Of a stretch of 64,000 nucleotides of DNA, positions 1-64,000 are shown piece by piece. This DNA comes from an uncultured Gammaproteobacteria bacterium (GTDB lineage Bacteria; Pseudomonadota; Gammaproteobacteria; DRJJ01), in assembly GCA_947258795.1 (NCBI GenBank), contig CAMYJU010000006.1, positions 86,333 to 150,332 on the forward strand, given 5' to 3'. Made by a program: the position numbers and the translations under genes. Below the pieces are notes generated by a model that was not told the DNA's origin, did not search any database, and saw only the letters and a list, made by a program, of their open reading frames with translations. How positions within the stretch are numbered: position 1 is the stretch's first letter; each line of letters opens with the position of its first letter.

Positions 1-1
1 T

Positions 2-742
2 GAAGTTTTGCGTTCTGCCTACAATCGCCAACTACCGCTACTGATCAAGGGCCCCACCGGCTGCGGCAAGACCCGTTTTGTGCGCCATATGGCCGCCGAG
101 CTGGATCGTCCGCTGTATACGGTATCCTGTCACGATGAGTTATCCTCGGCCGACCTGGTGGGCCGCTTCCTGATCCAGGGTGAGGAAACCGTCTGGCAGG
201 ACGGCCCACTGACCCGCGCTGTACGTGAAGGGGCGATCTGTTACCTGGACGAAGTGGTCGAAGCGCGTAAGGACACTACCGTCATCCTGCACCCACTGAC
301 CGATGACCGCCGTGAACTCACGCTGGAAAAGACCGGTGAGGTCATTTATGCACCTTCTGAATTCATGCTGGTCATCTCGTATAACCCCGGCTATCAGAAC
401 ATGTTCAAGAACCTGAAGCCCAGCACCCGCCAACGCTTTGTCGCACTGACCTTCAATTTCCCCAAACCCGAACTGGAAGAACAGATCTTGCAACAGGAAG
501 TCGACATCAAACCTGTACTGGCACAAAAACTCGTCAGTCTGGGCGGCAGCCTGCGCGCACTGGAAGGCCATGACCTCGAAGAAATCCCTTCCACCCGATT
601 ACTGGTACATGCTGCCAGCCTGATCAAGGATGGCCTGGCTCCACCACAGGCATGCCGGGTTGCAATTGTGGAAGCCTTGTCGGATGACCCTGTGATCCAG
701 GAAGGCTTATGGGAAATTGTACAATCATATTTCCATAGCTGA
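2..742 (+). CDS. NorQ/NirQ/CbbQ-family AAA+ ATPase, 5' end outside window
   Basis: MoxR-type AAA+ ATPase that acts with a VWA-domain partner to mature or reactivate a metalloenzyme: nitric oxide reductase for NorQ, Rubisco for CbbQ. The frame is open to the left window edge, so the N-terminus is missing; a TTG at 8 is not a convincing start because the preceding codons also fit the family. Visible are Walker A GPTGCGKTR, the Walker B region CYLDEVVEARKD, sensor region SYNPGYQ, and KPSTRQRF, all diagnostic of the NirQ/NorQ/CbbQ group. The stretch CHDELSSADLVGR with WQDGPLTRAVREG looks to me closer to NorQ than CbbQ, but this is judged by memory. The VWA gene starts 25 bp downstream on the same strand. 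Which enzyme is served depends on genes left of the window. Confidence 0.92.
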   Translation, partial: EVLRSAYNRQLPLLIKGPTGCGKTRFVRHMAAELDRPLYTVSCHDELSSADLVGRFLIQGEETVWQDGPLTRAVREGAICYLDEVVEARKDTTVILHPLTDDRRELTLEKTGEVIYAPSEFMLVISYNPGYQNMFKNLKPSTRQRFVALTFNFPKPELEEQILQQEVDIKPVLAQKLVSLGGSLRALEGHDLEEIPSTRLLVHAASLIKDGLAPPQACRVAIVEALSDDPVIQEGLWEIVQSYFHS

Positions 743-767
743 ACAATAGTTAGCTGAGTTCAAACCG

Positions 768-2519
768 ATGTCCCGCTTGATCCAGTATTTACCGTTGAAT
801 CTGGCTTATACATTACAGACGGCACCGGCCTATCCAGCTGCCACCGTCGAGCTGGAGGATATCGAGAAAAGCCTGAACATCTACCTGCATGCCCTGATGC
901 GCTCCTGCGAACAGAAACTGGTCGCCGTAGGAAAAAAGCATCTTCTGAGCCGTACATTTTCATCACAACGGCATTTAAAGTCACTCGCCTGGCAGGAAAG
1001 CGGTCACGCTCACCTGCCGGAAACCATCCAGCGCTTTAATGATACAAATCTTAATCGCGACCTGTACTACTGGCTCGCCGCCTATATGGCGTTTGATCAA
1101 CCCCTGCCCCCGCCTCAACCTCATCAACCGTCACTGTCGCAGGCATTAGCGCACCTGATACAAGGCGTCATGACCAGCCATCGCATCCTGAAGGCCTGCC
1201 CTGGCCTGGTAGAACGCTATCAACGTCTGTGTCAGGCCTGCCTGGCAGAACGTCAGCTGATCGTGTCAGCGCACAGGCTGCAACACCATACAGCCGCATT
1301 ACTCATCGAGTCCGGCATCCGTCGCGCCCTGGGTGACCTGACCAGTGATATACCGAACTGGATGACCAATGCGATTGATGCCGCCGAGGTCGGTATTGTT
1401 CTGCCCGATCCACCTGCAACATTATTGAAAACAAACTTACCGTTCTGGCCGGTCGTTATGTGGGGTCGACCCGAGCAGGCTCGACACAAGCCGGTTAAGC
1501 TCACAGAAGAACTGATCGATGACGAGTTCTTTGAAACCGTGCCCAACGAGTCACTGGCTGAACCGGAACAGGCCGATATCAGTGAATACCTGGAATTAGC
1601 GGAGGAAGACACCGAAGGTGATGAACTGACCGGTATCTACCTGTACCCTGAGTGGGACTGTAAGCGCAATGAATACCGGGACAACTGGTGCCAGGTCACC
1701 GAAGATATACAGGACAACGAGGACTGGGCCGAACCACCGGTTGAATTAAAAAGACTATCACGGCGGGTACGTCGCCAGTTCGAGGCATTACGTACAGATG
1801 ATCGCTGGCAGCATCGACTGACCGATGGCGAGGAAGTCAACATCGACGACTTTATCCAGGCGGTCAGTGAACGCCGCGGTTGTGGTTATGCCAGCGATCG
1901 CCTGTACAAGCATCGCAAGCACGACAACCGTGAACTGGCCGTAATGGTGCTGCTGGACATCTCTAAATCCACACTGACCGAGCTGGGCAAATGCACGGTT
2001 ATCGATGTGGAACGCCAGGCCATGATCGTCCTGGCCGAAGCCCTGTCTGAAGTAGGTGATACCTTCTCCATCTACGCGTTTTCCGGCTATGGCCGCAGCC
2101 AGGTGGATATCCTGCGTCTGAAGGCATTTGACGATGACTATGACGAAACCGTGCGCGAACGTATCTTCTCGCTGACCCCACGTGGCTCCACTCGCATAGG
2201 CGCCGCACTGCGCCACATGGCCACACGTTTTAGCCATCGCCCGGAAAGACATCGCCTGTTACTGTTACTCACCGATGGTCGGCCGCTGGATCCGGCCGAC
2301 AACTATAAAGGATTATATGCGCTGGAAGACACGCGCAAGGCATTACAGGAACTTCACAACCAGGGTATCTATGCCTATGGTCTGACCATAGATCGCGCCG
2401 GACTGGAATACCTGCCTTACCTGTTCGGCCCTGGCAAATACACCGTATTCAGCAATGTGCAGGCCCTACCCGAGTTCCTACCCAAACTTTACGCCAGCCT
2501 GACGGGCCTGGGCACCTGA
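768..2519 (+). CDS. VWA-domain protein, NorD/CbbO family
   Basis: Partner of the preceding AAA+ ATPase; NorD/CbbO proteins recruit the ATPase to its target metalloenzyme through a C-terminal von Willebrand A domain. The VWA domain covers about residues 385-583, with the MIDAS motif DISKS, the later LLTDGRPLD segment and the family ending YLPYLFGPGKY. The N-terminal 380 residues are alpha-helical looking and include an acidic stretch around 240-300. At 583 residues it is nearer NorD length (about 600) than typical CbbO (about 750), which again favours a nitric-oxide-reductase role. ATG start 25 bp after the ATPase stop implies one transcript. It is followed by a convergent RND operon. Confidence 0.88.
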   Translation: MSRLIQYLPLNLAYTLQTAPAYPAATVELEDIEKSLNIYLHALMRSCEQKLVAVGKKHLLSRTFSSQRHLKSLAWQESGHAHLPETIQRFNDTNLNRDLYYWLAAYMAFDQPLPPPQPHQPSLSQALAHLIQGVMTSHRILKACPGLVERYQRLCQACLAERQLIVSAHRLQHHTAALLIESGIRRALGDLTSDIPNWMTNAIDAAEVGIVLPDPPATLLKTNLPFWPVVMWGRPEQARHKPVKLTEELIDDEFFETVPNESLAEPEQADISEYLELAEEDTEGDELTGIYLYPEWDCKRNEYRDNWCQVTEDIQDNEDWAEPPVELKRLSRRVRRQFEALRTDDRWQHRLTDGEEVNIDDFIQAVSERRGCGYASDRLYKHRKHDNRELAVMVLLDISKSTLTELGKCTVIDVERQAMIVLAEALSEVGDTFSIYAFSGYGRSQVDILRLKAFDDDYDETVRERIFSLTPRGSTRIGAALRHMATRFSHRPERHRLLLLLTDGRPLDPADNYKGLYALEDTRKALQELHNQGIYAYGLTIDRAGLEYLPYLFGPGKYTVFSNVQALPEFLPKLYASLTGLGT

Positions 2520-2582
2520 TTCTCCTGACCAAGCCATTGTGAGACGGGGTTAATGAACGATGGTTTCTGACTGCAATGATTC

Positions 2583-5500
2583 CTACTCGGTTTCAGTATA
2601 ACCAAGATCTTCCAATACAGAATATGAGGCAGGTAATACCAGCAATGTCAGGAAGGTTGAGGCCAGCATGCCGAATACCACACTGGCCACCAGTGGCACC
2701 AGCACCTGCGCCTGCAGACTGGTTTCCGACAACAAGGGCACCATACCGGCCACGGTAGTAATGGAGGTCAAAAAAATCGCACGAAAGCGATCTCGCACAG
2801 CCTGGCCGGCCGCCTCGTGTAATACCATGCCTTCCCGACAACGGCGTTTAACAAATTCCACCAGCAGGATGGAATCGTTCACCACGATACCGGCTAATGA
2901 TACAAAACCGATCATACTCGGCAAGGTCAGATCCAGACCCATGAGTATATGACCCCAGATCACCCCGATTAACGCCAGCGGGATATTGATCAATACCACC
3001 AGGGGTTCCCGGTAGTTGCGGAATTGCAGACTGAGTAACAGGTAGACGCCGGCAATGCCGGCCAGAAAACCACTCAATACAGACTGATTGGTTTCCCGTG
3101 AATTTTTGACTTCCCCTTCCAGGCTGAAACTGACTCCGGGATATTTTTTCAACAAACCGGGCAGAAACTGCTTACGTGTATCAGACAGGATCTCATTGGT
3201 ATTGGCGATGGCACTATCCACATCCCCGTTAACCGTTACCGTGCGCTGATGATTGATACGCACAATGCGGGAAAATTCCCGTTTCTCTTCAATTCTCGCG
3301 ATGGCGGCCAGCGGTATGGCTTGACCCTGCCGGTTGAATATCGGTAGTTCTTCCAGATCGGCCAGGGCACTACCGGGGGCGCTGTCCAGTTTGACATTAA
3401 TCTCGTAAGCTTCTCTACCGTGATAGACATCGGCCACCTTACTGCCATAGTAAGCCGCACGTAACTGTTGAGATAACTGCTGGGCATCCACCCCGGAGCT
3501 CAGCGCCCCGGGATACAGTTTGATACTGAACTGCGGTTTGCCCGGGCGCAGGTCATCGAGGATATTGGACACACCAGGATAACCATTGAGCCAGTTTTGC
3601 AACTCCCAGGATGCGCGTGACAATTGCGCCAGGTGCTTACCCTGTAAGCGAATAGCGATGGCCTGTCCGGCTGGACCAAAGGCCGGTTCCTTATACTGAA
3701 TGGAAATAGTATCGGGAATAGAGGGGGTTTGAGCCATCCACCTGCGGCGCAATTCATTTAGTGAATTGCGGCGGATCTCGGCATCCAGCAGATCCAGGCT
3801 AATGGTCGCCAGATGCGCGCCTTCCTCACCCGCATCAGTATTCTTGCTATAGGCCACCTGGATGTGCTTGACTAGCCTGCCCTCGTCTTCCGGCGGCAAT
3901 TGATCAATCGCCTGCTGCAGACTGGCCAGCAATGTTTTCACCACTTCCTCGGTACGATGGAACGGTGTACCCTGCGGCATAATGATACGTGCGTCCAGCA
4001 AGTTCCCTTCCAGATCCGGGAACGATTTAAATTTTAAAAATCCTGCCGGAATCAAACTGAAGGAAACGACAAACAAGGCCGTGGTAATACCCAGCACTGC
4101 ATAGCGATACTGGATAGCCACATCCCCGATACTACCAGCCTTATGCCGCAACCGTTCAAAGCGTTGATCAAAACGTTCACGCCAGCCAGCACGTTGCTTC
4201 GCATGATGCTTATCCAGGGAATGTTTCAGGTGATGAGGCAGGATAAGAAAGGCTTCGACCAGGCTAATGGTCAGCACTGATAACAAGACCATTGGCAAGA
4301 CCCCCATGATCTGACCCATGTCGCCTTTGAGAAAAAGGAGACTGCCAAACAGGATGGCAGAGGTGGCAAAGGAGGAAAACACCCCACGGGACACATGCCT
4401 GATGCCATCGATGGTGGCATGCAGGGTATCCTTGCCATTGCGATATTCGGTTTCGATGCTTTCCGAGATCACAATGGCATCGTCCATGAGTACCCCAATG
4501 GCCATCAGCAACGCTACCATGGAGATCATATTGATACTGATCCCCAGCACACTCATGACCACCAGCCCCCCGATGAAGGAAATCGGCAGGCCCAATGCCA
4601 CCCAGAAGGTGTAACGCCAGGTAAAAAACAGGAACAGGGACAGTGTTGCCAGTGCCAGCCCCTGCCAACCATTTCTCAGCAGCAGGTTTAATCGGTCATT
4701 CACAATCGAGGCACTGTCCTGAGTGATCACCAGCCGGGTGGTGCCCGGTAAACGCATATTCTCCTGTTCGACAAATTGTTTGACGGCATTATATACCGTC
4801 AGCGTGTCATCGCTGACATTCTTGCTTACCTGCAAAACGGCGGCTGGTCGGTCATTCAGTTCCGTGCGTAGTTCTTCGTCGGTGAAGTCATCAACGATGC
4901 GCGCGATCTCACCCAGTCGCAGTTGGGCGCCGCGCACATTATCCAGCACGATCAGGTCCGCCAATTCCTCCACCGTGCGACGCTGGTTTTCCACCCGTAT
5001 CTGATAACTGCGTTCATCCGCATCCAGCGTGCCCGCGGGCAGGTCGAGCGCCTGGCTCCGGATCAGGTTGGCAATATCCTGAAGACTGAGTTGATATTGT
5101 CGCAGCATGTCCGGTTTCACCAGCACACTGAGCTGATGGGTGGAAAATCCGGTTACCTTCACAATCGGTACATCGGCCAGGACCAGGAGTTCATCGCGGT
5201 AATACTCGGCCAGGGCTTTCAGCTCTGCCGGCTCCAGGTCGGCATTAATGGCCACACTGACCACGGGTTTAGTGCGACCCAGTTCTTCCACTGTCGGTTC
5301 TTCAGTGTTATCGGGGAATTCGGTAATACCATCTACCGCGCTGTTCACATCATCGAGAAAGGTTTGCAGGTTGCCCTGTTCCTGCATATCCAGGGTCAAG
5401 GTACCAACATTGTCACGGGCCTCGCAGCGCTGTTCATCCAGGAAACTGATACCATCGGTTGCATCTTCCAGGCGATTACAAATGGCTTCCTCCACCTCAT

Positions 5501-5663
5501 CCGGACTGGCGCCGGGATAGGCGACAGTAACACGCACCTGGTTGGTATCGATTTCAGGAAAGGTTTCCTTATTCAGGGTCGGCAACACCAAAAAACCGGC
5601 CAGCAGGATCACGAACATCATGATGTTTGCCGCGGTCGGGTGACTGGCGAAGTAACGGATCAT
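2583..5663 (-). CDS. RND efflux permease (AcrB/HAE-1-like), first system
   Basis: Inner-membrane proton-driven efflux pump subunit of the RND superfamily, 1026 residues, full length for the family. The N-terminus (IRYFASHPTAANIMMF) is a first membrane helix followed by a large periplasmic porter domain (from about residue 35), a central block of helices (about 330-480), a second periplasmic domain and a final block of helices ending near 1015. Motifs such as MDDAIVISESIE in the central helices and GIVVNDSILLVEFV in the last ones are typical of the family. The adaptor gene ends 4 bp upstream, so the two are co-transcribed. No outer-membrane TolC partner is encoded nearby. Substrate cannot be deduced from sequence. 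Confidence 0.95.
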   Translation of the reverse strand: MIRYFASHPTAANIMMFVILLAGFLVLPTLNKETFPEIDTNQVRVTVAYPGASPDEVEEAICNRLEDATDGISFLDEQRCEARDNVGTLTLDMQEQGNLQTFLDDVNSAVDGITEFPDNTEEPTVEELGRTKPVVSVAINADLEPAELKALAEYYRDELLVLADVPIVKVTGFSTHQLSVLVKPDMLRQYQLSLQDIANLIRSQALDLPAGTLDADERSYQIRVENQRRTVEELADLIVLDNVRGAQLRLGEIARIVDDFTDEELRTELNDRPAAVLQVSKNVSDDTLTVYNAVKQFVEQENMRLPGTTRLVITQDSASIVNDRLNLLLRNGWQGLALATLSLFLFFTWRYTFWVALGLPISFIGGLVVMSVLGISINMISMVALLMAIGVLMDDAIVISESIETEYRNGKDTLHATIDGIRHVSRGVFSSFATSAILFGSLLFLKGDMGQIMGVLPMVLLSVLTISLVEAFLILPHHLKHSLDKHHAKQRAGWRERFDQRFERLRHKAGSIGDVAIQYRYAVLGITTALFVVSFSLIPAGFLKFKSFPDLEGNLLDARIIMPQGTPFHRTEEVVKTLLASLQQAIDQLPPEDEGRLVKHIQVAYSKNTDAGEEGAHLATISLDLLDAEIRRNSLNELRRRWMAQTPSIPDTISIQYKEPAFGPAGQAIAIRLQGKHLAQLSRASWELQNWLNGYPGVSNILDDLRPGKPQFSIKLYPGALSSGVDAQQLSQQLRAAYYGSKVADVYHGREAYEINVKLDSAPGSALADLEELPIFNRQGQAIPLAAIARIEEKREFSRIVRINHQRTVTVNGDVDSAIANTNEILSDTRKQFLPGLLKKYPGVSFSLEGEVKNSRETNQSVLSGFLAGIAGVYLLLSLQFRNYREPLVVLINIPLALIGVIWGHILMGLDLTLPSMIGFVSLAGIVVNDSILLVEFVKRRCREGMVLHEAAGQAVRDRFRAIFLTSITTVAGMVPLLSETSLQAQVLVPLVASVVFGMLASTFLTLLVLPASYSVLEDLGYTETE

Positions 5664-5667
5664 GCCA

Positions 5668-7023
5668 TCACAGCCCGCTCGCGCGCTGGTTTAATTCCTG
5701 CTCGTAGGTAGTGGCACGCACCGGATTCAGTGGCATACCCTCGATCACCGGTACCAGGTCATTGATGATCACCTGATCACCTTCCTCAAGACCACTCTGT
5801 ATCACCGCCAGATCATCCTGTTGCTGCAGCACCGTCACCGGTTTGATCTCCAGGCGTTGCTCGGCATCGACTACATAGACCCGCTCATGATGGATGGCCT
5901 TACGCGGAATCACCATGGCCTCGCGTTCGGGTGCATATATCTCAACGGCCGTGAACATCCCTTTTAATAAGGGCGGTCGCACGCCGGCAATTATCTGTTC
6001 ATAGGGACGGTTAATCCCTACCACTACGCCCAGGGTGCGGCGCACCGGGTCTATGGCCTCACTGAAGCGCAGCACCCGCGCCTCCCAGATCGCATCGGGC
6101 ATATTACCGACCAAGCGCACGCGGGCATTTAAATTCAGGCGCGACAGAATATTTCGGGTATTGCGCATTACCGCGGGATCAAACACCTTGCCACGCAAAT
6201 GACTTACGAGAGAACGCATATGCTGGATCGGCACCTGTGCATTGATCTCGACGCCTTTGATATCGAGCGCCTCGAACAGGTTGCTGCCGACACTGACATA
6301 CTGCCCCTGTTCGATGGTTACTGCGCCGATACGGCTGGTAAAGGGCAGCACGATTTCGGTCCGGCCCAATGTAGTTTGCTGACCTTTTACCTGCTCGCGG
6401 GCACGGGTGATCTGGGCCTCGACCGAGGCCTTGCGACTGGCATAGGAGTTCAGCTGCCCCTGTAGCTCTTCCAGCTGCTGGCGCAACTGGATGACCTTCT
6501 GCTCCTCCGCATCCAGACTACTACGGGCGATCAGGCGCTTTTCCCAGACGCTGCGTATGCGCTCCAGTTCTTTTTCACCCACCTGAAGGTTTTTTCTGGC
6601 CAGCTTCAGCGAACGACGGGTGGTCTGCTCTTCCGTCTGCAGTTGTTTGAGCGTGGATTCGTTGGCAACCAGGTCCGCCTGGGTCTGTTTCAGCGAGACC
6701 TCATAATCCTCCGGGTCGATACGGGCGACCACGGTGCCTGCCTCGATGGTATTGCCTTGTTGCAGGTCCGGATGCAGGTAACTGATTTTGCCACTCACTT
6801 CGGCCAGCGTGCGCAGGGTCACGGCCGGCTCCACACTGCCATAGGCGGTCACGGTAGCGCGGAACGGCATGCGTTTGGCTTCGATCACCTGCACGTCCGT
6901 GCTTTGCATGACATTACCCGAATGTTCCAGTGGACTACGACTTTTGACCAGCAACATCGCCAGCAGGATGCCGGCAGCTAGAATTACGAACAGGATGAAA
7001 GGCTTTTGGAGGGTGCGGGACAT
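5668..7023 (-). CDS. RND periplasmic adaptor (membrane fusion protein), first system
   Basis: HlyD/AcrA-type adaptor that bridges the RND permease encoded 4 bp downstream to an outer-membrane channel. A single N-terminal membrane anchor (about residues 8-26) precedes a biotinyl-lipoyl half (about 60-105), a long coiled coil (about 110-215, rich in Q, E, L and R), the second lipoyl half and beta-barrel/membrane-proximal domains. The AT-rich leader upstream (7024-7104) has no strong ribosome-binding site. The adaptor is longer than AcrA (about 400 residues), mainly in the coiled coil. Confidence 0.93.
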   Translation of the reverse strand: MSRTLQKPFILFVILAAGILLAMLLVKSRSPLEHSGNVMQSTDVQVIEAKRMPFRATVTAYGSVEPAVTLRTLAEVSGKISYLHPDLQQGNTIEAGTVVARIDPEDYEVSLKQTQADLVANESTLKQLQTEEQTTRRSLKLARKNLQVGEKELERIRSVWEKRLIARSSLDAEEQKVIQLRQQLEELQGQLNSYASRKASVEAQITRAREQVKGQQTTLGRTEIVLPFTSRIGAVTIEQGQYVSVGSNLFEALDIKGVEINAQVPIQHMRSLVSHLRGKVFDPAVMRNTRNILSRLNLNARVRLVGNMPDAIWEARVLRFSEAIDPVRRTLGVVVGINRPYEQIIAGVRPPLLKGMFTAVEIYAPEREAMVIPRKAIHHERVYVVDAEQRLEIKPVTVLQQQDDLAVIQSGLEEGDQVIINDLVPVIEGMPLNPVRATTYEQELNQRASGL

Positions 7024-7104
7024 AGCAGCAATATACTATATAAAAGGTTCCAGACACCATGTTTTAAATCAATAGTATAAAATAGCAGCTGATACCTGGT
7101 TATC

Positions 7105-7326
7105 TTAATCCAGATGAGGCCCTAATATGAATTCAAGCGGAATATATTGATGATCTTCAAGCTCCGCGGCAATATCGTCCCAGTTATAGTCCGGATTATT
7201 CTCTTCTGCCTTGGCTATCAAGCCGACCACATGCCGAAAGGCCTCATGCTCCTCCAGATCTTCCGGGATTTGGACCACCCTGATCGCTTCTACATCTTTG
7301 GCAGGTAAAACCATTAGTCTGGGCAT
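7105..7326 (-). CDS. small acidic protein of unknown function
   Basis: 73-residue acidic protein with no family that I recognise. It is preceded by an AAGGAG ribosome-binding site at a normal distance, which is the main reason to treat it as real. No membrane segment, signal peptide or cysteine motif is visible; the composition (many E, D and hydrophobics, NPDYNWDD near the middle) suggests a small folded cytosolic protein. It lies just upstream of the RND adaptor on the same strand with about 80 bp between them. Confidence 0.6.
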   Translation of the reverse strand: MPRLMVLPAKDVEAIRVVQIPEDLEEHEAFRHVVGLIAKAEENNPDYNWDDIAAELEDHQYIPLEFILGPHLD

Positions 7327-7367
7327 AAATGCTCCTTATTTAAAGATATTATTAGTTCGATAATCGA

Positions 7368-7418
7368 GGTCAGTTCACATGATGCACTATATATTAGCAA
7401 CAACTGTGCTCTGACCCC
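7368..7418. repeat. 51-bp palindromic repeat (family A), copy 1
   Basis: Arms GGTCAG... and ...GCTCTGACCCC around ATATTAG; the left arm is degenerate. Lies between the 73-residue gene and the YCII-like gene. Confidence 0.75.
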
Positions 7419-7431
7419 AATTTATTTAGCT

Positions 7432-7713
7432 TTATCTTAATTCATAAACCCTGATACTTGAGATAAACGGGTTTGTCTGGGCGATTTTCTCTGCCGCCTC
7501 AAAATCTTCTGCCTCGATAATGTTGTAACCCGTTATACAGTCCATATCCCATTCCAACTCCTTGACGCCATTTTTTGAAATCTCTCGACCGCCATTAAAT
7601 CCACCCTGTTCAACTTGCTTCTCTGCAATCGAATCGAACCAGGCTTTCCAGCTCTGCATGATTTCTGGAGTCGGGTTTTCAAAACCAAAATGTAAAAACA
7701 TGAACTTTTTCAT
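7432..7713 (-). CDS. YCII-related small protein
   Basis: 93-residue protein resembling the YCII/DGPF ferredoxin-like fold family, whose members are small dimers of mostly unknown or dehydrogenase-associated function. Start chosen at the ATG of MKKFMFLHFGFENP because GGAGAG lies just upstream; the frame stays open further upstream but those codons (rich in Cys and Asn) overlap the ribosome-binding region. The segment NIIEAEDFEAAEKIAQTNPF, typical of YCII proteins, supports the assignment. Function in the cell is unknown. Confidence 0.75.
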   Translation of the reverse strand: MKKFMFLHFGFENPTPEIMQSWKAWFDSIAEKQVEQGGFNGGREISKNGVKELEWDMDCITGYNIIEAEDFEAAEKIAQTNPFISSIRVYELR

Positions 7714-7798
7714 TAATCTCTCCTTATTCCGAAAGGCAGGTATGATCCAGACACTACAGCAACAGTTACTGGCCGAGTTAAATAAAACCACACAATCC

Positions 7799-8761
7799 TT
7801 AACACCCTTTTACACACTTGCCTTGTTTATCAAACTCCATGACCCGACCACTTAATGGTACATAAACAGGTACGTTTGCCTTCTTTATAAAGGTTCCGGT
7901 ACGGGTACCAGGGATCACCTTGCCACCTTTAGTGGCAGCCTCATTGGCATGAGAGGCAATTACGCTGTTTGGCTTGATGAGCTCATTCACCACAAAAGCC
8001 GCTTCGCGAGGTCCATTGGTATAGGTATCGCCAATGTTTATCACAGCCAGTTTAGCCCCGTAATATTGGCGTACCACGGTATCCTGCTCAGCGGTAATAC
8101 CGGTATCCCCGGACAGATACACCACCAGGCCATTGGAAAAACTCAGCACATAGCCGGTCGGTGGACCGGCATAGGCGGTCAGACCAGCGGCATCGAGCAG
8201 CTTGCCCAGTTCCCCGCCGATCATGCCACCGGCTACGCCATTGGAGTGTACTGCAGGCACCGTAGTTATGGTCACACCACCCACCTTACGCGACGCACCA
8301 AAACGAACAAGCAAGGAATCCTCGGGATTACCGCCCAGGGACTTGAGCTTGTTGGCAAAAAACTTCGGCATTTCACTACCGGTGACAATTTTTGCTTTTT
8401 TCGCCAGTGCGATATTAACACTGTTGGTATTGGGTAAAGCCTTGACCGAGGCCATTGGTTTGCCACACTCACCGCTATTTACACCCGGGATATGTACTGC
8501 CCCCACATGATCTCCATGCATATGACTGACCAGCACCACATCGACCTTGCCCAGACGCTTATCTTTCGGCCCGGCAACCGTCAAACCAGCATCATAAAGA
8601 ATGCGCGTGCCATTCGGGTCTTCCAGAATTAACGCACGGTCCCGGCTGCAGAATTCACCGTCGTGACTGCCAAGGGGCGTAACTTTTAGGTTGTCAGCCA
8701 GGGCCTGGCTAGCGCCCAAAAGACATACAAAAACCAGTAGAAGACGAATATGTTGCAGCAT
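7799..8761 (-). CDS. secreted metallo-beta-lactamase-fold hydrolase
   Basis: Periplasmic metallo-beta-lactamase superfamily protein, about 320 residues. A cleavable signal peptide (MLQHIRLLLVFVCLLGASQALA) is visible, and the ATG of MLQHIR follows a GGGGGAT ribosome-binding site, so it is preferred over the in-frame TTG two codons upstream. The zinc motif SHMHGDH and downstream SGDTG, plus a final histidine in SHANE, give the metal-binding set. It resembles UlaG-like or choline-binding-type lactonases rather than true beta-lactamases; substrate unknown. Two cysteines near the C-terminus (GKCVKGC) may form a disulfide. Confidence 0.87.
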   Translation of the reverse strand: MLQHIRLLLVFVCLLGASQALADNLKVTPLGSHDGEFCSRDRALILEDPNGTRILYDAGLTVAGPKDKRLGKVDVVLVSHMHGDHVGAVHIPGVNSGECGKPMASVKALPNTNSVNIALAKKAKIVTGSEMPKFFANKLKSLGGNPEDSLLVRFGASRKVGGVTITTVPAVHSNGVAGGMIGGELGKLLDAAGLTAYAGPPTGYVLSFSNGLVVYLSGDTGITAEQDTVVRQYYGAKLAVINIGDTYTNGPREAAFVVNELIKPNSVIASHANEAATKGGKVIPGTRTGTFIKKANVPVYVPLSGRVMEFDKQGKCVKGC

Positions 8762-8853
8762 TGGCAATATCCCCCTGTTGTTGGAAAGAAGCTTGTTCGT
8801 ACAGAATAAGATTATCGTGAGTTAAAGGTAAAGAATAAATCGGAGAAAAATCT

Positions 8854-8881
8854 AAAAGGTTACTGATATTAGTAACCTTTT
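8854..8881 (-). terminator. Rho-independent terminator after cupin gene
   Basis: Perfect 11-bp stem AAAAGGTTACT/AGTAACCTTTT with a 6-nt loop. Read on the minus strand it is followed by TTTTAGATTTTT, and it lies 22 bp after the stop of the cupin gene, which transcribes into it. Confidence 0.7.
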
Positions 8882-8902
8882 CTGACTATCCCCTTTTCTG
8901 AC

Positions 8903-9298
8903 CTAATTTTCCGCTACAAACCCGAACGCCTTGTCATGTACATATACCAGTTTGCAATCGTCAAGGTATTTCGCATCATGAATCCGGCCGGCTTTTACAT
9001 AACCGACGTCGCCCTTATTGAGTACAACCTCTCCCCCATCGGCAACGAGACCATTATCCGTTTTGGTATAAAACTGAATCGACATCTTGCCTTCAACCAC
9101 AACCGTCATATCATCACCGGGATGTGAATGGGGTGGCTCCGCCGAACCCGCTTCCCAACGCTCCAGCATTATTTCAGCTCCATCCGGATTAGTTGGGTAT
9201 GTGGTCCTTACTGTAAATCCCGCAGGCATATCAGGTACAGAAACATGATAATCCCACACATTACTTGTATCGCTCGTTACGTTATCGCCAGCACTCAT
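8903..9298 (-). CDS. cupin-domain protein
   Basis: 131-residue single-domain cupin. Start set at MSAGDNVTSD, where CAGGT precedes the ATG; an in-frame extension of six codons is less likely. The cupin motif 1 signature appears as PPHSHPGDDMTVVVEGK (two His, one Asp/Glu) and motif 2 as KAGRIHDAKY, so a metal site is probable. Cupins of this size include isomerases, dioxygenases and small-molecule sensors; none can be chosen here. It is followed by a hairpin terminator and is probably monocistronic. Confidence 0.8.
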   Translation of the reverse strand: MSAGDNVTSDTSNVWDYHVSVPDMPAGFTVRTTYPTNPDGAEIMLERWEAGSAEPPHSHPGDDMTVVVEGKMSIQFYTKTDNGLVADGGEVVLNKGDVGYVKAGRIHDAKYLDDCKLVYVHDKAFGFVAEN

Positions 9299-9502
9299 TG
9301 TTATTACCTGTATCAAGTCTTAAATTTATTTGGTAAACAAGATGACCATACTTAAAAAATGTAGTTGAATCAACAGTCAGCTTGTAGGTGTAAATTCAAT
9401 GTTAAAATAGAAAAATCAGCAGTCAGGATCACCAAAATGAAGTCAGTAACTAGCAATAGTTACATTGGCCAGACTCGAGTCCTGTAGGATATTTAAGTGT
9501 CC

Positions 9503-10465
9503 TTATAATCCTTTTTCACGAAAATATCTCAATGCACCTGGATGTATACGTTCCACCGGCACCTGTACGATCGTGTTTTGCACAGTGGTATAGCTCCCCT
9601 GCTTGAGCCGCTTGGCCAGGGCACTTTCGCCTTGATGAATGGCGCGGGCTAATTGATAGCCCACATCTTCGGGTAAATCAGGCTTGACCAATATCATTGA
9701 CCATAATCCGACTGAATCTACTTGATAGTCCTGGCCTTTATAAGTCCCAGCCGGTACGGACATTTTTTTTAAATGGGGATGTTTCGCCATAATCTGCTTA
9801 ATCTGCGCGTTTGTGGGTGCGATAAAACGTGCACCTTCAGGGCCATTTGCCACTTTCACAAAACCTGGCCAGCCAATCCCTGCTCCCCACAATGCCTCCA
9901 CTTTTTTGCCCAAAACCAGGCGTGGTCCATCGGCGGCCTTGTCAAGCAGTACTTGCTGAAAATTCACATCCGGTTTCAAACCCATGCCATCAAGGACATC
10001 ATTTACAAGTATACGCAAACCTGAAGCTCGCGTTCCAAATGCGATAGGCTTACCTCTGAGATCCTCAATCGATTTGTACGGCGAACCGGCGCGCACTACA
10101 AACATGCCTGGGTTAGGATACATGACTGAAAGGACCTTAAGATTCGCCGGCTTACGACCTATCCCATCGAGTGCAATGCGCGCCGCATTGCCTTCTACCA
10201 ATCCGATATCGATTTTACTCGCTTCCAGAAAAGGCAGGTTTTGCTTGCTTCCCTTGGTGGCAATAGCCTCAACATGTAGTTTGACATCTGTAGCATTGAT
10301 CACCTCGGCAAGATTTTGGCCAAATAACTGAAAGCCACCCCCTTTCGTGGCCGTACCCAATACGATTTTGGTTGTGATCGACTCCGCCCAACTGAGGTGC
10401 GACAGGAAAATAACGGGCAATAGTAAAAAACATGATAAAATAACACGCATTAAATGAGGTTTCAT
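9503..10465 (-). CDS. TAXI-type TRAP transporter solute-binding protein
   Basis: Periplasmic binding protein of the TRAP-associated extracytoplasmic immunogenic (TAXI) family, 320 residues. An N-terminal signal peptide (about residues 1-27, ending LSWAES) is followed by TKIVLGTATKGGGFQLFG, the typical first strand and ligand loop, and the conserved middle region with VNDVLDGMGLKP and DGPRLVLGKKVEALW. CGAGG before the ATG supports this start. No TRAP membrane subunits lie nearby, so it is an orphan or works with a distant permease. Ligands of TAXI proteins are mostly small organic acids; not deducible here. Confidence 0.87.
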   Translation of the reverse strand: MKPHLMRVILSCFLLLPVIFLSHLSWAESITTKIVLGTATKGGGFQLFGQNLAEVINATDVKLHVEAIATKGSKQNLPFLEASKIDIGLVEGNAARIALDGIGRKPANLKVLSVMYPNPGMFVVRAGSPYKSIEDLRGKPIAFGTRASGLRILVNDVLDGMGLKPDVNFQQVLLDKAADGPRLVLGKKVEALWGAGIGWPGFVKVANGPEGARFIAPTNAQIKQIMAKHPHLKKMSVPAGTYKGQDYQVDSVGLWSMILVKPDLPEDVGYQLARAIHQGESALAKRLKQGSYTTVQNTIVQVPVERIHPGALRYFREKGL

Positions 10466-10694
10466 CTGGGCATACCTCGGAATTGTTTATAGTTAGTCAG
10501 AATAATAGCCCGATCAACTGGGCGATCAACAAATGCGAGGTATTTATTGAAATATCTGCTGAATTTGTTGAAGTTAGCGTCCAGTGGCTACTGATACCTG
10601 GGAATACCGGATTCTGACTCGATTTAATTGGACTTTAACACATCCACAATCCTGTTAAACTTAGTATATATACTAAATGGGTTAATGTTTATCT

Positions 10695-11741
10695 ATGACA
10701 CTCCTTTTTGTTTACCTGGCAATCGCCATAGGCATATCGTTTATCTGTTCAATTCTGGAAGCGGTGTTATTATCAATCACACCAAGTTTTGTTGAAAAAA
10801 CAGGTGCTAATCAGCCGCGTGCAGGCAAACTGCTTAACACAGTCAAGCAACGTATGGACGAATCGCTGTCGAGTATTCTTATCCTGAATACCTTTGCCCA
10901 TACCATGGGTGCAGCTGGTGTAGGCTCACAGGCGGTTAGAATATTCGGTGTAAAATGGGAGACCTTGATTGCTGTACTGCTGACACTGGCGATACTGTAT
11001 TTTTCCGAAATCATCCCGAAAACCCTCGGCGCGGCCTATTGGCAAAAACTGGCCATTCCAGCCGCCTTTGTGATCAAGTGGCTGGTTAGACTGGTTTATC
11101 CACTAGTATGGTTATCCACACGGCTGACTAGGCTATTCAGCAAAAACAAGGGTACCGAAATCACACGTGAGGAAATCATCGCACTTGCTTCGCTTGGTCA
11201 TAAAGACGGAACCCTGTTTCAGCAGGAAAACGAATATCTATACAACCTCCTGAGTCTGCGTGAGATTCGCACCGAGCAGATACTGACGCCACGCACCGTA
11301 GTCCATATGTTCGAGCATTCGACCAGTGTGACCGAGGCATTAAATGACCCCAGGACACGCCAGTTTACCCGCATTCCCATTTACCAGGACACATCCGATA
11401 ACATTACCGGAAAAGTCATCAAACACGATCTGTACCAGGCAGAGCGTGCCGGCAACGGTAACACACCGATCAATGACTATAGAAAGAAAATTAATCGCGT
11501 ATCAGAAAAATTACCGGTTCCCCAACTTCTCGATATGTTTATCAAACAACGCGCCCATATGTTTCTGGTAGAAGATGAGTTCGGCCAGACCGCAGGTATC
11601 GTGACACTTGAAGATGCGATTGAGACCCTGTTGGGACGCGAAATTGTCGATGAAAGTGACAAGATCGAAGACATGCAGGAACTGGCAAAGAAAAAATACC
11701 GCGAGCGGTTACGCCAGGAGGATCAAAAATCTGCTGAATAA
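10695..11741 (+). CDS. CNNM/CorC-type membrane protein with CBS domains
   Basis: Integral membrane protein with an N-terminal DUF21/CNNM domain (about residues 1-150, three to four helices; motif EIIPKTLGA is diagnostic) and a cytosolic CBS pair (about 195-320, with ILTPRTVVHMF and LVEDEFGQTAGIVTLEDAIE). The family is linked to magnesium and cobalt export and is often mislabelled hemolysin. The usual C-terminal CorC_HlyC domain is absent; the protein ends in a charged tail (KKKYRERLRQE). Single gene, ATG start with only a weak upstream GGGTT. It ends 27 bp from a convergent gene. Confidence 0.88.
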   Translation: MTLLFVYLAIAIGISFICSILEAVLLSITPSFVEKTGANQPRAGKLLNTVKQRMDESLSSILILNTFAHTMGAAGVGSQAVRIFGVKWETLIAVLLTLAILYFSEIIPKTLGAAYWQKLAIPAAFVIKWLVRLVYPLVWLSTRLTRLFSKNKGTEITREEIIALASLGHKDGTLFQQENEYLYNLLSLREIRTEQILTPRTVVHMFEHSTSVTEALNDPRTRQFTRIPIYQDTSDNITGKVIKHDLYQAERAGNGNTPINDYRKKINRVSEKLPVPQLLDMFIKQRAHMFLVEDEFGQTAGIVTLEDAIETLLGREIVDESDKIEDMQELAKKKYRERLRQEDQKSAE

Positions 11742-11768
11742 GCACCGAAAATGATTTCTGAAACAATA

Positions 11769-13865
11769 TCAGGGTGAAGTAGCAATTACACCACGGCTGC
11801 CTACCCCGACCAAATGGCCTGACGGTATCCAGATTAAATCTTCAAATGTATGGCCCGCGCTCATGAACGGCACATTGTTGTATTGATTAGGCTGGAATGT
11901 CCAGTTTATCCCATCAGTCGATCGAACTGTATGCGCGCTATTGCCAACCGCAACATACTCATTTCCCGTCCATGCAATAGCATATAGAGAAAAAACGGTG
12001 TCTGGATTACGCGACACCCAGGTCACGCCATTGTCATCAGAGGTTAATAATGTGCCACTGTCACCTACGACAATAATCAGGCCTGGCGTAGAAACCGCGT
12101 CGTTTAACGTCGTCGTGACGCCACTGACGCGTTTAGTCCAGCTAATACCATCTGGCGATGTCACGATATTGCCTTCCTGACCAAAGGCAATAAATTGCGT
12201 ACCCGTCCAGATAACATCATTTAGTGTTTTTGTAGCGGTATTGGTCTGTACGGCCCATGCGATGCCATCCGATGAGGTTCGAATCTCACCACCATTGGTT
12301 CCACCTCCAACCGCGACCAGCAGGGTATCCGAACTGACCAAACCGCGGTTTGGTACTGAATTGCCGATTTGTATCCAGCTAATGCCATCCTGTGATGTAT
12401 GCACACCGGTATTTGCGGCAATTTGTGAGGTGGCGACAAAGCTATTTAACGCATTCGACCATTCCACATCAAGAAACAACCACCCGGTATGTGTATCACC
12501 AAAGGTCCAGCTTAGGCCATCATCCGTAGAAGTTAGTGTTTGCAATGTAAGGTCATTTACCACAAGCCGCCCATCTACCGGTGAACGAGCTATATGCGTG
12601 TGCGTTTTATGCGTACTTAGGGTTTTCCAGTTAGTAGCATCAAATGATGTGTAAATCCCCTTCGTTGAGGACAAGCCCGAACCTGCAGCAACATACTCGC
12701 CATTGTTATAGGTAAAGGAATTAAACATATGGATATGATTTGTATCGGAACGCGCCGTGGAGGTCCAGCTTAATCCGTCAATAGATTCATAGACATGATA
12801 ATTGCCTATCGCACGCCACATCCCATTCAGAAATTTTATTTCCGTTATATACCCCATAGTAGCTGTACGAGGTGCCCAGGTAATGCCATCAAATGATGTT
12901 CGAAAATGTGCAGCATCACCACCGCTCTGGAAGTTCATACCAACGACAAACATTCCATTATGCGCACCAATAGAGCTGATATTATTGGGTATGCCAGTAC
13001 TCTGCATGGTCCAGCTCTGTCCGTTGTCACCAGAGCTCATTACCGTAGCGTTATCACCTATCGCTACCAGAGTGCTGCCGTTCCAGGCTATATCTCTTAG
13101 TGTCTCAGTCGTAGGAGATGCACGGGATACCCAATTGGCTCCATCCGTCGAGGTTGTTACGGCACCGTTTTCACCCACAGCAACCCAGGTAGTTGCGGTT
13201 TTGGTCACTGCCAGAAGATGTTCGCCTGATGTAGTAGGTTGTTGCGTCCAGATATGTCCCGCGTTGGATGTATAGACATTTGAATAGACACCCACAGCAA
13301 GAAATTGATTACCATCCCACATCACATCATTCACACCAAAGAATAAATTGATTTCTTTCCACAGCTTATGATCGGTTGACGTAAACAAATCGCTGGATGC
13401 AATGACCGTCATCGTACCATCAGTTGCCATACTTTGACCGGATTCAGGTATACCTTCCAGACGGCTGGTCCATGATACTCCCGGTGTCGTGGTATCGGTG
13501 ATGACAATAAAATCACTTGAAGTTGAACCACTGCCATCCGATGTCATAACCGTGATTGGACCGGTGGTCGCACCAGCCGGGACATCCACCACCAGCCTGG
13601 TGGTTGTTGCTGCAATGACCTGGGCCGCGACTCCGTTAAACGTCACCGTATTCGAGGCAGGCACCTCTTCGAAAATGACACCCGAGATTTGAACCCATGT
13701 ACCCACTTTGCCAGACGTAGGTGCAAAATCGGAAATCACAACAGGTGAAGAACCACTGGGTGGAGGTGTGCTCGGGTCACTACCTGTACCGCCACCACCG
13801 CCTCCACAAGCGTTAATAATGAATGACAGTACCAATAAAAAACTAAATCGAACACAATTTTCCAT
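11769..13865 (-). CDS. large lipoprotein: IPT/TIG domain plus YCF48-like beta-propeller
   Basis: 698-residue predicted lipoprotein. The signal ends in lipobox INAC, followed by a glycine run and a Pro/Ser linker typical of surface-tethered proteins. Residues about 42-118 form an IPT/TIG immunoglobulin-like domain (SDFAPTSGKVGTWVQISG). The rest is built of roughly a dozen repeats of about 40-45 residues with the pattern TSxDGxxW followed by a short strand and xxGxxxxxA, as in photosystem II assembly factor YCF48 and sialidase-type BNR propellers. Start ATG has AAGGTT upstream. Role unknown; probably binding at the cell surface. Confidence 0.85.
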   Translation of the reverse strand: MENCVRFSFLLVLSFIINACGGGGGGTGSDPSTPPPSGSSPVVISDFAPTSGKVGTWVQISGVIFEEVPASNTVTFNGVAAQVIAATTTRLVVDVPAGATTGPITVMTSDGSGSTSSDFIVITDTTTPGVSWTSRLEGIPESGQSMATDGTMTVIASSDLFTSTDHKLWKEINLFFGVNDVMWDGNQFLAVGVYSNVYTSNAGHIWTQQPTTSGEHLLAVTKTATTWVAVGENGAVTTSTDGANWVSRASPTTETLRDIAWNGSTLVAIGDNATVMSSGDNGQSWTMQSTGIPNNISSIGAHNGMFVVGMNFQSGGDAAHFRTSFDGITWAPRTATMGYITEIKFLNGMWRAIGNYHVYESIDGLSWTSTARSDTNHIHMFNSFTYNNGEYVAAGSGLSSTKGIYTSFDATNWKTLSTHKTHTHIARSPVDGRLVVNDLTLQTLTSTDDGLSWTFGDTHTGWLFLDVEWSNALNSFVATSQIAANTGVHTSQDGISWIQIGNSVPNRGLVSSDTLLVAVGGGTNGGEIRTSSDGIAWAVQTNTATKTLNDVIWTGTQFIAFGQEGNIVTSPDGISWTKRVSGVTTTLNDAVSTPGLIIVVGDSGTLLTSDDNGVTWVSRNPDTVFSLYAIAWTGNEYVAVGNSAHTVRSTDGINWTFQPNQYNNVPFMSAGHTFEDLIWIPSGHLVGVGSRGVIATSP

Positions 13866-13953
13866 CAGGTGAACCTTCGAAGCTTATATCTAGATATTCA
13901 CTGGAACTATACCAAGTAAGCATTCTGGTGAGTGAGATTTCAATCACAAATTG

Positions 13954-14131
13954 TCATTGATTTACAGTAATTAGTGTATGCAACTGATTGATACAGAACA
14001 GTTTACCGCTATCTGTGGAAAAATAGATCCGGCCTTGTGATCTTTGTACAAACGCGCGAATGCGCTCATCCAGGTCTTCCAGCAGTCGCTCTTCGGCGAC
14101 GGCCTGACCTTGCTGATCTATGACGACCCGG
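13954..14131 (-). pseudogene. C-terminal fragment of a PQQ-type sugar dehydrogenase
   Basis: In-frame 59-codon fragment with a stop at 13954-13956, almost the same as the C-terminus of the intact sugar dehydrogenase at 16039-17175: both contain EERLLEDLDERIRA and TDSGKLF. Homology stops abruptly at about 14130 where a different gene fragment begins on the other strand. The rest of the gene is absent. Best read as the stub of a duplicated or formerly longer gene. Confidence 0.82.
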
Positions 14132-14345
14132 CATCGCCACCACCTTTAACCTGGACTATGTCAAGCGCCATTATTACTGGAGCCACGAATCTATCAATCC
14201 CTCCCACATCGCGCCCAAAAAACCCGAACTGAATTACGATGATAATTTTTATCCTCTTCGTCGCCTTTTCTGCATTGTTATGGATACAATACCCTTGGAT
14301 AGACTCATCGACCGTCACATTCGGTCTAATTGCCTGATTTTGTAA
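14127..14345 (+). pseudogene. C-terminal fragment of glutathionyl-hydroquinone reductase (YqjG/ECM4 type)
   Basis: Reading PGIATTFNLDYVKRHYYWSH then ESINPSHIAPKKPE, this matches the conserved C-terminal signature of YqjG/ECM4 glutathionyl-hydroquinone reductases (family form PGIAxTVxxxxIKxHYxxSH followed by xSINPTGI). Only about 45 codons of homology remain; the frame then runs on into unrelated codons until TAA at 14343. No start codon or N-terminal part exists because the sequence to the left belongs to the sugar dehydrogenase stub. Recognition is from memory of the family. Confidence 0.75.
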
Positions 14346-14361
14346 GCGGAGTAAATGCCTT

Positions 14362-15957
14362 ATGGATTTTCAATGGGTTGCCAATGCACTGGGTGACGTT
14401 GCTTGGATCTCCCTGGCCTTTGCGCTTGGCTTTTTATCACGCCTGATAAGCCTGCCCCCATTGGTGGGTTTTCTAGCCACCGGCTTTGTGCTGAATTACA
14501 TGGGTATCGCCAGTGGTGATGTATTGCAGAAACTGGCAGACCTGGGTATCACCCTACTGCTATTCACTATTGGCCTCAAGATGAACCTGAAAATGTTGCT
14601 GCGGCCCCAGGTGTGGGCGGTCACCAGTCTTCACATCGGCCTGGTTATGGCCGTCTTTGGAATCGGGCTATTAGTGCTCGCAATGCTGGGAGCGCCGATG
14701 TTCCTGGATCTGGACTTCAAGCTGGCACTGATGTTGGCCTTTGCCCTGAGTTTCTCCAGCACCGTGTTCGTTGTTAAGGCACTTGAAGATAAAGGTGAAA
14801 TGAAGTCACTTCATGGCCGCATCGCCATCAGCATTCTTATCATGCAGGACCTGGCCGCTGTGGTCTTCCTGGCCGCCTCTACGGGTAAAGTACCTACGCC
14901 GATGGCGCTGTTATTGTTTCTACTGATCCCCCTGCGTCCGATGTTTCATTATTTACTGGAGCGTACCGGTCACGGTGAATTACTGATCCTTTATGGGCTG
15001 GTTCTGGCCATTGGCGGCGCGCAGCTGTTCGAACTGGGTAGCGTGAAAGGCGACCTGGGGGCATTAGTAATGGGATTACTGATATCGAACCATCGCAAAG
15101 CTGCCGAAATGGCCAAAACCATGCTGGGTTTCAAGGACCTGTTTCTGGTGGGCTTTTTCCTCTCCATTGGCATGGTGGGGGAACTGTCGCTGCAGGCTGT
15201 ACTCATTGGCGTGTTGCTGGTTCCTTTTGTCTTATTCAAGTCATTCCTGTTTTACGGTTTAATGACCTTGTTCAAACTGCGCGCGCGCACCTCCCTGATG
15301 GCGACGCTAAATCTTAGTAACTATAGCGAGTTCGGTCTAATCGTTATTGCCATCTGTGTATCCAATGGCTGGCTGGCATCGGAATGGCTGATCGTGGTTG
15401 CGGTTGCGCTGTCACTGTCATTCGTGTTTGCCGCGCCGCTGAGCAGCCGTGATGACGAAATCTACCGTGGCTACCGCCATATCTGGCTCAAGTATCAGCG
15501 TGCAGAACGTCTGCCAGACGATCAACTCCTGGACACCGGTGATGCCACCATTGCCATTTTTGGCATGGGCCGGGTAGGTACCGGTGCCTATGACACCATG
15601 CATAAGCTGCACGGCGATACCGTCGTGGGTGTTGATTTCGATGCCGACACGGTAGCACGGCACCAGGCGGCTGGACGCAATATCATGCGCGGTGCGCCCA
15701 ACGATTCGGATTTTTGGGAAAAGGTACGCCAGGATCACAATATCGATCTGGTTATGCTGGCACTACCCAACCTGGCAGCCAACCTGGATGCACTGGAACA
15801 GCTGCGCGCGATCAATTTTAGCGGGCGTATCGCCGCTACAGCGAGATACCTGGATGATGAAGAACCGCTTAGAGAGGCCGGCGCCTCGGCCGTCTTCAAT
15901 ATCTATGCCGAAGCCGGCACAGGGTTCGCTGGCCATGTCACTGACAATCTGCAATAA
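14362..15957 (+). CDS. CPA2 cation:proton antiporter with TrkA-N domain (KefB/YbaL-like), copy 1
   Basis: Inner-membrane monovalent cation:proton antiporter of the CPA2 family, 531 residues. About 11-12 membrane helices span residues 10-370; the conserved core FSSTVFVVKALEDKGE and HGRIAISILIMQDLAAV is visible. A cytosolic Rossmann TrkA-N domain starts near residue 395 with GMGRVGTGAYD and would bind NAD(H). GGAG lies 11 bp before the ATG. A clear paralogue lies at 47036-48595. It probably exports K+ or Na+ to adjust internal pH and salt. Single gene, followed by a convergent hairpin. Confidence 0.9.
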   Translation: MDFQWVANALGDVAWISLAFALGFLSRLISLPPLVGFLATGFVLNYMGIASGDVLQKLADLGITLLLFTIGLKMNLKMLLRPQVWAVTSLHIGLVMAVFGIGLLVLAMLGAPMFLDLDFKLALMLAFALSFSSTVFVVKALEDKGEMKSLHGRIAISILIMQDLAAVVFLAASTGKVPTPMALLLFLLIPLRPMFHYLLERTGHGELLILYGLVLAIGGAQLFELGSVKGDLGALVMGLLISNHRKAAEMAKTMLGFKDLFLVGFFLSIGMVGELSLQAVLIGVLLVPFVLFKSFLFYGLMTLFKLRARTSLMATLNLSNYSEFGLIVIAICVSNGWLASEWLIVVAVALSLSFVFAAPLSSRDDEIYRGYRHIWLKYQRAERLPDDQLLDTGDATIAIFGMGRVGTGAYDTMHKLHGDTVVGVDFDADTVARHQAAGRNIMRGAPNDSDFWEKVRQDHNIDLVMLALPNLAANLDALEQLRAINFSGRIAATARYLDDEEPLREAGASAVFNIYAEAGTGFAGHVTDNLQ

Positions 15958-15999
15958 AGTGAAAAACAGTACCTGGGATTAGTTGGGGCCAAAGAACAA

Positions 16000-16024
16000 C
16001 CGTTTCCTATATTATAGAAAACGG
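16000..16024. terminator. bidirectional hairpin between convergent genes
   Basis: CCGTTTCCTAT/ATAGAAAACGG pair as an 11-bp stem with one mismatch and loop ATT, between the antiporter (+) and the sugar dehydrogenase (-) stops. Confidence 0.55.
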
Positions 16025-16038
16025 CACTCTATCCTAAT

Positions 16039-17175
16039 TTAATTCACTAGATTCGGTACTGGCTTGATAGAGAACAGTTTGCCGCTATCGGTCGTAAAAT
16101 AGATCCAGCCTTGTGGACTTTGTGCAAGCGCGCGGATGCGCTCATCCAGGTCTTCCAGCAGTCGCTCTTCAGCGATGGCCTGACCCTGCGTATCAATGAC
16201 AACCCGGTTCAGGTGTCGCAGTTTCAAGGCCCCTGAAAACAGGTTGCCCTTCCAGCTAGGAAATGCTGAGCCGGTATACAATATCAGACTCCCTGGCGCA
16301 ATCGACGGGGTATACTGTTTAACCGGTTGTTCCATCCCTTCACGGTGTGTGCCCTCGCCTACAGCAACGGGACCCCAGTATTCCTTGCCATAGGAGATCA
16401 CCGGCCAACCGTAATTACGGCCGGGTAGGACCAGATTGATTTCATCACCGCCGCGCGGGCCATGTTCGATCACCCAGAGCCGTCGGTTTTTAATATCATA
16501 GGCGATGCCCTGCGGGTTTCGATGGCCATAACTCCAGATTTCCGACAAGGCATCCTTTCGGCTGATATACGGGTTATCTTTGGGAACGCTGCCATCCCGT
16601 TTCAGCCGCATTACCGTACCATTATGACTACTCAGGTCCTGGGCCGTTGGCCGATCGCCGCGATCCCCCACCCCAAAAAATACATGGCCGGCTTCATCAA
16701 AGGTGATACGACTACCAAAATGATAGCCAGTATCCGTCGCGGAACGCGTCTCGAGCAGATCCTGCCAATTAACCAGTTGACCGCTTTTCAGCTTGGCACG
16801 CGCTAACACGGTCACACCCTCACCGTCCTGATCGCGCACAAAGGTAAAATAGATCCAGCCACCGGGTCGAAAGTCAGGCGGTACCGCCACATCCAGCATT
16901 CCACCCTGACCATCTGCCAACACGTGCGGCGCGCCTTTCAATACACGCATTTTCAGCGCGTCGACATTCAGCAAGCGGATTGTGCCACCCCGTTCGGTAA
17001 CAATGATTTCATTGTCGGAGATAAACGCCAGTCCCCACGGAATGCCCAGGCCATCGATCACAGACTGTAGTTCGAACCTGACTTCCTGGCTGTTATTGAT
17101 GCGCGATGAATCGGCCCACACGGGTAACACCAAAGTGGTGAATAACACCCCCAGTAATAAAATAATCGCTTTCAT
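16039..17175 (-). CDS. PQQ-dependent soluble aldose sugar dehydrogenase (YliI-like)
   Basis: Periplasmic six-bladed propeller dehydrogenase of the glucose/sorbosone dehydrogenase family, about 378 residues. The start is set at MKAIILLLGVLF because it begins a signal peptide ending at VWADSS; the in-frame extension upstream (another 21 codons) is not signal-like. Motifs: IPWGLAF, GQGGMLDVAVPPDF, GHRNPQGIAYD, EHGPRGGDEINL and NYGWP, all conserved in YliI. It would oxidise aldoses with PQQ as cofactor, feeding electrons to the respiratory chain. No PQQ synthesis genes are in the window. A stub of a second copy of its 3' end lies at 13954-14131. Confidence 0.9.
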   Translation of the reverse strand: MKAIILLLGVLFTTLVLPVWADSSRINNSQEVRFELQSVIDGLGIPWGLAFISDNEIIVTERGGTIRLLNVDALKMRVLKGAPHVLADGQGGMLDVAVPPDFRPGGWIYFTFVRDQDGEGVTVLARAKLKSGQLVNWQDLLETRSATDTGYHFGSRITFDEAGHVFFGVGDRGDRPTAQDLSSHNGTVMRLKRDGSVPKDNPYISRKDALSEIWSYGHRNPQGIAYDIKNRRLWVIEHGPRGGDEINLVLPGRNYGWPVISYGKEYWGPVAVGEGTHREGMEQPVKQYTPSIAPGSLILYTGSAFPSWKGNLFSGALKLRHLNRVVIDTQGQAIAEERLLEDLDERIRALAQSPQGWIYFTTDSGKLFSIKPVPNLVN

Positions 17176-17521
17176 TGTGATTCGTACACCCTGCTCATAT
17201 GTCATCATTGTCATTAAAAGGCAGTGTAGCACCGGCAAACTTCAAACGTTTATCCTATATGCCATCTGCATTTAGCGATAATTACCAACAACAAATCTTA
17301 TCCGTATTTGTAAATGGTTTACACTGATTCAAATCCTTATACCACTAATTTAGTACGTTATTTCATGCGCAGCATTTGGCAAAATAACCATTCGACAAGT
17401 AGGTTACAGGTATGTGTAGGACTGCACAGAACGGATACCTGTTATATAACTGAATATTATTGGTCACTGGAATGACTATACTCTAGGTTATTTAATTAGC
17501 TGAGTTGGATACACCAAAGAA

Positions 17522-17842
17522 ATGAACAACCGGAACCAGGAATTAAAAAAAATCATCAACATGTTTTACCAGGCTGCCGGGATGACAGGTTGGAATGGAA
17601 ACGTGAATGAACATGTGGCAGAAGTATTTTCACATATGCTCATAGAATCACAAAATTGCCTTAACGACTACACTTGGGCGCTTCGTCCTGGTGAATCAGA
17701 TTCCATTATGGAAGACATCATCTTCCAGGTCGATTCAGATATGATTAAAAAACTGGCAGAAACCAATAAAGAATCGACTTGCCTGGAGTTTGTTATAGAA
17801 CGCTGGGATGGAAAATTAACTAAAGCATCTTATAACCTATAA
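17522..17842 (+). CDS. hypothetical protein
   Basis: 106-residue protein that I do not recognise. It has no signal peptide, membrane helix or metal motif; the sequence is mixed alpha/beta looking with a well balanced amino-acid composition, and codon use is like that of neighbouring genes. The ribosome-binding site is poor (CAAAGAA before ATG), so the start is uncertain. The flanking regions hold degenerate palindromic repeats, so this may be accessory DNA. Confidence 0.55.
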   Translation: MNNRNQELKKIINMFYQAAGMTGWNGNVNEHVAEVFSHMLIESQNCLNDYTWALRPGESDSIMEDIIFQVDSDMIKKLAETNKESTCLEFVIERWDGKLTKASYNL

Positions 17843-17889
17843 CTTGAAGTAGTCTCTGACTTAACCTGATACTCCGATTGCCAGAATTT

Positions 17890-17934
17890 GAGTCAAGTTA
17901 TTCCTGATATTAGAAACAATTGCTTTCTGACACC
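17890..17934. repeat. family A palindrome, degenerate copy 2
   Basis: Right half GATATTAGAAACAATTGC and TTCTGACACC is well preserved; the left arm (GAGTCAAG) is weak. Confidence 0.55.
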
Positions 17935-18025
17935 ATATTGATTCTCAGGTCCGACCCCTACTATCCTACAGGCTTACATTTCCGCTCCTGAACACAGTCT
18001 AAGTTCGCAACCCAGATTCATGCCT

Positions 18026-18046
18026 TATATATTAGCAACAATTGCT
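18026..18046. repeat. family A palindrome, half copy 3
   Basis: Only the centre and inner right arm (TATTAGCAACAATTGCT) remain; the outer CTGACC is lost. Confidence 0.45.
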
Positions 18047-18102
18047 TAATCGTTCCTGCTCATAAAATTTTTCAGATGACAGAATTTATAACCGAACAGA
18101 AC

Positions 18103-18558
18103 CTAGTCACTGGTTTCAATTGTTTGGCGAATGATATCGGCAGTATCTTTTTCCCAAGATGCAATCATGGCCTTTAGCTCTTGCGTCGTAGCATGAGTTC
18201 TGGGCAGCGCAAACGGCATGCCGACCAGCCGTATCATCTCACCATCTCTATAGATAGTAATAGAGAGGGGTAAAAAACTGGAAAATTCAGGGTAATTATC
18301 CAATACCGTTTTGACTTCACCCGGTTTGGCAAAAAAAACAATCCGGTATTCTGAGATATCGTAACCGGCTTTTTCCATACCCACATCAACCTGCTGCACT
18401 CTCGACACCTGATATCCTTTCGCTTGAATATTTGTTTGCAACTCAGACATTACTTCCGGGAAATCATTCCTGGTCTGTGCATTTTCGACACTATCACAAG
18501 TAGCGAGTGTAGCAGCTACAAACAGGTATATGAACAGGCGACAAAATGAAATACTCAT
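18103..18558 (-). CDS. DUF302 lipoprotein
   Basis: 151-residue predicted lipoprotein (lipobox LATC near residue 21) with a DUF302 domain over about residues 30-145. DUF302 is a small alpha/beta domain of unknown function, common in sulfur-oxidising bacteria. Its ATG overlaps the stop of the upstream DUF302 gene (ATGA), so the two are translationally coupled. Here the conserved cysteine-containing segment seen in the upstream paralogue is absent. Confidence 0.75.
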   Translation of the reverse strand: MSISFCRLFIYLFVAATLATCDSVENAQTRNDFPEVMSELQTNIQAKGYQVSRVQQVDVGMEKAGYDISEYRIVFFAKPGEVKTVLDNYPEFSSFLPLSITIYRDGEMIRLVGMPFALPRTHATTQELKAMIASWEKDTADIIRQTIETSD

Positions 18559-19022
18559 AAAACAGCTTCTTCCATGATATCCAGATAACTATTACCACTC
18601 GCGTCGCATACTGCGCCCACCCTAGTACCTGCCAGCTTTTTTACCGCATCAGGATTAAGCGCCGATATAATGACCTTGCCATGCTCTTCGCTAATCGTGA
18701 AACGGCACGGCAGCATGTAACCTATTTGCTGGTCCAGTTTCAGGGATTGATATGCCGCAGAAAAGTTACAGAAGTAAACGATATACTGTTGTTTGTCCCC
18801 GCCAGGTAAAAAACCTTCAGCAACTGCCTGTTCACGAATCATTCGAAAATTACGAGCCTTAACAGCATTTTTGATATTGTTGATTGTCTCGGCGTGAGAG
18901 TAAGGTGATTCCACTCTGATTAGCGCCGATAACTCGTTGTTACCTATTACCTGCCATCCAGTAATGATCGCGACCAGGATAAATATGATAGTAAGCATAA
19001 TAGTATTGTATGTATGCTTCAT
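18555..19022 (-). CDS. DUF302 membrane-anchored protein
   Basis: 155-residue protein with one N-terminal membrane anchor (residues about 8-27) and a DUF302 domain. Start chosen at MKHTYNTIML, which follows GGAGGG; a five-codon upstream extension lacks this. The segment IGYMLPCRFTISEEHGKV is typical of the family. It forms a two-gene operon with the downstream DUF302 lipoprotein by a 4-bp overlap. Role unknown; the anchor and paralogue suggest a periplasmic pair. Confidence 0.78.
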   Translation of the reverse strand: MKHTYNTIMLTIIFILVAIITGWQVIGNNELSALIRVESPYSHAETINNIKNAVKARNFRMIREQAVAEGFLPGGDKQQYIVYFCNFSAAYQSLKLDQQIGYMLPCRFTISEEHGKVIISALNPDAVKKLAGTRVGAVCDASGNSYLDIMEEAVL

Positions 19023-19503
19023 GAAAAATCCCTCCATAGAATATTGTTAAGCCAGGATCATCCATCCTGACCCTATAGGCATATATGGCATCCGACCATT
19101 TTGCCCATACAGCATAGACATTTATTCATATTATTTTGAAATTCTCGGTGAGATACATCACATTGCCACTGAACTGCCAGTGAGTCAGTTCACAATTTAT
19201 AAGTAAGCTCGATCATTGCATATTATAGTCAGAAACCAACAGAGAAGAATTTTATAGAAAGCCAAATTATATCTGGATAACACTACGTAGTTTGTTGGTT
19301 TGACATTAGTATAAAATATAATCATTAATTATATTTTCGACTCAATCAGGTGTGTAGTCCCGACACTGATGTGTCGCCATAGCCTTTGTCACCAACCCTT
19401 TTTATATTGCGCCCATGTTAATTCGATCAGTGTCAATTGGAGTTAGTGTAAAAAACCGCGCTAATTTTTTCTCTGATCCATTTATCTCTCATTTTTTCAA
19501 ATA
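19023..19503. other. 480-bp AT-rich intergenic region without a recognisable gene
   Basis: No coding frame with a ribosome-binding site was found. A TTGACA at 19300 and TATAAT at 19317 are only 11 bp apart and do not make a normal promoter. GATCAG (19425) and CTGATC (19473) flank a possible very degenerate palindrome of the window's repeat family. Confidence 0.4.
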
Positions 19504-20484
19504 CTATCTACCCAGCAACATATTAATAAATACTTGTCTCTGCGACTTGCTGCTATCGCGATAAAAACGAAAATCGACATGCTGTTCAGCTGTATCTGAA
19601 AGCACAATGCCCCACAGTGGCCTGACACTCGTGGGCAGCATGCTGTATCGAATATCCCCGAGTACATTTTCCTGCTCCGGGTCGTAGGCCACGAAACCAT
19701 CAGAAAACTTGATAAATCGCTGGATATCCATATACTGAATCGTTGTAGCCTGCAGTCCCAGTTTATAGAGCCCGACTGAATCACCCTGATAGACCCGAGT
19801 ATTATCACCCAGCCCTACGCGTACCGCATCGACATAAATCCGGCCATTGTAAATATACACCGACCGATACAAGAGTATATTCCCGAGTGTTGGCTTAACC
19901 ACGCGCTGAGACGATCCATGACCACGCGAAAGCATCAATTGTGTAGCAATCGATTCGGCGCGTTGCAACTGTATAAAACCGGCACTTAAATAGAGCGCAC
20001 AGGCTAGCAGCCCATAACGCGCGACAGGTACAAATGAGAATCGTAATGCAATGACTAATGTTAATAAAATGATCGAGGTAAATACAGGATCAATAATCGA
20101 TATCAGATTCCAGCTGATACGCTCGTCGACCAATGGCCACAATAGTTTGGTGCCATAACTGGTGCAGGCATCTAATACCCCACTTAAACTGTAACCTAGC
20201 ATACAAAAAACATAAATGCGCCAGGCAGACAGGTAATGACGCAGAAAGGGCCATAAGATAAGAAAAGCAATTATAGCGCCAAATGGTATAAAAAATATCG
20301 AGTGGGTAAAGTGCCGGTGGTACTCCAGAGTCAATAGTGGGTCACTGGCAGATCTGATCAGGATATCCGCATCTGCCAACAAACCCGAACATATACCAAT
20401 GATCGTGGCAGTTTTTTTCTCGCCTTCTCTCGCGACTGATTGCGCGAGAACACCACCTAAGAGCCCTTGGGTAATAATATCCAT
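19504..20484 (-). CDS. YdjM-like membrane-bound metal-dependent hydrolase
   Basis: 326-residue protein of the YdjM/DUF457 family. It starts with the family signature MDIITQGLLGG and continues with the metal-binding histidine/aspartate set LLADADIL and YHRHFTHS, then about four membrane helices up to residue 175. The C-terminal 150 residues form a soluble, beta-rich domain found in longer members. The E. coli member belongs to the LexA regulon, but no LexA box was seen here. Biological substrate unknown. Confidence 0.8.
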   Translation of the reverse strand: MDIITQGLLGGVLAQSVAREGEKKTATIIGICSGLLADADILIRSASDPLLTLEYHRHFTHSIFFIPFGAIIAFLILWPFLRHYLSAWRIYVFCMLGYSLSGVLDACTSYGTKLLWPLVDERISWNLISIIDPVFTSIILLTLVIALRFSFVPVARYGLLACALYLSAGFIQLQRAESIATQLMLSRGHGSSQRVVKPTLGNILLYRSVYIYNGRIYVDAVRVGLGDNTRVYQGDSVGLYKLGLQATTIQYMDIQRFIKFSDGFVAYDPEQENVLGDIRYSMLPTSVRPLWGIVLSDTAEQHVDFRFYRDSSKSQRQVFINMLLGR

Positions 20485-20513
20485 CTTGATCTATTTAACT
20501 TTGGTTAATATTT

Positions 20514-20563
20514 GGGGTCAGTTTACAGTTGTTAGTAATATTAGCGAAAACAATACCCTGACC
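20514..20563. repeat. family A palindrome, copy 4
   Basis: GGGGTCAG... TAATATTAGCGAAAA ...CCTGACC, 50 bp, both outer arms intact. Confidence 0.75.
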
Positions 20564-20597
20564 ATTTGATTTCGAATTGTTACATTAGCAGTGAGCT

Positions 20598-20624
20598 ATA
20601 TTAGAAACAATTGCTCTCTGACCC
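20598..20624. repeat. family A palindrome, right-half copy 5
   Basis: TATATTAGAAACAATTGC followed by TCTCTGACCC; no left arm. Lies 35 bp from copy 4. Confidence 0.6.
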
Positions 20625-20700
20625 GGTTTATGTCTCGGTTTATGTCTACTGACCTCGATCAATATTTCATGAAATAGGCCTTGGCAAATGGTACATATGG

Positions 20701-20743
20701 CGTATAGTAACTATATTAGCACTCACTACTATACGGAGTAGTG
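20701..20743 (+). promoter_or_regulatory. two overlapping inverted repeats over the ribosome-binding site
   Basis: CGTATAGT (20701-20708) pairs with ACTATACG (20728-20735), and CACTACT (20724-20730) pairs with AGTAGTG (20737-20743). The two hairpins share bases and exclude each other. The GGAG ribosome-binding site (20735-20738) lies partly in the second. This could be an operator or a translational switch for the next gene; it is inferred from symmetry only. Confidence 0.4.
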
Positions 20744-20745
20744 CC

Positions 20746-21228
20746 ATGAAAGGACATGAAAAACAAGACCTTGCCGAACAGGCCTACCACACAGCGCTGC
20801 AATACGAATTGGATTATGGCTGCTGCCCGCAATGCGTGCTGTCCACCGTGCAGGAAACCGTTGGTTTCGTCGACGACATCACGATCAAGGCCAGCCACGG
20901 GCTCTCGGGTGGCGGTGGTCTCATGGGCCAGGGTGCGTGCGGCGCCCTCACCGGTGGCTTGATGGCCATCAGTGCCAAGTACGGCCGCGATCGTGACAAG
21001 TTGCATCGCGGGCGTGGCATGAGCAATTTCAAGAAGACCAGGGACCTGGTTGAACGCTTTCACACAGAGTTTGGTTGCACCACCTGCGAGGACCTGCAGA
21101 AACAGTTTACCGGCCGCACCTATGACATGTGGGATGCCGGTGAGTACAAGGCATTCGATACCGCCCGTGGTGATCAATGCGCACGCGCAACAGCCCTGGT
21201 CACCAAGTGGGTCGTGGAGATTTTATAG
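20746..21228 (+). CDS. C_GCAxxG_C_C family redox protein
   Basis: 160-residue cytosolic protein of the C_GCAxxG_C_C family (redox-active, possibly metal-binding proteins common in anaerobes and sulfur metabolisers). Cysteines occur in the family order: GCCPQC in the N-terminal helix, GQGACGALTGG in the glycine-rich loop, CTTC near residue 106 and QCARAT at the C-terminus. Function is not established; a role in electron transfer or metal storage has been suggested for the family. Ribosome-binding site GGAG lies in a hairpin. It ends 12 bp from a convergent gene. Confidence 0.85.
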   Translation: MKGHEKQDLAEQAYHTALQYELDYGCCPQCVLSTVQETVGFVDDITIKASHGLSGGGGLMGQGACGALTGGLMAISAKYGRDRDKLHRGRGMSNFKKTRDLVERFHTEFGCTTCEDLQKQFTGRTYDMWDAGEYKAFDTARGDQCARATALVTKWVVEIL

Positions 21229-21240
21229 GATTAATAATAG

Positions 21241-21666
21241 TCAAAGATTAGCGCATCCCGCTTTTGAATATAGGATACTGGCACCTTTTGCGATACGGGA
21301 GATTTCCCTGGGATCATCGCATGCGATATAACCCAGCTTATGTATCTTTTCCTGAAGATAATAGGGAACAAGATTGGCCAGCACCAGAATTCCAATAACC
21401 CAGCCTATCAATATGAAATTTGCATACTTATCTACGAATCTTGCTCCGCTCTCATCTCGTTTACCGATATACTGTATTACCCACATCACCCAAAAGATTG
21501 ATGCCAGCAACAAATAATAGGTACCCGTATCAAATGGTATTACCTCGTCTTTACGAACCATAGCTGCATTAACCTGGAAGTACTCATAAAATGCGAATAT
21601 AACTACAGGTATCGCAAGTAGATTAAATATTACGAATACTATTTGCGCAGACTTTTGGTCCATCAA
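21241..21666 (-). CDS. small four-helix membrane protein, immunity-like
   Basis: 141-residue integral membrane protein with about three to four helices (residues about 8-28, 47-66, 84-105) and a soluble C-terminal tail with two cysteines (GYIACDDPRE, KAGC). It starts inside the stop region of the preceding 262-residue gene (4-bp overlap), so translation is coupled. Resembles, from memory, DUF1240-type enterobacterial membrane proteins. Position right after a gene with a colicin-like hydrophobic hairpin suggests an immunity partner; this is inference. Confidence 0.6.
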   Translation of the reverse strand: MMDQKSAQIVFVIFNLLAIPVVIFAFYEYFQVNAAMVRKDEVIPFDTGTYYLLLASIFWVMWVIQYIGKRDESGARFVDKYANFILIGWVIGILVLANLVPYYLQEKIHKLGYIACDDPREISRIAKGASILYSKAGCANL

Positions 21667-22451
21667 TACCCGCCGTAGAATATACCAGGGCCGCCAAATA
21701 GCCTCATTAATGCACCGGGATTATTTTCGAGGTAATTATATGTACGGGTCGCCTCGTACTTGATTTCTCTCAATTTTACACCCAGGTCTTCATAGGCCTT
21801 TATCAGTGCTGCAGTCGCACCAAACTTTTTATCGATATGGTTCAATAACAATCCTGTGACTACACCTACTGCTATTGCTGCTATCAGGGGTGCCGCTGCA
21901 ATTGACCCGATAACTGCAGCTGAACCAACTGCCAGGCCAGCTGCGGCTGCAGCAATTGAGCTTAATCCAATCTTGACCAGATCACTGGTTACCGTTCCAA
22001 GAAATTCTGAAAGCGTAGTGGCATCATTGATGAAATGATCATATATTTCGATGCCAACTGATAAAACAACAGTAATAACAAACCCGCTTTTAACAGATTT
22101 AATAACACCTTTTGGGCCCACGGCCATACGCACTACTTTTGGGTTATCTGCCAAATAGCGTGTACCACGAAGAACCTTCCTGGCACCCGGATACCCTTTA
22201 AATATGATGTATTGCTTGCCAGCGTAGTTTTTAACTACAACTTTCTTAGGTTTTATACCAAATTCACGTATCAATTTTGCTGCATCGACCGAGTCTTTCA
22301 CAGGTGCAACCCAAGCGGACGCATCTTTTGTACGACTCTTCAGATTTCTTTCCTTTTGTATATCTTCTACCGATACTATCTGTAAGATCTGCTCATTCTT
22401 TTTCAGGTCTCCGACCAGTTTATCTTCCATATTCATAATGATTAGCTCCAT
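21663..22451 (-). CDS. putative membrane-active (YafU/colicin-hairpin-like) protein
   Basis: 262-residue protein. The N-terminal 130 residues are soluble and basic (many K, R, V). Residues about 165-210 form an Ala/Gly-rich hydrophobic hairpin, followed by a charged amphipathic segment (NHIDKKFGATAALIKAYEDLG) and a C-terminus ending FGGPGIFYGGY. This arrangement resembles the E. coli YafU protein and pore-forming domains of polymorphic toxins. No signal peptide, VgrG, Rhs, LXG or pre-toxin delivery domain is present, so it could also be a self-acting membrane protein. Start: ATG of MELIIM or the internal MNMEDK; no strong ribosome-binding site separates them. Confidence 0.6.
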   Translation of the reverse strand: MELIIMNMEDKLVGDLKKNEQILQIVSVEDIQKERNLKSRTKDASAWVAPVKDSVDAAKLIREFGIKPKKVVVKNYAGKQYIIFKGYPGARKVLRGTRYLADNPKVVRMAVGPKGVIKSVKSGFVITVVLSVGIEIYDHFINDATTLSEFLGTVTSDLVKIGLSSIAAAAAGLAVGSAAVIGSIAAAPLIAAIAVGVVTGLLLNHIDKKFGATAALIKAYEDLGVKLREIKYEATRTYNYLENNPGALMRLFGGPGIFYGGY

Positions 22452-22460
22452 TTATCATTA

Positions 22461-23195
22461 TTAGTGACACGATACACTTCTACCAGACTTCTTAAACCAC
22501 CAATCAGCCTTCTGGTGGTCTACTTCCCCACCCAGGCCGCGACATAAAAAATAGCCAGTCATAAACATCGAATATTGATGACCGTTATTCGCCGCTGTTT
22601 GATACCATCTATGCGCCTCATTAATATCTACAGGAATAAGCTTACCTGTATCATAAATACTTGCCAGGCGGTGTTGCGCATCAGCATCACCGGCATTGGC
22701 CTTCACCTTTATTTTTTCGATCTCCTTACTCCAGCTCGAATGTTGATCATTGTTAGCGACGCTTACCAGCTTGATATCATTAGAAACTACCCGATCTTTA
22801 GACTTACGAAACCAATCTGTTGACAGCAACAAATCTTTTTCTACTCCCTCACCTGCCTCATACATCCTGCTAATCTGAGCCATTGCGGGTTTATAATTCT
22901 GGTCTGCTGCACTTAGTAAATAAGAGATCGCCACAGATGCATCACGCCCAGCCCAGCTATCTGCGCTATATATGAGCCCCATATAATATTGGGATTCAGC
23001 ATTACCCTGTTTTGCAATAGGCAATAAATAGTTTACGGCTTCGGTGTATTTACCTGAGAAATAGGCTGATTTACCTGGGTCAAGACGATTTTTTATGGTC
23101 GCATCAGTATCTGCTGACCATACTACCTGGCAGCATAAAACTGATAACACAAAAGATGACAAGACTGTGTGTATAGAAATTTTAAACGAGTGCAT
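22461..23195 (-). CDS. secreted Sel1-repeat protein
   Basis: Roughly 244-residue periplasmic protein with Sel1/TPR-like repeats. Start placed at MHSFKISIHTV, the beginning of a signal peptide ending at VVWSAD; the in-frame extension to 23267 contains no better site. Sel1 repeats include AKQGNAESQYYMGLIY, YLLSAADQNYKPAMAQI, ANAGDADAQHRLASIYD and AANNGHQYSMFMTGYF. Such proteins are scaffolds for protein-protein contacts. It lies 10 bp upstream of the membrane-active protein gene on the same strand, so it may belong to that operon. Confidence 0.8.
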   Translation of the reverse strand: MHSFKISIHTVLSSFVLSVLCCQVVWSADTDATIKNRLDPGKSAYFSGKYTEAVNYLLPIAKQGNAESQYYMGLIYSADSWAGRDASVAISYLLSAADQNYKPAMAQISRMYEAGEGVEKDLLLSTDWFRKSKDRVVSNDIKLVSVANNDQHSSWSKEIEKIKVKANAGDADAQHRLASIYDTGKLIPVDINEAHRWYQTAANNGHQYSMFMTGYFLCRGLGGEVDHQKADWWFKKSGRSVSCH

Positions 23196-23455
23196 ACGAA
23201 TCAATATCCCTTTGAAATCCATAATGCTGACAATATCATCAGATATGACAGCATATAATATTATCAACCAGCGTTAGTTGATATCATGCATCATGCATAT
23301 TCCATACTTTGACTATTATTATCATTATTCCTGTGGCAAGATCAAGAAAATACTTTGTACGTGGCATCCTCAACCCGGGTCAGACCTACGCAACATGTTG
23401 ATTTATATAAATTCTAGCCCAAGATAATAATTCGGACCATAGATTCATTGTCCCT

Positions 23456-23486
23456 GATATTTTATAGAATATTGTTCTCTGGCCCC
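23456..23486. repeat. family A palindrome, right-half copy 6
   Basis: GATATTTTATAGAATATTG and TTCTCTGGCCCC directly next to the mtfA stop codon. Confidence 0.5.
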
Positions 23487-24248
23487 TCAATGGACCAGCG
23501 GATCCTGGCGGTAATACTGGCGTAGTTGATCATAGATGGCCGGATAGTATTGATGAATAATATCCGGCCGCTCAAAGAACACCTCGCTGAAGACGGCAAA
23601 GAACTCCGCCGGCGAACTGGCGCCGTAAGTATCGATGCCGTTCGACTCTCCGTCACTGCTTTTGCGTTGAAATTCCTCGAAACCGGCGGTGAAGGCATCA
23701 ACCCACTCGCTATGATTCATACCGGCATGCAGGGGCGGAAAGCCGTTGGCGACGCCATTTTGCATATCTAGCTTGTGAGCAAATTCATGGATGACAAGAT
23801 TATGGCCGTCGATGATGCCTGCGTGCTCGGTGTCCCCCCAGGACAGCACCACCGGCCCGCGCTGCCAGGCTTCGCCAGATAAATTCGATTGCACATGATG
23901 TTCGACACCGTATTCATCCGTGATGACGCGTTCGGGCGCAAACCCGGCCGGATACACAATCACCGACACCCAGCCGTCATACGCATGCAGTTCCAGCTTT
24001 AATATGGGCAAACAGGCCTGCAGGGCAATAATCAATTTCATGGCCTGGCTGATCGCCAGACCATGTGCGCCTTCAATCACTTTTCTATCCAGAAACAAAA
24101 TTGCCATTTCCTGCAGTGCACGCTTTTCATCCACCGTCAGCCGCGCAAGCAACGGAAGTACGGCAAACGCCGCAGACCACTGCGAAGGCGTAATCGTTGA
24201 ACGTTTGATAACGCGTCTGTCTAGCCAGTTACGGAGGATTTGAAACAT
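23487..24248 (-). CDS. mtfA: MtfA-family zinc peptidase
   Basis: 253-residue cytosolic zinc metallopeptidase of the MtfA (YeeI) family, which in E. coli binds the glucose repressor Mlc and has aminopeptidase activity. The metal site is HEFAH (His154, Glu155, His158) with the third ligand Glu in SPAEFFAVFSEVFF. The flanking LVIHEFAHKLDMQNGVANG is strongly conserved in the family. AAAGGTT precedes the ATG. No sugar-PTS genes or Mlc are near, so the regulatory role known from enterobacteria may not apply here. Confidence 0.92.
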   Translation of the reverse strand: MFQILRNWLDRRVIKRSTITPSQWSAAFAVLPLLARLTVDEKRALQEMAILFLDRKVIEGAHGLAISQAMKLIIALQACLPILKLELHAYDGWVSVIVYPAGFAPERVITDEYGVEHHVQSNLSGEAWQRGPVVLSWGDTEHAGIIDGHNLVIHEFAHKLDMQNGVANGFPPLHAGMNHSEWVDAFTAGFEEFQRKSSDGESNGIDTYGASSPAEFFAVFSEVFFERPDIIHQYYPAIYDQLRQYYRQDPLVH

Positions 24249-24297
24249 TCAACCTTTCGCCGACAATGCGGTTTTCGTTTCCAATTAAGGCAATAAT

Positions 24298-24345
24298 GGG
24301 GCAAAGAACTATATCCTATAAAATTAGAAATGTGTCCTCTGGCCC
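24298..24345. repeat. family A palindrome, degenerate copy 7
   Basis: GGGGCAAAGAACTATATCC... AAATTAG ...TCCTCTGGCCC; symmetrical but diverged. Confidence 0.5.
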
Positions 24346-24362
24346 GACAATGCCTTACTGCC

Positions 24363-25748
24363 TTACTGCTTCACTGACACCACCAGGTCGACGCGACGGT
24401 TGGTAGCGCGGCCAAAGGCGGTTTCATTGGAAGCAATGGGTTGTGACTCACCATAACCGACAAAGTCCAGACTATAACCGACTTGCAATGAAGACAGATA
24501 CGACGCCACGGCCTCGGCTCGCGCGGTGGAGAGTTGTTCATTGAGCTCGGTAGAACCAACCGAATCGGTATGCCCTTCCACAACGACCAGTTCGGCATCC
24601 AGCTTACCAATAATGGCATTAACATTGTCCAGCAATGGCTTGGAAGACTCGGGTATCACCGACAAACCGGTCTCGAAGTTAATCCGTTTGAGCCGAAACA
24701 CCAGATTTGCGCCCTGTTGATAGACCAGCGCATCGTCGGGTGAAATTTCCACACGCGCCTGATCCATCGCCTGCTGAAAACGGACCTGAACCGAGGCCCT
24801 TTGCAGTTGCTCTTCCTGGGTCTTGAGCACCTCCTCGGTCTGTTTCAGCTTACCCTCTTTTTCTTCCAGCGTCTGTTTGGTGGTTTTGAGATTGTCCTCC
24901 AGCTTGCCGACACTGGTAGTCAACTCACCCAGCGCCTGTTTCTGCTTAACCAGCACCCGATTCTGTTTCACAATCTGCAGGGCAATATGTTCCGGAGTGC
25001 CCTTTGCCGCAAGGATCACGTCCATCACATCGGTAAGCAACCTGGCACTGGCCAGGGCGTGATCCACGTCCTTCTTATATAAGGACGGGCTGCGCGGGCT
25101 CTGTAAAATCGTATTCATGGCCGTCTCGTAATCCAGCTCGGCCGCGCGTAAAGACTTCGGCGCCAGGTCGTCGGCATTCTTGTCGCTGTACCTGGCGATC
25201 GCCTGCTTGGCTCCGCCGAGTTCACGGTGCTGCACGGCCTTTGTTTCCAGGGCCAGGTATTTCTTCTGAAAGGCCGAGAAGTCTTCCGGTTTGAGTGTAC
25301 GGCTAAACTGTCTGGTTTCGCCCCTCAGGTCATCATCAATATCGTCCAGACGCCTGACTAGGTCATTACTCTTGCGCACGCCCGCCTCCAGCGCCGAGGC
25401 CCGTGACACCAGAATTCGAGTGGCACCCGACTCGCGTGATTTGGCTAATTCCCTGGCATCCTCGAACAGTGCCTTCGCAATCGCCGCCTTGTCAATAACG
25501 GATTCGCCTGAACTTCCCGCCTGAAAATTCCGTTTGGCAGCGGCCAGGTAGTCACTACCCTGTGAGAACAGGTCATTAGCCAGCACATCAACCTGGTCCT
25601 GCTGTGCCGCATTCCTGAATTTGCTGACTTCAGCAATCGCTTTTTGCGGGTCATTACCAGAATGCAGCTCCGCTTTGCGTACGTTGCCACAAGATGACAA
25701 CAAAACAGCCAACAAGATGAACCATAGGGGGGAAATTAACTTCTTCAC
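24363..25748 (-). CDS. OmpA-family lipoprotein with long coiled coil
   Basis: 461-residue outer-membrane lipoprotein. GTG start with GGGAG upstream; signal with lipobox LSSC. Residues about 30-270 are alpha-helical with a DUF4398-like N-terminal part, a coiled coil follows (about 270-320, many K, E, L and Q), and an OmpA peptidoglycan-binding domain ends the protein (about 345-460: VVVEGHTDSVGS, NEQLSTARAEAV, GRATNRRVDLVV). It probably tethers the outer membrane to peptidoglycan. Single gene with its own leader. Confidence 0.9.
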   Translation of the reverse strand: MKKLISPLWFILLAVLLSSCGNVRKAELHSGNDPQKAIAEVSKFRNAAQQDQVDVLANDLFSQGSDYLAAAKRNFQAGSSGESVIDKAAIAKALFEDARELAKSRESGATRILVSRASALEAGVRKSNDLVRRLDDIDDDLRGETRQFSRTLKPEDFSAFQKKYLALETKAVQHRELGGAKQAIARYSDKNADDLAPKSLRAAELDYETAMNTILQSPRSPSLYKKDVDHALASARLLTDVMDVILAAKGTPEHIALQIVKQNRVLVKQKQALGELTTSVGKLEDNLKTTKQTLEEKEGKLKQTEEVLKTQEEQLQRASVQVRFQQAMDQARVEISPDDALVYQQGANLVFRLKRINFETGLSVIPESSKPLLDNVNAIIGKLDAELVVVEGHTDSVGSTELNEQLSTARAEAVASYLSSLQVGYSLDFVGYGESQPIASNETAFGRATNRRVDLVVSVKQ

Positions 25749-25909
25749 AACAATATACTCCCGTTAATCACGCTTTTGTCTTAATCTATCTATGATAATA
25801 GATTTCAGTAGTATCATTATAATTTCTTCAGACCAATTGTCCCAAATATAAGAGAATTCGTGTTTTGATACCATTGATAGTGGCAAATAACCCTATAATA
25901 AACATGTGT

Positions 25910-25953
25910 AGAGAGCAATCGATTCCAATATTGGATGGACCAGTGTTCCGACC
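25910..25953. repeat. family A palindrome, degenerate copy 8
   Basis: AGAGAGCAATCGATTCC, AATATTGG, then GTGTTCCGACC; only inner symmetry remains. Confidence 0.35.
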
Positions 25954-25996
25954 TGATTGATTACGATGAATTATTATCCTGACCCCAGTTACCATA

Positions 25997-26785
25997 ATGA
26001 CTAGCATGTCGGCCACGAAACCCATTCTGATTCTGCAACTGCGCCCTGAAGATGAGACCTCAGACAGTGAATATGCCTGTTTTCTTAAATATGGTGGCTT
26101 GCGTGCCAAGGACACCTGCCGAATACGCATCGAGAAACACGGCATCCCTGACAACCTGGACCTTGATGATTATGCTGCCATTATTGTTGGCGGTAGCCCG
26201 TTCGATATCAGCACCCCGGAAGATGAGAAATCGGCGACTCAGAAAAAGATCGAGGCGGATTTTAACAGGCTATTACAACAGGTCGTTACCCGGGACATTC
26301 CCTTTCTTGGCGCCTGTTCCGGCAATGGTCTGCTAGGGTCGTACCTCGGTACCCGTATATCCACCCGCTACGCAGAGGCCGTTAGCTGCGTCACCCTGGA
26401 TATTACCGAGGCAGGTAAACACGACAAATTACTCACGGGTTTTCCAGAAAAAATCGATGTACTGCTCGGTCACAAGGAAGCTGTAGACACCACGCCCGAT
26501 GGTGCTACCTTATTGATGACAGGCAAAGATTGCCCAATACAAATGTTCCGTGTTGGCGAGAACGTCTACGCCACGCAGTTCCACCCGGAAGGCGATACCG
26601 AGGAATTCTTATTGCGCATCGACATTTACCGCAATCACGGCTATTTCGAGCCGCATGAAGCAGAGGAGTTAAAAAAGCGAGTCAGCCTGAATCCCACCCC
26701 GTATGCCCAGGCGATACTCAGGCGGTTTGTAGAAAGATACTATTCCAGAAGAGAAAAATTGGGTACAGATTTCAGCTGTAAATAA
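25997..26785 (+). CDS. class I glutamine amidotransferase domain protein
   Basis: 262-residue stand-alone class I glutamine amidotransferase. The catalytic triad is visible: nucleophile Cys107 in GACSGNGLLGS, and His196/Glu198 in FHPEGD. Such single-domain proteins (GuaA N-terminal-like, for example YfeJ-type) hydrolyse glutamine or a gamma-glutamyl compound; the partner or substrate is unknown. ATG at 25997 or 26006; neither has a clear ribosome-binding site. The last eight codons and stop lie inside a palindromic repeat (26761-26812), so the natural C-terminus may have been altered. Confidence 0.85.
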   Translation: MTSMSATKPILILQLRPEDETSDSEYACFLKYGGLRAKDTCRIRIEKHGIPDNLDLDDYAAIIVGGSPFDISTPEDEKSATQKKIEADFNRLLQQVVTRDIPFLGACSGNGLLGSYLGTRISTRYAEAVSCVTLDITEAGKHDKLLTGFPEKIDVLLGHKEAVDTTPDGATLLMTGKDCPIQMFRVGENVYATQFHPEGDTEEFLLRIDIYRNHGYFEPHEAEELKKRVSLNPTPYAQAILRRFVERYYSRREKLGTDFSCK

Positions 26786-26812
26786 TATGAGCGAAAATTG
26801 TGCTCTGTACCC
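26761..26812. repeat. family A palindrome, copy 9, overlapping a coding end
   Basis: GGGTACAGA (26761-26769) pairs exactly with TCTGTACCC (26804-26812). Both arms carry the same TAC/GTA change against the family GTCAGA/TCTGAC, so pairing is kept. The left half codes for the end of the glutamine amidotransferase. Confidence 0.75.
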
Positions 26813-26850
26813 TTATAATTTTGATTCGCTGCCTATAGAAGGAATGAAAT

Positions 26851-27678
26851 ATGAGTAAGTATTTCATAACTATACTGCTCAGCTTATCGATTATCACGGA
26901 TTTATCTGCAAATGACCGGGAAGGTACCATTTGCGGCTTTATCCAGGAGCCCTTGTTGTTCTGGTTATGGAGTTCTACAGCACCGGCTCCTGATAGTGAC
27001 AGGGTTTCGCACTTGCAATTTGTTGAGCCTGCCGAATATATGACTAGTGATGGAAAAACCCTAAGAGGTTATAAATACCTGTCTAATGATGGCATCGGGC
27101 ACCAAATGCCTGCAAAAGGATATGTATTAGTGGCACTGGGAAACGCGATGCTTGCAGATCAGATAATAGGCTCGTTGCGTGAGTATTCTGAACTTCATTA
27201 CGATGTATATATTTTTGACTATAGAGGATATGGAAACTCGGACGGAAAAAGGCGAATAAATGCAATTATTGAAGACTATAAGGAAATAGCCCTGTCACTC
27301 AACCGGTTATACGAGAGAAAACTTCTTTATGGTATATCACTTGGCGGCGCTGTGATGCTGAATGTGATAGGGTCAGGGGTTGAATATGATGCAGCAGTGA
27401 TTGACTCCAGTCCCAGTCTACTTTCAGACTATGGTTGCCCGGAACGCATAGATCCATTGGTTAACCTGCCTCAGGATGCCAGTAAACTGCTAATCATCAC
27501 AGGTCAGAAAGATAGTGTATTGGGTGACAGGATGACATCGAAGTTACGGGAGGGTGCTCAGGCCAGAGGAGCAAAAACAGTACACGGCAAGCGATTCTCA
27601 CATCCATTTATGGACCGGGATTATGATATTCATCATCAACGTATGGAGCTTGTGAGAAATTACTTATTAGCCCAATAA
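26851..27678 (+). CDS. secreted alpha/beta hydrolase
   Basis: 275-residue alpha/beta-hydrolase fold protein with a signal peptide (about residues 1-20, cleavage near LSAND). Nucleophile elbow GISLGG gives Ser163; Asp221 (GQKDSVL) and His251 (FSHPFMD) complete the triad. The oxyanion/strand region YVLVALGNAM and FDYRGYGNSDGKRR place it in the Abhydrolase_1/BAAT-like group. AGAAGGAATGAA upstream is a good ribosome-binding site. Two cysteines (residue 28 and SDYGCPE) could bond in the periplasm. Substrate unknown. Confidence 0.85.
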   Translation: MSKYFITILLSLSIITDLSANDREGTICGFIQEPLLFWLWSSTAPAPDSDRVSHLQFVEPAEYMTSDGKTLRGYKYLSNDGIGHQMPAKGYVLVALGNAMLADQIIGSLREYSELHYDVYIFDYRGYGNSDGKRRINAIIEDYKEIALSLNRLYERKLLYGISLGGAVMLNVIGSGVEYDAAVIDSSPSLLSDYGCPERIDPLVNLPQDASKLLIITGQKDSVLGDRMTSKLREGAQARGAKTVHGKRFSHPFMDRDYDIHHQRMELVRNYLLAQ

Positions 27679-27694
27679 GTCCGGTATAATGATT

Positions 27695-27744
27695 GAACTC
27701 AGAAAGCACATTTTAAATATTAGCAAAAACTGTGCTCTGACCCC
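27695..27744. repeat. family A palindrome, copy 10
   Basis: GAACTCAGAAAGCAC, AAATATTAG, then TGTGCTCTGACCCC. Confidence 0.7.
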
Positions 27745-27829
27745 ATTTAAATTACAATAGCCCTACGCCTGGCGATTCAAAGCCGTGAATCTATGATAAT
27801 CTTGCTGAAGGATATCTAGGATAACAACT

Positions 27830-28948
27830 ATGTATTCAACCTATCAACGTGGCGAAAAAATCATGCCCTTTGCGGTTTGGACTGGTTTGATAGTCAATCT
27901 GGGGTTTGTACTTTTCTTTTTTACCACAGCACAAGCAGCCTCACCACGCTTGCCACTGGTGGTAGTCAGTGAGGCAAGCACAGCTGACATTATCAAGCAG
28001 GTGCCGCTCACCGGCACCATCAGCTCAGCTAAACTGGCCAGGCTTTCAAGCGAGGTCAGCGGCCTGGTCGAGACCCTCCAGGTCGAGGTCGGCGATTATG
28101 TTAAAGCCGGTGACGTGCTGTTACAGCTCGACGATGAGATCGAGGCACTGAGCCTGGCAGCGACCGTCGCCACAACGCGTCAGGCAGAGGCCGAGCTCGC
28201 AGATGCACGACGTCGTTTTAAGGATGCAAAACGCCTGCGTAAACAGAACACCATCTCCGAAAACGAAATCCAGTTACGTGAGGCCGAAGTGCGTATTGAC
28301 AAAGCCGTCCTTCAACGACAAACCGCAGACATGAAACGGCAACAGGCGACCGTACAACGTTATCTACTCAGGGCGCCCTTTAGCGGGGTTATCAGTGAAC
28401 GTCACACTGAAATCGGGGAGTGGATCGTTCCCGGAAAGCCGGTGCTGACCCTGGTGGCCATCGATGAATTGCGTGCGGACTTTCGGGTACCACAGGAGTT
28501 TTTCAAGGCCATCGACAAAAACACCGGAGTCAGCGTAAGTCTTGATGCACTGGCCGGCAAAACCTATGTCGGCAAAATCAAGACGGTGGTACCTGTCAGT
28601 GATCCGAGCGCACGAACCTTTTTGATCCATGTTGTCATACAGGATATGGATATCAAAATGACACCAGGCATGTCAGTCCATGGCACTTTGCACCTGCGCA
28701 CCGGCAAGCGCGGTGTGGTGGTATCACGTGATGCGCTGTTTCGCTATCCCGATGGCCGGGTGACAGTATGGACGGTGAGCCAGCAAAAGGATCAGGCCGT
28801 TGCCTCAGAGCAGCGCGTCAGGCTCGGCATTAGTTTTGATGGCCAAGTGTCCATCCTCGAAGGTATCAATGCCGGGGATGTCGTCGTGGTCCAGGGCAAC
28901 GAAGCGCTGAAAGAAGGCCAGCACGTCAAGATATATAATCGTAACTGA
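27830..28948 (+). CDS. RND periplasmic adaptor, second system
   Basis: 372-residue membrane fusion protein for the RND permease that starts 17 bp downstream. Signal or anchor at about residues 15-37, then lipoyl halves (about 55-100 and 175-215), a short coiled coil between them, and the barrel domain. Motifs LSSEVSGLVETLQVEVGDYV and APFSGVISERHTEIGEWI are typical. AGGA lies upstream of the first ATG; an alternative ATG (MPFAVW) at codon 12 also precedes the hydrophobic stretch. No outer-membrane partner gene is near. Confidence 0.92.
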   Translation: MYSTYQRGEKIMPFAVWTGLIVNLGFVLFFFTTAQAASPRLPLVVVSEASTADIIKQVPLTGTISSAKLARLSSEVSGLVETLQVEVGDYVKAGDVLLQLDDEIEALSLAATVATTRQAEAELADARRRFKDAKRLRKQNTISENEIQLREAEVRIDKAVLQRQTADMKRQQATVQRYLLRAPFSGVISERHTEIGEWIVPGKPVLTLVAIDELRADFRVPQEFFKAIDKNTGVSVSLDALAGKTYVGKIKTVVPVSDPSARTFLIHVVIQDMDIKMTPGMSVHGTLHLRTGKRGVVVSRDALFRYPDGRVTVWTVSQQKDQAVASEQRVRLGISFDGQVSILEGINAGDVVVVQGNEALKEGQHVKIYNRN

Positions 28949-28965
28949 CAGGCATCTTTTACTAT

Positions 28966-31900
28966 ATGTTTGAGGCGATCATAAAACGCGGCACCTTGAT
29001 GACTGTCCTGGTTCTGATAGTCTCGGTACTGGGTATCGTTGCAGCGTTTCGGATCCCGATTCAAATGATCCCGGATCTTGAAGTACGCACCATTACCATA
29101 CGCACGTCCTGGCCAGGCGCAACCCCACAAGATGTCGAAAAAGAGATCGTTATCGAACAGGAAGAATATCTGCGCAGTATTCCGGGCCTGCAACGTATCC
29201 AGTCTACATCATCCTTTGGTCGCGCAAATATCGAGTTGGAATTCCCGTTTGGTATAGACCTCAATGAAACCCTGATTCATGTCAATAATTCCTTGTCACA
29301 AGTGCCCTCCTATCCGAACAATGTCGATGAACCACGCATCTATGCAACTTCCTTTTCCAGTAACTCCTTCATGTATTTTAGGGTCGGACCGTTAAAAGGC
29401 AATCCGCGTAATCTGGATATGGTGTTGATGCAGGATTTTGTCGAAGACCATGTGCGCACGCGTATGGAGACCGTGCGCGGTGTATCGCTGGTCAATGTCT
29501 ATGGCGGTGCCGAACGACAGATACAGGTGCTGCTGGACCCGCAAAAGCTATCCCAACGTGACATGACCATCAGTGATGTACGTGAAGCGATAATCCAGCG
29601 CAACCGTGACATCTCCGGTGGTGAAGTGGAACAGGGTAAACGTCGTTACCTGTTACGCACCGTCGGTCGTTTCCGGGATTTGCAGGAACTACGTGACCTG
29701 ATCCTGACCAGGCGCGGGGATTCGATCATTCGACTGGGCGACGTCTCCGAGATCAAGCTGGATCACTTTGAACTGAGCCGGGTCAGCTATACCGATGGTG
29801 ATCCCGTCATTGGCCTGTCCGTGCGACGCCAGGCCGGCTCCAATGTTATCGATATCAAGAGCAATATGATGAACGAAATGGCGCGTATCAATCGCGACAT
29901 CCTGAACCCGGCCGGTATGTATATGCGCCTGATCGCCGATGATGTCGGCTATGTCCAGGCATCGATCCAGAATGTCTGGACCAATCTGCTACTCGGTGCC
30001 ATCCTCGCCAGCCTGGTCATGTATCTGTTCCTGCGCTCCACCCGTGCCACGTTGGTCGGGGTGATGGGCATACCGGTATGCACCATCGCGGGCTTTATCG
30101 GACTGTTGATCACTGGACGCAGCATTAATGTCATTTCCCTGGCGGGTATCGCCTTTGCGATTGGTATGACCCTGGATAACGGTATCGTCGTGCTGGAGAG
30201 CATCGAACAGCAACGCCGCAAAGGCATGGACAAGTTTAAATCGGCAGTCATTGGTGTACAGCGGGTCTGGCCCGCGGTGCTGGCCTCCACCCTCACCACC
30301 GTTCTGGTTTTTATCCCGATTATCTTTATCCAGGAAGAGGCAGGACAACTCTATTCTGATATCGCCATCGCGATCTCCGCCTCGATCATGGTATCGATGC
30401 TGGTGGCCATTACCGTGATACCAACCGCGTCTGCCCGCCTTCAATTTGGTGAAGCCAAACGGCATCTCATCGCGAATGCCAAAGATATACGCGAACGCAC
30501 GCTCTCTGGCATCAACTGGCTGATCGAAAACAATCACCATCGTATCGGCATTATCGTATCCGTGATGGCTTTCAGCCTGGCGGTATTCCTATGGCTGACA
30601 CCACCGGCCGAATATTTACCCGAAGGCGAAGAACCCAAGGCCTTTGCATCGATGAGCTCCCCGCCTGGCTACAATCTTGAGACCATGGCAAAAATCGGTA
30701 TGGAATTACAGGACTATTTCTTGCCTTTTACCGAACAGTCACCAGACCTGTTCGACAACGGTGAAACCGACGTACCCGCGATAGCCTATATCAACCTGAG
30801 TATCGAGGCCAGACGTATCCGTATTATCACCCAGCCTAAGGACCCGTCCCATATCAAGCCATTGATGCAGGCCATTAACAAGAAGTACAAACAGTATCCG
30901 GCCATGCGCTCTTTTGTAACGCGTGGTTCAATCATCACCAGTAATTCCGGTGGCACCCGCAGCGTCAACCTCGATATCTCCGGCCCAAACCTGTCAGATA
31001 TCTATGCCGCGGCATTGACCGCCTATCGTCGCGCCGAGGAGGTATTCGTTTCTCCGCGTATTCGTGCCCAGCCATCGACCCTGTCTCTGTCGCAACCGAT
31101 GATTGAAATACAGCCAGACTGGGCCCGGGCAAGCGAAGTAGGTATGCGCACCCAGGATTTCGGCTATACCGTCGCGGCCCTGACTGATGGCGCATTCGTT
31201 GATGAGTTTTTTCTGGATGACGACAAGATCGACATCTATCTCTATAGCGAAGCGGGAACCAATGCCTCACTCGACAGCCTGAACCAGATGCCTGTGTATA
31301 CACCGATTGGCGCAGTGGTACCGCTATCATCGATCGCATCGATTGTAGAAAGCGTTGATACGAACCGTATCAGGCGACTGGACGGCAAGCGCACCGTCAC
31401 GCTGAATATTATCCCGCCTGACAAAGTCGCACTGGAAACCGGTGTTGAGGTAGTCAGGACCCAGGTCGTCGAGTATTTACGCAGTACCGGGGCGGTACCG
31501 AGTAACGTCAGCATGGTAATCTCCGGTGCCAGTGACCAGTTACAAGCAACCAAACAGGCCTTGAGTTCCAATTATTTGATCGCCGTAGTCATTATTTATT
31601 TGCTGCTGGTAGCCATTTTCACCCACTGGTGGTATCCACTATTAATCATGACCACCATCCCGCTTGGCGTGGCGGGAGGCATACTCGGGTTATGGCTATT
31701 CAATCTGATCGGCGGTGTGTTTTCGATTCACCTGGCGTTCGACATGATCTCCATGCTCGGGTTTCTGATTTTAATGGGTACCGTGGTGAATAATCCCATT
31801 CTGATCGTGCATCAGGCCGTGACCAATGTTCGTGATCACGCCATGAGCCCGATGCCGGCCGTCAGGGATGCCGTGGAAACACGACTGAGACCGATTGCGA

Positions 31901-32082
31901 TGTCCACGCTGACTACCGTATTTGGTCTGGCACCGCTGGTTTTCCTGGCTGGTGAAGGAACCGAGCTCTATCGTGGTGTCGGTGTGATCGTAATGTTTGG
32001 CTTGCTCGGCACGGCAGTTGTGACCTTGACCTTTTTGCCGGCCTTAACAGTGTTCGTGATGCAGTTATCTCGTCATGAATAA
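28966..32082 (+). CDS. RND efflux permease, second system
   Basis: 1038-residue RND permease, full length, with the usual two halves each of six helices and large periplasmic loops. Family motifs: PIQMIPDLEVRTITIRT near the N-terminus, GMTLDNGIVVLESIEQQRRKG in helix 4 and MGTVVNNPILIVHQAV in the second half; the carrier-type NN in the last replaces ND of AcrB. It is clearly different from the 2583-5663 permease, so two independent systems exist. Co-transcribed with the adaptor. Substrate unknown; metal, solvent or lipid export are all possible. Confidence 0.94.
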   Translation: MFEAIIKRGTLMTVLVLIVSVLGIVAAFRIPIQMIPDLEVRTITIRTSWPGATPQDVEKEIVIEQEEYLRSIPGLQRIQSTSSFGRANIELEFPFGIDLNETLIHVNNSLSQVPSYPNNVDEPRIYATSFSSNSFMYFRVGPLKGNPRNLDMVLMQDFVEDHVRTRMETVRGVSLVNVYGGAERQIQVLLDPQKLSQRDMTISDVREAIIQRNRDISGGEVEQGKRRYLLRTVGRFRDLQELRDLILTRRGDSIIRLGDVSEIKLDHFELSRVSYTDGDPVIGLSVRRQAGSNVIDIKSNMMNEMARINRDILNPAGMYMRLIADDVGYVQASIQNVWTNLLLGAILASLVMYLFLRSTRATLVGVMGIPVCTIAGFIGLLITGRSINVISLAGIAFAIGMTLDNGIVVLESIEQQRRKGMDKFKSAVIGVQRVWPAVLASTLTTVLVFIPIIFIQEEAGQLYSDIAIAISASIMVSMLVAITVIPTASARLQFGEAKRHLIANAKDIRERTLSGINWLIENNHHRIGIIVSVMAFSLAVFLWLTPPAEYLPEGEEPKAFASMSSPPGYNLETMAKIGMELQDYFLPFTEQSPDLFDNGETDVPAIAYINLSIEARRIRIITQPKDPSHIKPLMQAINKKYKQYPAMRSFVTRGSIITSNSGGTRSVNLDISGPNLSDIYAAALTAYRRAEEVFVSPRIRAQPSTLSLSQPMIEIQPDWARASEVGMRTQDFGYTVAALTDGAFVDEFFLDDDKIDIYLYSEAGTNASLDSLNQMPVYTPIGAVVPLSSIASIVESVDTNRIRRLDGKRTVTLNIIPPDKVALETGVEVVRTQVVEYLRSTGAVPSNVSMVISGASDQLQATKQALSSNYLIAVVIIYLLLVAIFTHWWYPLLIMTTIPLGVAGGILGLWLFNLIGGVFSIHLAFDMISMLGFLILMGTVVNNPILIVHQAVTNVRDHAMSPMPAVRDAVETRLRPIAMSTLTTVFGLAPLVFLAGEGTELYRGVGVIVMFGLLGTAVVTLTFLPALTVFVMQLSRHE

Positions 32083-32110
32083 TTGCTAACCTTATTTACT
32101 GCTCATCTTA

Positions 32111-32770
32111 TTACGGATATTTCAAAAAGCTCTTAATAAACTGCCAATGCCAGGCAATACCGGCAATAACCGCGACATGGAACAATTCATGCGGACCCAT
32201 CACACCTGGTATGATGACAGGCATACGCATGAACTCCATGATTGCTCCAATGGTATAAGCAAATGCCCCATATATTAAAGGCTTAATCACATCAAAGCCA
32301 TGCAATCGATGCGTCAGGTAGCCTGACAGAATGCCCAACCATCCAAGTCCAAGATAAAACATCAGTCCCAGCCATTCGGCCAGGTCATGAAAGAAGATCG
32401 TTTTCAGTGTAAGCCCGGTAATCGCCATGCCCCAGATCAATACAAGGAATCCCCAACTCCAGAAACCACGAAATATAATGGCATGGATTGGTGTAAAGGT
32501 ACCTGCGATCAAAATAAAAATACCCGCATGATCAAGCCGCTGTAAAACAGCACGCCCTGCACTACCCGGTTCCAGTAAATGAAACACGCCGCTCATCGAC
32601 AATAAAAATACTACTGAAAAAACATATATACCGACAGTGATGACGTGTTCTAGGTCACCGCGCGCCTTTAAAATCAAACGAAAGCCAGCACCGAAAAACA
32701 CAAGCGCTGCAGCTAAATGGCTTATTGCACTGAATGGGTCACTAAAACCAGGAACAGGAATGGGCTTCAT
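32111..32770 (-). CDS. hemolysin III / PAQR-family membrane protein
   Basis: 219-residue integral membrane protein with about seven helices, of the Hly-III (YqfA)/PAQR superfamily. Conserved elements: SHLAAALVFFGAG near the N-terminus, SGVFHLL, RLDHAGIFILIAGTFTPI (family signature) and the C-terminal HELFHVAVIAGIAWHW. The His/Asp/Ser set is that of the putative zinc hydrolase site of PAQR proteins. Single gene, convergent with the RND operon 28 bp away. Confidence 0.9.
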   Translation of the reverse strand: MKPIPVPGFSDPFSAISHLAAALVFFGAGFRLILKARGDLEHVITVGIYVFSVVFLLSMSGVFHLLEPGSAGRAVLQRLDHAGIFILIAGTFTPIHAIIFRGFWSWGFLVLIWGMAITGLTLKTIFFHDLAEWLGLMFYLGLGWLGILSGYLTHRLHGFDVIKPLIYGAFAYTIGAIMEFMRMPVIIPGVMGPHELFHVAVIAGIAWHWQFIKSFLKYP

Positions 32771-33068
32771 ATCGATTGTGTTGTTACTCAGAACCCAAAT
32801 ATATTGTCACCTATATTTTAACGATGCAATAAGATAGTTCCTTTCCGGATGATACAGCTTGCTAACTACTCAGAAATACACATCTGCAGTAGATGCTATA
32901 AAGGAAATGTTACGCTGCTACGACATTTATTGTAGTGACATTGCACCCCCAAATAAGCCACTAAGTCAATAATCATATGGATTATTTCAGCCTCGACCAC
33001 AAATCCCTAAAGTCGCACCCAATATGGCCGAAACACTAATAAATGTATGGTCTATTTGGGGGGATATA

Positions 33069-34289
33069 ATGGAATTCAAAGATTATCTGAAAATCATGGT
33101 CATGAAAGAAGCCTCAGATATCTATCTATCAACCGGAGCACCGCCAAGCGCAAAAATTCAGGGTCAGCTTACCCCTCTTGAGCAGGCAACCTTGCCTGCC
33201 GGCAGGATTAAGGATATTGCCTATGAGATCATGGATGATGAACAAATCAAAGAGTTCGAAACCAAACCGGAAATGAACCTGGCCTTGTCCGAGTCAGGCA
33301 TCGGTCGTTTTCGCGTCAATATCTTCAAGCAACGCAACCAGGTTTCCATGGTCATCCGTAACATCGTCACGGATATTCCAAAAATGGAAAACCTGGGCCT
33401 GCCTGACACACTGAAAGAGATCATCATGTCTAAACGTGGCCTGATCCTGTTTGTTGGCGCGACCGGTTCGGGTAAATCCACCTCCCTGGCCTCATTGATT
33501 GATTACCGCAATACCAACAGTGCGGGTCATATTATTACCATTGAAGATCCGATCGAGTTTGTACACTCACATAAAAAGAGCATCATCAATCAGCGTGAAG
33601 TAGGCGTTGATACCGACAGTTATGAAGACGCCCTGAAGAACACCTTGCGTCAGGCACCTGATGTCATTCTGATTGGCGAGATTCGTGACCGTGAGACCAT
33701 GGAACATGCGATCGCCTTCGCCGAAACCGGCCATCTGGCGATTTCTACCCTGCATGCCAACAACGCAAATCAGGCAATGGATCGTATTATTAACTTTTTC
33801 CCGGAAGAACGCCGTAATCAGCTACTACTCGATCTTTCACTCAATTTGCGCGCATTTGTTTCACAACGCCTTATCCCGACTGTTGACAAAAAACGCTGTG
33901 CGGCGATTGAAATTCTGCTCGGCACCCCGCTGGTATGCGAAAGCATCAAGCGCGGTGATATTAGCGAACTCAAGGAAATCATGGAAAAATCCGTCAATCT
34001 TGGCATGAAGACCTTTGATATCGCATTGTTCGAGCTATACAAGGCAGGCCGCATCTCGCTGGAAGAGGCCTTGCGCAATGCCGACTCGACCAATAACCTG
34101 CGACTTAAAATCAACCTGTCTGAAGGTAAAGGTGTTGATACGCCAACTACCGTTGCCGCTGACACAACAGCAAATACGGAAAGCGAAATTATCCCTAAAG
34201 GTGGATTAAGCCTGGTTGAGGAAGAACCGGAAGAGGAAAAAATACCCGAACCAGCAGGAAATTCTGCAAGCTTGTCGTTAGCTGACTAG
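33069..34289 (+). CDS. pilU: type IV pilus retraction ATPase PilU
   Basis: PilT-family hexameric ATPase; PilU assists PilT in retracting type IV pili (twitching, DNA uptake). Start chosen at MEFKDYLKIMV because GGGGGG (33057-33062) lies upstream; a 15-codon extension is possible but has no site. Walker A GATGSGKST at residues 130-138, His-box and Walker B LIGEIRD, and the HANN segment are intact. The acidic C-terminal tail after residue 350 (EEEPEEEKIPEP) is typical of PilU and absent in PilT. pilT itself is not in the window. Confidence 0.9.
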   Translation: MEFKDYLKIMVMKEASDIYLSTGAPPSAKIQGQLTPLEQATLPAGRIKDIAYEIMDDEQIKEFETKPEMNLALSESGIGRFRVNIFKQRNQVSMVIRNIVTDIPKMENLGLPDTLKEIIMSKRGLILFVGATGSGKSTSLASLIDYRNTNSAGHIITIEDPIEFVHSHKKSIINQREVGVDTDSYEDALKNTLRQAPDVILIGEIRDRETMEHAIAFAETGHLAISTLHANNANQAMDRIINFFPEERRNQLLLDLSLNLRAFVSQRLIPTVDKKRCAAIEILLGTPLVCESIKRGDISELKEIMEKSVNLGMKTFDIALFELYKAGRISLEEALRNADSTNNLRLKINLSEGKGVDTPTTVAADTTANTESEIIPKGGLSLVEEEPEEEKIPEPAGNSASLSLAD

Positions 34290-34323
34290 AAATCGCTTTC
34301 GTGCAGTAATACCGATAGTGATA

Positions 34324-34348
34324 AGTGCGTGCATTTTATGCAGGCACT
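34324..34348. terminator. hairpin between convergent pilU and HAD genes
   Basis: AGTGCGTGCAT/ATGCAGGCACT stem of 11 bp with one mismatch and loop TTT; no T run follows, so termination strength is uncertain. Confidence 0.45.
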
Positions 34349-34378
34349 CGAAACTTGGATAGTGCATAATTGTTCATG

Positions 34379-35221
34379 TTAGTTATTCGCCCTAACTACC
34401 CACCTTTCCGTGGCACAATCAAAAAGCCCATAATGACAGGCACCTTCAATCACACCACTGGTGTAATTTCCATTTAAACCCTTAAAATCTCCTTTTGCGA
34501 AATACACTTTTAATTCAGGGTTCTGTTTCATTGTCTTTTTTACACTTTCGACCAATTGATTGTCGGCATTCTTCACCAGTACGCCGCTAAATCCGGCTGT
34601 CAGTGGAAAAATGTCATTACCGCTATCACCACAAAACACAACATCCTGTTTTGCAACACCGAATTCCTCAGCCACATATTCCAGCGCGGTCAGTTTGGTC
34701 GCACTATCTGGTAAAAAATCGAGAAGCCCTTTGCCGTCCTGTGAATCAAAACTGTATACGATGACTTCATCAAACTTTCCCTTTACTCGCTCATCTACTT
34801 CTTTCAATATCTGTGTGTTTTTTTCATGATCTACATAGTAACTCTGCTTAAACTGGTTCAGATGTTCGCTTTCCTGTTCCCGTATCCCATCAATATCAGC
34901 GACCGTATCCCTTATTGCTTTGGCGTCCCACCTTGGACTCTCATGTTTAACATGTTTAATCCAGCCATGATCAAGCTGCCACACACCACTTTCATATTTT
35001 CTGATCGACGTGCCGACATCACCACACAGAATATTCGGATATCTGACACCGTATTCCTTAATCGCGTTTTCGGTAAGCGCAAGATTTCGTCCCGTGACAT
35101 AGACAACAAGCACATCATGTTGCTCTGTCAGCTCATTAAACAGCTCAACTGCCCCGCTGTCACTCTCCCAACTGCCATTAGGGAGCAGTGTTCTGTCCAG
35201 GTCTGTTGCTAATATTTTCAC
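34379..35221 (-). CDS. HAD-IIB phosphatase, probable sucrose-phosphate phosphatase
   Basis: 280-residue HAD-superfamily (class IIB cap) phosphatase. Motif I DLDRT (Asp7, Asp9, Thr11), motif II VTGRN, the lysine in SATKLTALEY and motif IV CGDSGND are all intact. It is the last gene of the sps-GH13-HAD operon (43-bp gap), so it most likely removes phosphate from sucrose-6-phosphate made by the synthase. The synthase's own HAD tail has a degraded motif IV, which makes a separate phosphatase necessary. Glucosylglycerate or similar sugar phosphates remain possible. Confidence 0.85.
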   Translation of the reverse strand: MKILATDLDRTLLPNGSWESDSGAVELFNELTEQHDVLVVYVTGRNLALTENAIKEYGVRYPNILCGDVGTSIRKYESGVWQLDHGWIKHVKHESPRWDAKAIRDTVADIDGIREQESEHLNQFKQSYYVDHEKNTQILKEVDERVKGKFDEVIVYSFDSQDGKGLLDFLPDSATKLTALEYVAEEFGVAKQDVVFCGDSGNDIFPLTAGFSGVLVKNADNQLVESVKKTMKQNPELKVYFAKGDFKGLNGNYTSGVIEGACHYGLFDCATERWVVRANN

Positions 35222-35264
35222 ATTGCTCCTCTGTGGAAACTCAAATCCATTCGTCTAATCCTGT

Positions 35265-37013
35265 CTAATGATAGGACAGCACATTTTCATCACCATCATT
35301 TTCCGTGTGGGTAATACTGAAACTATAGTCACACAAATCCGCCTTCAAAGTGGCCATACAGCCCTGATTTCTCCATGTCAAATCTAAGCAAGATTCTTCC
35401 GTGTCATTAATCGTCAACTCACCATCAAAGGCAGATGAAGTATTTCTCAGTCTCAAGAGTTCCAGCTGATCTCTGACCACAATGTGTTTGAGCCCATATT
35501 CTATGTCAGCATCGGTCAGCGTTGTGCGATTAATTTCCTTGTGCCCCCCGGTTCCCCCACTATCTGCGGCCTCATAATCGTTTTTACCGGCAAAGAGATC
35601 CAGGTACCAGACTTGCGGCGTTCCCGGTATAAACATTTGAATAGCCCGGGCCAGACGTAACTTTTGTTCATCTTCACCCAAGGCACTGAAGAAGGTCGCG
35701 TTTACCTGGTAATACGCTATTTTCTTGCCATCCGGACCATAGAGGTTTTTTACTCTCCCACCTCTGTCCATTACCCTTTCAATGACTGCCTCGATCTCAG
35801 CATCGCTTAATAGTCCTGCGCTTGAATCGTCGGCGACGTTTTTATTTCTCAGGTCAAGTACCGGGATACCGTCATGACAGCCGAGCATATTAATAGTACT
35901 TATGTTTTTCTCTATTAGCTCGTTAATCCATCGCAGAAGGTATTTACTGGTCCCCCACTCCAGGGCATGAATTACCAGACCTGGAAAGAAAAAGTCATAA
36001 ATAGGGAATCCATTGGCAGCCACTTTTTCATGCAGTCCATCGCCATACTCAGAATGTATTTCTGGCAACAATATCAAATCATATTTGTCAGCTATCCGTC
36101 TCAACCTTTCCAGATACTCCCATGTACCAGGCTCATTGAAAAAATTGGACATACCTGGTTCCTTGTGTAAATAGGCAAATGCATCAAGCCTGACAAGCCT
36201 CCCGCCGTGAGCTTGTAATTTCTTTAATGTTTCATCATAAAAATTCCAGACCTCTTGCGATTGGGCGTTTAAATCCATTTGACCTAAATATTTACGGTCC
36301 TGCTCAACAACTGAGACAATATCTTCTTTGTGAGAATTAAACTCACCTAAATCTATTTCGCTAATATCCTGCTTGGCATTCATCACATCATTCAGTATTG
36401 TTGCAATATTCTCTGCATCTTCATGCGTGAGCTCTTCTATCTTTAATGCTCGTAGCAGTTTGTGGGCCGTTACCTCATGGTAAACAACCTCCTGATAAAA
36501 CGTATTCCAATATGGTCTGTCAGATCCATCCGGAAAGCGCACTTTTAATATAGGCAAGTCAGGCTTTCTCAAAAAAAGCTTCTCTAGATGCTCTTCATGT
36601 GGGATCACGTGACCTTCAGGGCCCAATTCACCATACGAAGTCCAAAACTTGTTCCAGTCAATAAAGAAGTCTTTATATTGCGAATCATCACCATGTTTCA
36701 ATAAATCCTGAAACTGAGGAGAGCCCACGGAAAGATGGTTCAAAACCAGGTCAAACTTGAACAGAACATTGAGTTCATGAAGTTGTTCCAAATCTTCCCT
36801 GGAAACAAGCTCATCATTGAGATCGTAATCTATGATAGAAAAGCCACGATCCAGATCACTGTTAAAAATGGTAGGCAGGATGTAGAACAGGGAAAAAACA
36901 TCTTTGAACTCTGGCATCTTCAGCATATCGATAACATCTACCAATTTTCGGCCAATGCTGTCAGGGTAAGCATTGAATATTACGCCTTTTGGCAAATCTA
37001 TTTCTGATGACAT
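35265..37013 (-). CDS. GH13_18 sucrose-phosphorylase-like enzyme
   Basis: 582-residue alpha-amylase superfamily enzyme of the sucrose phosphorylase subfamily. Catalytic residues: nucleophile Asp277 (RLVRLDAFAYL), acid/base Glu318 (LLPEIHSEYG) and Asp381 (CHDGIP); LNHLSVGSPQFQDLL is the GH13_18 substrate loop. It is about 90 residues longer than typical sucrose phosphorylases (about 490), the extra lying between about 140 and 260. AAGAGAA precedes the ATG. Located between sucrose-phosphate synthase and phosphatase genes, it probably splits sucrose or sucrose 6F-phosphate with phosphate; a glucosylglycerol- or glucosylglycerate-phosphorylase activity is an alternative. Confidence 0.85.
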   Translation of the reverse strand: MSSEIDLPKGVIFNAYPDSIGRKLVDVIDMLKMPEFKDVFSLFYILPTIFNSDLDRGFSIIDYDLNDELVSREDLEQLHELNVLFKFDLVLNHLSVGSPQFQDLLKHGDDSQYKDFFIDWNKFWTSYGELGPEGHVIPHEEHLEKLFLRKPDLPILKVRFPDGSDRPYWNTFYQEVVYHEVTAHKLLRALKIEELTHEDAENIATILNDVMNAKQDISEIDLGEFNSHKEDIVSVVEQDRKYLGQMDLNAQSQEVWNFYDETLKKLQAHGGRLVRLDAFAYLHKEPGMSNFFNEPGTWEYLERLRRIADKYDLILLPEIHSEYGDGLHEKVAANGFPIYDFFFPGLVIHALEWGTSKYLLRWINELIEKNISTINMLGCHDGIPVLDLRNKNVADDSSAGLLSDAEIEAVIERVMDRGGRVKNLYGPDGKKIAYYQVNATFFSALGEDEQKLRLARAIQMFIPGTPQVWYLDLFAGKNDYEAADSGGTGGHKEINRTTLTDADIEYGLKHIVVRDQLELLRLRNTSSAFDGELTINDTEESCLDLTWRNQGCMATLKADLCDYSFSITHTENDGDENVLSYH

Positions 37014-37085
37014 AACTTCAGTTCTCTTGGGTTGCGCTTACATATTTCTACTTATTTTCCTGTCATACCTTAATTATTAGGTTAA

Positions 37086-39230
37086 TCACATATACGGAAC
37101 TTTGCAGGCATGAAAAAAATCATAATAATCGATTGCTTCAAGAATACCCTGCGCATGTGCCTGCCCCGCAAAATATATCCTTTCCTGATCCACCAACTGG
37201 GAAAGTTCTTCATGATGTCGGTTACCAACAACTACCGCTAGCATATTGCCTCGCATCATATCTTCGTCCGCCCCTGAACCACCCGCTACAAGAATATGCT
37301 CCAAAGGTATTTCAAGACGTTGAGATATATAGCGTAATGCCTGACCCTTTGAAGCACGAGAAGGAACAATGTCCAGAAACTGACCGAAAGACAACATGAC
37401 ATTAGCTGTGATTTCTTGTTGCCGAAGATAATTAATAATCTCTTCGATGGGTGGCGCCAGTTTCGGATCGTAATAATAAGAAACCTTAAGCGCTGTCTGT
37501 TCTACTATTGGCTGGGGCTTAAGACCATTTATTTTACTAAGTGCGCGCCTTATTCGCTGAGCACTCCAGTCATGATCGACATGATCTGCCCAATAATCAT
37601 CTTCTGTCAGACTCTGCCCATAATGTATGCGTGTCCCAAGACTACTGATCAGGACATCTGGTGTTGGTATGCGATTTTTCTTTATTAATGCTAATGCTGA
37701 ATCTATACGACGACCAGTTGCTATACCAAAAGCGACGCATTTGCGATTCTCTTTAATGACATCAGAGAAGTGTTTTAAAGTCTCTGGATTCCCAACAAGA
37801 TTCTGATCAAGATCTGTAAAAATAGCTCGATCACGATAACGAACTGCCCTGGTAGGACGTTCACTCGGTATAGGATGGTATTTACCTGGTAATTTCTCAA
37901 TCTTTTCAAGATATGTCTTGGCATGGGCTTGCCATGAATAATGCTTTCTAACTCCTTCAATTCCATTGTTGGCCGCCTTGTTCCAGGCATTTTTATCCTG
38001 CAATAATTTCAGCAAGGCTTCGGACATCCCAAGCTTGTCCAAGGGATCAATCAACTCACCGTTCTTGCAGTTTTCAATGATGTCAACCGGACCACCATTC
38101 TCTGTAGCTACAATTGGCAAACCACTGGCTGCCGCCTCCAGTAATGTCAGACCAAAAGGCTCTGTTAGAGCAGGATTAATAAAAACTCCTCCGGATATTG
38201 CAGCTAGCCGGTAGATTGCTGGCACCTCATCTGCACTATGGCTCTTGGGTACAGCAACTTTCCCGTATAAGTTATAACAGTCAATTAACACCAGGATACT
38301 GGTCATAACAGCTTGGGCACCGCTTTCCATATCCCGGATATCATCGCGACTACCTGCGACAATCAGCAAATTGGCAACATTTTGTAATATGCGTGATTCC
38401 CCATACGCCTCAACCAGAGTAAGAATATTTTTACGTTCGTCAGGTCGTGACAGGGCCAATATCAATGGCTTACCGGATTCAGTTAAAAATCGTTGCAACT
38501 CAGCTGCAAAAGATATTTCCTCATTTCCCCGAGGTGGGTGGAACAATGTCAAATCAGTTCCTGGAGGAATGACAGACATACGCTCTGGATCATAATAATT
38601 ATAGAGTCCATACTGCGCTTCAATTTCATTATGCGTGCTGGTAATTACCAGATCTGCATTAGCCAGTATTTCCTCTTCAGCATCGATACGTCTTTCAATA
38701 TTATAAGTATGCTCAATTTCATCGCGCGACAAGCCTCTGGCTAACAAACGTTTACGTTTATCTCGGCCGAGTGAATGGCCCGTATGAATCAATGGCGCTC
38801 CAAGAAGATTAGCTAGGCGAACGCCAACATAGCCAGCATCTGCATAATGACTATGCACCAGATCGGGCATACGAAGTTGTTCGTTGAGCCAGTTGGTCAG
38901 ATTATCCATAAAACTATCAAGATGATCCCACAACTGTTCTTTGGGTAGGTATTCTTCAGGCCCTGCATCAATGCGAACAATCCTGGCCTTCTCTGAAAGT
39001 TCTTCAATAGGGATGGCATAGTCATCACTGACCGTCGCATCAACGATGCGGCGAGTGATCAAATCAACCTGCTCTATGTCATCATGCTCAGCAAGCGCCT
39101 TGGCAAGATCAACCACGTATTTAATCTGCCCACCTGTATCAGCATCGCGACCAAGTTCAAGATTATGGCCACGAACCAGACCATGAATACTTATGAGCAC
39201 CAAATACTTTGCTTTATTAATTATCCTCAT
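37086..39230 (-). CDS. sucrose-phosphate synthase with C-terminal HAD domain
   Basis: 714-residue retaining glycosyltransferase (GT4) that makes sucrose-6-phosphate from UDP-glucose and fructose-6-phosphate. N-terminal half contains GLVRGHNLELGRDADTGGQ (acceptor loop) and HTGHSLGRDKR; donor domain has RPDERKN and the EPFGLTLLE (Glu357, Glu365) signature. A HAD domain follows from about residue 467: DLDQN (Asp473, Asp475) and GIATGR are present, but motif IV reads GGSGADED instead of GDSGND, so phosphatase activity is doubtful. First gene of a three-gene operon; no strong ribosome-binding site at the ATG. Confidence 0.92.
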   Translation of the reverse strand: MRIINKAKYLVLISIHGLVRGHNLELGRDADTGGQIKYVVDLAKALAEHDDIEQVDLITRRIVDATVSDDYAIPIEELSEKARIVRIDAGPEEYLPKEQLWDHLDSFMDNLTNWLNEQLRMPDLVHSHYADAGYVGVRLANLLGAPLIHTGHSLGRDKRKRLLARGLSRDEIEHTYNIERRIDAEEEILANADLVITSTHNEIEAQYGLYNYYDPERMSVIPPGTDLTLFHPPRGNEEISFAAELQRFLTESGKPLILALSRPDERKNILTLVEAYGESRILQNVANLLIVAGSRDDIRDMESGAQAVMTSILVLIDCYNLYGKVAVPKSHSADEVPAIYRLAAISGGVFINPALTEPFGLTLLEAAASGLPIVATENGGPVDIIENCKNGELIDPLDKLGMSEALLKLLQDKNAWNKAANNGIEGVRKHYSWQAHAKTYLEKIEKLPGKYHPIPSERPTRAVRYRDRAIFTDLDQNLVGNPETLKHFSDVIKENRKCVAFGIATGRRIDSALALIKKNRIPTPDVLISSLGTRIHYGQSLTEDDYWADHVDHDWSAQRIRRALSKINGLKPQPIVEQTALKVSYYYDPKLAPPIEEIINYLRQQEITANVMLSFGQFLDIVPSRASKGQALRYISQRLEIPLEHILVAGGSGADEDMMRGNMLAVVVGNRHHEELSQLVDQERIYFAGQAHAQGILEAIDYYDFFHACKVPYM

Positions 39231-39516
39231 AACATTTACAACATAAATAATTTTTGATTATTAATACTACACTAGTGTTGCTTACTTCAGATGGCCTACT
39301 ACTAATTTCTTTGTAGTAACTATAATAAATTAAGCCTGATATTCTAAGGTTTCACTTGACAAGAAATCACTACTTCTTGTTAGTGCTAGCCATTTGCTGA
39401 AATATATTTAATGTCTCCTCAGGGTGGATTCTGCCTATCACAATTATAATATGTGTGTCCGCTTTCAGTATCAAGCAGCCTTTCGATAACACATTAACAA
39501 TAATTGATAATTATTG
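39231..39516. other. AT-rich leader of the sucrose operon
   Basis: No gene seen. On the minus strand it would carry the promoter of sucrose-phosphate synthase, but I could not identify a convincing -35/-10 pair. Confidence 0.3.
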
Positions 39517-39568
39517 GGGGTCAGATAGAAATTGTTTCTAATATTAGAGAATATTGTTCTCTGACCCC
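39517..39568. repeat. family A palindrome, copy 11 (best preserved)
   Basis: 52 bp: GGGGTCAGATAG... CTAATATTAG ...TTCTCTGACCCC. Outer ten bases pair almost perfectly. Lies 25 bp beyond the bfr stop. Confidence 0.85.
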
Positions 39569-39593
39569 GTTTACTGCGTAAATAGAAATCTTT

Positions 39594-40061
39594 TCAGGTC
39601 TGCGACTGCAAATAGTTCTGCAGCCCGATTTTTTCGATCAGACCCAGTTGTTGTTCCAGCCAGTAGGTGTGGTCTTCTTCGGTATCCTTTAGCAGTACTT
39701 CCAGGATCTCACGGGTCTGATAGTCCTTTTCCTGTTCACACAGTGCAATCGCGTCTTTTAACTGCCGGCCAACATCGTATTCCACGGCCAGGTCATTCTT
39801 CAACATGGTCGGTACATCACTGCCAATGTTGAGTGCATCGCGTGAAGCGACATCCGGGGTGCCTTCGAGGAACAGGATGCGTTCGACCAGTGCGGTGGCA
39901 TGGGTCAGTTCTTCTTCGGACTCATGCTTGATGCGCTCATATAGTTTTTCCAGGCCCCAGTCCTGGTACATTCTGGAATGGATAAAGTACTGATCGGCCG
40001 CCGAGAGCTCGTTGGTCAGTAATTTGTTCAGGGTATCGATGACGGTTTGATTGCCTTTCAT
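39594..40061 (-). CDS. bacterioferritin subunit with ferroxidase centre, no haem Met
   Basis: 155-residue bacterioferritin (iron-storage four-helix subunit). Ferroxidase ligands Glu18, Tyr25, Glu51, His54, Glu94 and Glu128/His131 are all present, but position 52, the haem-binding methionine in Bfr, is leucine. Thus this subunit can oxidise iron but probably cannot bind haem with its own residue. It is the second gene of a pair (27-bp gap) with the subunit that shows the opposite losses. Iron release would use Bfd, encoded divergently. Confidence 0.93.
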
Positions 40062-40088
40062 GGATTTTTACTCTTTGTTGATATGGGC

Positions 40089-40556
40089 TTAGGACATGGA
40101 CGACTGCAGGTAGTTCGGCAGGCCAAGGTTCGCGATCAGCTCGTTCTGGGTTTCCAGCCAGTCGATCTGTTCTTCTTTATCTGCCAGCATCGCATCGAGC
40201 ATTTCCCGGCTGACGTAGTCCTGTTGTCCCTCGCAAAAGGTGATCGCGTCGACCAGATCCTGGTGATACGCCTGCTCCATCTGCTGGTCGCACTTCAGCA
40301 TTTCCTGTACATCCTCACCGATCAGCAGTTTGCCCAGATCCTGCAGGTTCGGCAGGCCCTCCAGAAACAGGATGCGTTCGATCAACTCGTCGGCGTTTTT
40401 CATGGCCTTGATCGAGGCCTTGTATTCATGCTCATTGAGCTCGTCAAAGCCCCAGTTTTTGCACATGCGCGCGTGCAGAAAATACTGGTTGATTGCAGTG
40501 AGTTCATTTTTCAATAACTTGTTGAGTTGCTGGTTGATTTTTGGATCTGCTTTCAC
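40089..40556 (-). CDS. bacterioferritin subunit with haem Met52, ferroxidase centre lost
   Basis: 155-residue bacterioferritin. Met52 (haem ligand) is kept, but ferroxidase residues Glu51, His54 and His131 are Ala, Asn and Ile. GTG start with GAGGGTG upstream; GTG AAA GCA matches the usual MK start. With the downstream gene it makes a two-component bacterioferritin in which one chain oxidises iron and the other carries haem. The 420-bp upstream region contains a 150-bp repeat and the Fur-controlled bfd promoter facing away. Confidence 0.92.
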
Positions 40557-40612
40557 GTCTTGGACACCCTCATTTAGTGGTTTTTATGTTTTAAAAAATC
40601 TCTGACTTTGTT

Positions 40613-40762
40613 GTCATTGTGAGCTGGCCTGAACCGCCGAGGCGGCGGTTAGGTTATGCATAATGAATCTCGCAGAGGTTCTATGCTGTAAGCGAGGCGA
40701 TCTCAGTCGATTCACTGCCAACTTTTATGGATTGCCGCGCGGCTATCGCCACTCGCAATGAC
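40613..40762. repeat. 150-bp MITE-like element with GTCATTGYGAG ends
   Basis: Ends GTCATTGTGAG and CTCGCAATGAC are inverted repeats with one mismatch. Interior is non-coding and GC-rich hairpin forming (CCGCCGAGGCGG). A related piece occurs at 41299-41328. Confidence 0.6.
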
Positions 40763-40911
40763 TGCTAGTTTTCAAAAAATCAGAGGTACCTTTAATCGGA
40801 ATCATTTTAGCCAGTATATCGCTATACCGGTACCATGCAAGCTATGTCATTGATTTGACTAGATAATAATATCTTTTTATTTGTGGTTAATAATTATTAA
40901 TAGTAACAGTA

Positions 40912-40941
40912 TTGATAATCATTCTCATTTTCGTCTATAAT
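40912..40941 (+). promoter_or_regulatory. sigma-70 promoter of bfd
   Basis: TTGATA (40912-40917) and TATAAT (40936-40941) are 18 bp apart, 36 bp before the bfd ATG. Confidence 0.7.
40914..40932. promoter_or_regulatory. Fur box over the bfd promoter
   Basis: GATAATCATTCTCATTTTC matches 15 of 19 positions of the Fur consensus GATAATGATAATCATTATC and lies between -35 and -10, so iron-replete Fur would block the promoter. Confidence 0.72.
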
Positions 40942-40976
40942 GACATCAAGTTGAGGAGATTATCGAGATTATCAAT

Positions 40977-41192
40977 ATGTATGTTTGTATTTGTAATGCC
41001 GTGACTGATAAGGACATCCTGAACGCTGCGGATGCGGGCGCGACAACGCTGAAGCATTTGCGCGATGAGCTGAACGTAGCCACCTGCTGTGGCCGCTGCG
41101 CAACCTGTGCGAAAAGATTACTGAAAGAAGCCTGTAGCTTGTCCTGTTCGATTGAACAAAACGATGTGCTGCTGGCGAATGCGGTTGCGTGA
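40977..41192 (+). CDS. bfd: bacterioferritin-associated ferredoxin
   Basis: 71-residue [2Fe-2S] protein of the BFD family. The cluster cysteines Cys4, Cys6, Cys38 and Cys41 are in place (YVCICNAVTD, TCCGRCATC). Bfd reduces haem in bacterioferritin to release stored iron during iron starvation. The gene is divergent from the two bfr genes and has a Fur box over its promoter, consistent with induction when iron is low. GAGGAG lies upstream of the ATG, though 18 bp away. Confidence 0.92.
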   Translation: MYVCICNAVTDKDILNAADAGATTLKHLRDELNVATCCGRCATCAKRLLKEACSLSCSIEQNDVLLANAVA

Positions 41193-41298
41193 TCTGTCAA
41201 CTCAGCACCTGGTATTGACCCCTACCCCCAACTTTCCGATAAGTATAAATGAGATGGTACCTGGGTCCGGACTCGAACTGACACGGTCGCAATGATCG

Positions 41299-41328
41299 AT
41301 GGATTTTATGTCCTGCCGCGCTGCTATG
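41299..41328. repeat. fragment of the 150-bp element
   Basis: ATGGATTTTATGTCCTGCCG with GCTGCTAT resembles the inner part of the element at 40613-40762 (TATGGATTGCCGCGCGGCTA). Confidence 0.4.
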
Positions 41329-41336
41329 GTAAAACC

Positions 41337-41388
41337 GGGGTCAGAGAGCAATTGTTTCTAGTATTAGTGAAAACTGTGTTCTGACCTC
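41337..41388. repeat. family A palindrome, copy 12
   Basis: GGGGTCAGAGAGCAATTG, GTATTAG, then TTCTGACCTC; 52 bp, good symmetry. Confidence 0.8.
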
Positions 41389-41441
41389 ATATATTTCAGC
41401 AAGCCCTTTTCTTTAGCCCCTAGGCATCCCTCCTTCCAGTA

Positions 41442-42080
41442 TTATAATACCTTCTTAGCAAACAGCGTAAATTCTGCATCAGAACTATCACTAAACTTGG
41501 TTTTATCAATGAGTTGAAAGCCAGATTTTTCCAGTGCCAGTTCCAGTTGTCGGGTTGTGAGCAGGTTAATTTTGGGTATGAATCCAAGATGCCCCGCAAA
41601 TCTCAGCACCTTGCCTATTATTTTATTTTTTTCACCAATGCACGCGGTTTCTGAAATAAACAATCCATCGGGTTTAAGCAGATCATGGATACGCTTAAAG
41701 ACGGCATCGACATCTTCGAAAAAATGTAACACATAAAAGGCCGTCACTCCATCAAAACTACCCGGCATGAAACGTTTATCAAACAAGGAGGTTTGTAGAA
41801 ACTCGACATTATCCAGTTTTCGCTCCGCTTTTCTCTGTTCTGCAATGGCGAGTAATTTACGAGAGATATCAATACCTATGACCTGTTTTACCTCGTCTGC
41901 AATATCACTGCATTGCGTACCGGTGCCACAACCGATATCCAGCACAACTTTGTCTGGAATTAGATAGGTTTTTATTTTTTTGATTTTTGTCTCATAGGCC
42001 GGCCTGTCTGGTATAGGTGATGCCGCATACTTAGATGCGACCAGATTCCAGAATTTTTCAGGTGATTTTTTAAAAAGCAT
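41442..42080 (-). CDS. class I SAM-dependent methyltransferase
   Basis: 212-residue methyltransferase with a Rossmann fold: motif I VLDIGCGTGTQCSD, motif II IGIDIS, motif III VEFLQTSLFD and post-motif FYVLHFFEDVDAVFKRIHDLLKPDG. The target is unknown; similar UbiE-like proteins methylate small molecules. No partner genes nearby. Weak ribosome-binding site (AGATAAG). Confidence 0.85.
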   Translation of the reverse strand: MLFKKSPEKFWNLVASKYAASPIPDRPAYETKIKKIKTYLIPDKVVLDIGCGTGTQCSDIADEVKQVIGIDISRKLLAIAEQRKAERKLDNVEFLQTSLFDKRFMPGSFDGVTAFYVLHFFEDVDAVFKRIHDLLKPDGLFISETACIGEKNKIIGKVLRFAGHLGFIPKINLLTTRQLELALEKSGFQLIDKTKFSDSSDAEFTLFAKKVL

Positions 42081-42138
42081 ATACTTATCTATGACATTTT
42101 CATCAATTTTTACTCGAACCCCAAATATTTCTGCCCTA

Positions 42139-43518
42139 TTAACCTAAAGGTTGTTCATCCAAATCACAGATAACAATCCTGTCAAAGATCGCTTGTCGTT
42201 CAGCACTTTCCATCAATTCATGGGCAATGATAAGCCCGGTGGCTGACCAGACCTGGTTGAAATTGGCGCGCCGACCGATGAGATCGCCGTGTCGGCCATC
42301 GTAGTATTCCGGCCAGTTATCCCTTTGCAGCCGCTTGAGCATGATGTTGTGGGTTTGTTGGGCCAGTTCAAAGCGCCCGGTACGCAACGCGGCCGCAACG
42401 AACGGCCAGGCCAGAACTGGCCAGTTACCGCCATTATGATAAGAATAAGGCACGTTCTTGGGGTCACTACCGGTGGAGAACCGCCATTTGTCACCGATCA
42501 TGGCAGGATAGACAATCTTGACCGGCATCTCACCGATCAGCTCGTCCCTGTGGGACTCATACAGGCTCATGATGCCCTGCGATTCGGCCTGGCTGGTGAT
42601 GCCAAACAGGATGGCGAGCAGATTGCCGAGAGCAAAGAAACGAAAATCGATCCGGCCGGGACCAACATTACCTACCAGATAACCGCTACGGTCATTCAGC
42701 CAGCCGTCCATCCAGCCGGGGATGCTCTCTGGATAGACATTGAGAACATTCACCACATTATGGCCAAATTCCTCGGCATAGTAGCGATGCATTTCATTCA
42801 GACGCTTGCGATCCAGCCAGTAATAGGTACGCAAATGATTTTTCAAATCATCGCTGAGAATTTGCAGGTTGTCGATGGTCTTCTGATTCTGGCCGTTGCC
42901 GGTGAGTAGCTCGCGGGCACTCATCAACATGCCAAAGTAAAGGGTCTGGATTTCCAAGGGATAACCGTAGACGGCCATGCGTCGATCAATCATGAAGGCA
43001 GCATCGGGGACCAGTAGCGTGGGCGAGGATTCAAACCCCTCATGCAGGTATAGATCGAGAATGTTGGTAATAGTCTTCTGTATCGCCTCACTTTCTGCGA
43101 AATTGCGATCGCCCGTGGCAACCACATAGGCACGCAGCAAGATCATCCACCACATAGCCGAGTCCACCGGGGTGACGCGGCCGATGGCTCGATCGCCGAA
43201 ATCTGCGATGACCTTTTCTTCACCGTCCTCGGTCACGACATGAAAACTGGCAGGCATCAACCCCAGGGATCGTTTGTGTCCTTTCATGACGTGCTGATGA
43301 CCGCTAAGATGCATGACGGTCTCGAGAAAATTCCGCACGATGTGATGATCGCCGCTTATCAGAAAAACCAGTGCCGAGGGTACAAAGTCACGTACGAAAC
43401 ATTCATTGTAGTTGGCGGCAACCACACCCTCGTCGCAGGCCGCGGCGGTCCCGACAGGCTGGCCCTGGTATTCAATTATCGATCGGTTCAGCAGCTCATA
43501 GGCAGCTTTTATCGGCAT
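42139..43518 (-). CDS. GH100 alkaline/neutral invertase
   Basis: 459-residue family GH100 invertase, which hydrolyses sucrose to glucose and fructose in the cytoplasm at neutral pH. Family motifs: NECFVRDFVPSALVFLI near the N-terminus, TPVDSAMWWMILLRAY (catalytic Asp), WRFSTGSDPKNVPYSYHNGG and NWPEYYDGRHGDLIGRRAN (catalytic Glu). Length equals cyanobacterial InvA. Together with the sucrose operon 3 kb away it gives a complete synthesis and breakdown cycle, fitting a compatible-solute or storage role. Confidence 0.92.
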   Translation of the reverse strand: MPIKAAYELLNRSIIEYQGQPVGTAAACDEGVVAANYNECFVRDFVPSALVFLISGDHHIVRNFLETVMHLSGHQHVMKGHKRSLGLMPASFHVVTEDGEEKVIADFGDRAIGRVTPVDSAMWWMILLRAYVVATGDRNFAESEAIQKTITNILDLYLHEGFESSPTLLVPDAAFMIDRRMAVYGYPLEIQTLYFGMLMSARELLTGNGQNQKTIDNLQILSDDLKNHLRTYYWLDRKRLNEMHRYYAEEFGHNVVNVLNVYPESIPGWMDGWLNDRSGYLVGNVGPGRIDFRFFALGNLLAILFGITSQAESQGIMSLYESHRDELIGEMPVKIVYPAMIGDKWRFSTGSDPKNVPYSYHNGGNWPVLAWPFVAAALRTGRFELAQQTHNIMLKRLQRDNWPEYYDGRHGDLIGRRANFNQVWSATGLIIAHELMESAERQAIFDRIVICDLDEQPLG

Positions 43519-43588
43519 GTTGCTATCGCTCGCTTTGTATTTACAGAGATTTACCGTAGATCAATCCTAAGTTAGATACATCGGAGAA

Positions 43589-43852
43589 TCAACGCCAGTG
43601 TGGGCCAGGTTCAAGTTCTGGTTGAACATTCAGATTACGCCAGATTATGCGCAAGATCACAATGACACCAACGCTAATCCCCGCCGACAAATGGATATGC
43701 AGGGCAACCATGTTCTCAGGTGTCTGTTTTTCGGTAAACCAGTGACGATAGTAAACGGCACAATAGGCAAGTAAAAACAACAAGGCAGTACCCCAATGCA
43801 ACCATCGGGCAAAGCGGCTATAGTCCTGGTCAGTATTTTTATAGTTCATCAT
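43589..43852 (-). pseudogene. N-terminal half of a cytochrome b561
   Basis: 87-residue fragment of a cytochrome b561 family protein (normally about 175 residues). The first two helices are present with the haem-type segment FARWLHWGTALLF and ALHIHLSAGISVGV, but the reading frame stops after PHWR where the third helix should follow, and no homologous sequence continues before the invertase gene. With two of four helices lost it cannot bind haem normally. A deletion is the simplest explanation. Confidence 0.72.
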
Positions 43853-43883
43853 ATATATTTAATATATTTCACTGATCGAATTT

Positions 43884-43934
43884 AAGGTCAGAAAGCACTT
43901 ATTTAAATATAACCGAAAATGATGCTCAGACCTC
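43884..43934. repeat. family A palindrome, copy 13
   Basis: AAGGTCAGAAAGCAC, AAATATAACCGAAAA, then GCTCAGACCTC. Confidence 0.65.
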
Positions 43935-43977
43935 ATTGTATTTCAAACTGGTGATTCACCAAACCTTGTTTTACTAT

Positions 43978-44655
43978 ATGCGAATGGTTCGGTATTCCAC
44001 ACATCACATTAGATTAGTTTCCACCTTACTCACAGCTATGCTCTTGTCGTTAACCGTACACGCAGCGGAGACCGGTTCCAGCCATAACCTGTTTTATCTT
44101 AATAAATTGAGTGACGATTCATTCTTCGTAGGCCGGGCCAATCTGGCTACACGGGATGGCTTCTCGGATACCTTTTTCGGCTACGTCGATGCCAACTATC
44201 GCTATAAGCTGAGTGATCCCTGGTCAATTGAAGTGGGATATCGTCATGCTGTTCTTGAGCTGGGTAATCAATGGCGAGAAGAATACCGGCCTATGCTCGC
44301 ACTTTACTGGCGCAGCATACTGGCCGGAGGTCAATTTTCAAATCGCAACCGCATCGAATTGCGATACTTTGAAGGCAATGCACAAGACCGAGTACGCTAC
44401 CGAAACGAATCGGTATGGACATCGTTAAACACCATTACCGATTACCAAGTCACACCTTTTATTGAAGAAGAGTTTTTTTACGACATTACTAATACTGAAC
44501 TGAATATCAACTGGCTCACTTTTGGTATCTCAAAATTTTGGTCCAAGGGTAAGAAATGGAAGCTAGGTTATCGACTGCAATCGCAAAGATTCAATGGTGA
44601 GTGGGAAAACCGGCATGTACTGGTGACAGGGATAAGCATCTTTTCATTTGATTAA
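43978..44655 (+). CDS. DUF2490 outer-membrane beta-barrel protein
   Basis: About 225-residue exported protein of the DUF2490 family, thought to be an outer-membrane beta-barrel. A signal peptide ends at TVHAAETG; the start is set at MRMVRYSTHH because the 14-codon extension is not signal-like, but no strong ribosome-binding site is seen for either. Alternating hydrophobic strands and C-terminal aromatic residues (GISIFSFD) fit a barrel. Function unknown. Confidence 0.75.
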   Translation: MRMVRYSTHHIRLVSTLLTAMLLSLTVHAAETGSSHNLFYLNKLSDDSFFVGRANLATRDGFSDTFFGYVDANYRYKLSDPWSIEVGYRHAVLELGNQWREEYRPMLALYWRSILAGGQFSNRNRIELRYFEGNAQDRVRYRNESVWTSLNTITDYQVTPFIEEEFFYDITNTELNINWLTFGISKFWSKGKKWKLGYRLQSQRFNGEWENRHVLVTGISIFSFD

Positions 44656-44981
44656 ACTTAAATAACACACAGGGTCAATATTCCGTCACTTCCATGAAGA
44701 TGGGAATCCATCCATCATTTCTTTTTGTATCCCCGACAAAACCTTTCTAGGATGACGACTAGGAATCTGATCTCATTTATCTATATCTACATGACAAGCC
44801 CTACAGAGAAAAATAATACACATGAAACCATAACAAATAAAAAGGAAAAATATATAATGTTTCTGGATACTGGCAGACACTACCTATCTAGCTTTAAGCA
44901 TCTTTGAACGTTTAGCCAGGAAATAACTGCTAAATAAGTTGCATAGGTGCGACCTCATTCATCTGTTATAGACTCTCTTTA
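44656..44981. other. 325-bp convergent intergenic region
   Basis: No supported gene. A 16-codon frame after AAAAAGGAAAAATATATA (start 44858) is too short to call. No clear hairpin terminator was found. Confidence 0.35.
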
Positions 44982-45890
44982 TTACAACTTAAAACACTGC
45001 AAATCATCAGCAAACTGAATGGGCCCACGGTAATGTTGTTTGATAAACTGTGTTGTTTGCATTTCCTTGCCAAGGGTGCGTCGCATACGATGCGAAAGTA
45101 GCAGTTGCCCGACCTTTGCACGTGCTGCAATCTTCCCGATAACCGAGGGTGGCATGTGCAGATTTCGTGCGACACCACCCGTCTGCTCCGGGATTGCATT
45201 ATGCGCCACCAACAAGTCGGCATTGGTGGCCAGTTTGGCGAGCGTATCATAATCGTTATTCATATCCCCACTAAATACGACCGAAAATTTAGCCAGATCG
45301 ACTCGCCATGCCAATGCGGGAATTGGTCCATGATGCACCGGTATCGCTGAGATCCTGTATACCGGTGTCGACAGCACCTTTTGTTTTGCCTTACCGTTGA
45401 CATTTACATTAGAAGGGAGAACTTGATAGCTTTCCGATCCGTTAAGATAGTCGGATAAATATTGAAACGCTCCCTCTGCGTCAAGTAAACGCTGTACAAA
45501 GTTCACCGTCGATGGCATAAGATGATTTCCGGTTGGGCCATAGATGGGCAGGTCACGGTCACGCCCGGTAAAAAACGAGGCCTTAATCAGATAAGGTAAA
45601 TCGGCGCTGTGATCGACATGTAGATGCGTCAACAGTATGACATCGAGATCGTTAACCTGGGCTCCACTTTGTTCAAATCGCAGTAGACTACCGCCGCCCA
45701 TATCCACCAGTACCCGTGCCTTGCCGTTATGCCATATCAGGTATCCAGAAGAGGCACGCTGATCAGTGATCTCCGGACCGCCTGATCCCAACACCTGTAA
45801 CCAGACCCCGTGGTCTCCACATTGTTGCTCTGACCACGCTGGTGTGTGGACCAAAACTATTAGGCAAAAATATAACCAGAACCGGGACAT
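44982..45890 (-). CDS. secreted metallo-beta-lactamase-fold protein, RNase Z/arylsulfatase-like
   Basis: 302-residue periplasmic protein of the metallo-beta-lactamase superfamily. Signal peptide at residues 1-20 (ending PAWSEQ). Metal motif THLHVDHSAD, then VVFSGDMNND and a C-terminal LLSHRM histidine. The fold resembles ribonuclease Z/AtsA-type hydrolases, but the signal peptide argues against RNA. AAGGAAG precedes the ATG. Distinct from the other such protein at 7799-8761. Confidence 0.85.
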   Translation of the reverse strand: MSRFWLYFCLIVLVHTPAWSEQQCGDHGVWLQVLGSGGPEITDQRASSGYLIWHNGKARVLVDMGGGSLLRFEQSGAQVNDLDVILLTHLHVDHSADLPYLIKASFFTGRDRDLPIYGPTGNHLMPSTVNFVQRLLDAEGAFQYLSDYLNGSESYQVLPSNVNVNGKAKQKVLSTPVYRISAIPVHHGPIPALAWRVDLAKFSVVFSGDMNNDYDTLAKLATNADLLVAHNAIPEQTGGVARNLHMPPSVIGKIAARAKVGQLLLSHRMRRTLGKEMQTTQFIKQHYRGPIQFADDLQCFKL

Positions 45891-45941
45891 GTTTAGACTT
45901 CCTTATTATATATTCGAATGATTTTAATTAACCACCGACAG

Positions 45942-46244
45942 CTACTCCGCAGCGATAATCACCTCATGCATTTCCAGCTTACCCTCTCCGGCAAATGCTT
46001 CCTTTGGCATTGGGTTGCTGTGCGCAAGCTTGAAATCCTCACTGCCTACCCAGGCCTCAAAGGAAGCTTTGTCCTGCCATGTGGTTAACACGACATAAGG
46101 CGAATTGTCACTTTCAGGCTTGAGGATTTGCATACGCACAAAGCCCGGCTGTTTGTCGATCTGACCTGTACGTTGTCGAAAACGCTCTTCAAAGGCATCT
46201 TCCCAGCCTGATGCGACAGGGACTCGATTGGCGACAATAAACAT
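45942..46244 (-). CDS. antibiotic-biosynthesis-monooxygenase (ABM) domain protein
   Basis: 100-residue ferredoxin-fold dimer of the ABM/IsdG superfamily. N-terminal strand MFIVANRVPV and the segment GWEDAFEERFRQRTGQID lead to PGFVRMQILKPES and a WQDKASFEAWVGSEDF helix with the family's catalytic-pocket aromatic residues. Members include haem-degrading IsdG-type enzymes and quinol monooxygenases; the asparagine at NRVPV fits the haem-degrading group. GGAG upstream of the ATG. Confidence 0.8.
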   Translation of the reverse strand: MFIVANRVPVASGWEDAFEERFRQRTGQIDKQPGFVRMQILKPESDNSPYVVLTTWQDKASFEAWVGSEDFKLAHSNPMPKEAFAGEGKLEMHEVIIAAE

Positions 46245-46319
46245 GATTACTGCTCCGTTATTCTATCTATTCTAGTAATATTCTTATACTCTGGATTACC
46301 TGAAGTTTCCAAATTTATG

Positions 46320-46646
46320 TTATGCCTGCCAAACACCAAAGCCCTGCTCCTGTAGCCCAATGGCCAGCTCAACCTCCATTTCCTGAGCCGCTTCATAAGG
46401 CATCGGGTTATACACCTCATACAGCTCTGGCATCAAACGCAAACCATATTCCCTAACATACCGGTTCGACTGGATGCCGGCCTTGTGCTTGTCAAAGCGG
46501 ACATCGGGGTCCAGACCGGTCATACCCACATAGACACAAGGCTTGCCATATTCGTAGTCCGGATTACAACGCTTGAATTTGGGTTCATAGAGGACATCCT
46601 TCGAGAGCTCAATAACGTAGACATTGTGATGGTGACGCCGGCTCAT
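46320..46646 (-). CDS. GIY-YIG-like small protein
   Basis: 108-residue protein with a GIY-YIG nuclease core: VYVIEL for the first strand, CVYVGMTG for the YIG strand, then an arginine in DPDVRFDKHKAG and a glutamate in AAQEMEVELAI. Stand-alone proteins of this type are widespread and mostly uncharacterised. No ribosome-binding site is seen, but the family match supports the frame. A palindromic repeat lies 41 bp upstream. Confidence 0.75.
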   Translation of the reverse strand: MSRRHHHNVYVIELSKDVLYEPKFKRCNPDYEYGKPCVYVGMTGLDPDVRFDKHKAGIQSNRYVREYGLRLMPELYEVYNPMPYEAAQEMEVELAIGLQEQGFGVWQA

Positions 46647-46686
46647 GATTTAAATTTAAATAATTTCTGCAACAACATCAATCATT

Positions 46687-46737
46687 GAGGTCTGAGAACA
46701 ATATTCTCTAATATTGGCAACAATTTCACTCTGACCC
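46687..46737. repeat. family A palindrome, copy 14
   Basis: GAGGTCTGAGAACAATATTC, AATATTGGCAAC, then CACTCTGACCC. Its reverse complement is very close to copy 11, so orientation differs. Confidence 0.75.
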
Positions 46738-46763
46738 TTATTATTCTGATAAAGGCAGATTTG

Positions 46764-46949
46764 CTACGAGTCACTCGATTCATCCATAACCACTTCCGCC
46801 TTACCCAATTTTATCGATTTATCCAGCAAGGCTTTATCAAAAAGAACAGTTTCATAGGTAGTGTGATTAAGCAGCTTCCATTTATCTCCTGCATCCTCAA
46901 TAACCTCCATCAACATACCGCTGATAATATATTTGCTGTTCATTTTCAT
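46764..46949 (-). CDS. small hypothetical protein
   Basis: 61-residue protein, mixed alpha/beta, ending in an acidic Ser/Asp tail. Contains EVIEDAGDKWKLLNHTTYET. Family not recognised. No strong ribosome-binding site; support is limited to a full open frame and a sequence that looks like a folded protein. Ends 26 bp from a palindromic repeat. Confidence 0.45.
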   Translation of the reverse strand: MKMNSKYIISGMLMEVIEDAGDKWKLLNHTTYETVLFDKALLDKSIKLGKAEVVMDESSDS

Positions 46950-46976
46950 TGTGGGTTACCAGAATTTCCAATTTTA

Positions 46977-47022
46977 GAGGGTCGGTGACAAATCTTAATC
47001 ATCCTCATTTCTCACCGACCTC
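46977..47022. repeat. family B palindrome, copy 1
   Basis: GAGGGTCGGTGA pairs with TCTCACCGACCTC around AATCTTAATCATCCTC; lies just after the antiporter stop. A second direct copy is at 48627-48670. Confidence 0.7.
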
Positions 47023-47035
47023 TTTTATTTACGAC

Positions 47036-48595
47036 TCAAGCTTTATCGGCGCTGGACAGGTGTTCCAGAGTGTTCTGTGCGAAGCCGGTGCCCACATCAG
47101 TGTAATAATTATGAATAATATCGGCCCCGGCATGTTTGAGCGGCTCGTATTCTTCTTCAAAGACAATTGCCGCGGATATGGTGCCGGTAAAACCCAGTTT
47201 GCGTAACTGGCGTGTGGCCAGCACCTTGGCCTCCAGCTCCGGCATGGCCAACAAAATGGTATGCACGCCTTCCAGCTTGAGGTGTGACCAGAAACCGGGG
47301 TCTTCGGCATCGGCATACAATACCCGCCGGCCCTGGCTTAGATGCAGCTCAACCCTGACAGGGTCAGAGTCCAGGCCAATCACACGGTGCTGGTGACTGC
47401 AAAATACATCATAGGCACCCGTGCCCACGCGCCCCATGCCCATCACGATGACATGGGAATGACCAATATTGATAGGCTCATCATCCGGATGACGTTTGCT
47501 GGTTTCGAAACGTTGCAAAAAGTGTTCAAGCCACTCATAAATTTCGTGTGAATGACGATTCAGCGGCGCACTGATCGCAAACGATATCGCCACCGCCACC
47601 GCCAGCAACACCATCCATTCCGAAGCAAACCAGCCCTGCTTCACTCCCATATTCGCGACAATCAGGCCAAACTCACTGTACGTGGCCAGGCTTAACCCGG
47701 CGAGAAACGCACTGCGCGCGCGTAATCGGAACAGCAACAAGATAAAGAAAAACAGGATCGCCTTGATGGGCAACAAGGCATTAATCAACAGGGCCTGCTG
47801 CAGGATGGCAAAGTCCGGACGACCCAGCAAACCGATTTGCAGGAAAAAGCCAACCAGCAGCACCTCTTTCAGACTCCAGATGGAATTGGATAACTCTGTC
47901 GCGCGCCTGTGACTGGCCAGCATGACGCCGAGTAACAGGGCACCCAGCTCGGAACTCAAACCAAAGTACTCAAAACTGGCTCCGCCGACCACCAGCGCTA
48001 GCACCAGGCCATACAATACCACCAGCTCACCATGGCCCGTGTTGTCGAGTAAGCGGAATAACAACGGTCGCAGGAAAAGCAGCCCCAGCAGGACAACCGC
48101 CCACGGCGACGGAGTGATGCCGCTGCCCGCGCTCAATACCGCCACGGCCACGAGATCCTGCACGATCAGGATGCCAATCGCCACCCGGCCATGAAAGGCA
48201 CTCAATTCGCGCTTACTTTCCAGCACCTTAGCGGCCACCACGGTACTGGAAAATGCCAGGGCAATGGCTGCAATCAGCGCCAGCATAGGCTCCAGGTCGA
48301 TGACGGTCACCATGATTAGGTACATCAGCCCCACGATGATGCCCATGTGCAGCAGGGAACCGGCAAGAATCTCCGGGCGCAACAGGGTGCGCAGTCGCAG
48401 CTTGAGCCCCACGCTGAATAGCAGCATCAGTACCCCGGCGTGGGCAACCTCCTTGAGAATGGCATTACTCTCATACCCCAGCGAACTCAGGGTAAACCCG
48501 GCGACCAGGTAACCAATCAACGGCGGCAAACCGACCTGGCGCACCAGCAACCCCAATACAAAAGCAAAACTCAGCCAGATACCTGCTGTAAACAT
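47036..48595 (-). CDS. CPA2 cation:proton antiporter with TrkA-N domain, copy 2
   Basis: 519-residue paralogue of the antiporter at 14362-15957. Same layout: about 11-12 helices, FSSTVVAAKVLESKRE core motif, HGRVAIGILIVQDLVAV, and a TrkA-N Rossmann domain with GMGRVGTGAYDVF at about residue 390. The two proteins differ enough to be old duplicates rather than recent copies. The gene is flanked on both sides by direct copies of a second short palindrome, suggesting arrival as a cassette. Role in K+/Na+ and pH homeostasis is inferred from the family. Confidence 0.9.
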   Translation of the reverse strand: MFTAGIWLSFAFVLGLLVRQVGLPPLIGYLVAGFTLSSLGYESNAILKEVAHAGVLMLLFSVGLKLRLRTLLRPEILAGSLLHMGIIVGLMYLIMVTVIDLEPMLALIAAIALAFSSTVVAAKVLESKRELSAFHGRVAIGILIVQDLVAVAVLSAGSGITPSPWAVVLLGLLFLRPLLFRLLDNTGHGELVVLYGLVLALVVGGASFEYFGLSSELGALLLGVMLASHRRATELSNSIWSLKEVLLVGFFLQIGLLGRPDFAILQQALLINALLPIKAILFFFILLLFRLRARSAFLAGLSLATYSEFGLIVANMGVKQGWFASEWMVLLAVAVAISFAISAPLNRHSHEIYEWLEHFLQRFETSKRHPDDEPINIGHSHVIVMGMGRVGTGAYDVFCSHQHRVIGLDSDPVRVELHLSQGRRVLYADAEDPGFWSHLKLEGVHTILLAMPELEAKVLATRQLRKLGFTGTISAAIVFEEEYEPLKHAGADIIHNYYTDVGTGFAQNTLEHLSSADKA

Positions 48596-48626
48596 GTCTC
48601 AACCACCTGTTTAATATGAATTTAAT

Positions 48627-48670
48627 GGGTTGGTGACGAATCTAGATCATGCTCATTTGTCACCTACACC
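48627..48670. repeat. family B palindrome, copy 2
   Basis: GGGTTGGTGACGAATC, ATCATGCTCATTTG, then TCACCTACACC; same orientation as copy 1, 31 bp before the antiporter start. Confidence 0.65.
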
Positions 48671-48750
48671 ATTTATTTTTTTCTCTGATCATATTATATG
48701 ATCACAGACGACTGTTTAGTCTGCAATAGTCGTAACATTGACCTCGACTG

Positions 48751-48889
48751 TCAATATGGGTTACGAGTTTCGTGTTCCAACGAAGCACCGGGAACCGGCG
48801 GTACAGCTTCATGGTGACGGTGCATCGCCACCGCAATATGATTACCGCTGACCAGCAGACCGCTGGATGGGTCAAAAATCAGAAAATCA
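48751..48889 (-). pseudogene. C-terminal fragment of an unrecognised gene cut by a repeat
   Basis: On the minus strand, 45 good codons run from the edge of a palindromic repeat to a TGA at 48751: LIFDPSSGLLVSGNHIA, then AVAMHRHHEAVPPVPGASLE. There is no start codon, and the upstream side is repeat. Protein-like composition and codon use suggest the end of a lost gene. Family not recognised. Confidence 0.5.
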
Positions 48890-48939
48890 GGATCAGGGAG
48901 CAATTATTGCTTATATTAGTTAATATTGCTCTCTGACCA
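48890..48939. repeat. family A palindrome, copy 15
   Basis: GGATCAGGGAGCAATTATTG, TATATTAG, then GCTCTCTGACC; between a gene fragment and the TorD-like gene. Confidence 0.75.
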
Positions 48940-48953
48940 CTATTTTTAAATAT

Positions 48954-49628
48954 TTGGACACCCCAGAACAATTGGATAACCGTACCAGACACAACGAAGC
49001 CATTGCGTTTCTGTATGACGCATTCTCCATGGCCTTTTCCTATCCTGGACATGAACTCTTCGCTTCCTTTGTTAACGGGAGTTTTGTCAGGGAAACCGAG
49101 CAATGCATCGACGCATTGATCGACCCAGACCCGCTCTCGAGGGCGTTACAGGTATTTAAAAGGGCACTCGACTTACTGCCGCCTGATTTAACAAGCGAAC
49201 AATTGGAAAGCGACTATATTGCGCTGTTCGAACTCAACAAAGCGCAAACCCCGCTGTACCTCTATGCCCATCTCTACAGTGATAACGACCCGAATCCGGT
49301 CGCTGTGTATCAACACCTGATCGATATCTATCAAAGTACCGGCATCGAGCCCAGGAACGGGGAAGGTGTGGAAAAACCCGATCATCTTTCGGTGCAGCTT
49401 GAGTTCCAGGCGTATCTTTACCGGTTACTTGTGCAGTCGCTGCGCGGCGAAACGAATCAGACACCGGAAGCGATCGAGGCTACTATCAACAGTTTCCGCA
49501 AGGAACTGGCCTGGGTGCACAAATGGCTTGTTGCGTTCGAACAGCGAGGTGGCCATCCCCTGTACGCACCGTTGGGCAGAGTTCTGTGGGTGCTACTGGA
49601 TACCTCAACACCCGCGACTGCGATTTGA
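48954..49628 (+). CDS. TorD/DmsD-family molybdoenzyme chaperone
   Basis: 224-residue cytosolic chaperone of the TorD family (all-helical), which holds Tat-exported molybdoenzymes until the cofactor is inserted. Conserved region: ESDYIALFELNKAQTPLYLYAHLY and EKPDHLSVQLEFQAYL. The only long-frame start is TTG at 48954 with no ribosome-binding site, 14 bp after a repeat; the native start may have been altered. It is convergent with the Mo-oxidoreductase operon, to whose catalytic subunit (Tat signal) it very likely belongs. Confidence 0.85.
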   Translation: MDTPEQLDNRTRHNEAIAFLYDAFSMAFSYPGHELFASFVNGSFVRETEQCIDALIDPDPLSRALQVFKRALDLLPPDLTSEQLESDYIALFELNKAQTPLYLYAHLYSDNDPNPVAVYQHLIDIYQSTGIEPRNGEGVEKPDHLSVQLEFQAYLYRLLVQSLRGETNQTPEAIEATINSFRKELAWVHKWLVAFEQRGGHPLYAPLGRVLWVLLDTSTPATAI

Positions 49629-49639
49629 CACCCGCACAG

Positions 49640-50908
49640 CTAAAGCACGGTAAACTTTTCGGTTGCCTCGTTATAGCGAACCAGTAGATACCAGAGCAAC
49701 AGCACTGCAAAACTCAACAGATATAACCAGCCCCAGCCACCAAAGACTTCGGGTAGAAACACCTGTTGACCCACCTTACTGACTTCCACCAGGTCTAGCG
49801 ACATTTCCCGGGTCAGCAGATCCCAGCGTTTAACCACGGCACTGAACAGCGAACCGGTCCAGGAAAAGAAAAATACCGCGACCCAAAGCTTGATATGCCC
49901 TTCCCCCATTCGCCACAGGGATCCAGAAGCACAGCCACCTGCAAACACCATACCGATGCCAAAGATGAATCCGCCCAACAGTGATCCTATCCAGAAGGTC
50001 GCCGGTATGGCAAGATAGGGGTCAACCGTTTCCTTTTGTAACAAGACAGAAGTGACCGGTATACCCAGCGCCAAGGCCAGTATCATCGCCTTGGTCATGG
50101 TGCCTTCACCGGTCATAAAAGGCTCACGGAATACCCTCGAAAAACAAAAGCGGGAACGATGCAACACGAAACCCAGCGCAAATCCCGCCAGAATGATAAT
50201 ACCGCGGTTAACCAGTTTCTGGTTGTCGGAACCGAACCAGAACACCGCCCAGGTGAAAACCAGTATCAGAACGAACAAACCCAGCAAGGGATAGTAACGC
50301 CGGTACGGACTGTCAGCGGAAACAACCGGTGGTGCGGTCCCCCAGCTGATGTTTTCCATCACCCACAGCAACGCTTTCAGGCCGAGAAATGCGCCGGCCA
50401 GCAGGCCGGCCCACATCGCCCAGCCTGCGGGAGAAGCAAAAGTGAGGGGGGTGAAAAATCCACCTGTTGTGCAACCTCCCGCCAGGGATGCACCAACGCC
50501 CATGAGCATCCCGCCCAGCGCGCCCGTTAGTAGTTCCAGTTTCGGGGGACGATTGATACGAAACTGCCGCGCCAGTAACGCCGCACAGAATGCACCGATC
50601 ACCAGGGTGATATCCATCAGCGATATCCGATGCAACAAGGGACTGTCGAGTTCAGTCTTGATCCCGAGCACCGGCCCCAGACCGATCAGATTGTTGAACC
50701 AGTCACCCCACAGCTTAAGGCCACCGAAGACACCCCAAAACAAACCACTGGCGACCAGTACAGCGCTAATCACCACCAGCAGGATGGCGCCCAGGTAGGG
50801 CGACCACTCGCGAACGAATACAGCTTCATAGTCCTCGCGCACCCCGGCCAGCCATCTGAGGGAAGCGATTGCTCTGATGCCGCGGTCTCCAATTGTTGAT
50901 TTACTCAT
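49640..50908 (-). CDS. YeeE/YedE-family thiosulfate permease (TsuA-like)
   Basis: 422-residue inner-membrane transporter of the YeeE/YedE family. It has about nine to twelve helices and the family's paired GGCxxG motifs, GGCTTGG and GGCASGS, whose cysteines are needed for thiosulfate passage in the characterised homologue. AGGAGGGC precedes the ATG. It is the last gene of the oxidoreductase operon, 29 bp after the NrfD gene. Import of thiosulfate (or release of a sulfur product) would connect the periplasmic enzyme with cytoplasmic sulfur metabolism. Confidence 0.9.
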   Translation of the reverse strand: MSKSTIGDRGIRAIASLRWLAGVREDYEAVFVREWSPYLGAILLVVISAVLVASGLFWGVFGGLKLWGDWFNNLIGLGPVLGIKTELDSPLLHRISLMDITLVIGAFCAALLARQFRINRPPKLELLTGALGGMLMGVGASLAGGCTTGGFFTPLTFASPAGWAMWAGLLAGAFLGLKALLWVMENISWGTAPPVVSADSPYRRYYPLLGLFVLILVFTWAVFWFGSDNQKLVNRGIIILAGFALGFVLHRSRFCFSRVFREPFMTGEGTMTKAMILALALGIPVTSVLLQKETVDPYLAIPATFWIGSLLGGFIFGIGMVFAGGCASGSLWRMGEGHIKLWVAVFFFSWTGSLFSAVVKRWDLLTREMSLDLVEVSKVGQQVFLPEVFGGWGWLYLLSFAVLLLWYLLVRYNEATEKFTVL

Positions 50909-50937
50909 ATTCTTGCCCTCCTGTAGAAGGCCGCAAA

Positions 50938-51891
50938 CTACAGTCCGATGGGATGGGTGATCTGACCGGCAATCACCACCACATAGCGCAGCATAAAACC
51001 ACCGACAAGTACCACTACGGGCACCAGAATCTCGATTACCCGGTGACTCCTGTAGGCTCTGTGATACACGATACTCGGCACCAGGATGGCGAGTTCTATG
51101 ATTCCCGGCACCAGCAGGCCCAGGACAACCACCCAGAACCAGAACAATACCGAAAGTTCACCACCCGCCAGTATCACCGTTGCAGCTTCACGCACACTGC
51201 CGATGGTGAGGTGGGCGTACATCAGGAACAGGAAAATAGCCAGCAACTCGAGTCCGATCAGAAGTGTGTCGGTCGCCGACAGGATATACCCGCTTTCATG
51301 ATAGTGAGCTTCAGCCTGTGCTGAAGCGTGTTTCCGATGTAACAGCGCGCGCACCAGAATAATGGATGCGACGCCGGTGGAGAGTGCGGAAAGGAAGAAT
51401 AGCATAGCCAGCACCGGTGAGTTCCAGAACGGCCGAGCCGGCATCGCACCCAACAGGACGCCGGTATAGATGGCAACACCGATACCAAGTGGAATCCCTA
51501 CCCAGGCCGCCAGGCGCCGTAATCCATCCTGTTTGTCGCCCGGGCACGCATCCTTGGACAGAAACGTAAACGCATACAGCACACTGATTCCCAGGAAGAT
51601 TGTCAGCAACCAGGTGCCTATCGACATGGGCGAAAGGTTGATCACCGTGTATAGATTCAAGAAACGGAACCAGTGACCGGCCTGAAAGGAGCCCAGTTCA
51701 AAGACCAGCAAAGCACTGCCCAATGCGACCGGTATCGGTGCTATAAAAGCGCCATAACGGGCGATCGAAAAATACTTGCCGGATTGCCCGCCGCGCAACA
51801 GCACGGAGGCACTGGTCGTCAAAGCACCGGCACCCAGACCCGCCATGAACAGGTAGGCAATCACCGGCATACCCCATGTTAGTTCGTGCAT
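50938..51891 (-). CDS. NrfD/PsrC-type quinone-linked membrane subunit
   Basis: 317-residue membrane subunit of the NrfD/PsrC family with about eight helices; it exchanges electrons between the quinone pool and the ferredoxin subunit. N-terminus HELTWGMPVIAYLFMAGLGAG is typical. AAGGAGG precedes the ATG, 3 bp after the ferredoxin stop. Order catalytic-ferredoxin-NrfD equals that of polysulfide, thiosulfate, tetrathionate and arsenate reductases of the DMSO reductase family. Confidence 0.92.
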   Translation of the reverse strand: MHELTWGMPVIAYLFMAGLGAGALTTSASVLLRGGQSGKYFSIARYGAFIAPIPVALGSALLVFELGSFQAGHWFRFLNLYTVINLSPMSIGTWLLTIFLGISVLYAFTFLSKDACPGDKQDGLRRLAAWVGIPLGIGVAIYTGVLLGAMPARPFWNSPVLAMLFFLSALSTGVASIILVRALLHRKHASAQAEAHYHESGYILSATDTLLIGLELLAIFLFLMYAHLTIGSVREAATVILAGGELSVLFWFWVVVLGLLVPGIIELAILVPSIVYHRAYRSHRVIEILVPVVVLVGGFMLRYVVVIAGQITHPIGL

Positions 51892-51894
51892 GGC

Positions 51895-52644
51895 TTACCT
51901 CCTTATGTTTTCGTCGCGGTGTGTGGTTACACGGATATACTGCCTGGGGAAGCGGATATCATGCTCATCCGCATAATCAAGCCCGATATAGAACACGTTC
52001 GGCAGCGTACCCATACCTGGGCGGAGCACACTCACCGCATTACTGGCAACCATGCGCGAAATCGTGCTATCGGGATCATTGAGATCACCGAAGATTCGCG
52101 CCCTGTTGAAACAGGTTGCCACGCAGGCCGGCTCCTTGCCCTGTTCGAGACGGTCCAGGCAGAAATCGCACTTGTCCACTGCACCTGTTTCCGGATTCAG
52201 AAAACGTGCGTCATAGGGACAGGCGTGAATGCAATACTTGCAACCGATACAGACATCCGCGTCAACAGTGATGATTCCGTCATCGCGGATATGGGTCGCA
52301 TTGGTCGGACAGACCGATACACACTGCGGGTCTGAACACTGGTTACACAAACGTGGCAGAAAGTGCAGGGTTGCATTCGGGAAGGTACCTTTCTCTGTAT
52401 ATTCGACCCAGGAACGATGTTTGCCTTCCGGCACATTGTTTTCACTACGACAAGACACGCTACAGGCATGACATCCCACGCAGCGCCGCGTATCGATCAG
52501 CATGCCATAGCGCTTCTTGGGCTCGGTAATCGCGGCAACCGCCTGCACTGGTGTTGCCGAGGCGCCGACGGCCGCTGCCGCAGCACCGACACCCTTGAGA
52601 AAGCCCCGGCGGGATTGTTGGGTGGTCTTCAGTTTTTTGCTCAT
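51895..52644 (-). CDS. Tat-exported 4x[4Fe-4S] ferredoxin subunit
   Basis: About 249-residue electron-transfer subunit (PsrB/TtrB-like). Start chosen at MSKKLKTTQQ because GGGAGG lies upstream and a twin-arginine signal (QSRRGFLKG) follows; an extra 24 codons upstream have no site. Four ferredoxin cysteine clusters: CVGCHACSVSC, CNQCSDPQCVSVCP, CIGCKYCIHACP and CDFC...CVATC. A Tat signal on this subunit is unlike Wolinella PsrB and resembles tetrathionate reductase TtrB. It links the molybdenum subunit to NrfD. Confidence 0.93.
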   Translation of the reverse strand: MSKKLKTTQQSRRGFLKGVGAAAAAVGASATPVQAVAAITEPKKRYGMLIDTRRCVGCHACSVSCRSENNVPEGKHRSWVEYTEKGTFPNATLHFLPRLCNQCSDPQCVSVCPTNATHIRDDGIITVDADVCIGCKYCIHACPYDARFLNPETGAVDKCDFCLDRLEQGKEPACVATCFNRARIFGDLNDPDSTISRMVASNAVSVLRPGMGTLPNVFYIGLDYADEHDIRFPRQYIRVTTHRDENIRR

Positions 52645-52657
52645 CGCCGTTACCTCC

Positions 52658-54895
52658 CTAGACCTTTGTGATATCGACCCAGGTCTCGTGCAAGGCCTGA
52701 TTGTTGGTAATGACATCGGCTTTGCTCTCCATCAACACCTGGTCTGCGCCGCCCTTGCCATAAAGCGTGGTCTGACCAGCCGAGTTGGTACCGAATCCGT
52801 GACAGATAAACACCGTATCCGGCCGGATACGAGGCGTCACGTATGCCTTAATTTTCACTTTACCGACCCGGCTGCGAACCATGACGTAGCCACCATCCTT
52901 GATACCCTTTTCACGCGCCACGTCGGGGTTGATCCAGATATCGTTTTCGGGATGAATCGCGTTTAACCAGCGATTGTTCTGGTTGGCCGAATGGGTGAAC
53001 CAGGCATAGCGCCCGGTTACCAGACGCTGTCTGCCGGCCTCCTCCGCAGGCGGCTCATAGACTGGCATGGGATCATAGCCGTTACGGCGGAAGCGCTCTG
53101 ACACGAATTCAATCTTGCCCGATGGTGTCCTGAAATCTTTTTCACCGCGGCGGTATGCACCCAGTTTCCACTTCTGCTGGCCCGGCATCCAGATACCCTG
53201 CCTGGCAAGGGTTTTGCGATCAATGGGCAAGGGTGCCAGCTGCTTGTCGACATAGTCTTCCATGGTGAAATCAAAGACCTTCGACATGGGCGGATCGAAT
53301 GTCCGCCGTTTGTCCATCGCGGCAGCGATACCCTTAATGATATCCAGAATCGTCCTGGCCTCTCCCTGTGGTTTGACCACGGGCTGACGGATACTGATGA
53401 ATTTGACTTTTCCCCCCGTTGTCCAGATGGGATCAAGCCGTTCGAGGTAAGTGGTTTCCGGCAATATGATGTCCGCCATCCACGCGGTCTGTGATGGTTG
53501 CACGTCAATGGAGCAGATGAAATCCATTTTCTCCATCATTTTCAGCGTCCTGTTGCCGTCAACTACCGCTGCCAGCGGATTTTGCTTGTAGATCATCCAA
53601 CCGCGAACCGGGTATTTACCCGTTTCATCGATAATGGCATCACGGCGCATGACATAGCCGCCATCGTCATGGGCAGCCAGCGGGAACGGTCCTTCGTCAA
53701 AACCATCCACACAGGGCGCAACATCAAAGGGCGCCATCTCCCAATCAAACTCGCCCAGCTTGACCTTGCCAGCATTGACGAAATTGCCGCCACGCACGTC
53801 GAAAGCACCGAGTAGTGCCATCAACATTGGCAGAGTGCGGCGAAATTGTGTGTCATTGGTGTACCAGGAACTGCGCCGGCCCGGGAACACGACAACTGCC
53901 GGAGCGGCCACTGCCATTTCGCGCGCCATCTCGACAATGGTACGTGCGGGAATATCCGTTTCCTTCTCTGCCCATTCAGGCGAGTACTGCGCCACGTGTT
54001 CCTTGAGGGCATCAAAGCCCACTGTGAGCTTGTCTACGAAATCCTTGTCGTAAAGATCTTCCTTGATGAGTACATGCATGAGGGCCAGGGTGAGTGCCAT
54101 ATCGGTACGTGGCTTGATCGGCACCCAGGTTCCCTTCGCGGCAGTCACCGTCATACGCGGATCGACGACCACCAGCTTGGCGCCGTTTTCTATCCCGCTG
54201 ATCAGATCACGGTTATACGGCAATTCGAATGACTCGAGCCGGTTGGCACCGAACATAATGATGTACTTGGCATTAGCCAGATCAGAATCGGGCACGCCAC
54301 CCATGGTGCCGAAATAGCCGACATTACGCGATGCCAGACACAGGGTAGCGTGGCGGGCAAAGTTCGGGGTGCCCAGGAATACGCCGAGTTTCAGGAAAAA
54401 TATTTCGGTCAGATCGGTGCTGGAAGACCACAGTAGGCCTTCTGGCCCGTATTTATCCATGATTTTGTCAAGATTGTCGGCGACATATTCATAAGCCTCT
54501 TCCCAGGAGGCACGCCGCCACTTTCCCTCACCACGCGCACCGGCACGGATCAGCGGATACTTGATACGGTCGGGATCGTAAAGCGTCATGATCCCGGCCT
54601 GTCCCTTTGCACAGGTTCCACCGAGCGTTTTCGGGTTATGGTAATCACCGTCTATCTTCTCCAGCACCCCGTTAACGACATGGCACTGGATACCGCAACG
54701 ATTGACACACATATTGCAGGTGGAAGGTATGACTTCGCCCCTGGACCAGGACCCTGGTTTGTCGTTGTTCTTGCCGATCGCCTTGAAGGAACGCAACTGC
54801 AGTGCAGCCCCTGTTCCCATCGCCGCACAGAGCCCGAGAAATCCGCGTCGACTGATGCCAGCTTGCCGATCCGCTTTTACCGCTTCTGCTTTCAT
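52658..54895 (-). CDS. molybdopterin oxidoreductase, catalytic subunit (PsrA/PhsA/TtrA-like)
   Basis: 745-residue DMSO-reductase-family enzyme. Start chosen at MKAEAVKADRQ, with CGGAGA upstream; a GTG seven codons earlier is less likely. Twin-arginine signal ISRRGFLGL, then the [4Fe-4S] site CNMCVNRC...GTC (Cys60, 63, 67, 95). Cysteine at residue 186 in HATLC is at the molybdenum-ligand position, as in polysulfide/thiosulfate reductases. Molybdopterin-binding end near residue 620-740 (YAWFTHSANQNNRWLN). Substrate is a sulfur compound by context, not proven; the enzyme could run as oxidase or reductase. Confidence 0.92.
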   Translation of the reverse strand: MKAEAVKADRQAGISRRGFLGLCAAMGTGAALQLRSFKAIGKNNDKPGSWSRGEVIPSTCNMCVNRCGIQCHVVNGVLEKIDGDYHNPKTLGGTCAKGQAGIMTLYDPDRIKYPLIRAGARGEGKWRRASWEEAYEYVADNLDKIMDKYGPEGLLWSSSTDLTEIFFLKLGVFLGTPNFARHATLCLASRNVGYFGTMGGVPDSDLANAKYIIMFGANRLESFELPYNRDLISGIENGAKLVVVDPRMTVTAAKGTWVPIKPRTDMALTLALMHVLIKEDLYDKDFVDKLTVGFDALKEHVAQYSPEWAEKETDIPARTIVEMAREMAVAAPAVVVFPGRRSSWYTNDTQFRRTLPMLMALLGAFDVRGGNFVNAGKVKLGEFDWEMAPFDVAPCVDGFDEGPFPLAAHDDGGYVMRRDAIIDETGKYPVRGWMIYKQNPLAAVVDGNRTLKMMEKMDFICSIDVQPSQTAWMADIILPETTYLERLDPIWTTGGKVKFISIRQPVVKPQGEARTILDIIKGIAAAMDKRRTFDPPMSKVFDFTMEDYVDKQLAPLPIDRKTLARQGIWMPGQQKWKLGAYRRGEKDFRTPSGKIEFVSERFRRNGYDPMPVYEPPAEEAGRQRLVTGRYAWFTHSANQNNRWLNAIHPENDIWINPDVAREKGIKDGGYVMVRSRVGKVKIKAYVTPRIRPDTVFICHGFGTNSAGQTTLYGKGGADQVLMESKADVITNNQALHETWVDITKV

Positions 54896-54943
54896 GAGCA
54901 TTCTCCGTATATTCACCCATGAAGTGGTCGGAGAACACTTTTG

Positions 54944-55354
54944 TCAATTACAGGATGCCGGTGTATCTGAGTCCTTTGCGCCTTTGATCACAAACTCGCG
55001 TACATCAGCATTGATTTGCTCATCCGACAACTTCAAAAACTTTTTCGCCGCCTTGTTGCTATCTTTAATTGCTACCCTGTAGTCACGGCTCATGTAGTAA
55101 CTGACCGCTGACCTGGTCGTGCCGGAAACATCGTGCTTATCAGCTTTGAAGTAGGCACGCCACTGCTTCATGGTCCGACTGGAAGGGGGAATGGTCTTTT
55201 CGGCCTGCTGCATATGACAAACAGTGCAGACCATTCTGAAATAGACCTGGCCACGCTTTTTGTTCGGCTTTATATCACCAGCGAAGGAGATACCGGCATT
55301 ACCAAGTAGAAAGGCAACCAGGATTAAACCTGAAAGAAGACGTTTAGAATCCAT
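54944..55354 (-). CDS. monohaem c-type cytochrome
   Basis: 136-residue periplasmic cytochrome with a signal peptide (cleavage after ISFA) and one CxxCH site (CTVCH, residues 43-47). The haem ligand could be a Met in the following segment (MQQ or later). Start ATG of MDSKRLL has GAGGTG upstream. First gene of the oxidoreductase operon; it probably exchanges electrons with the complex or with the terminal acceptor. Presence of a cytochrome in a PsrABC-type operon is less usual than the three-gene form. Confidence 0.88.
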   Translation of the reverse strand: MDSKRLLSGLILVAFLLGNAGISFAGDIKPNKKRGQVYFRMVCTVCHMQQAEKTIPPSSRTMKQWRAYFKADKHDVSGTTRSAVSYYMSRDYRVAIKDSNKAAKKFLKLSDEQINADVREFVIKGAKDSDTPASCN

Positions 55355-55445
55355 CACCACACACCTCATTGTTGCTACACACCCATCAAATAGGGCAAAA
55401 AACCAAGCAATCCAGAATGTTATTATTTTATCTCTTTATAATTTA

Positions 55446-55451
55446 ATTATA
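55446..55451 (-). promoter_or_regulatory. possible -10 box of the oxidoreductase operon
   Basis: TATAAT on the minus strand, about 92 bp before the cytochrome start. A -35 box is not clear, as expected for an activator-dependent promoter. Confidence 0.4.
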
Positions 55452-55501
55452 GTCTACATTTCTTTATTGGCGGGTGATCACAAACAGATTCGGCGTCCTC
55501 C

Positions 55502-55515
55502 TTGACGCACGTCAA
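55502..55515. promoter_or_regulatory. FNR/DNR-type palindrome
   Basis: TTGACGCACGTCAA has perfect TTGAC/GTCAA arms around four bases, the form bound by CRP/FNR-family regulators such as DNR/NNR. Its centre is about 60-70 bp upstream of the possible start of transcription of the oxidoreductase operon. Confidence 0.6.
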
Positions 55516-55694
55516 TATCATGAAACAACTGATTAACCGTACTAGTCGGTTCCATGTCATGCGTGAATTTAATTATGAGTTAATTGATTTTTTCAATGAC
55601 AGACCTGAGCCATGTACTTTTGCAGTAGGTACATGGATGTACATGAGCTGTCCGACCTCTATTGTCTGCAGACAGGTGTTGTAGCAGGGCGAGT

Positions 55695-56654
55695 TTACAA
55701 CCAGCGCACCCGCCTGAACAGGTACAGTAGCAGGACAGCAATACTCGACATTACCGTTAGAAGTATGTAATAACCATGTTTGCTCTTCAGTTCCGGCATG
55801 TTTTCGAAATTCATACCATAGATCCCTACCAATAGGGTGAGAGGCACAAAGATCACGGTGACGATGGTCAACACCTTCATGATCTGGTTGAGGCGATGGC
55901 CATTCAGGCTGATGTAACCCTCGATGAGATCGGTGATGACATTCTGATACATGGCGGACAAGCTGTTGAAACGCTCGATGCGTGTGTAGATATCATGAAA
56001 CTGCTCATGGTCAGGATGCTTGATCTTTCGCAGATGCTGATGCAGGGCAGCGAAGATGTCCTCGTAATAGGACAGGATGCGGTGCATCTTGCGCAGGCCG
56101 GTGTTGTAACCCACCAGCTCCTTCATCAGGGTGTCCGTCGGACTGCTGAACAGCTCGTCTTCGATCTCGTCCAGGCGTTGTTCCAAGTCCAGCAACACCT
56201 TGCCGTAGCGCCAGGTGGTGCGCATGCACATGGCGGACACCACCGAAAAGGGTGTTTCGTCACGGTAGCCATGTTGCACCATATCCTGCCACAATCTGGC
56301 CAGATAGGGCGATTCCTTGGAGTGGCGGGTAACCAGCAGGCGCTCGCCGGCAAACATCGCCAGTTGCAGGGTGCCGAAGTCGAGGGAGTCAGACTCCGCA
56401 TCCAGCGGTTTGAGCAGCAGGAATAGATAATTTTCAAAGACCTCGAAGCTGGGTGGGTGCCGGGTGCGTTGTGCCTCACTAACGGAGAATTCGTCAAATT
56501 CAAACTGTTCGGTCAGAAAGGCTTTTTCCTCGCTGGCAGATTCACCATACAGATCGACCCACAGCCAGCTGTCCGTCTGTGTCTGCCACTGCTGCAACAA
56601 CTCTGTGCTGCCGGTTTGCACTTGTTGTCCCCGGCAGAGCATCAACTGCATCAT
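55695..56654 (-). CDS. CorA-family magnesium/cation channel
   Basis: 319-residue CorA-family protein. Cytosolic N-terminal domain, a long stalk helix, then two C-terminal membrane helices with the signature YGMNF between them (GMN filter). It mediates Mg2+ (Ni2+, Co2+) uptake, or Zn2+ export in the ZntB branch. The ATG overlaps the stop of the upstream mechanosensitive-channel gene by 4 bp, so the two are co-translated. GGGAGA upstream. Confidence 0.92.
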   Translation of the reverse strand: MMQLMLCRGQQVQTGSTELLQQWQTQTDSWLWVDLYGESASEEKAFLTEQFEFDEFSVSEAQRTRHPPSFEVFENYLFLLLKPLDAESDSLDFGTLQLAMFAGERLLVTRHSKESPYLARLWQDMVQHGYRDETPFSVVSAMCMRTTWRYGKVLLDLEQRLDEIEDELFSSPTDTLMKELVGYNTGLRKMHRILSYYEDIFAALHQHLRKIKHPDHEQFHDIYTRIERFNSLSAMYQNVITDLIEGYISLNGHRLNQIMKVLTIVTVIFVPLTLLVGIYGMNFENMPELKSKHGYYILLTVMSSIAVLLLYLFRRVRWL

Positions 56655-57991
56655 ACTGTATCTCCCTGGTTTGCTTGTCCGTCCTTATCATCGGCGAGTT
56701 GTTCAAATCCCGTACGTAAATGCAGATCCCGCTGCGGGAAGGGGATTTCGATGCCATTTTCATGAAAACGGTCCCAGACGCCGAGTAACACATCACTGAC
56801 CAGGTTGGCGCGGCCATTGGGGGGATCATCGATCCACAGGCGCAGCTCCAGGTCCACCGAACTGTCGCCGAAGCCCCTTAACAAACAGCGCGGTTCCGGT
56901 TTGAGCAGGACCCGCGGCACGGCCATGGCGGCGTCGATACATATCTGCATGGCCAGGCGCACATCGGACTTATAAGAGATCCCCACCGGCACCTTTAGAC
57001 GTACCAGGTTATCACTGTAGGACCAGTTCTCCACCCGCTCGGTGATCAGCACTTCGTTGGGGATGAGGTGTTCGATACCGTCACGGGTGATCACCGACAC
57101 ATAGCGGGCGCTCAGGTGATTGATCCAGCCAAAGGTCTGGCCAACAGAGACCACATCGCCGGGTTTGATGGAACGATCCATCAACAGGATGATGCCGCTC
57201 ACCAGATTGGAAAAGATCTTTTGTAGGCCAAAACCCAGACCCACACCCAATGCACCGCCGAACACAGCCAGGGCCGTCAGATCGATACCCACGGCAGAGA
57301 AGGTGATCAGGAAGGCAGCGGTGATCAGGCCGATGTGTAGCAGCTTGACACTCAACACCCGCATCGCAGGCGTGATGTTCTTCGACGTGCCGAGCCGGCG
57401 ATCCAGAAAGGTTGCCAGGCCGCTAGCCAGCCACAGGGAGAACCACAAACCGAGGCCGGCCTTGATCACCAGTAGGGGTGACAGCCTTACCGTACCCAGG
57501 GTCAGTGCCATGCTATCCAGTAACTCCAGTGCGGGACCGAGCCAGCCAAAGATGTTGAGCACAGCAAATGTCCAGGCCAACGTGGCAACGATGCGCGCCA
57601 GAGCCTGGTTTTTTAACAGCTTTGAGGCGAAGCGGATCAGTAGCCAGGCGGTGAGCAGACTAGCCACCGGGGTTAGCAGGTGATGGGACAGTTTTAGATA
57701 GACATAGACCTGGATCGCCAGCCATTGTAAGAGCAGCCACACGATGGTATTGGCAAGCTCATTGAGGGTGACAAACAGCCGGTTAAAACTGGCGACCCGG
57801 CCACTGGCCGTGCTCAGGCGGATCAACAGGCGTTGTAACTGCGGGGTCAGGAACCAGCGCGCCAAGGCAAATACGGCCACAATAACAATCAACTGTACCC
57901 AGAACTCTGGGGAGGTCACAGCGGCCTGCAGCTCGTTGTATTTGCTTAAAAGATAGTTTTGAATCTGAGTCGAATCCGGCCAGCTTGCCAT
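56651..57991 (-). CDS. MscS-family mechanosensitive channel
   Basis: 446-residue MscS family channel with extra N-terminal helices. Start set at MASWPDSTQIQ with CAGGAT upstream; 22 codons further upstream are not needed. About five to six membrane helices, then the pore helix (ALGVGLGFGLQKIFSNLVSG, with Gly/Ala pattern typical of MscS), beta domain (IKPGDVVSVGQTFGWI) and alpha/beta vestibule. It opens on hypo-osmotic shock to release solutes. Overlaps corA; both fit osmotic and ion homeostasis together with the sucrose genes. Confidence 0.9.
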   Translation of the reverse strand: MASWPDSTQIQNYLLSKYNELQAAVTSPEFWVQLIVIVAVFALARWFLTPQLQRLLIRLSTASGRVASFNRLFVTLNELANTIVWLLLQWLAIQVYVYLKLSHHLLTPVASLLTAWLLIRFASKLLKNQALARIVATLAWTFAVLNIFGWLGPALELLDSMALTLGTVRLSPLLVIKAGLGLWFSLWLASGLATFLDRRLGTSKNITPAMRVLSVKLLHIGLITAAFLITFSAVGIDLTALAVFGGALGVGLGFGLQKIFSNLVSGIILLMDRSIKPGDVVSVGQTFGWINHLSARYVSVITRDGIEHLIPNEVLITERVENWSYSDNLVRLKVPVGISYKSDVRLAMQICIDAAMAVPRVLLKPEPRCLLRGFGDSSVDLELRLWIDDPPNGRANLVSDVLLGVWDRFHENGIEIPFPQRDLHLRTGFEQLADDKDGQANQGDTV

Positions 57992-58177
57992 AAATGCAAT
58001 CCTGTATGCTTTGCCAATTGTCGGTGCTATTATGCGCCCGACGAAAGAAATCGCCAATCAAATTAAGGCCCTGTTGATCGGCGTGACCCTGACCAGTAGC
58101 ATAGAAGCCCATTCGTATCCATTTCCCATGGCTACGTCCGGTTAGTCACTTGCAAACTCGCATTTGAAAGAATCGTG

Positions 58178-58224
58178 ATTGAGGACAATTGTCTCTAGTA
58201 TTAAAGAAAATTGCTCTCTGCCCC
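58178..58224. repeat. family A palindrome, copy 16
   Basis: ATTGAGGACAATTGTC, TAGTATTAAAGAAAATTG, then CTCTCTGCCCC; left arm shortened. Confidence 0.6.
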
Positions 58225-58229
58225 TATTT

Positions 58230-58274
58230 TCATGCCATACATACCCAGGAAGATGAGCGGTTCACACGTGGCAT
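58230..58274 (-). pseudogene. truncated gene start with a strong ribosome-binding site
   Basis: AAGGAGGAGG (58278-58287, minus strand) precedes ATG and 14 codons (MPRVNRSSSWVCMA), then TGA six bases from a repeat. The ribosome-binding site is better than that of most genes here, so this looks like the first codons of a gene cut off by the repeat. Family not identifiable. Confidence 0.35.
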
Positions 58275-58314
58275 GATGCCTCCTCCTTAAAGCAGTCATT
58301 TCATCCATGCAAAA

Positions 58315-58348
58315 AAAGGGGAGAGTTAAGCTCTGTTTAGCCCCCTTT
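58315..58348 (-). terminator. possible terminator upstream of the truncated gene start
   Basis: On the minus strand GGGG...AGAG-loop-CTCT...CCCC followed by TTTTTTT. No gene on this strand reads into it now, so it may be left from a lost gene. Confidence 0.35.
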
Positions 58349-58501
58349 ATTAATTCAAAAATTAATCTTTACAATTAGTTGCGTGGGTCCGGCCCCGATT
58401 TGACCCCGATTTGTATTGTCATAACATCTGCTTAGTGTTAAATATATACATATACCATTAATATATTAATCCACTCCAATATTTGATAGCAAAGATATAA
58501 C

Positions 58502-60019
58502 TTGAAACCAAGACCTGTACTACTCGCCATATTCGACGGTTTTGGCGTCAACCCCAGTCGAGCGCACAATGCCTGGGCGCTTGCACGCACACCACACCTC
58601 GACCACTATTTTGCATCCTACCCACACACGGTATTACAGGCATCGGGAAGAGCGGTCGGATTGCCGGATGGGCAGTTTGGCAATTCTGAAGTGGGGCACC
58701 TCACGTTGGGTTCGGGCCGAGTACTGGAACAGGACCTGATTCGCATCGCCAATGCGATCTACGGTGGCTCATTCGAGCAGTTACCCGCATGGTTGTCCAT
58801 GCTGCAGAATGCCAAGCGCCTCCATCTGGTCGGCCTGGTCTCGGACGGTGGTGTACACTCGCATATCGAGCACCTGCTCGGCATCGTGTCGTTGCTGCGT
58901 AATACAGAAATTGAACCGGTCATCCACATGATAACCGACGGCCGTGATACCGCACCCAGAGCCGCACTGAAATATCTCGCAGAAGTCGAGGAAGCGCTGG
59001 CCAACCTGGGACGCGGTACAATCGCTACGGTCAGTGGCCGCTACAGCGCTATGGACCGAGCCAGACACTGGGACCGCACCGAACAGGCGTGGAAAGCCAT
59101 GGTACTAGGCCAGGGCTTCACCGCCGAAACACCCCTCGAAGCCATCAAGGCCGCTTATGACAGAGGTGAAGGTGACGAATTCATCCAGCCCACGGTCATC
59201 GTCGGCCACGGTGGTATCGATCCCCATGAACCGGTGCTATTTTTCAATTTCCGCAGCGACCGTGCGCGCCAGCTTGCGGCCGCCTTCGGGCTCGGCGACT
59301 TTGACGCTTTCGAACGAAACGGTATTTACCTGAAGCAGCTAGTATGCATGACCGAGTACGATGCCACTTTTCCACTACCGGTGCTGTTTCCAAAAGACAA
59401 ACCTGAGCAGGTGCTGGCTGAAGTCATCAGCGACGCCGGCCTTGCGCAACTGCACTGCAGCGAGACCGAAAAATTTGCCCATGTGACCTATTTTTTCAAT
59501 GGTGGCTACGAACCGCCCTACCCGCTGGAAGAGCGTATAATCGTACCGTCACCCACGGTCGCAACCTATGATATACAGCCGGAAATGAGTGCAGCGCAAA
59601 TAGCCAATGAGCTGATAACGGCAATTGAGAGCGGTAAATACACCTTTATCGTCGCCAACTTTGCCAATGCCGATATGGTGGGTCACACTGCACGCCACGA
59701 TGCCATCATTCGCTCCGTTGAGACACTGGATATCGAGAGCCACAGGGTATTCCGGGTTGCACTGAGAAATGACTGGCGCATCATGCTCACCGCCGATCAT
59801 GGTAACTGTGACGAAATGATCAACCCGAATACAGGGGAACCTCACACCCAGCATACCGAATACCCGGTCCCGTTTTTGATCATGGGTGAGGGACCTGTAC
59901 GGCTCAGCATTGGCCGCGGCCTCGCGGACATCGCACCAACGGTACTTGAATTACTTGGCATACCGCAACCGCCAGTCATGACCGGTCGCAGCCTGCTCCG
60001 TAAAAAAGGCCTGCTATAG
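58502..60019 (+). CDS. gpmI: cofactor-independent phosphoglycerate mutase
   Basis: 505-residue 2,3-bisphosphoglycerate-independent phosphoglycerate mutase (alkaline phosphatase fold, Mn2+). The start is TTG in TTGAAACCAAGA, matching the normal KPxVLxIxDGFG N-terminus; no alternative ATG fits. Catalytic serine in GNSEVGH, SDGGVHSH, ITDGRDTAPRAA, FNFRSDRARQL and TADHGNCDEM are all present. It interconverts 3- and 2-phosphoglycerate in glycolysis/gluconeogenesis. The sugar-kinase gene starts 12 bp downstream. Confidence 0.95.
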   Translation: MKPRPVLLAIFDGFGVNPSRAHNAWALARTPHLDHYFASYPHTVLQASGRAVGLPDGQFGNSEVGHLTLGSGRVLEQDLIRIANAIYGGSFEQLPAWLSMLQNAKRLHLVGLVSDGGVHSHIEHLLGIVSLLRNTEIEPVIHMITDGRDTAPRAALKYLAEVEEALANLGRGTIATVSGRYSAMDRARHWDRTEQAWKAMVLGQGFTAETPLEAIKAAYDRGEGDEFIQPTVIVGHGGIDPHEPVLFFNFRSDRARQLAAAFGLGDFDAFERNGIYLKQLVCMTEYDATFPLPVLFPKDKPEQVLAEVISDAGLAQLHCSETEKFAHVTYFFNGGYEPPYPLEERIIVPSPTVATYDIQPEMSAAQIANELITAIESGKYTFIVANFANADMVGHTARHDAIIRSVETLDIESHRVFRVALRNDWRIMLTADHGNCDEMINPNTGEPHTQHTEYPVPFLIMGEGPVRLSIGRGLADIAPTVLELLGIPQPPVMTGRSLLRKKGLL

Positions 60020-60031
60020 CGCGAAGACACT

Positions 60032-60985
60032 ATGAAAGAAAATGACGATCAAGTTTCTGTACTGGCGCTGAATCCATCTGTTGACATCAGCTACGAAATT
60101 ACACAACTTCTGGAATACCAGAAGGTTCGCGCCAGGCAAACCTGGTACCACCCGGGCGGAAATGGTATCAACATAGCGCGTGCACTCACCGAGCTTGGTG
60201 TACCGACAAATTGTACCAGTATTATTGCCGGCGAAAGTGGTGATCTGTTACTGAACCTACTTAGTGACAGTCTTGGCGACAGACACAAATGGTTTCGTGT
60301 CGATGGCGAAACACGCCTGAATACCACTATCGTGCAACAGAGCCCGCCCGGCCAGTATGAAGTCACCAGCGTTGGCCCCGAGGTTCCGGCTGAAGCGCTC
60401 GCCAATGCCTGTGACTTATTTCTGAACGTTACAGGTAAAGGCATCGCCGTATTGAGCGGACTGCTACCACCGGGTACACCCGATAGCACCTATCGTGATC
60501 TGATCGAACGCATCAACCAGCAAGGCGGCAGGGCCGTGGTTGATACTCACGCACAGGTATTGCAGCAGGCGCTCGAGGCAAAACCCTGGCTGGTACGACT
60601 AAATTACCACACGCTGGAAATGAGCATAAAGCGACGCATGGAAACCACGCAACAGGTCGCAGAAGCAGCACGTTTGATACAGCAACAGGGTATAGAGTAT
60701 GTCTCCATTACCATGGGAGATAAAGGTGCGATGCTGGTTGATGCCAACAACAGTTACCATTGTAACGCACCGAAAGTACATAAACAGTCAACCGTCGGCT
60801 GCGGTGACTCGCTGGTTTCAGGATTAATCGCAGCGGCTATTAAACAAGAGACACCACAGCAAATGCTACGCTTCGGTGTGATCTGCGGCAGCGCCACCGC
60901 ATCGCATCCGGGTACGGAGTTGTTCAGCCGAGATGAACTTCAAACCGGGTCAATCGATCTCGAGATGACAACGCTGGATATTTAG
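60032..60985 (+). CDS. PfkB-family hexose-phosphate kinase (1-phosphofructokinase/PfkB type)
   Basis: 317-residue ribokinase-fold kinase. Signatures: HPGGNGINIARAL near the N-terminus (substrate site of phosphofructokinase-2/tagatose-6-phosphate kinases) and VGCGDSLVSG with the catalytic Asp at the C-terminus. It probably phosphorylates fructose-6-phosphate, fructose-1-phosphate or tagatose-6-phosphate with ATP. Being in an operon with gpmI points to glycolysis. The fructose released by invertase would still need a hexokinase not seen here. Confidence 0.88.
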   Translation: MKENDDQVSVLALNPSVDISYEITQLLEYQKVRARQTWYHPGGNGINIARALTELGVPTNCTSIIAGESGDLLLNLLSDSLGDRHKWFRVDGETRLNTTIVQQSPPGQYEVTSVGPEVPAEALANACDLFLNVTGKGIAVLSGLLPPGTPDSTYRDLIERINQQGGRAVVDTHAQVLQQALEAKPWLVRLNYHTLEMSIKRRMETTQQVAEAARLIQQQGIEYVSITMGDKGAMLVDANNSYHCNAPKVHKQSTVGCGDSLVSGLIAAAIKQETPQQMLRFGVICGSATASHPGTELFSRDELQTGSIDLEMTTLDI

Positions 60986-61001
60986 CCGGCATACAATTAG
61001 T

Positions 61002-61053
61002 GGAGTCAGTATACAGTTATCATTAGTATAAGAGACTATTGCTCACTGACCCC
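61002..61053. repeat. family A palindrome, copy 17
   Basis: GGAGTCAGTATACAG, TTAGTATAAGAGACTATTG, then CTCACTGACCCC; abuts a gene fragment. Confidence 0.75.
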
Positions 61054-61056
61054 TAT

Positions 61057-61197
61057 TTTAATAAAGCAGAGCTAAAAGAAATTACCGGCAAGCGTGAACA
61101 ACTTGCGAAGTACATCGGTATAATGGAACGTATCGATCCAAAGCAATGGCAAAAAGAAGAAATTGAGAAGCCAGTAGAACGAATTGAGAAGAAATAA
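61057..61197 (+). pseudogene. C-terminal gene fragment following a repeat
   Basis: 46 codons in frame from the repeat edge to TAA: NKAELKEITGKREQLAKYIG, then a charged tail ERIEKK. No start codon or ribosome-binding site. Composition suggests a helical, DNA-related protein tail but I do not recognise it. The pattern (repeat, then headless frame) is the same as at 48751-48889. Confidence 0.45.
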
Positions 61198-61288
61198 CAC
61201 ACACTTGATTGCTGATATTAACCCAAAAGAATCAAGGATCTTCCACTTAACCGCTTGAAATGGATCGGAAGAAAATCACCCCTACCCT

Positions 61289-62068
61289 TTAACTGTTAAG
61301 TTCGCATACCATCTGATCGTGAATCCATTGCTTCATAAAACTAACAGCCTGCATAGGTGTTTGTTGTTCATCAAAGTGTTCTAGCAACACTTCGCACATC
61401 TCCGCAAAGTCGCCTCCGGAAATCATTAACGTTAACGCCGCGAGCTCAGCATCTTCCAGCGTACGATAGTTGCTAATCAAGTCCTGACGCCGCCAGATTA
61501 ACCATATGGTATCATCTGACGTTTTTTGCGGCGGCGTTTCTTCATTAGCAAGTGCTTGCCAAATCTGAAAACTATTATAACGCTGCGGCAATAACTGTAC
61601 GGCATCGTGAAATCGTAACGTCAATGTAGCCCAGGAAGAGTGGTCTAGCTCAGCCAGTTGTTCAAGTGACACGTATGAGCAATCGGCAGCATCAAAGCTA
61701 TTAGCAAAGGCCTGTTCGATTCTCGCAATTTCGGTGACTTCGGGTAACGACTTAAAGGGGTCATTCTGCTCGAGGAATTCGACCATATGCTGTCCGAAGT
61801 ATCGCAAGCTAGGGTGCTGTGAGGGGTAACCTTCGATGTAATGTTCCATCAAGCTATCGAACAGTTCATCGCCCAAATAACTATGCAGCCGCTCATAGTC
61901 AGTGCTTAGTGCTTCCTTTAAACGCAATATGTAGGCATTGCTATACAAGACCATGCGTTGCCCGCCAGAACGCCGTGTTGTGGATTCAATCCGTTCGATA
62001 ATGTCGACACTCGACTTATCCAACAGGTAACCCAGAAATTCGTGCTGTAGTTTACGCAGTGCGTCCAT
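61289..62068 (-). CDS. DUF2063 protein, BufC/HvfC-type partner
   Basis: 259-residue protein with a DUF2063 N-terminal domain, as in BufC and MbnC-like partners that help MNIO enzymes modify Cys-rich peptides. N-terminus: LRKLQHEFLGYLLDK, VLYSNAYILRLKEALSTDYERL; second helical domain after residue 150. The ATG overlaps the end of the MNIO gene by 17 bp, as usual. The frame is intact, but its enzyme partner is broken and no precursor-peptide gene lies nearby, so it may be non-functional now. Confidence 0.85.
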   Translation of the reverse strand: MDALRKLQHEFLGYLLDKSSVDIIERIESTTRRSGGQRMVLYSNAYILRLKEALSTDYERLHSYLGDELFDSLMEHYIEGYPSQHPSLRYFGQHMVEFLEQNDPFKSLPEVTEIARIEQAFANSFDAADCSYVSLEQLAELDHSSWATLTLRFHDAVQLLPQRYNSFQIWQALANEETPPQKTSDDTIWLIWRRQDLISNYRTLEDAELAALTLMISGGDFAEMCEVLLEHFDEQQTPMQAVSFMKQWIHDQMVCELNS

Positions 62069-62787
62069 AGTCTAACTCTAAGTACTCATTATTTTTTGAA
62101 TAAGCATTCATTTTAAGCGCGTCAGCTGACAGTGTTCTGCTGGCGATGTCTTCAGCAATGGCTAACTCCTGTCTTAACTGCCGGAATTCAGGAATATCAC
62201 CATCGCGTTCGATCACATTACTCACTGCACCGAAGCGTTTTAACGCGCTTTCATAAAGTGACCATACCGGATCACATACATCATGATCATGAGTGTCGAT
62301 AATCATCTCACCATTATAACTATGTCCTGCCAGGTGAAATTGCATCACTCGATCAACATCGATACCATTAAGGTAATCAATCGGATCAAACTGGTGATTA
62401 TGCGCACTAACAAAAATATTGTTAACGTCTAACAGAATATGACAATCCGCACGACGTGCTATCTCATTAAAAAATTCCCATTCCGTCATCATGGAACTTT
62501 GATACGTAACATAACTGGAGAGATTCTCCAGTAGTATGCGTTGTCCAAGATAATCTTGCACCTGAATGACACGATCAACGACATAAGCAATAGTGTCTTC
62601 ATTGTAGGGCAAAGGTGTTAGATCGTGGCTATTGGTTTGATTGACGCCTGTCCAGCACAGATGATCCGAAATCCATTGTGGTTGCACGCGATGTATAAGC
62701 TGTTCAGATTTTTCAAATAAGTGCTATCCAAAGGATCGGTGCCACCAATAGAGAGCGAAACACCATGCATCACCATCGAAATAACCG
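62052..62787 (-). pseudogene. MNIO (DUF692, BufB-type) enzyme, truncated and frameshifted
   Basis: DUF692 multinuclear non-haem iron oxidase, the enzyme that converts cysteines of precursor peptides in methanobactin and bufferin pathways. Recognisable blocks: VMHGVSLSIGGTDPLD, ISDHLCWTGVNQ, ILLENLSSYVTY, CHILLDVNNIFVSAHNH, QFHLAGHSYNGEMIIDTHDH and NVIERDGDIP with the metal His/Asp/Glu set. The first about 50 residues are missing: homology begins right at a palindromic repeat (62788). A one-base deletion near 62702 splits frame VMHGVSL...LKNL from QLIHRVQPQWISDH. The 211-codon downstream frame alone lacks essential parts. Confidence 0.85.
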
Positions 62788-62837
62788 TGTCAGAGAGCAA
62801 TATTTTATAATATTTAGTGAAAACTGTGCTCTGACCG
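62788..62837. repeat. family A palindrome, copy 18, at a gene break
   Basis: TGTCAGAGAGCAATATTTT, AATATTTAG, then TGTGCTCTGACC. One edge coincides with the loss of MNIO homology; 31 bp on the other side is the stop of the next gene. Confidence 0.8.
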
Positions 62838-62868
62838 CATTTCTGCTCTTTTATTGCTTTTATTGGGC

Positions 62869-64000
62869 TCAGTCATAATCGATGCGCAATGCCCAGTGGT
62901 GGAACTGTCCCACATCCCCTCCCGCCATATCGGCAACCTGTAGAGTCCAAGCCCCGGTGATCTCGGTCCCGGTCAGTGCCGCCAGGCTCGCTATTTCGTC
63001 GGAGCTGTATTCGACGATCAAATTGTTCCGGGATGCACCCTGCCGATCATGCAGGACCACCTGCGCGCCGTCAGGGGTGACAATCGTCACCCGCAGGTCA
63101 CCAATATATGTATGAGTGATATCGAGGACGATGGCAATGCGCTTGAGCTTACCGACGACCTCCACCTCGATGAGGCTCTCGATCCCGGCTGAATCATTGT
63201 CCGGAATCTCTATTTCCATGGTACGTTCCATCTCGAACCGGTTGCCTGCCGGCGTGAGTGCTTCCAAGGCCTTGGCCATCGCCGCCGACAGGTTGATCAC
63301 CCGCGGCGGCGTTGCTTCCCCCGCCCCCATGGCTTTGCGGTTGTCGAGGGCGACAACCTGGGAGGTATCACGGAGGATCATCAGACGTTTTTTCACTGAC
63401 AACGAGGGGGCGCAAGCGGAGAGTCGCCCCGCCACTCCGGCGGCAATCGCCGACGCGTAGATATGGCCGTAACGGGGCTCGACCCGCTGATCCTCGCCGT
63501 GCACTATCGGAATGTTTTCCCCCGGTGCCCAAAACAGCTGTTCGGCCTCATGGGCCGTCGATCCCCCCAGTGTAGGTGCCAGTGGGCCGCCGTTGAGCCC
63601 CACCGCCGCCACGGTCATCACCTCTTGCGTAATGTCACCGAACTGCTGCCCCCATTCCTGTGGGATCTCCGGCACGATGACCAGGGTGCGGCGAAATATT
63701 GAATCCTCTATCAACTGCTGTAATTGGAAGGAGTCCAAGGGGCCCAGGGTGACCAGCAGCACATCCGGCGCCTCGCTGTTCAGGGCCAGCCAAGCGCCGG
63801 TGATCTCCTCCTGAGTAAAATAGTCAGTGTCCCCGAGCATGGGCGTGAAATAGAAGATGGCATTGGACGTCACCAACCTGACGGTTTGTACTAGGCTGTC
63901 GATATACTCCATTACACCGGGTCGCTGTGGCGGTGACTCTGCGGGCGCACCGACAACCACCTGATTGGAAGCCGGCAACAGACCCGCGGAAGGCAGCCCT
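62869..64000 (-). CDS. subtilisin-like (degenerate) protein with proprotein-convertase P domain, N-terminus outside window
   Basis: At least 377 residues; the frame is open to the window edge. About residues 20-215 look like the second half of an S8 peptidase domain (VLLVTLGPLDSF, LVIVPEI, VMTVAAVGLNGG, then GHIYASAIAAGVAGRLSA), but the usual GTSxAxP serine motif is replaced by HIYASAI, so protease activity is doubtful. A P domain follows (about 245-369: IEVEVVGKLKRIAIVLDITH, GDLRVTIVTPDG, GAWTLQVADMAGGDVGQ). GC content and codon use are clearly higher than in the neighbouring MNIO remnant, suggesting another origin. Confidence 0.75.
   Translation of the reverse strand, partial: GLPSAGLLPASNQVVVGAPAESPPQRPGVMEYIDSLVQTVRLVTSNAIFYFTPMLGDTDYFTQEEITGAWLALNSEAPDVLLVTLGPLDSFQLQQLIEDSIFRRTLVIVPEIPQEWGQQFGDITQEVMTVAAVGLNGGPLAPTLGGSTAHEAEQLFWAPGENIPIVHGEDQRVEPRYGHIYASAIAAGVAGRLSACAPSLSVKKRLMILRDTSQVVALDNRKAMGAGEATPPRVINLSAAMAKALEALTPAGNRFEMERTMEIEIPDNDSAGIESLIEVEVVGKLKRIAIVLDITHTYIGDLRVTIVTPDGAQVVLHDRQGASRNNLIVEYSSDEIASLAALTGTEITGAWTLQVADMAGGDVGQFHHWALRIDYD

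Follow-up and report, generated by a model that had tools for sequence, protein, structure and literature searches.

Three genes on the minus strand

The window (the whole 64,000-nt stretch of DNA analyzed here) carries three closely spaced genes on its minus strand, in the order Sel1-repeat protein (22461-23195), toxin (21663-22436), and small membrane protein (21241-21663), with a gap of 24 bases between the first two and an overlap of a single base between the second and third. A sequence-only reading of this DNA had drawn attention to positions 21241-22451, which span the toxin and small-protein genes, the last two of the set; both are on the minus strand where it placed them. It described a 262-residue protein whose gene overlaps the next by 4 bp. 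Both ORFs are present, but their starts can be refined. The larger encodes 262 aa from an ATG at 22451, or 257 aa from an ATG at 22436; the latter is the likelier start because a GGAG lies just upstream of it and lengths of 255-262 aa are seen in the six closest relatives that can be read completely. The smaller encodes 141 aa from a TTG at 21666, with the 4-base overlap; an ATG start, its A shared with the end of the toxin stop codon, gives 140 aa and the 1-base overlap.

When the 1211 bases were shuffled 1000 times by mononucleotide, stop-free runs reached at most 204 codons; chance ORFs are excluded because the genes are conserved in other genomes. Promoter and terminator scans of the locus did no better than on shuffled sequence. 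The three genes have a G+C content of 40-43%, against 49% for the window, which is compatible with transfer but no proof of it. Nearby are a C_GCAxxG_C_C putative redox protein gene on the plus strand (20746-21228), convergent with the toxin unit, and two overlapping DUF302 genes in tandem on the minus strand (18103-19037).

The toxin, its relatives, and type VI secretion

A profile search of both proteins, as proposed in the sequence-only reading, placed the small protein as Tmi/DUF1240-like (see below) but found no match for the toxin in Pfam, NCBIfam, or PADLOC at E up to 1. Two PHROGs tape-measure matches to the toxin (E 0.061 and 0.3) were set aside as weak.

What the toxin does have is a conserved signature. 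An alignment of homologs was made from 36 of 40 candidate rows, omitting L030, L059, L061, and L063 as broken, partly unreadable, or cut off. D152, K155, and D202 of the window toxin are each found in 35 of the 36 sequences, the exceptions being L040 (for the first D) and L058 (for the K and the second D). The first two residues frame a DxxK motif (DLVK, residues 152-155; 21972-21983), the third (21831-21833) closes an Ala/Gly-rich hydrophobic stretch (residues 156-201; 21834-21971), and the published Tme domain is described by Fridman et al. (2020; PMC7046647) as an almost invariant DxxK followed by a transmembrane helix with a further Asp at its flank. A soluble basic N-terminus and a single hydrophobic hairpin near the C-terminus had been proposed for this protein. 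The basic character holds, with a net charge of +13 over the first 115 residues, but hydropathy analysis gives three hydrophobic segments, at about 111, 153, and 175, rather than one hairpin. The N-terminal region is part of the conserved toxin module, since G81, R86, and Y94 are identical in all 36 aligned sequences. A structure model built from 32 sequences is poor (mean pLDDT 59.4, pTM 0.39); with low confidence it has helices at 142-176 and 182-205. Because a Foldseek search with this model returned nothing below E 0.001, and a sequence search of solved structures gave no match (best E 0.2), no fold is assigned.

The relatives of the toxin place it more clearly. A tblastn search against plasmids found 42 records, all below 60% identity; the annotation of several names a PAAR-domain protein or a type VI secretion system (T6SS) PAAR protein. 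The Lelliottia homolog is a PAAR protein whose gene stands between tssA and tssF and precedes a small gene, and the Leisingera homolog directly follows tssH and is itself followed by a small gene. In another gammaproteobacterial genome (L069), the toxin module forms the C-terminal part of a 651-aa ORF with an N-terminal DUF2345 domain of the VgrG kind. As homologs are fused to PAAR or VgrG-type domains or otherwise linked to the T6SS, and the DxxK-helix-Asp signature is kept, we file the window toxin as a putative Tme-family membrane-disrupting effector, drawing also on the published motif description and on the immunity family discussed below.

Other relatives are visibly broken: L059, L061, and a copy on the 5.5-kb Aliivibrio fischeri plasmid pES213 are each split into two frames. 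In the plasmid copy (L028:793-2488), the Tme-like gene is followed by a weak Tmi-like match. Such cases, together with the absence of a recognized delivery domain from the window toxin, could indicate that the window gene is likewise a remnant, an effector severed from its delivery part and out of use like yafU in E. coli K-12. This seems very improbable: the toxin, small-protein, and Sel1 frames are all intact, the signature residues are retained, and the stand-alone form of 255-262 aa is conserved in six relatives at 51-66% identity.

The sequence-only reading had found no secretion domain or Rhs/VgrG gene nearby, and this is borne out: no delivery domain is recognized in the toxin by Pfam or NCBIfam, the gene upstream is the Sel1 gene rather than a T6SS gene, and the scanned immediate neighbors of the unit include no T6SS genes. 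About 70% of the Tme family has an N-terminal T6SS delivery domain or a T6SS gene upstream, but neither is described as obligatory (PMC7046647). The further claim, that the pair lies outside any known delivery system, is not supported, because the host genome has both a T6SS and a second Tme gene, and relatives lie within T6SS clusters or carry a PAAR or VgrG-type domain as a fusion. The window is on host contig C6; contig C1 carries genes for TssA, B, E, F, G, H, J, K, and M, TagH, TssC (twice), and TssL/DotU, as well as Hcp and a VgrG-type protein (Phage_GPD), and a PAAR protein is encoded on C31. The effector is therefore unlinked to the T6SS. The second Tme gene is on host contig C12 (L005:208-2253), with two Tmi-like genes behind it, one of them over the DUF1240 cut-off.

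The association extends beyond this host. TssC is found in 27 of 30 genomes holding toxin homologs, the genomes of L051, L055, and L061 being those without a match; these are the genomes of 32 of the 35 homolog loci (the other three are from the same genomes), less that of L049 and with one genome common to L043 and L053. Among 369 genomes drawn from the whole class, TssC occurs in 70, and all six of the draw genomes with a Tme match fall among these 70 (hypergeometric probability 4e-5, or 1e-3 without the two genomes of the window's own genus). The toxin looks like an orphan T6SS cargo effector.

Two other readings of the toxin bear on this. It might belong to a toxin/antitoxin-like or abortive-infection unit acting in its own cell, as has been suspected for YafU-type membrane proteins; the toxin does resemble YafU, and it is a stand-alone protein with neither a delivery domain nor a neighboring T6SS gene. 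We consider this very unlikely, given the co-occurrence of the family with the T6SS, the relatives fused to PAAR or VgrG-type domains, the failure of either the toxin or the small protein to match PADLOC, and the lack of any match among 50,697 phage records; in addition, Tme1 is reported not to be toxic in the cytoplasm (PMC7046647). Alternatively, the toxin could be released in the manner of a bacteriocin instead of injected, as the broken Tme gene and Tmi-like gene on the small Aliivibrio plasmid might suggest, plasmids being the usual home of bacteriocins. The window toxin has no receptor-binding or export part, however, and its family is associated with the T6SS, so that release is extremely improbable.

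The small membrane protein and the Sel1-repeat protein

The gene behind the toxin (21241-21663) had been read as encoding a small multi-helix membrane protein of the kind that confers immunity. At the threshold used, the window copy has two clear hydrophobic segments; it is in most of its relatives that there are three. Of 35 homolog loci from named genomes, 26 have a downstream ORF with three such segments, L031 and L032 have one with two, and L035 one with a single segment. A different, exported-looking protein is encoded downstream of the toxin in L040 and L059, and no membrane ORF lies behind the toxin in L034; the remaining loci are partly unreadable (L030), broken (L061), or cut off (L063). 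The sequence-only reading had made the pairing depend on adjacency in other genomes, and the two genes are adjacent in nearly all loci; this conservation as neighbors supports its proposal of a membrane-acting toxin with a membrane immunity protein.

A Tmi profile was made from 29 of the proteins downstream of the 35 loci and four others. It matches the downstream proteins of 12 of 14 further, independent homolog loci from an order-wide draw, none used in building it (17 matches minus three repeats of L031 and L038); L083 and L087 have no match. The conserved residues are a Y..C and a second C near the C-terminus. Taken alone, the window protein has no significant Pfam match and does not match the DUF1240 model; with an E limit of 0.1, that model picks up 13 of 31 downstream proteins, the window protein not among them. 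A profile of its clade, however, matches a profile of 21 Tmi/DUF1240-like downstream proteins with a probability of 98.5 (E 2.9e-15). One of these 21, from host contig C12, exceeds the DUF1240 cut-off; the Vibrio coralliilyticus neighbor is annotated as DUF1240, yet scores 20.6 bits against a cut-off of 24.3. The window protein is thus a predicted Tmi/DUF1240-like immunity protein by profile-profile comparison only. In the published account, the Tmi immunity family consists of DUF1240-like proteins whose genes directly follow Tme, most members having three to six transmembrane helices (PMC7046647); in the literature search, mentions of DUF1240 were confined to a single paper.

Some loci have further genes in the same position. 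Behind one Tme gene, five Tmi-like ORFs lie in a row at an even spacing of 583 bases (L049:1508-4292), and in Neptunomonas the toxin and its Tmi are succeeded by a fragment of a toxin C-terminus and another Tmi-like gene (L031:9350-9844). The exported-looking downstream proteins of L040 (143 aa) and L059 (137 aa) are related to one another (30% identity, E 2e-18) and go undetected by both the Tmi and the Sel1 profiles; they are possibly a further type of immunity protein.

The Sel1-repeat gene upstream of the toxin encodes 244 aa (22461-23195; Pfam Sel1, E 3.4e-24). A PADLOC match of this protein to PtuA (E 8.6e-10, residues 178-233) was read as shared repeats and rejected, because its own Pfam match is far stronger and it has no ATPase domain. 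The sequence-only reading suspected that this gene belonged to the same unit, and comparison with other genomes agrees. Among the nine available loci of the window clade, defined as those with a toxin at least 50% identical to that of the window (for L025, over only 51 residues), a Sel1 homolog lies directly upstream of the toxin in eight: the window, L029, L031, L032, L033, L034, L035, and L025, a second locus in genome G052 whose contig ends inside the toxin gene. The exception, L030, is in the same genome as L025. Beside the other 28 of the 35 homolog loci there is no Sel1 gene, although four of these (L043, L049, L050, and L051) have less than 700 bases of upstream sequence. When nine genomes were searched with a Sel1 profile, the eight toxin-linked copies scored 208 to 337 bits and the best unlinked protein 99; the profile had been built with seven of the eight included, but without the eighth (208 bits). 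The toxin-linked copies, scoring so far above the rest, therefore form a distinct Sel1 lineage tied to the toxin.

Gene trees of Sel1, Tmi, and the toxin agree (Spearman 0.74 to 0.86, reached by 5 to 12 of 720 permutations), which shows inheritance as a unit but cannot tell an immunity role from an accessory one. In mean pairwise identity, the Sel1 proteins (30.1%, 21 pairs) are close to Tmi (31.8%, 15 pairs from six loci) and well below the toxin (55.3%, 21 pairs). All seven aligned Sel1 copies begin with a basic start and a hydrophobic segment resembling an export signal, judged by hydropathy only, and two Cys are invariant in the seven. A Sel1 protein of the high-scoring kind is encoded next to the toxin in all eight genomes with a clade toxin, and Tmi is found in seven of them. 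The eighth is Marinobacterium stanieri, which has an intact toxin with the signature and a Sel1 gene upstream, but on the toxin strand no ORF of 50 aa between the toxin and a valyl-tRNA synthetase gene downstream. A search of this genome with the clade Tmi profile gave nothing at E up to 0.01, whereas the same search matched the other seven genomes and reached even the divergent copies on host contig C12. A Tmi that has diverged beyond the reach of the profile may be present in M. stanieri.

The chances are about even that the Sel1 protein is a second, periplasmic immunity protein, a role favored because of its export-like start, its Tmi-like divergence, the M. stanieri case, and the precedents for Sel1-repeat immunity proteins: Sel1E for Klebsiella VgrG4 (PMC7108748), and three Tli5b proteins for Pseudomonas PldB (cited in PMC13133936 and PMC9022076). 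Against it, immunity genes are described as usually sitting downstream of the toxin (PMC3482391), and the window Sel1 gene is upstream. The main rival gives Sel1 an accessory role instead of one in immunity: the toxin would depend on it, for instance, to be stable, to be loaded, or to cross the envelope of the producing cell. Sel1 is indeed more constant in the clade than Tmi (eight of eight genomes against seven), Sel1 repeats generally mediate protein contacts, and a periplasmic T6SS accessory, TslA/AsaA, is reported to bind TssM in Acinetobacter (PMC10564176). The export-signal-like N-terminus nevertheless speaks against a cytoplasmic loading factor, the divergence of Sel1 matches that of the immunity protein, and 28 of 35 Tme loci have no adjoining Sel1 gene, Tme1 needing none as far as its published description goes (PMC7046647); on balance an accessory role seems doubtful, though a serious contender. 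The immunity reading can be extended, more tentatively and with slightly less than an even chance of being right: the clade Tme would have double immunity, with an exported Sel1 capturing the toxin in the periplasm and Tmi guarding the inner membrane, and Sel1 could fully replace Tmi, as in M. stanieri. If so, a single toxin domain would be countered by two unrelated kinds of immunity, each in its own compartment.

Proposed working and known systems

Taken as a whole, the locus is very probably a T6SS Tme effector/Tmi immunity pair, belonging to a clade in which a Sel1-repeat gene is the third member, and killing of rival bacteria is the most likely purpose of the three-gene set. Homology, motif, gene order, and the presence of a T6SS are directly observed; from published work on Tme1 and Tme2, we infer that the window toxin acts in the periplasm and disrupts membranes. 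After synthesis in the cytoplasm, the toxin would presumably be taken up as cargo by the unlinked T6SS, which would inject it into a neighboring bacterium's periplasm. There the DxxK region and hydrophobic helices would enter the inner membrane, permeabilize it, and collapse the potential. In sister cells, Tmi in the inner membrane would block insertion or plug the lesion, allowing survival, and Sel1, if exported to the periplasm, may bind the toxin while it is still on its way to the membrane, providing a second layer of immunity.

Compared with the described Tme/Tmi pairs (PMC7046647), the locus shares the DxxK, hydrophobic helices, and Asp of the toxin, the DUF1240-like multi-helix immunity protein downstream, and a T6SS in the genome. 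It differs in that the toxin is a stand-alone 257-aa module without an N-terminal extension, that its clade has a Sel1-repeat gene directly upstream, and that one member is without a detectable Tmi. The literature search found no Sel1 gene beside Tme/Tmi (supplementary files were outside its scope). The pair extends a known T6SS effector and immunity family by an orphan member, and the conserved Sel1-Tme-Tmi arrangement is, as far as such searches go, an undescribed variant. The added value lies in this combination of three genes, which lends itself directly to asking whether a single membrane-disrupting toxin can be neutralized by two unrelated proteins located in separate compartments. M. 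stanieri, where toxin and Sel1 but no Tmi were found, serves as a natural knock-out, and in L040 and L059 a different small, exported-looking protein takes the place of Tmi.

With Sel1E (VgrG4) and Tli5b (PldB), the locus shares a Sel1-repeat protein encoded beside a T6SS effector. Sel1E is reported to guard against a VgrG4 domain acting through reactive oxygen, and Tli5b against a phospholipase; the window Sel1 gene, by contrast, lies upstream of its neighbor, a putative Tme disrupter that already has a membrane immunity protein. Effectors with an N-terminal RIX domain, as in Tme1 (PMC10435454), are likewise described as orphan Tme effectors away from T6SS clusters, but RIX occupies an N-terminal extension for which the window protein is too short.

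The likeness to E. coli K-12 YafU noted in the sequence-only reading is real: with 35.7 bits, YafU aligns to the C-terminal half of the Tme profile, across the DxxK-helix-Asp region with its motif and closing Asp. In contrast to the window toxin, it is a 112-aa fragment annotated as a pseudogene. The next gene downstream of yafU (L073:4747-5085 in strain MG1655) is ykfM (4258-4737), whose product has a weak match to the Tmi profile (11.2 bits, bias 10.5). The literature search found no mention of yafU together with type VI secretion. The two genes are probably the remains of a Tme/Tmi pair, which would account for the E. coli K-12 yafU as a piece of a Tme effector gene.
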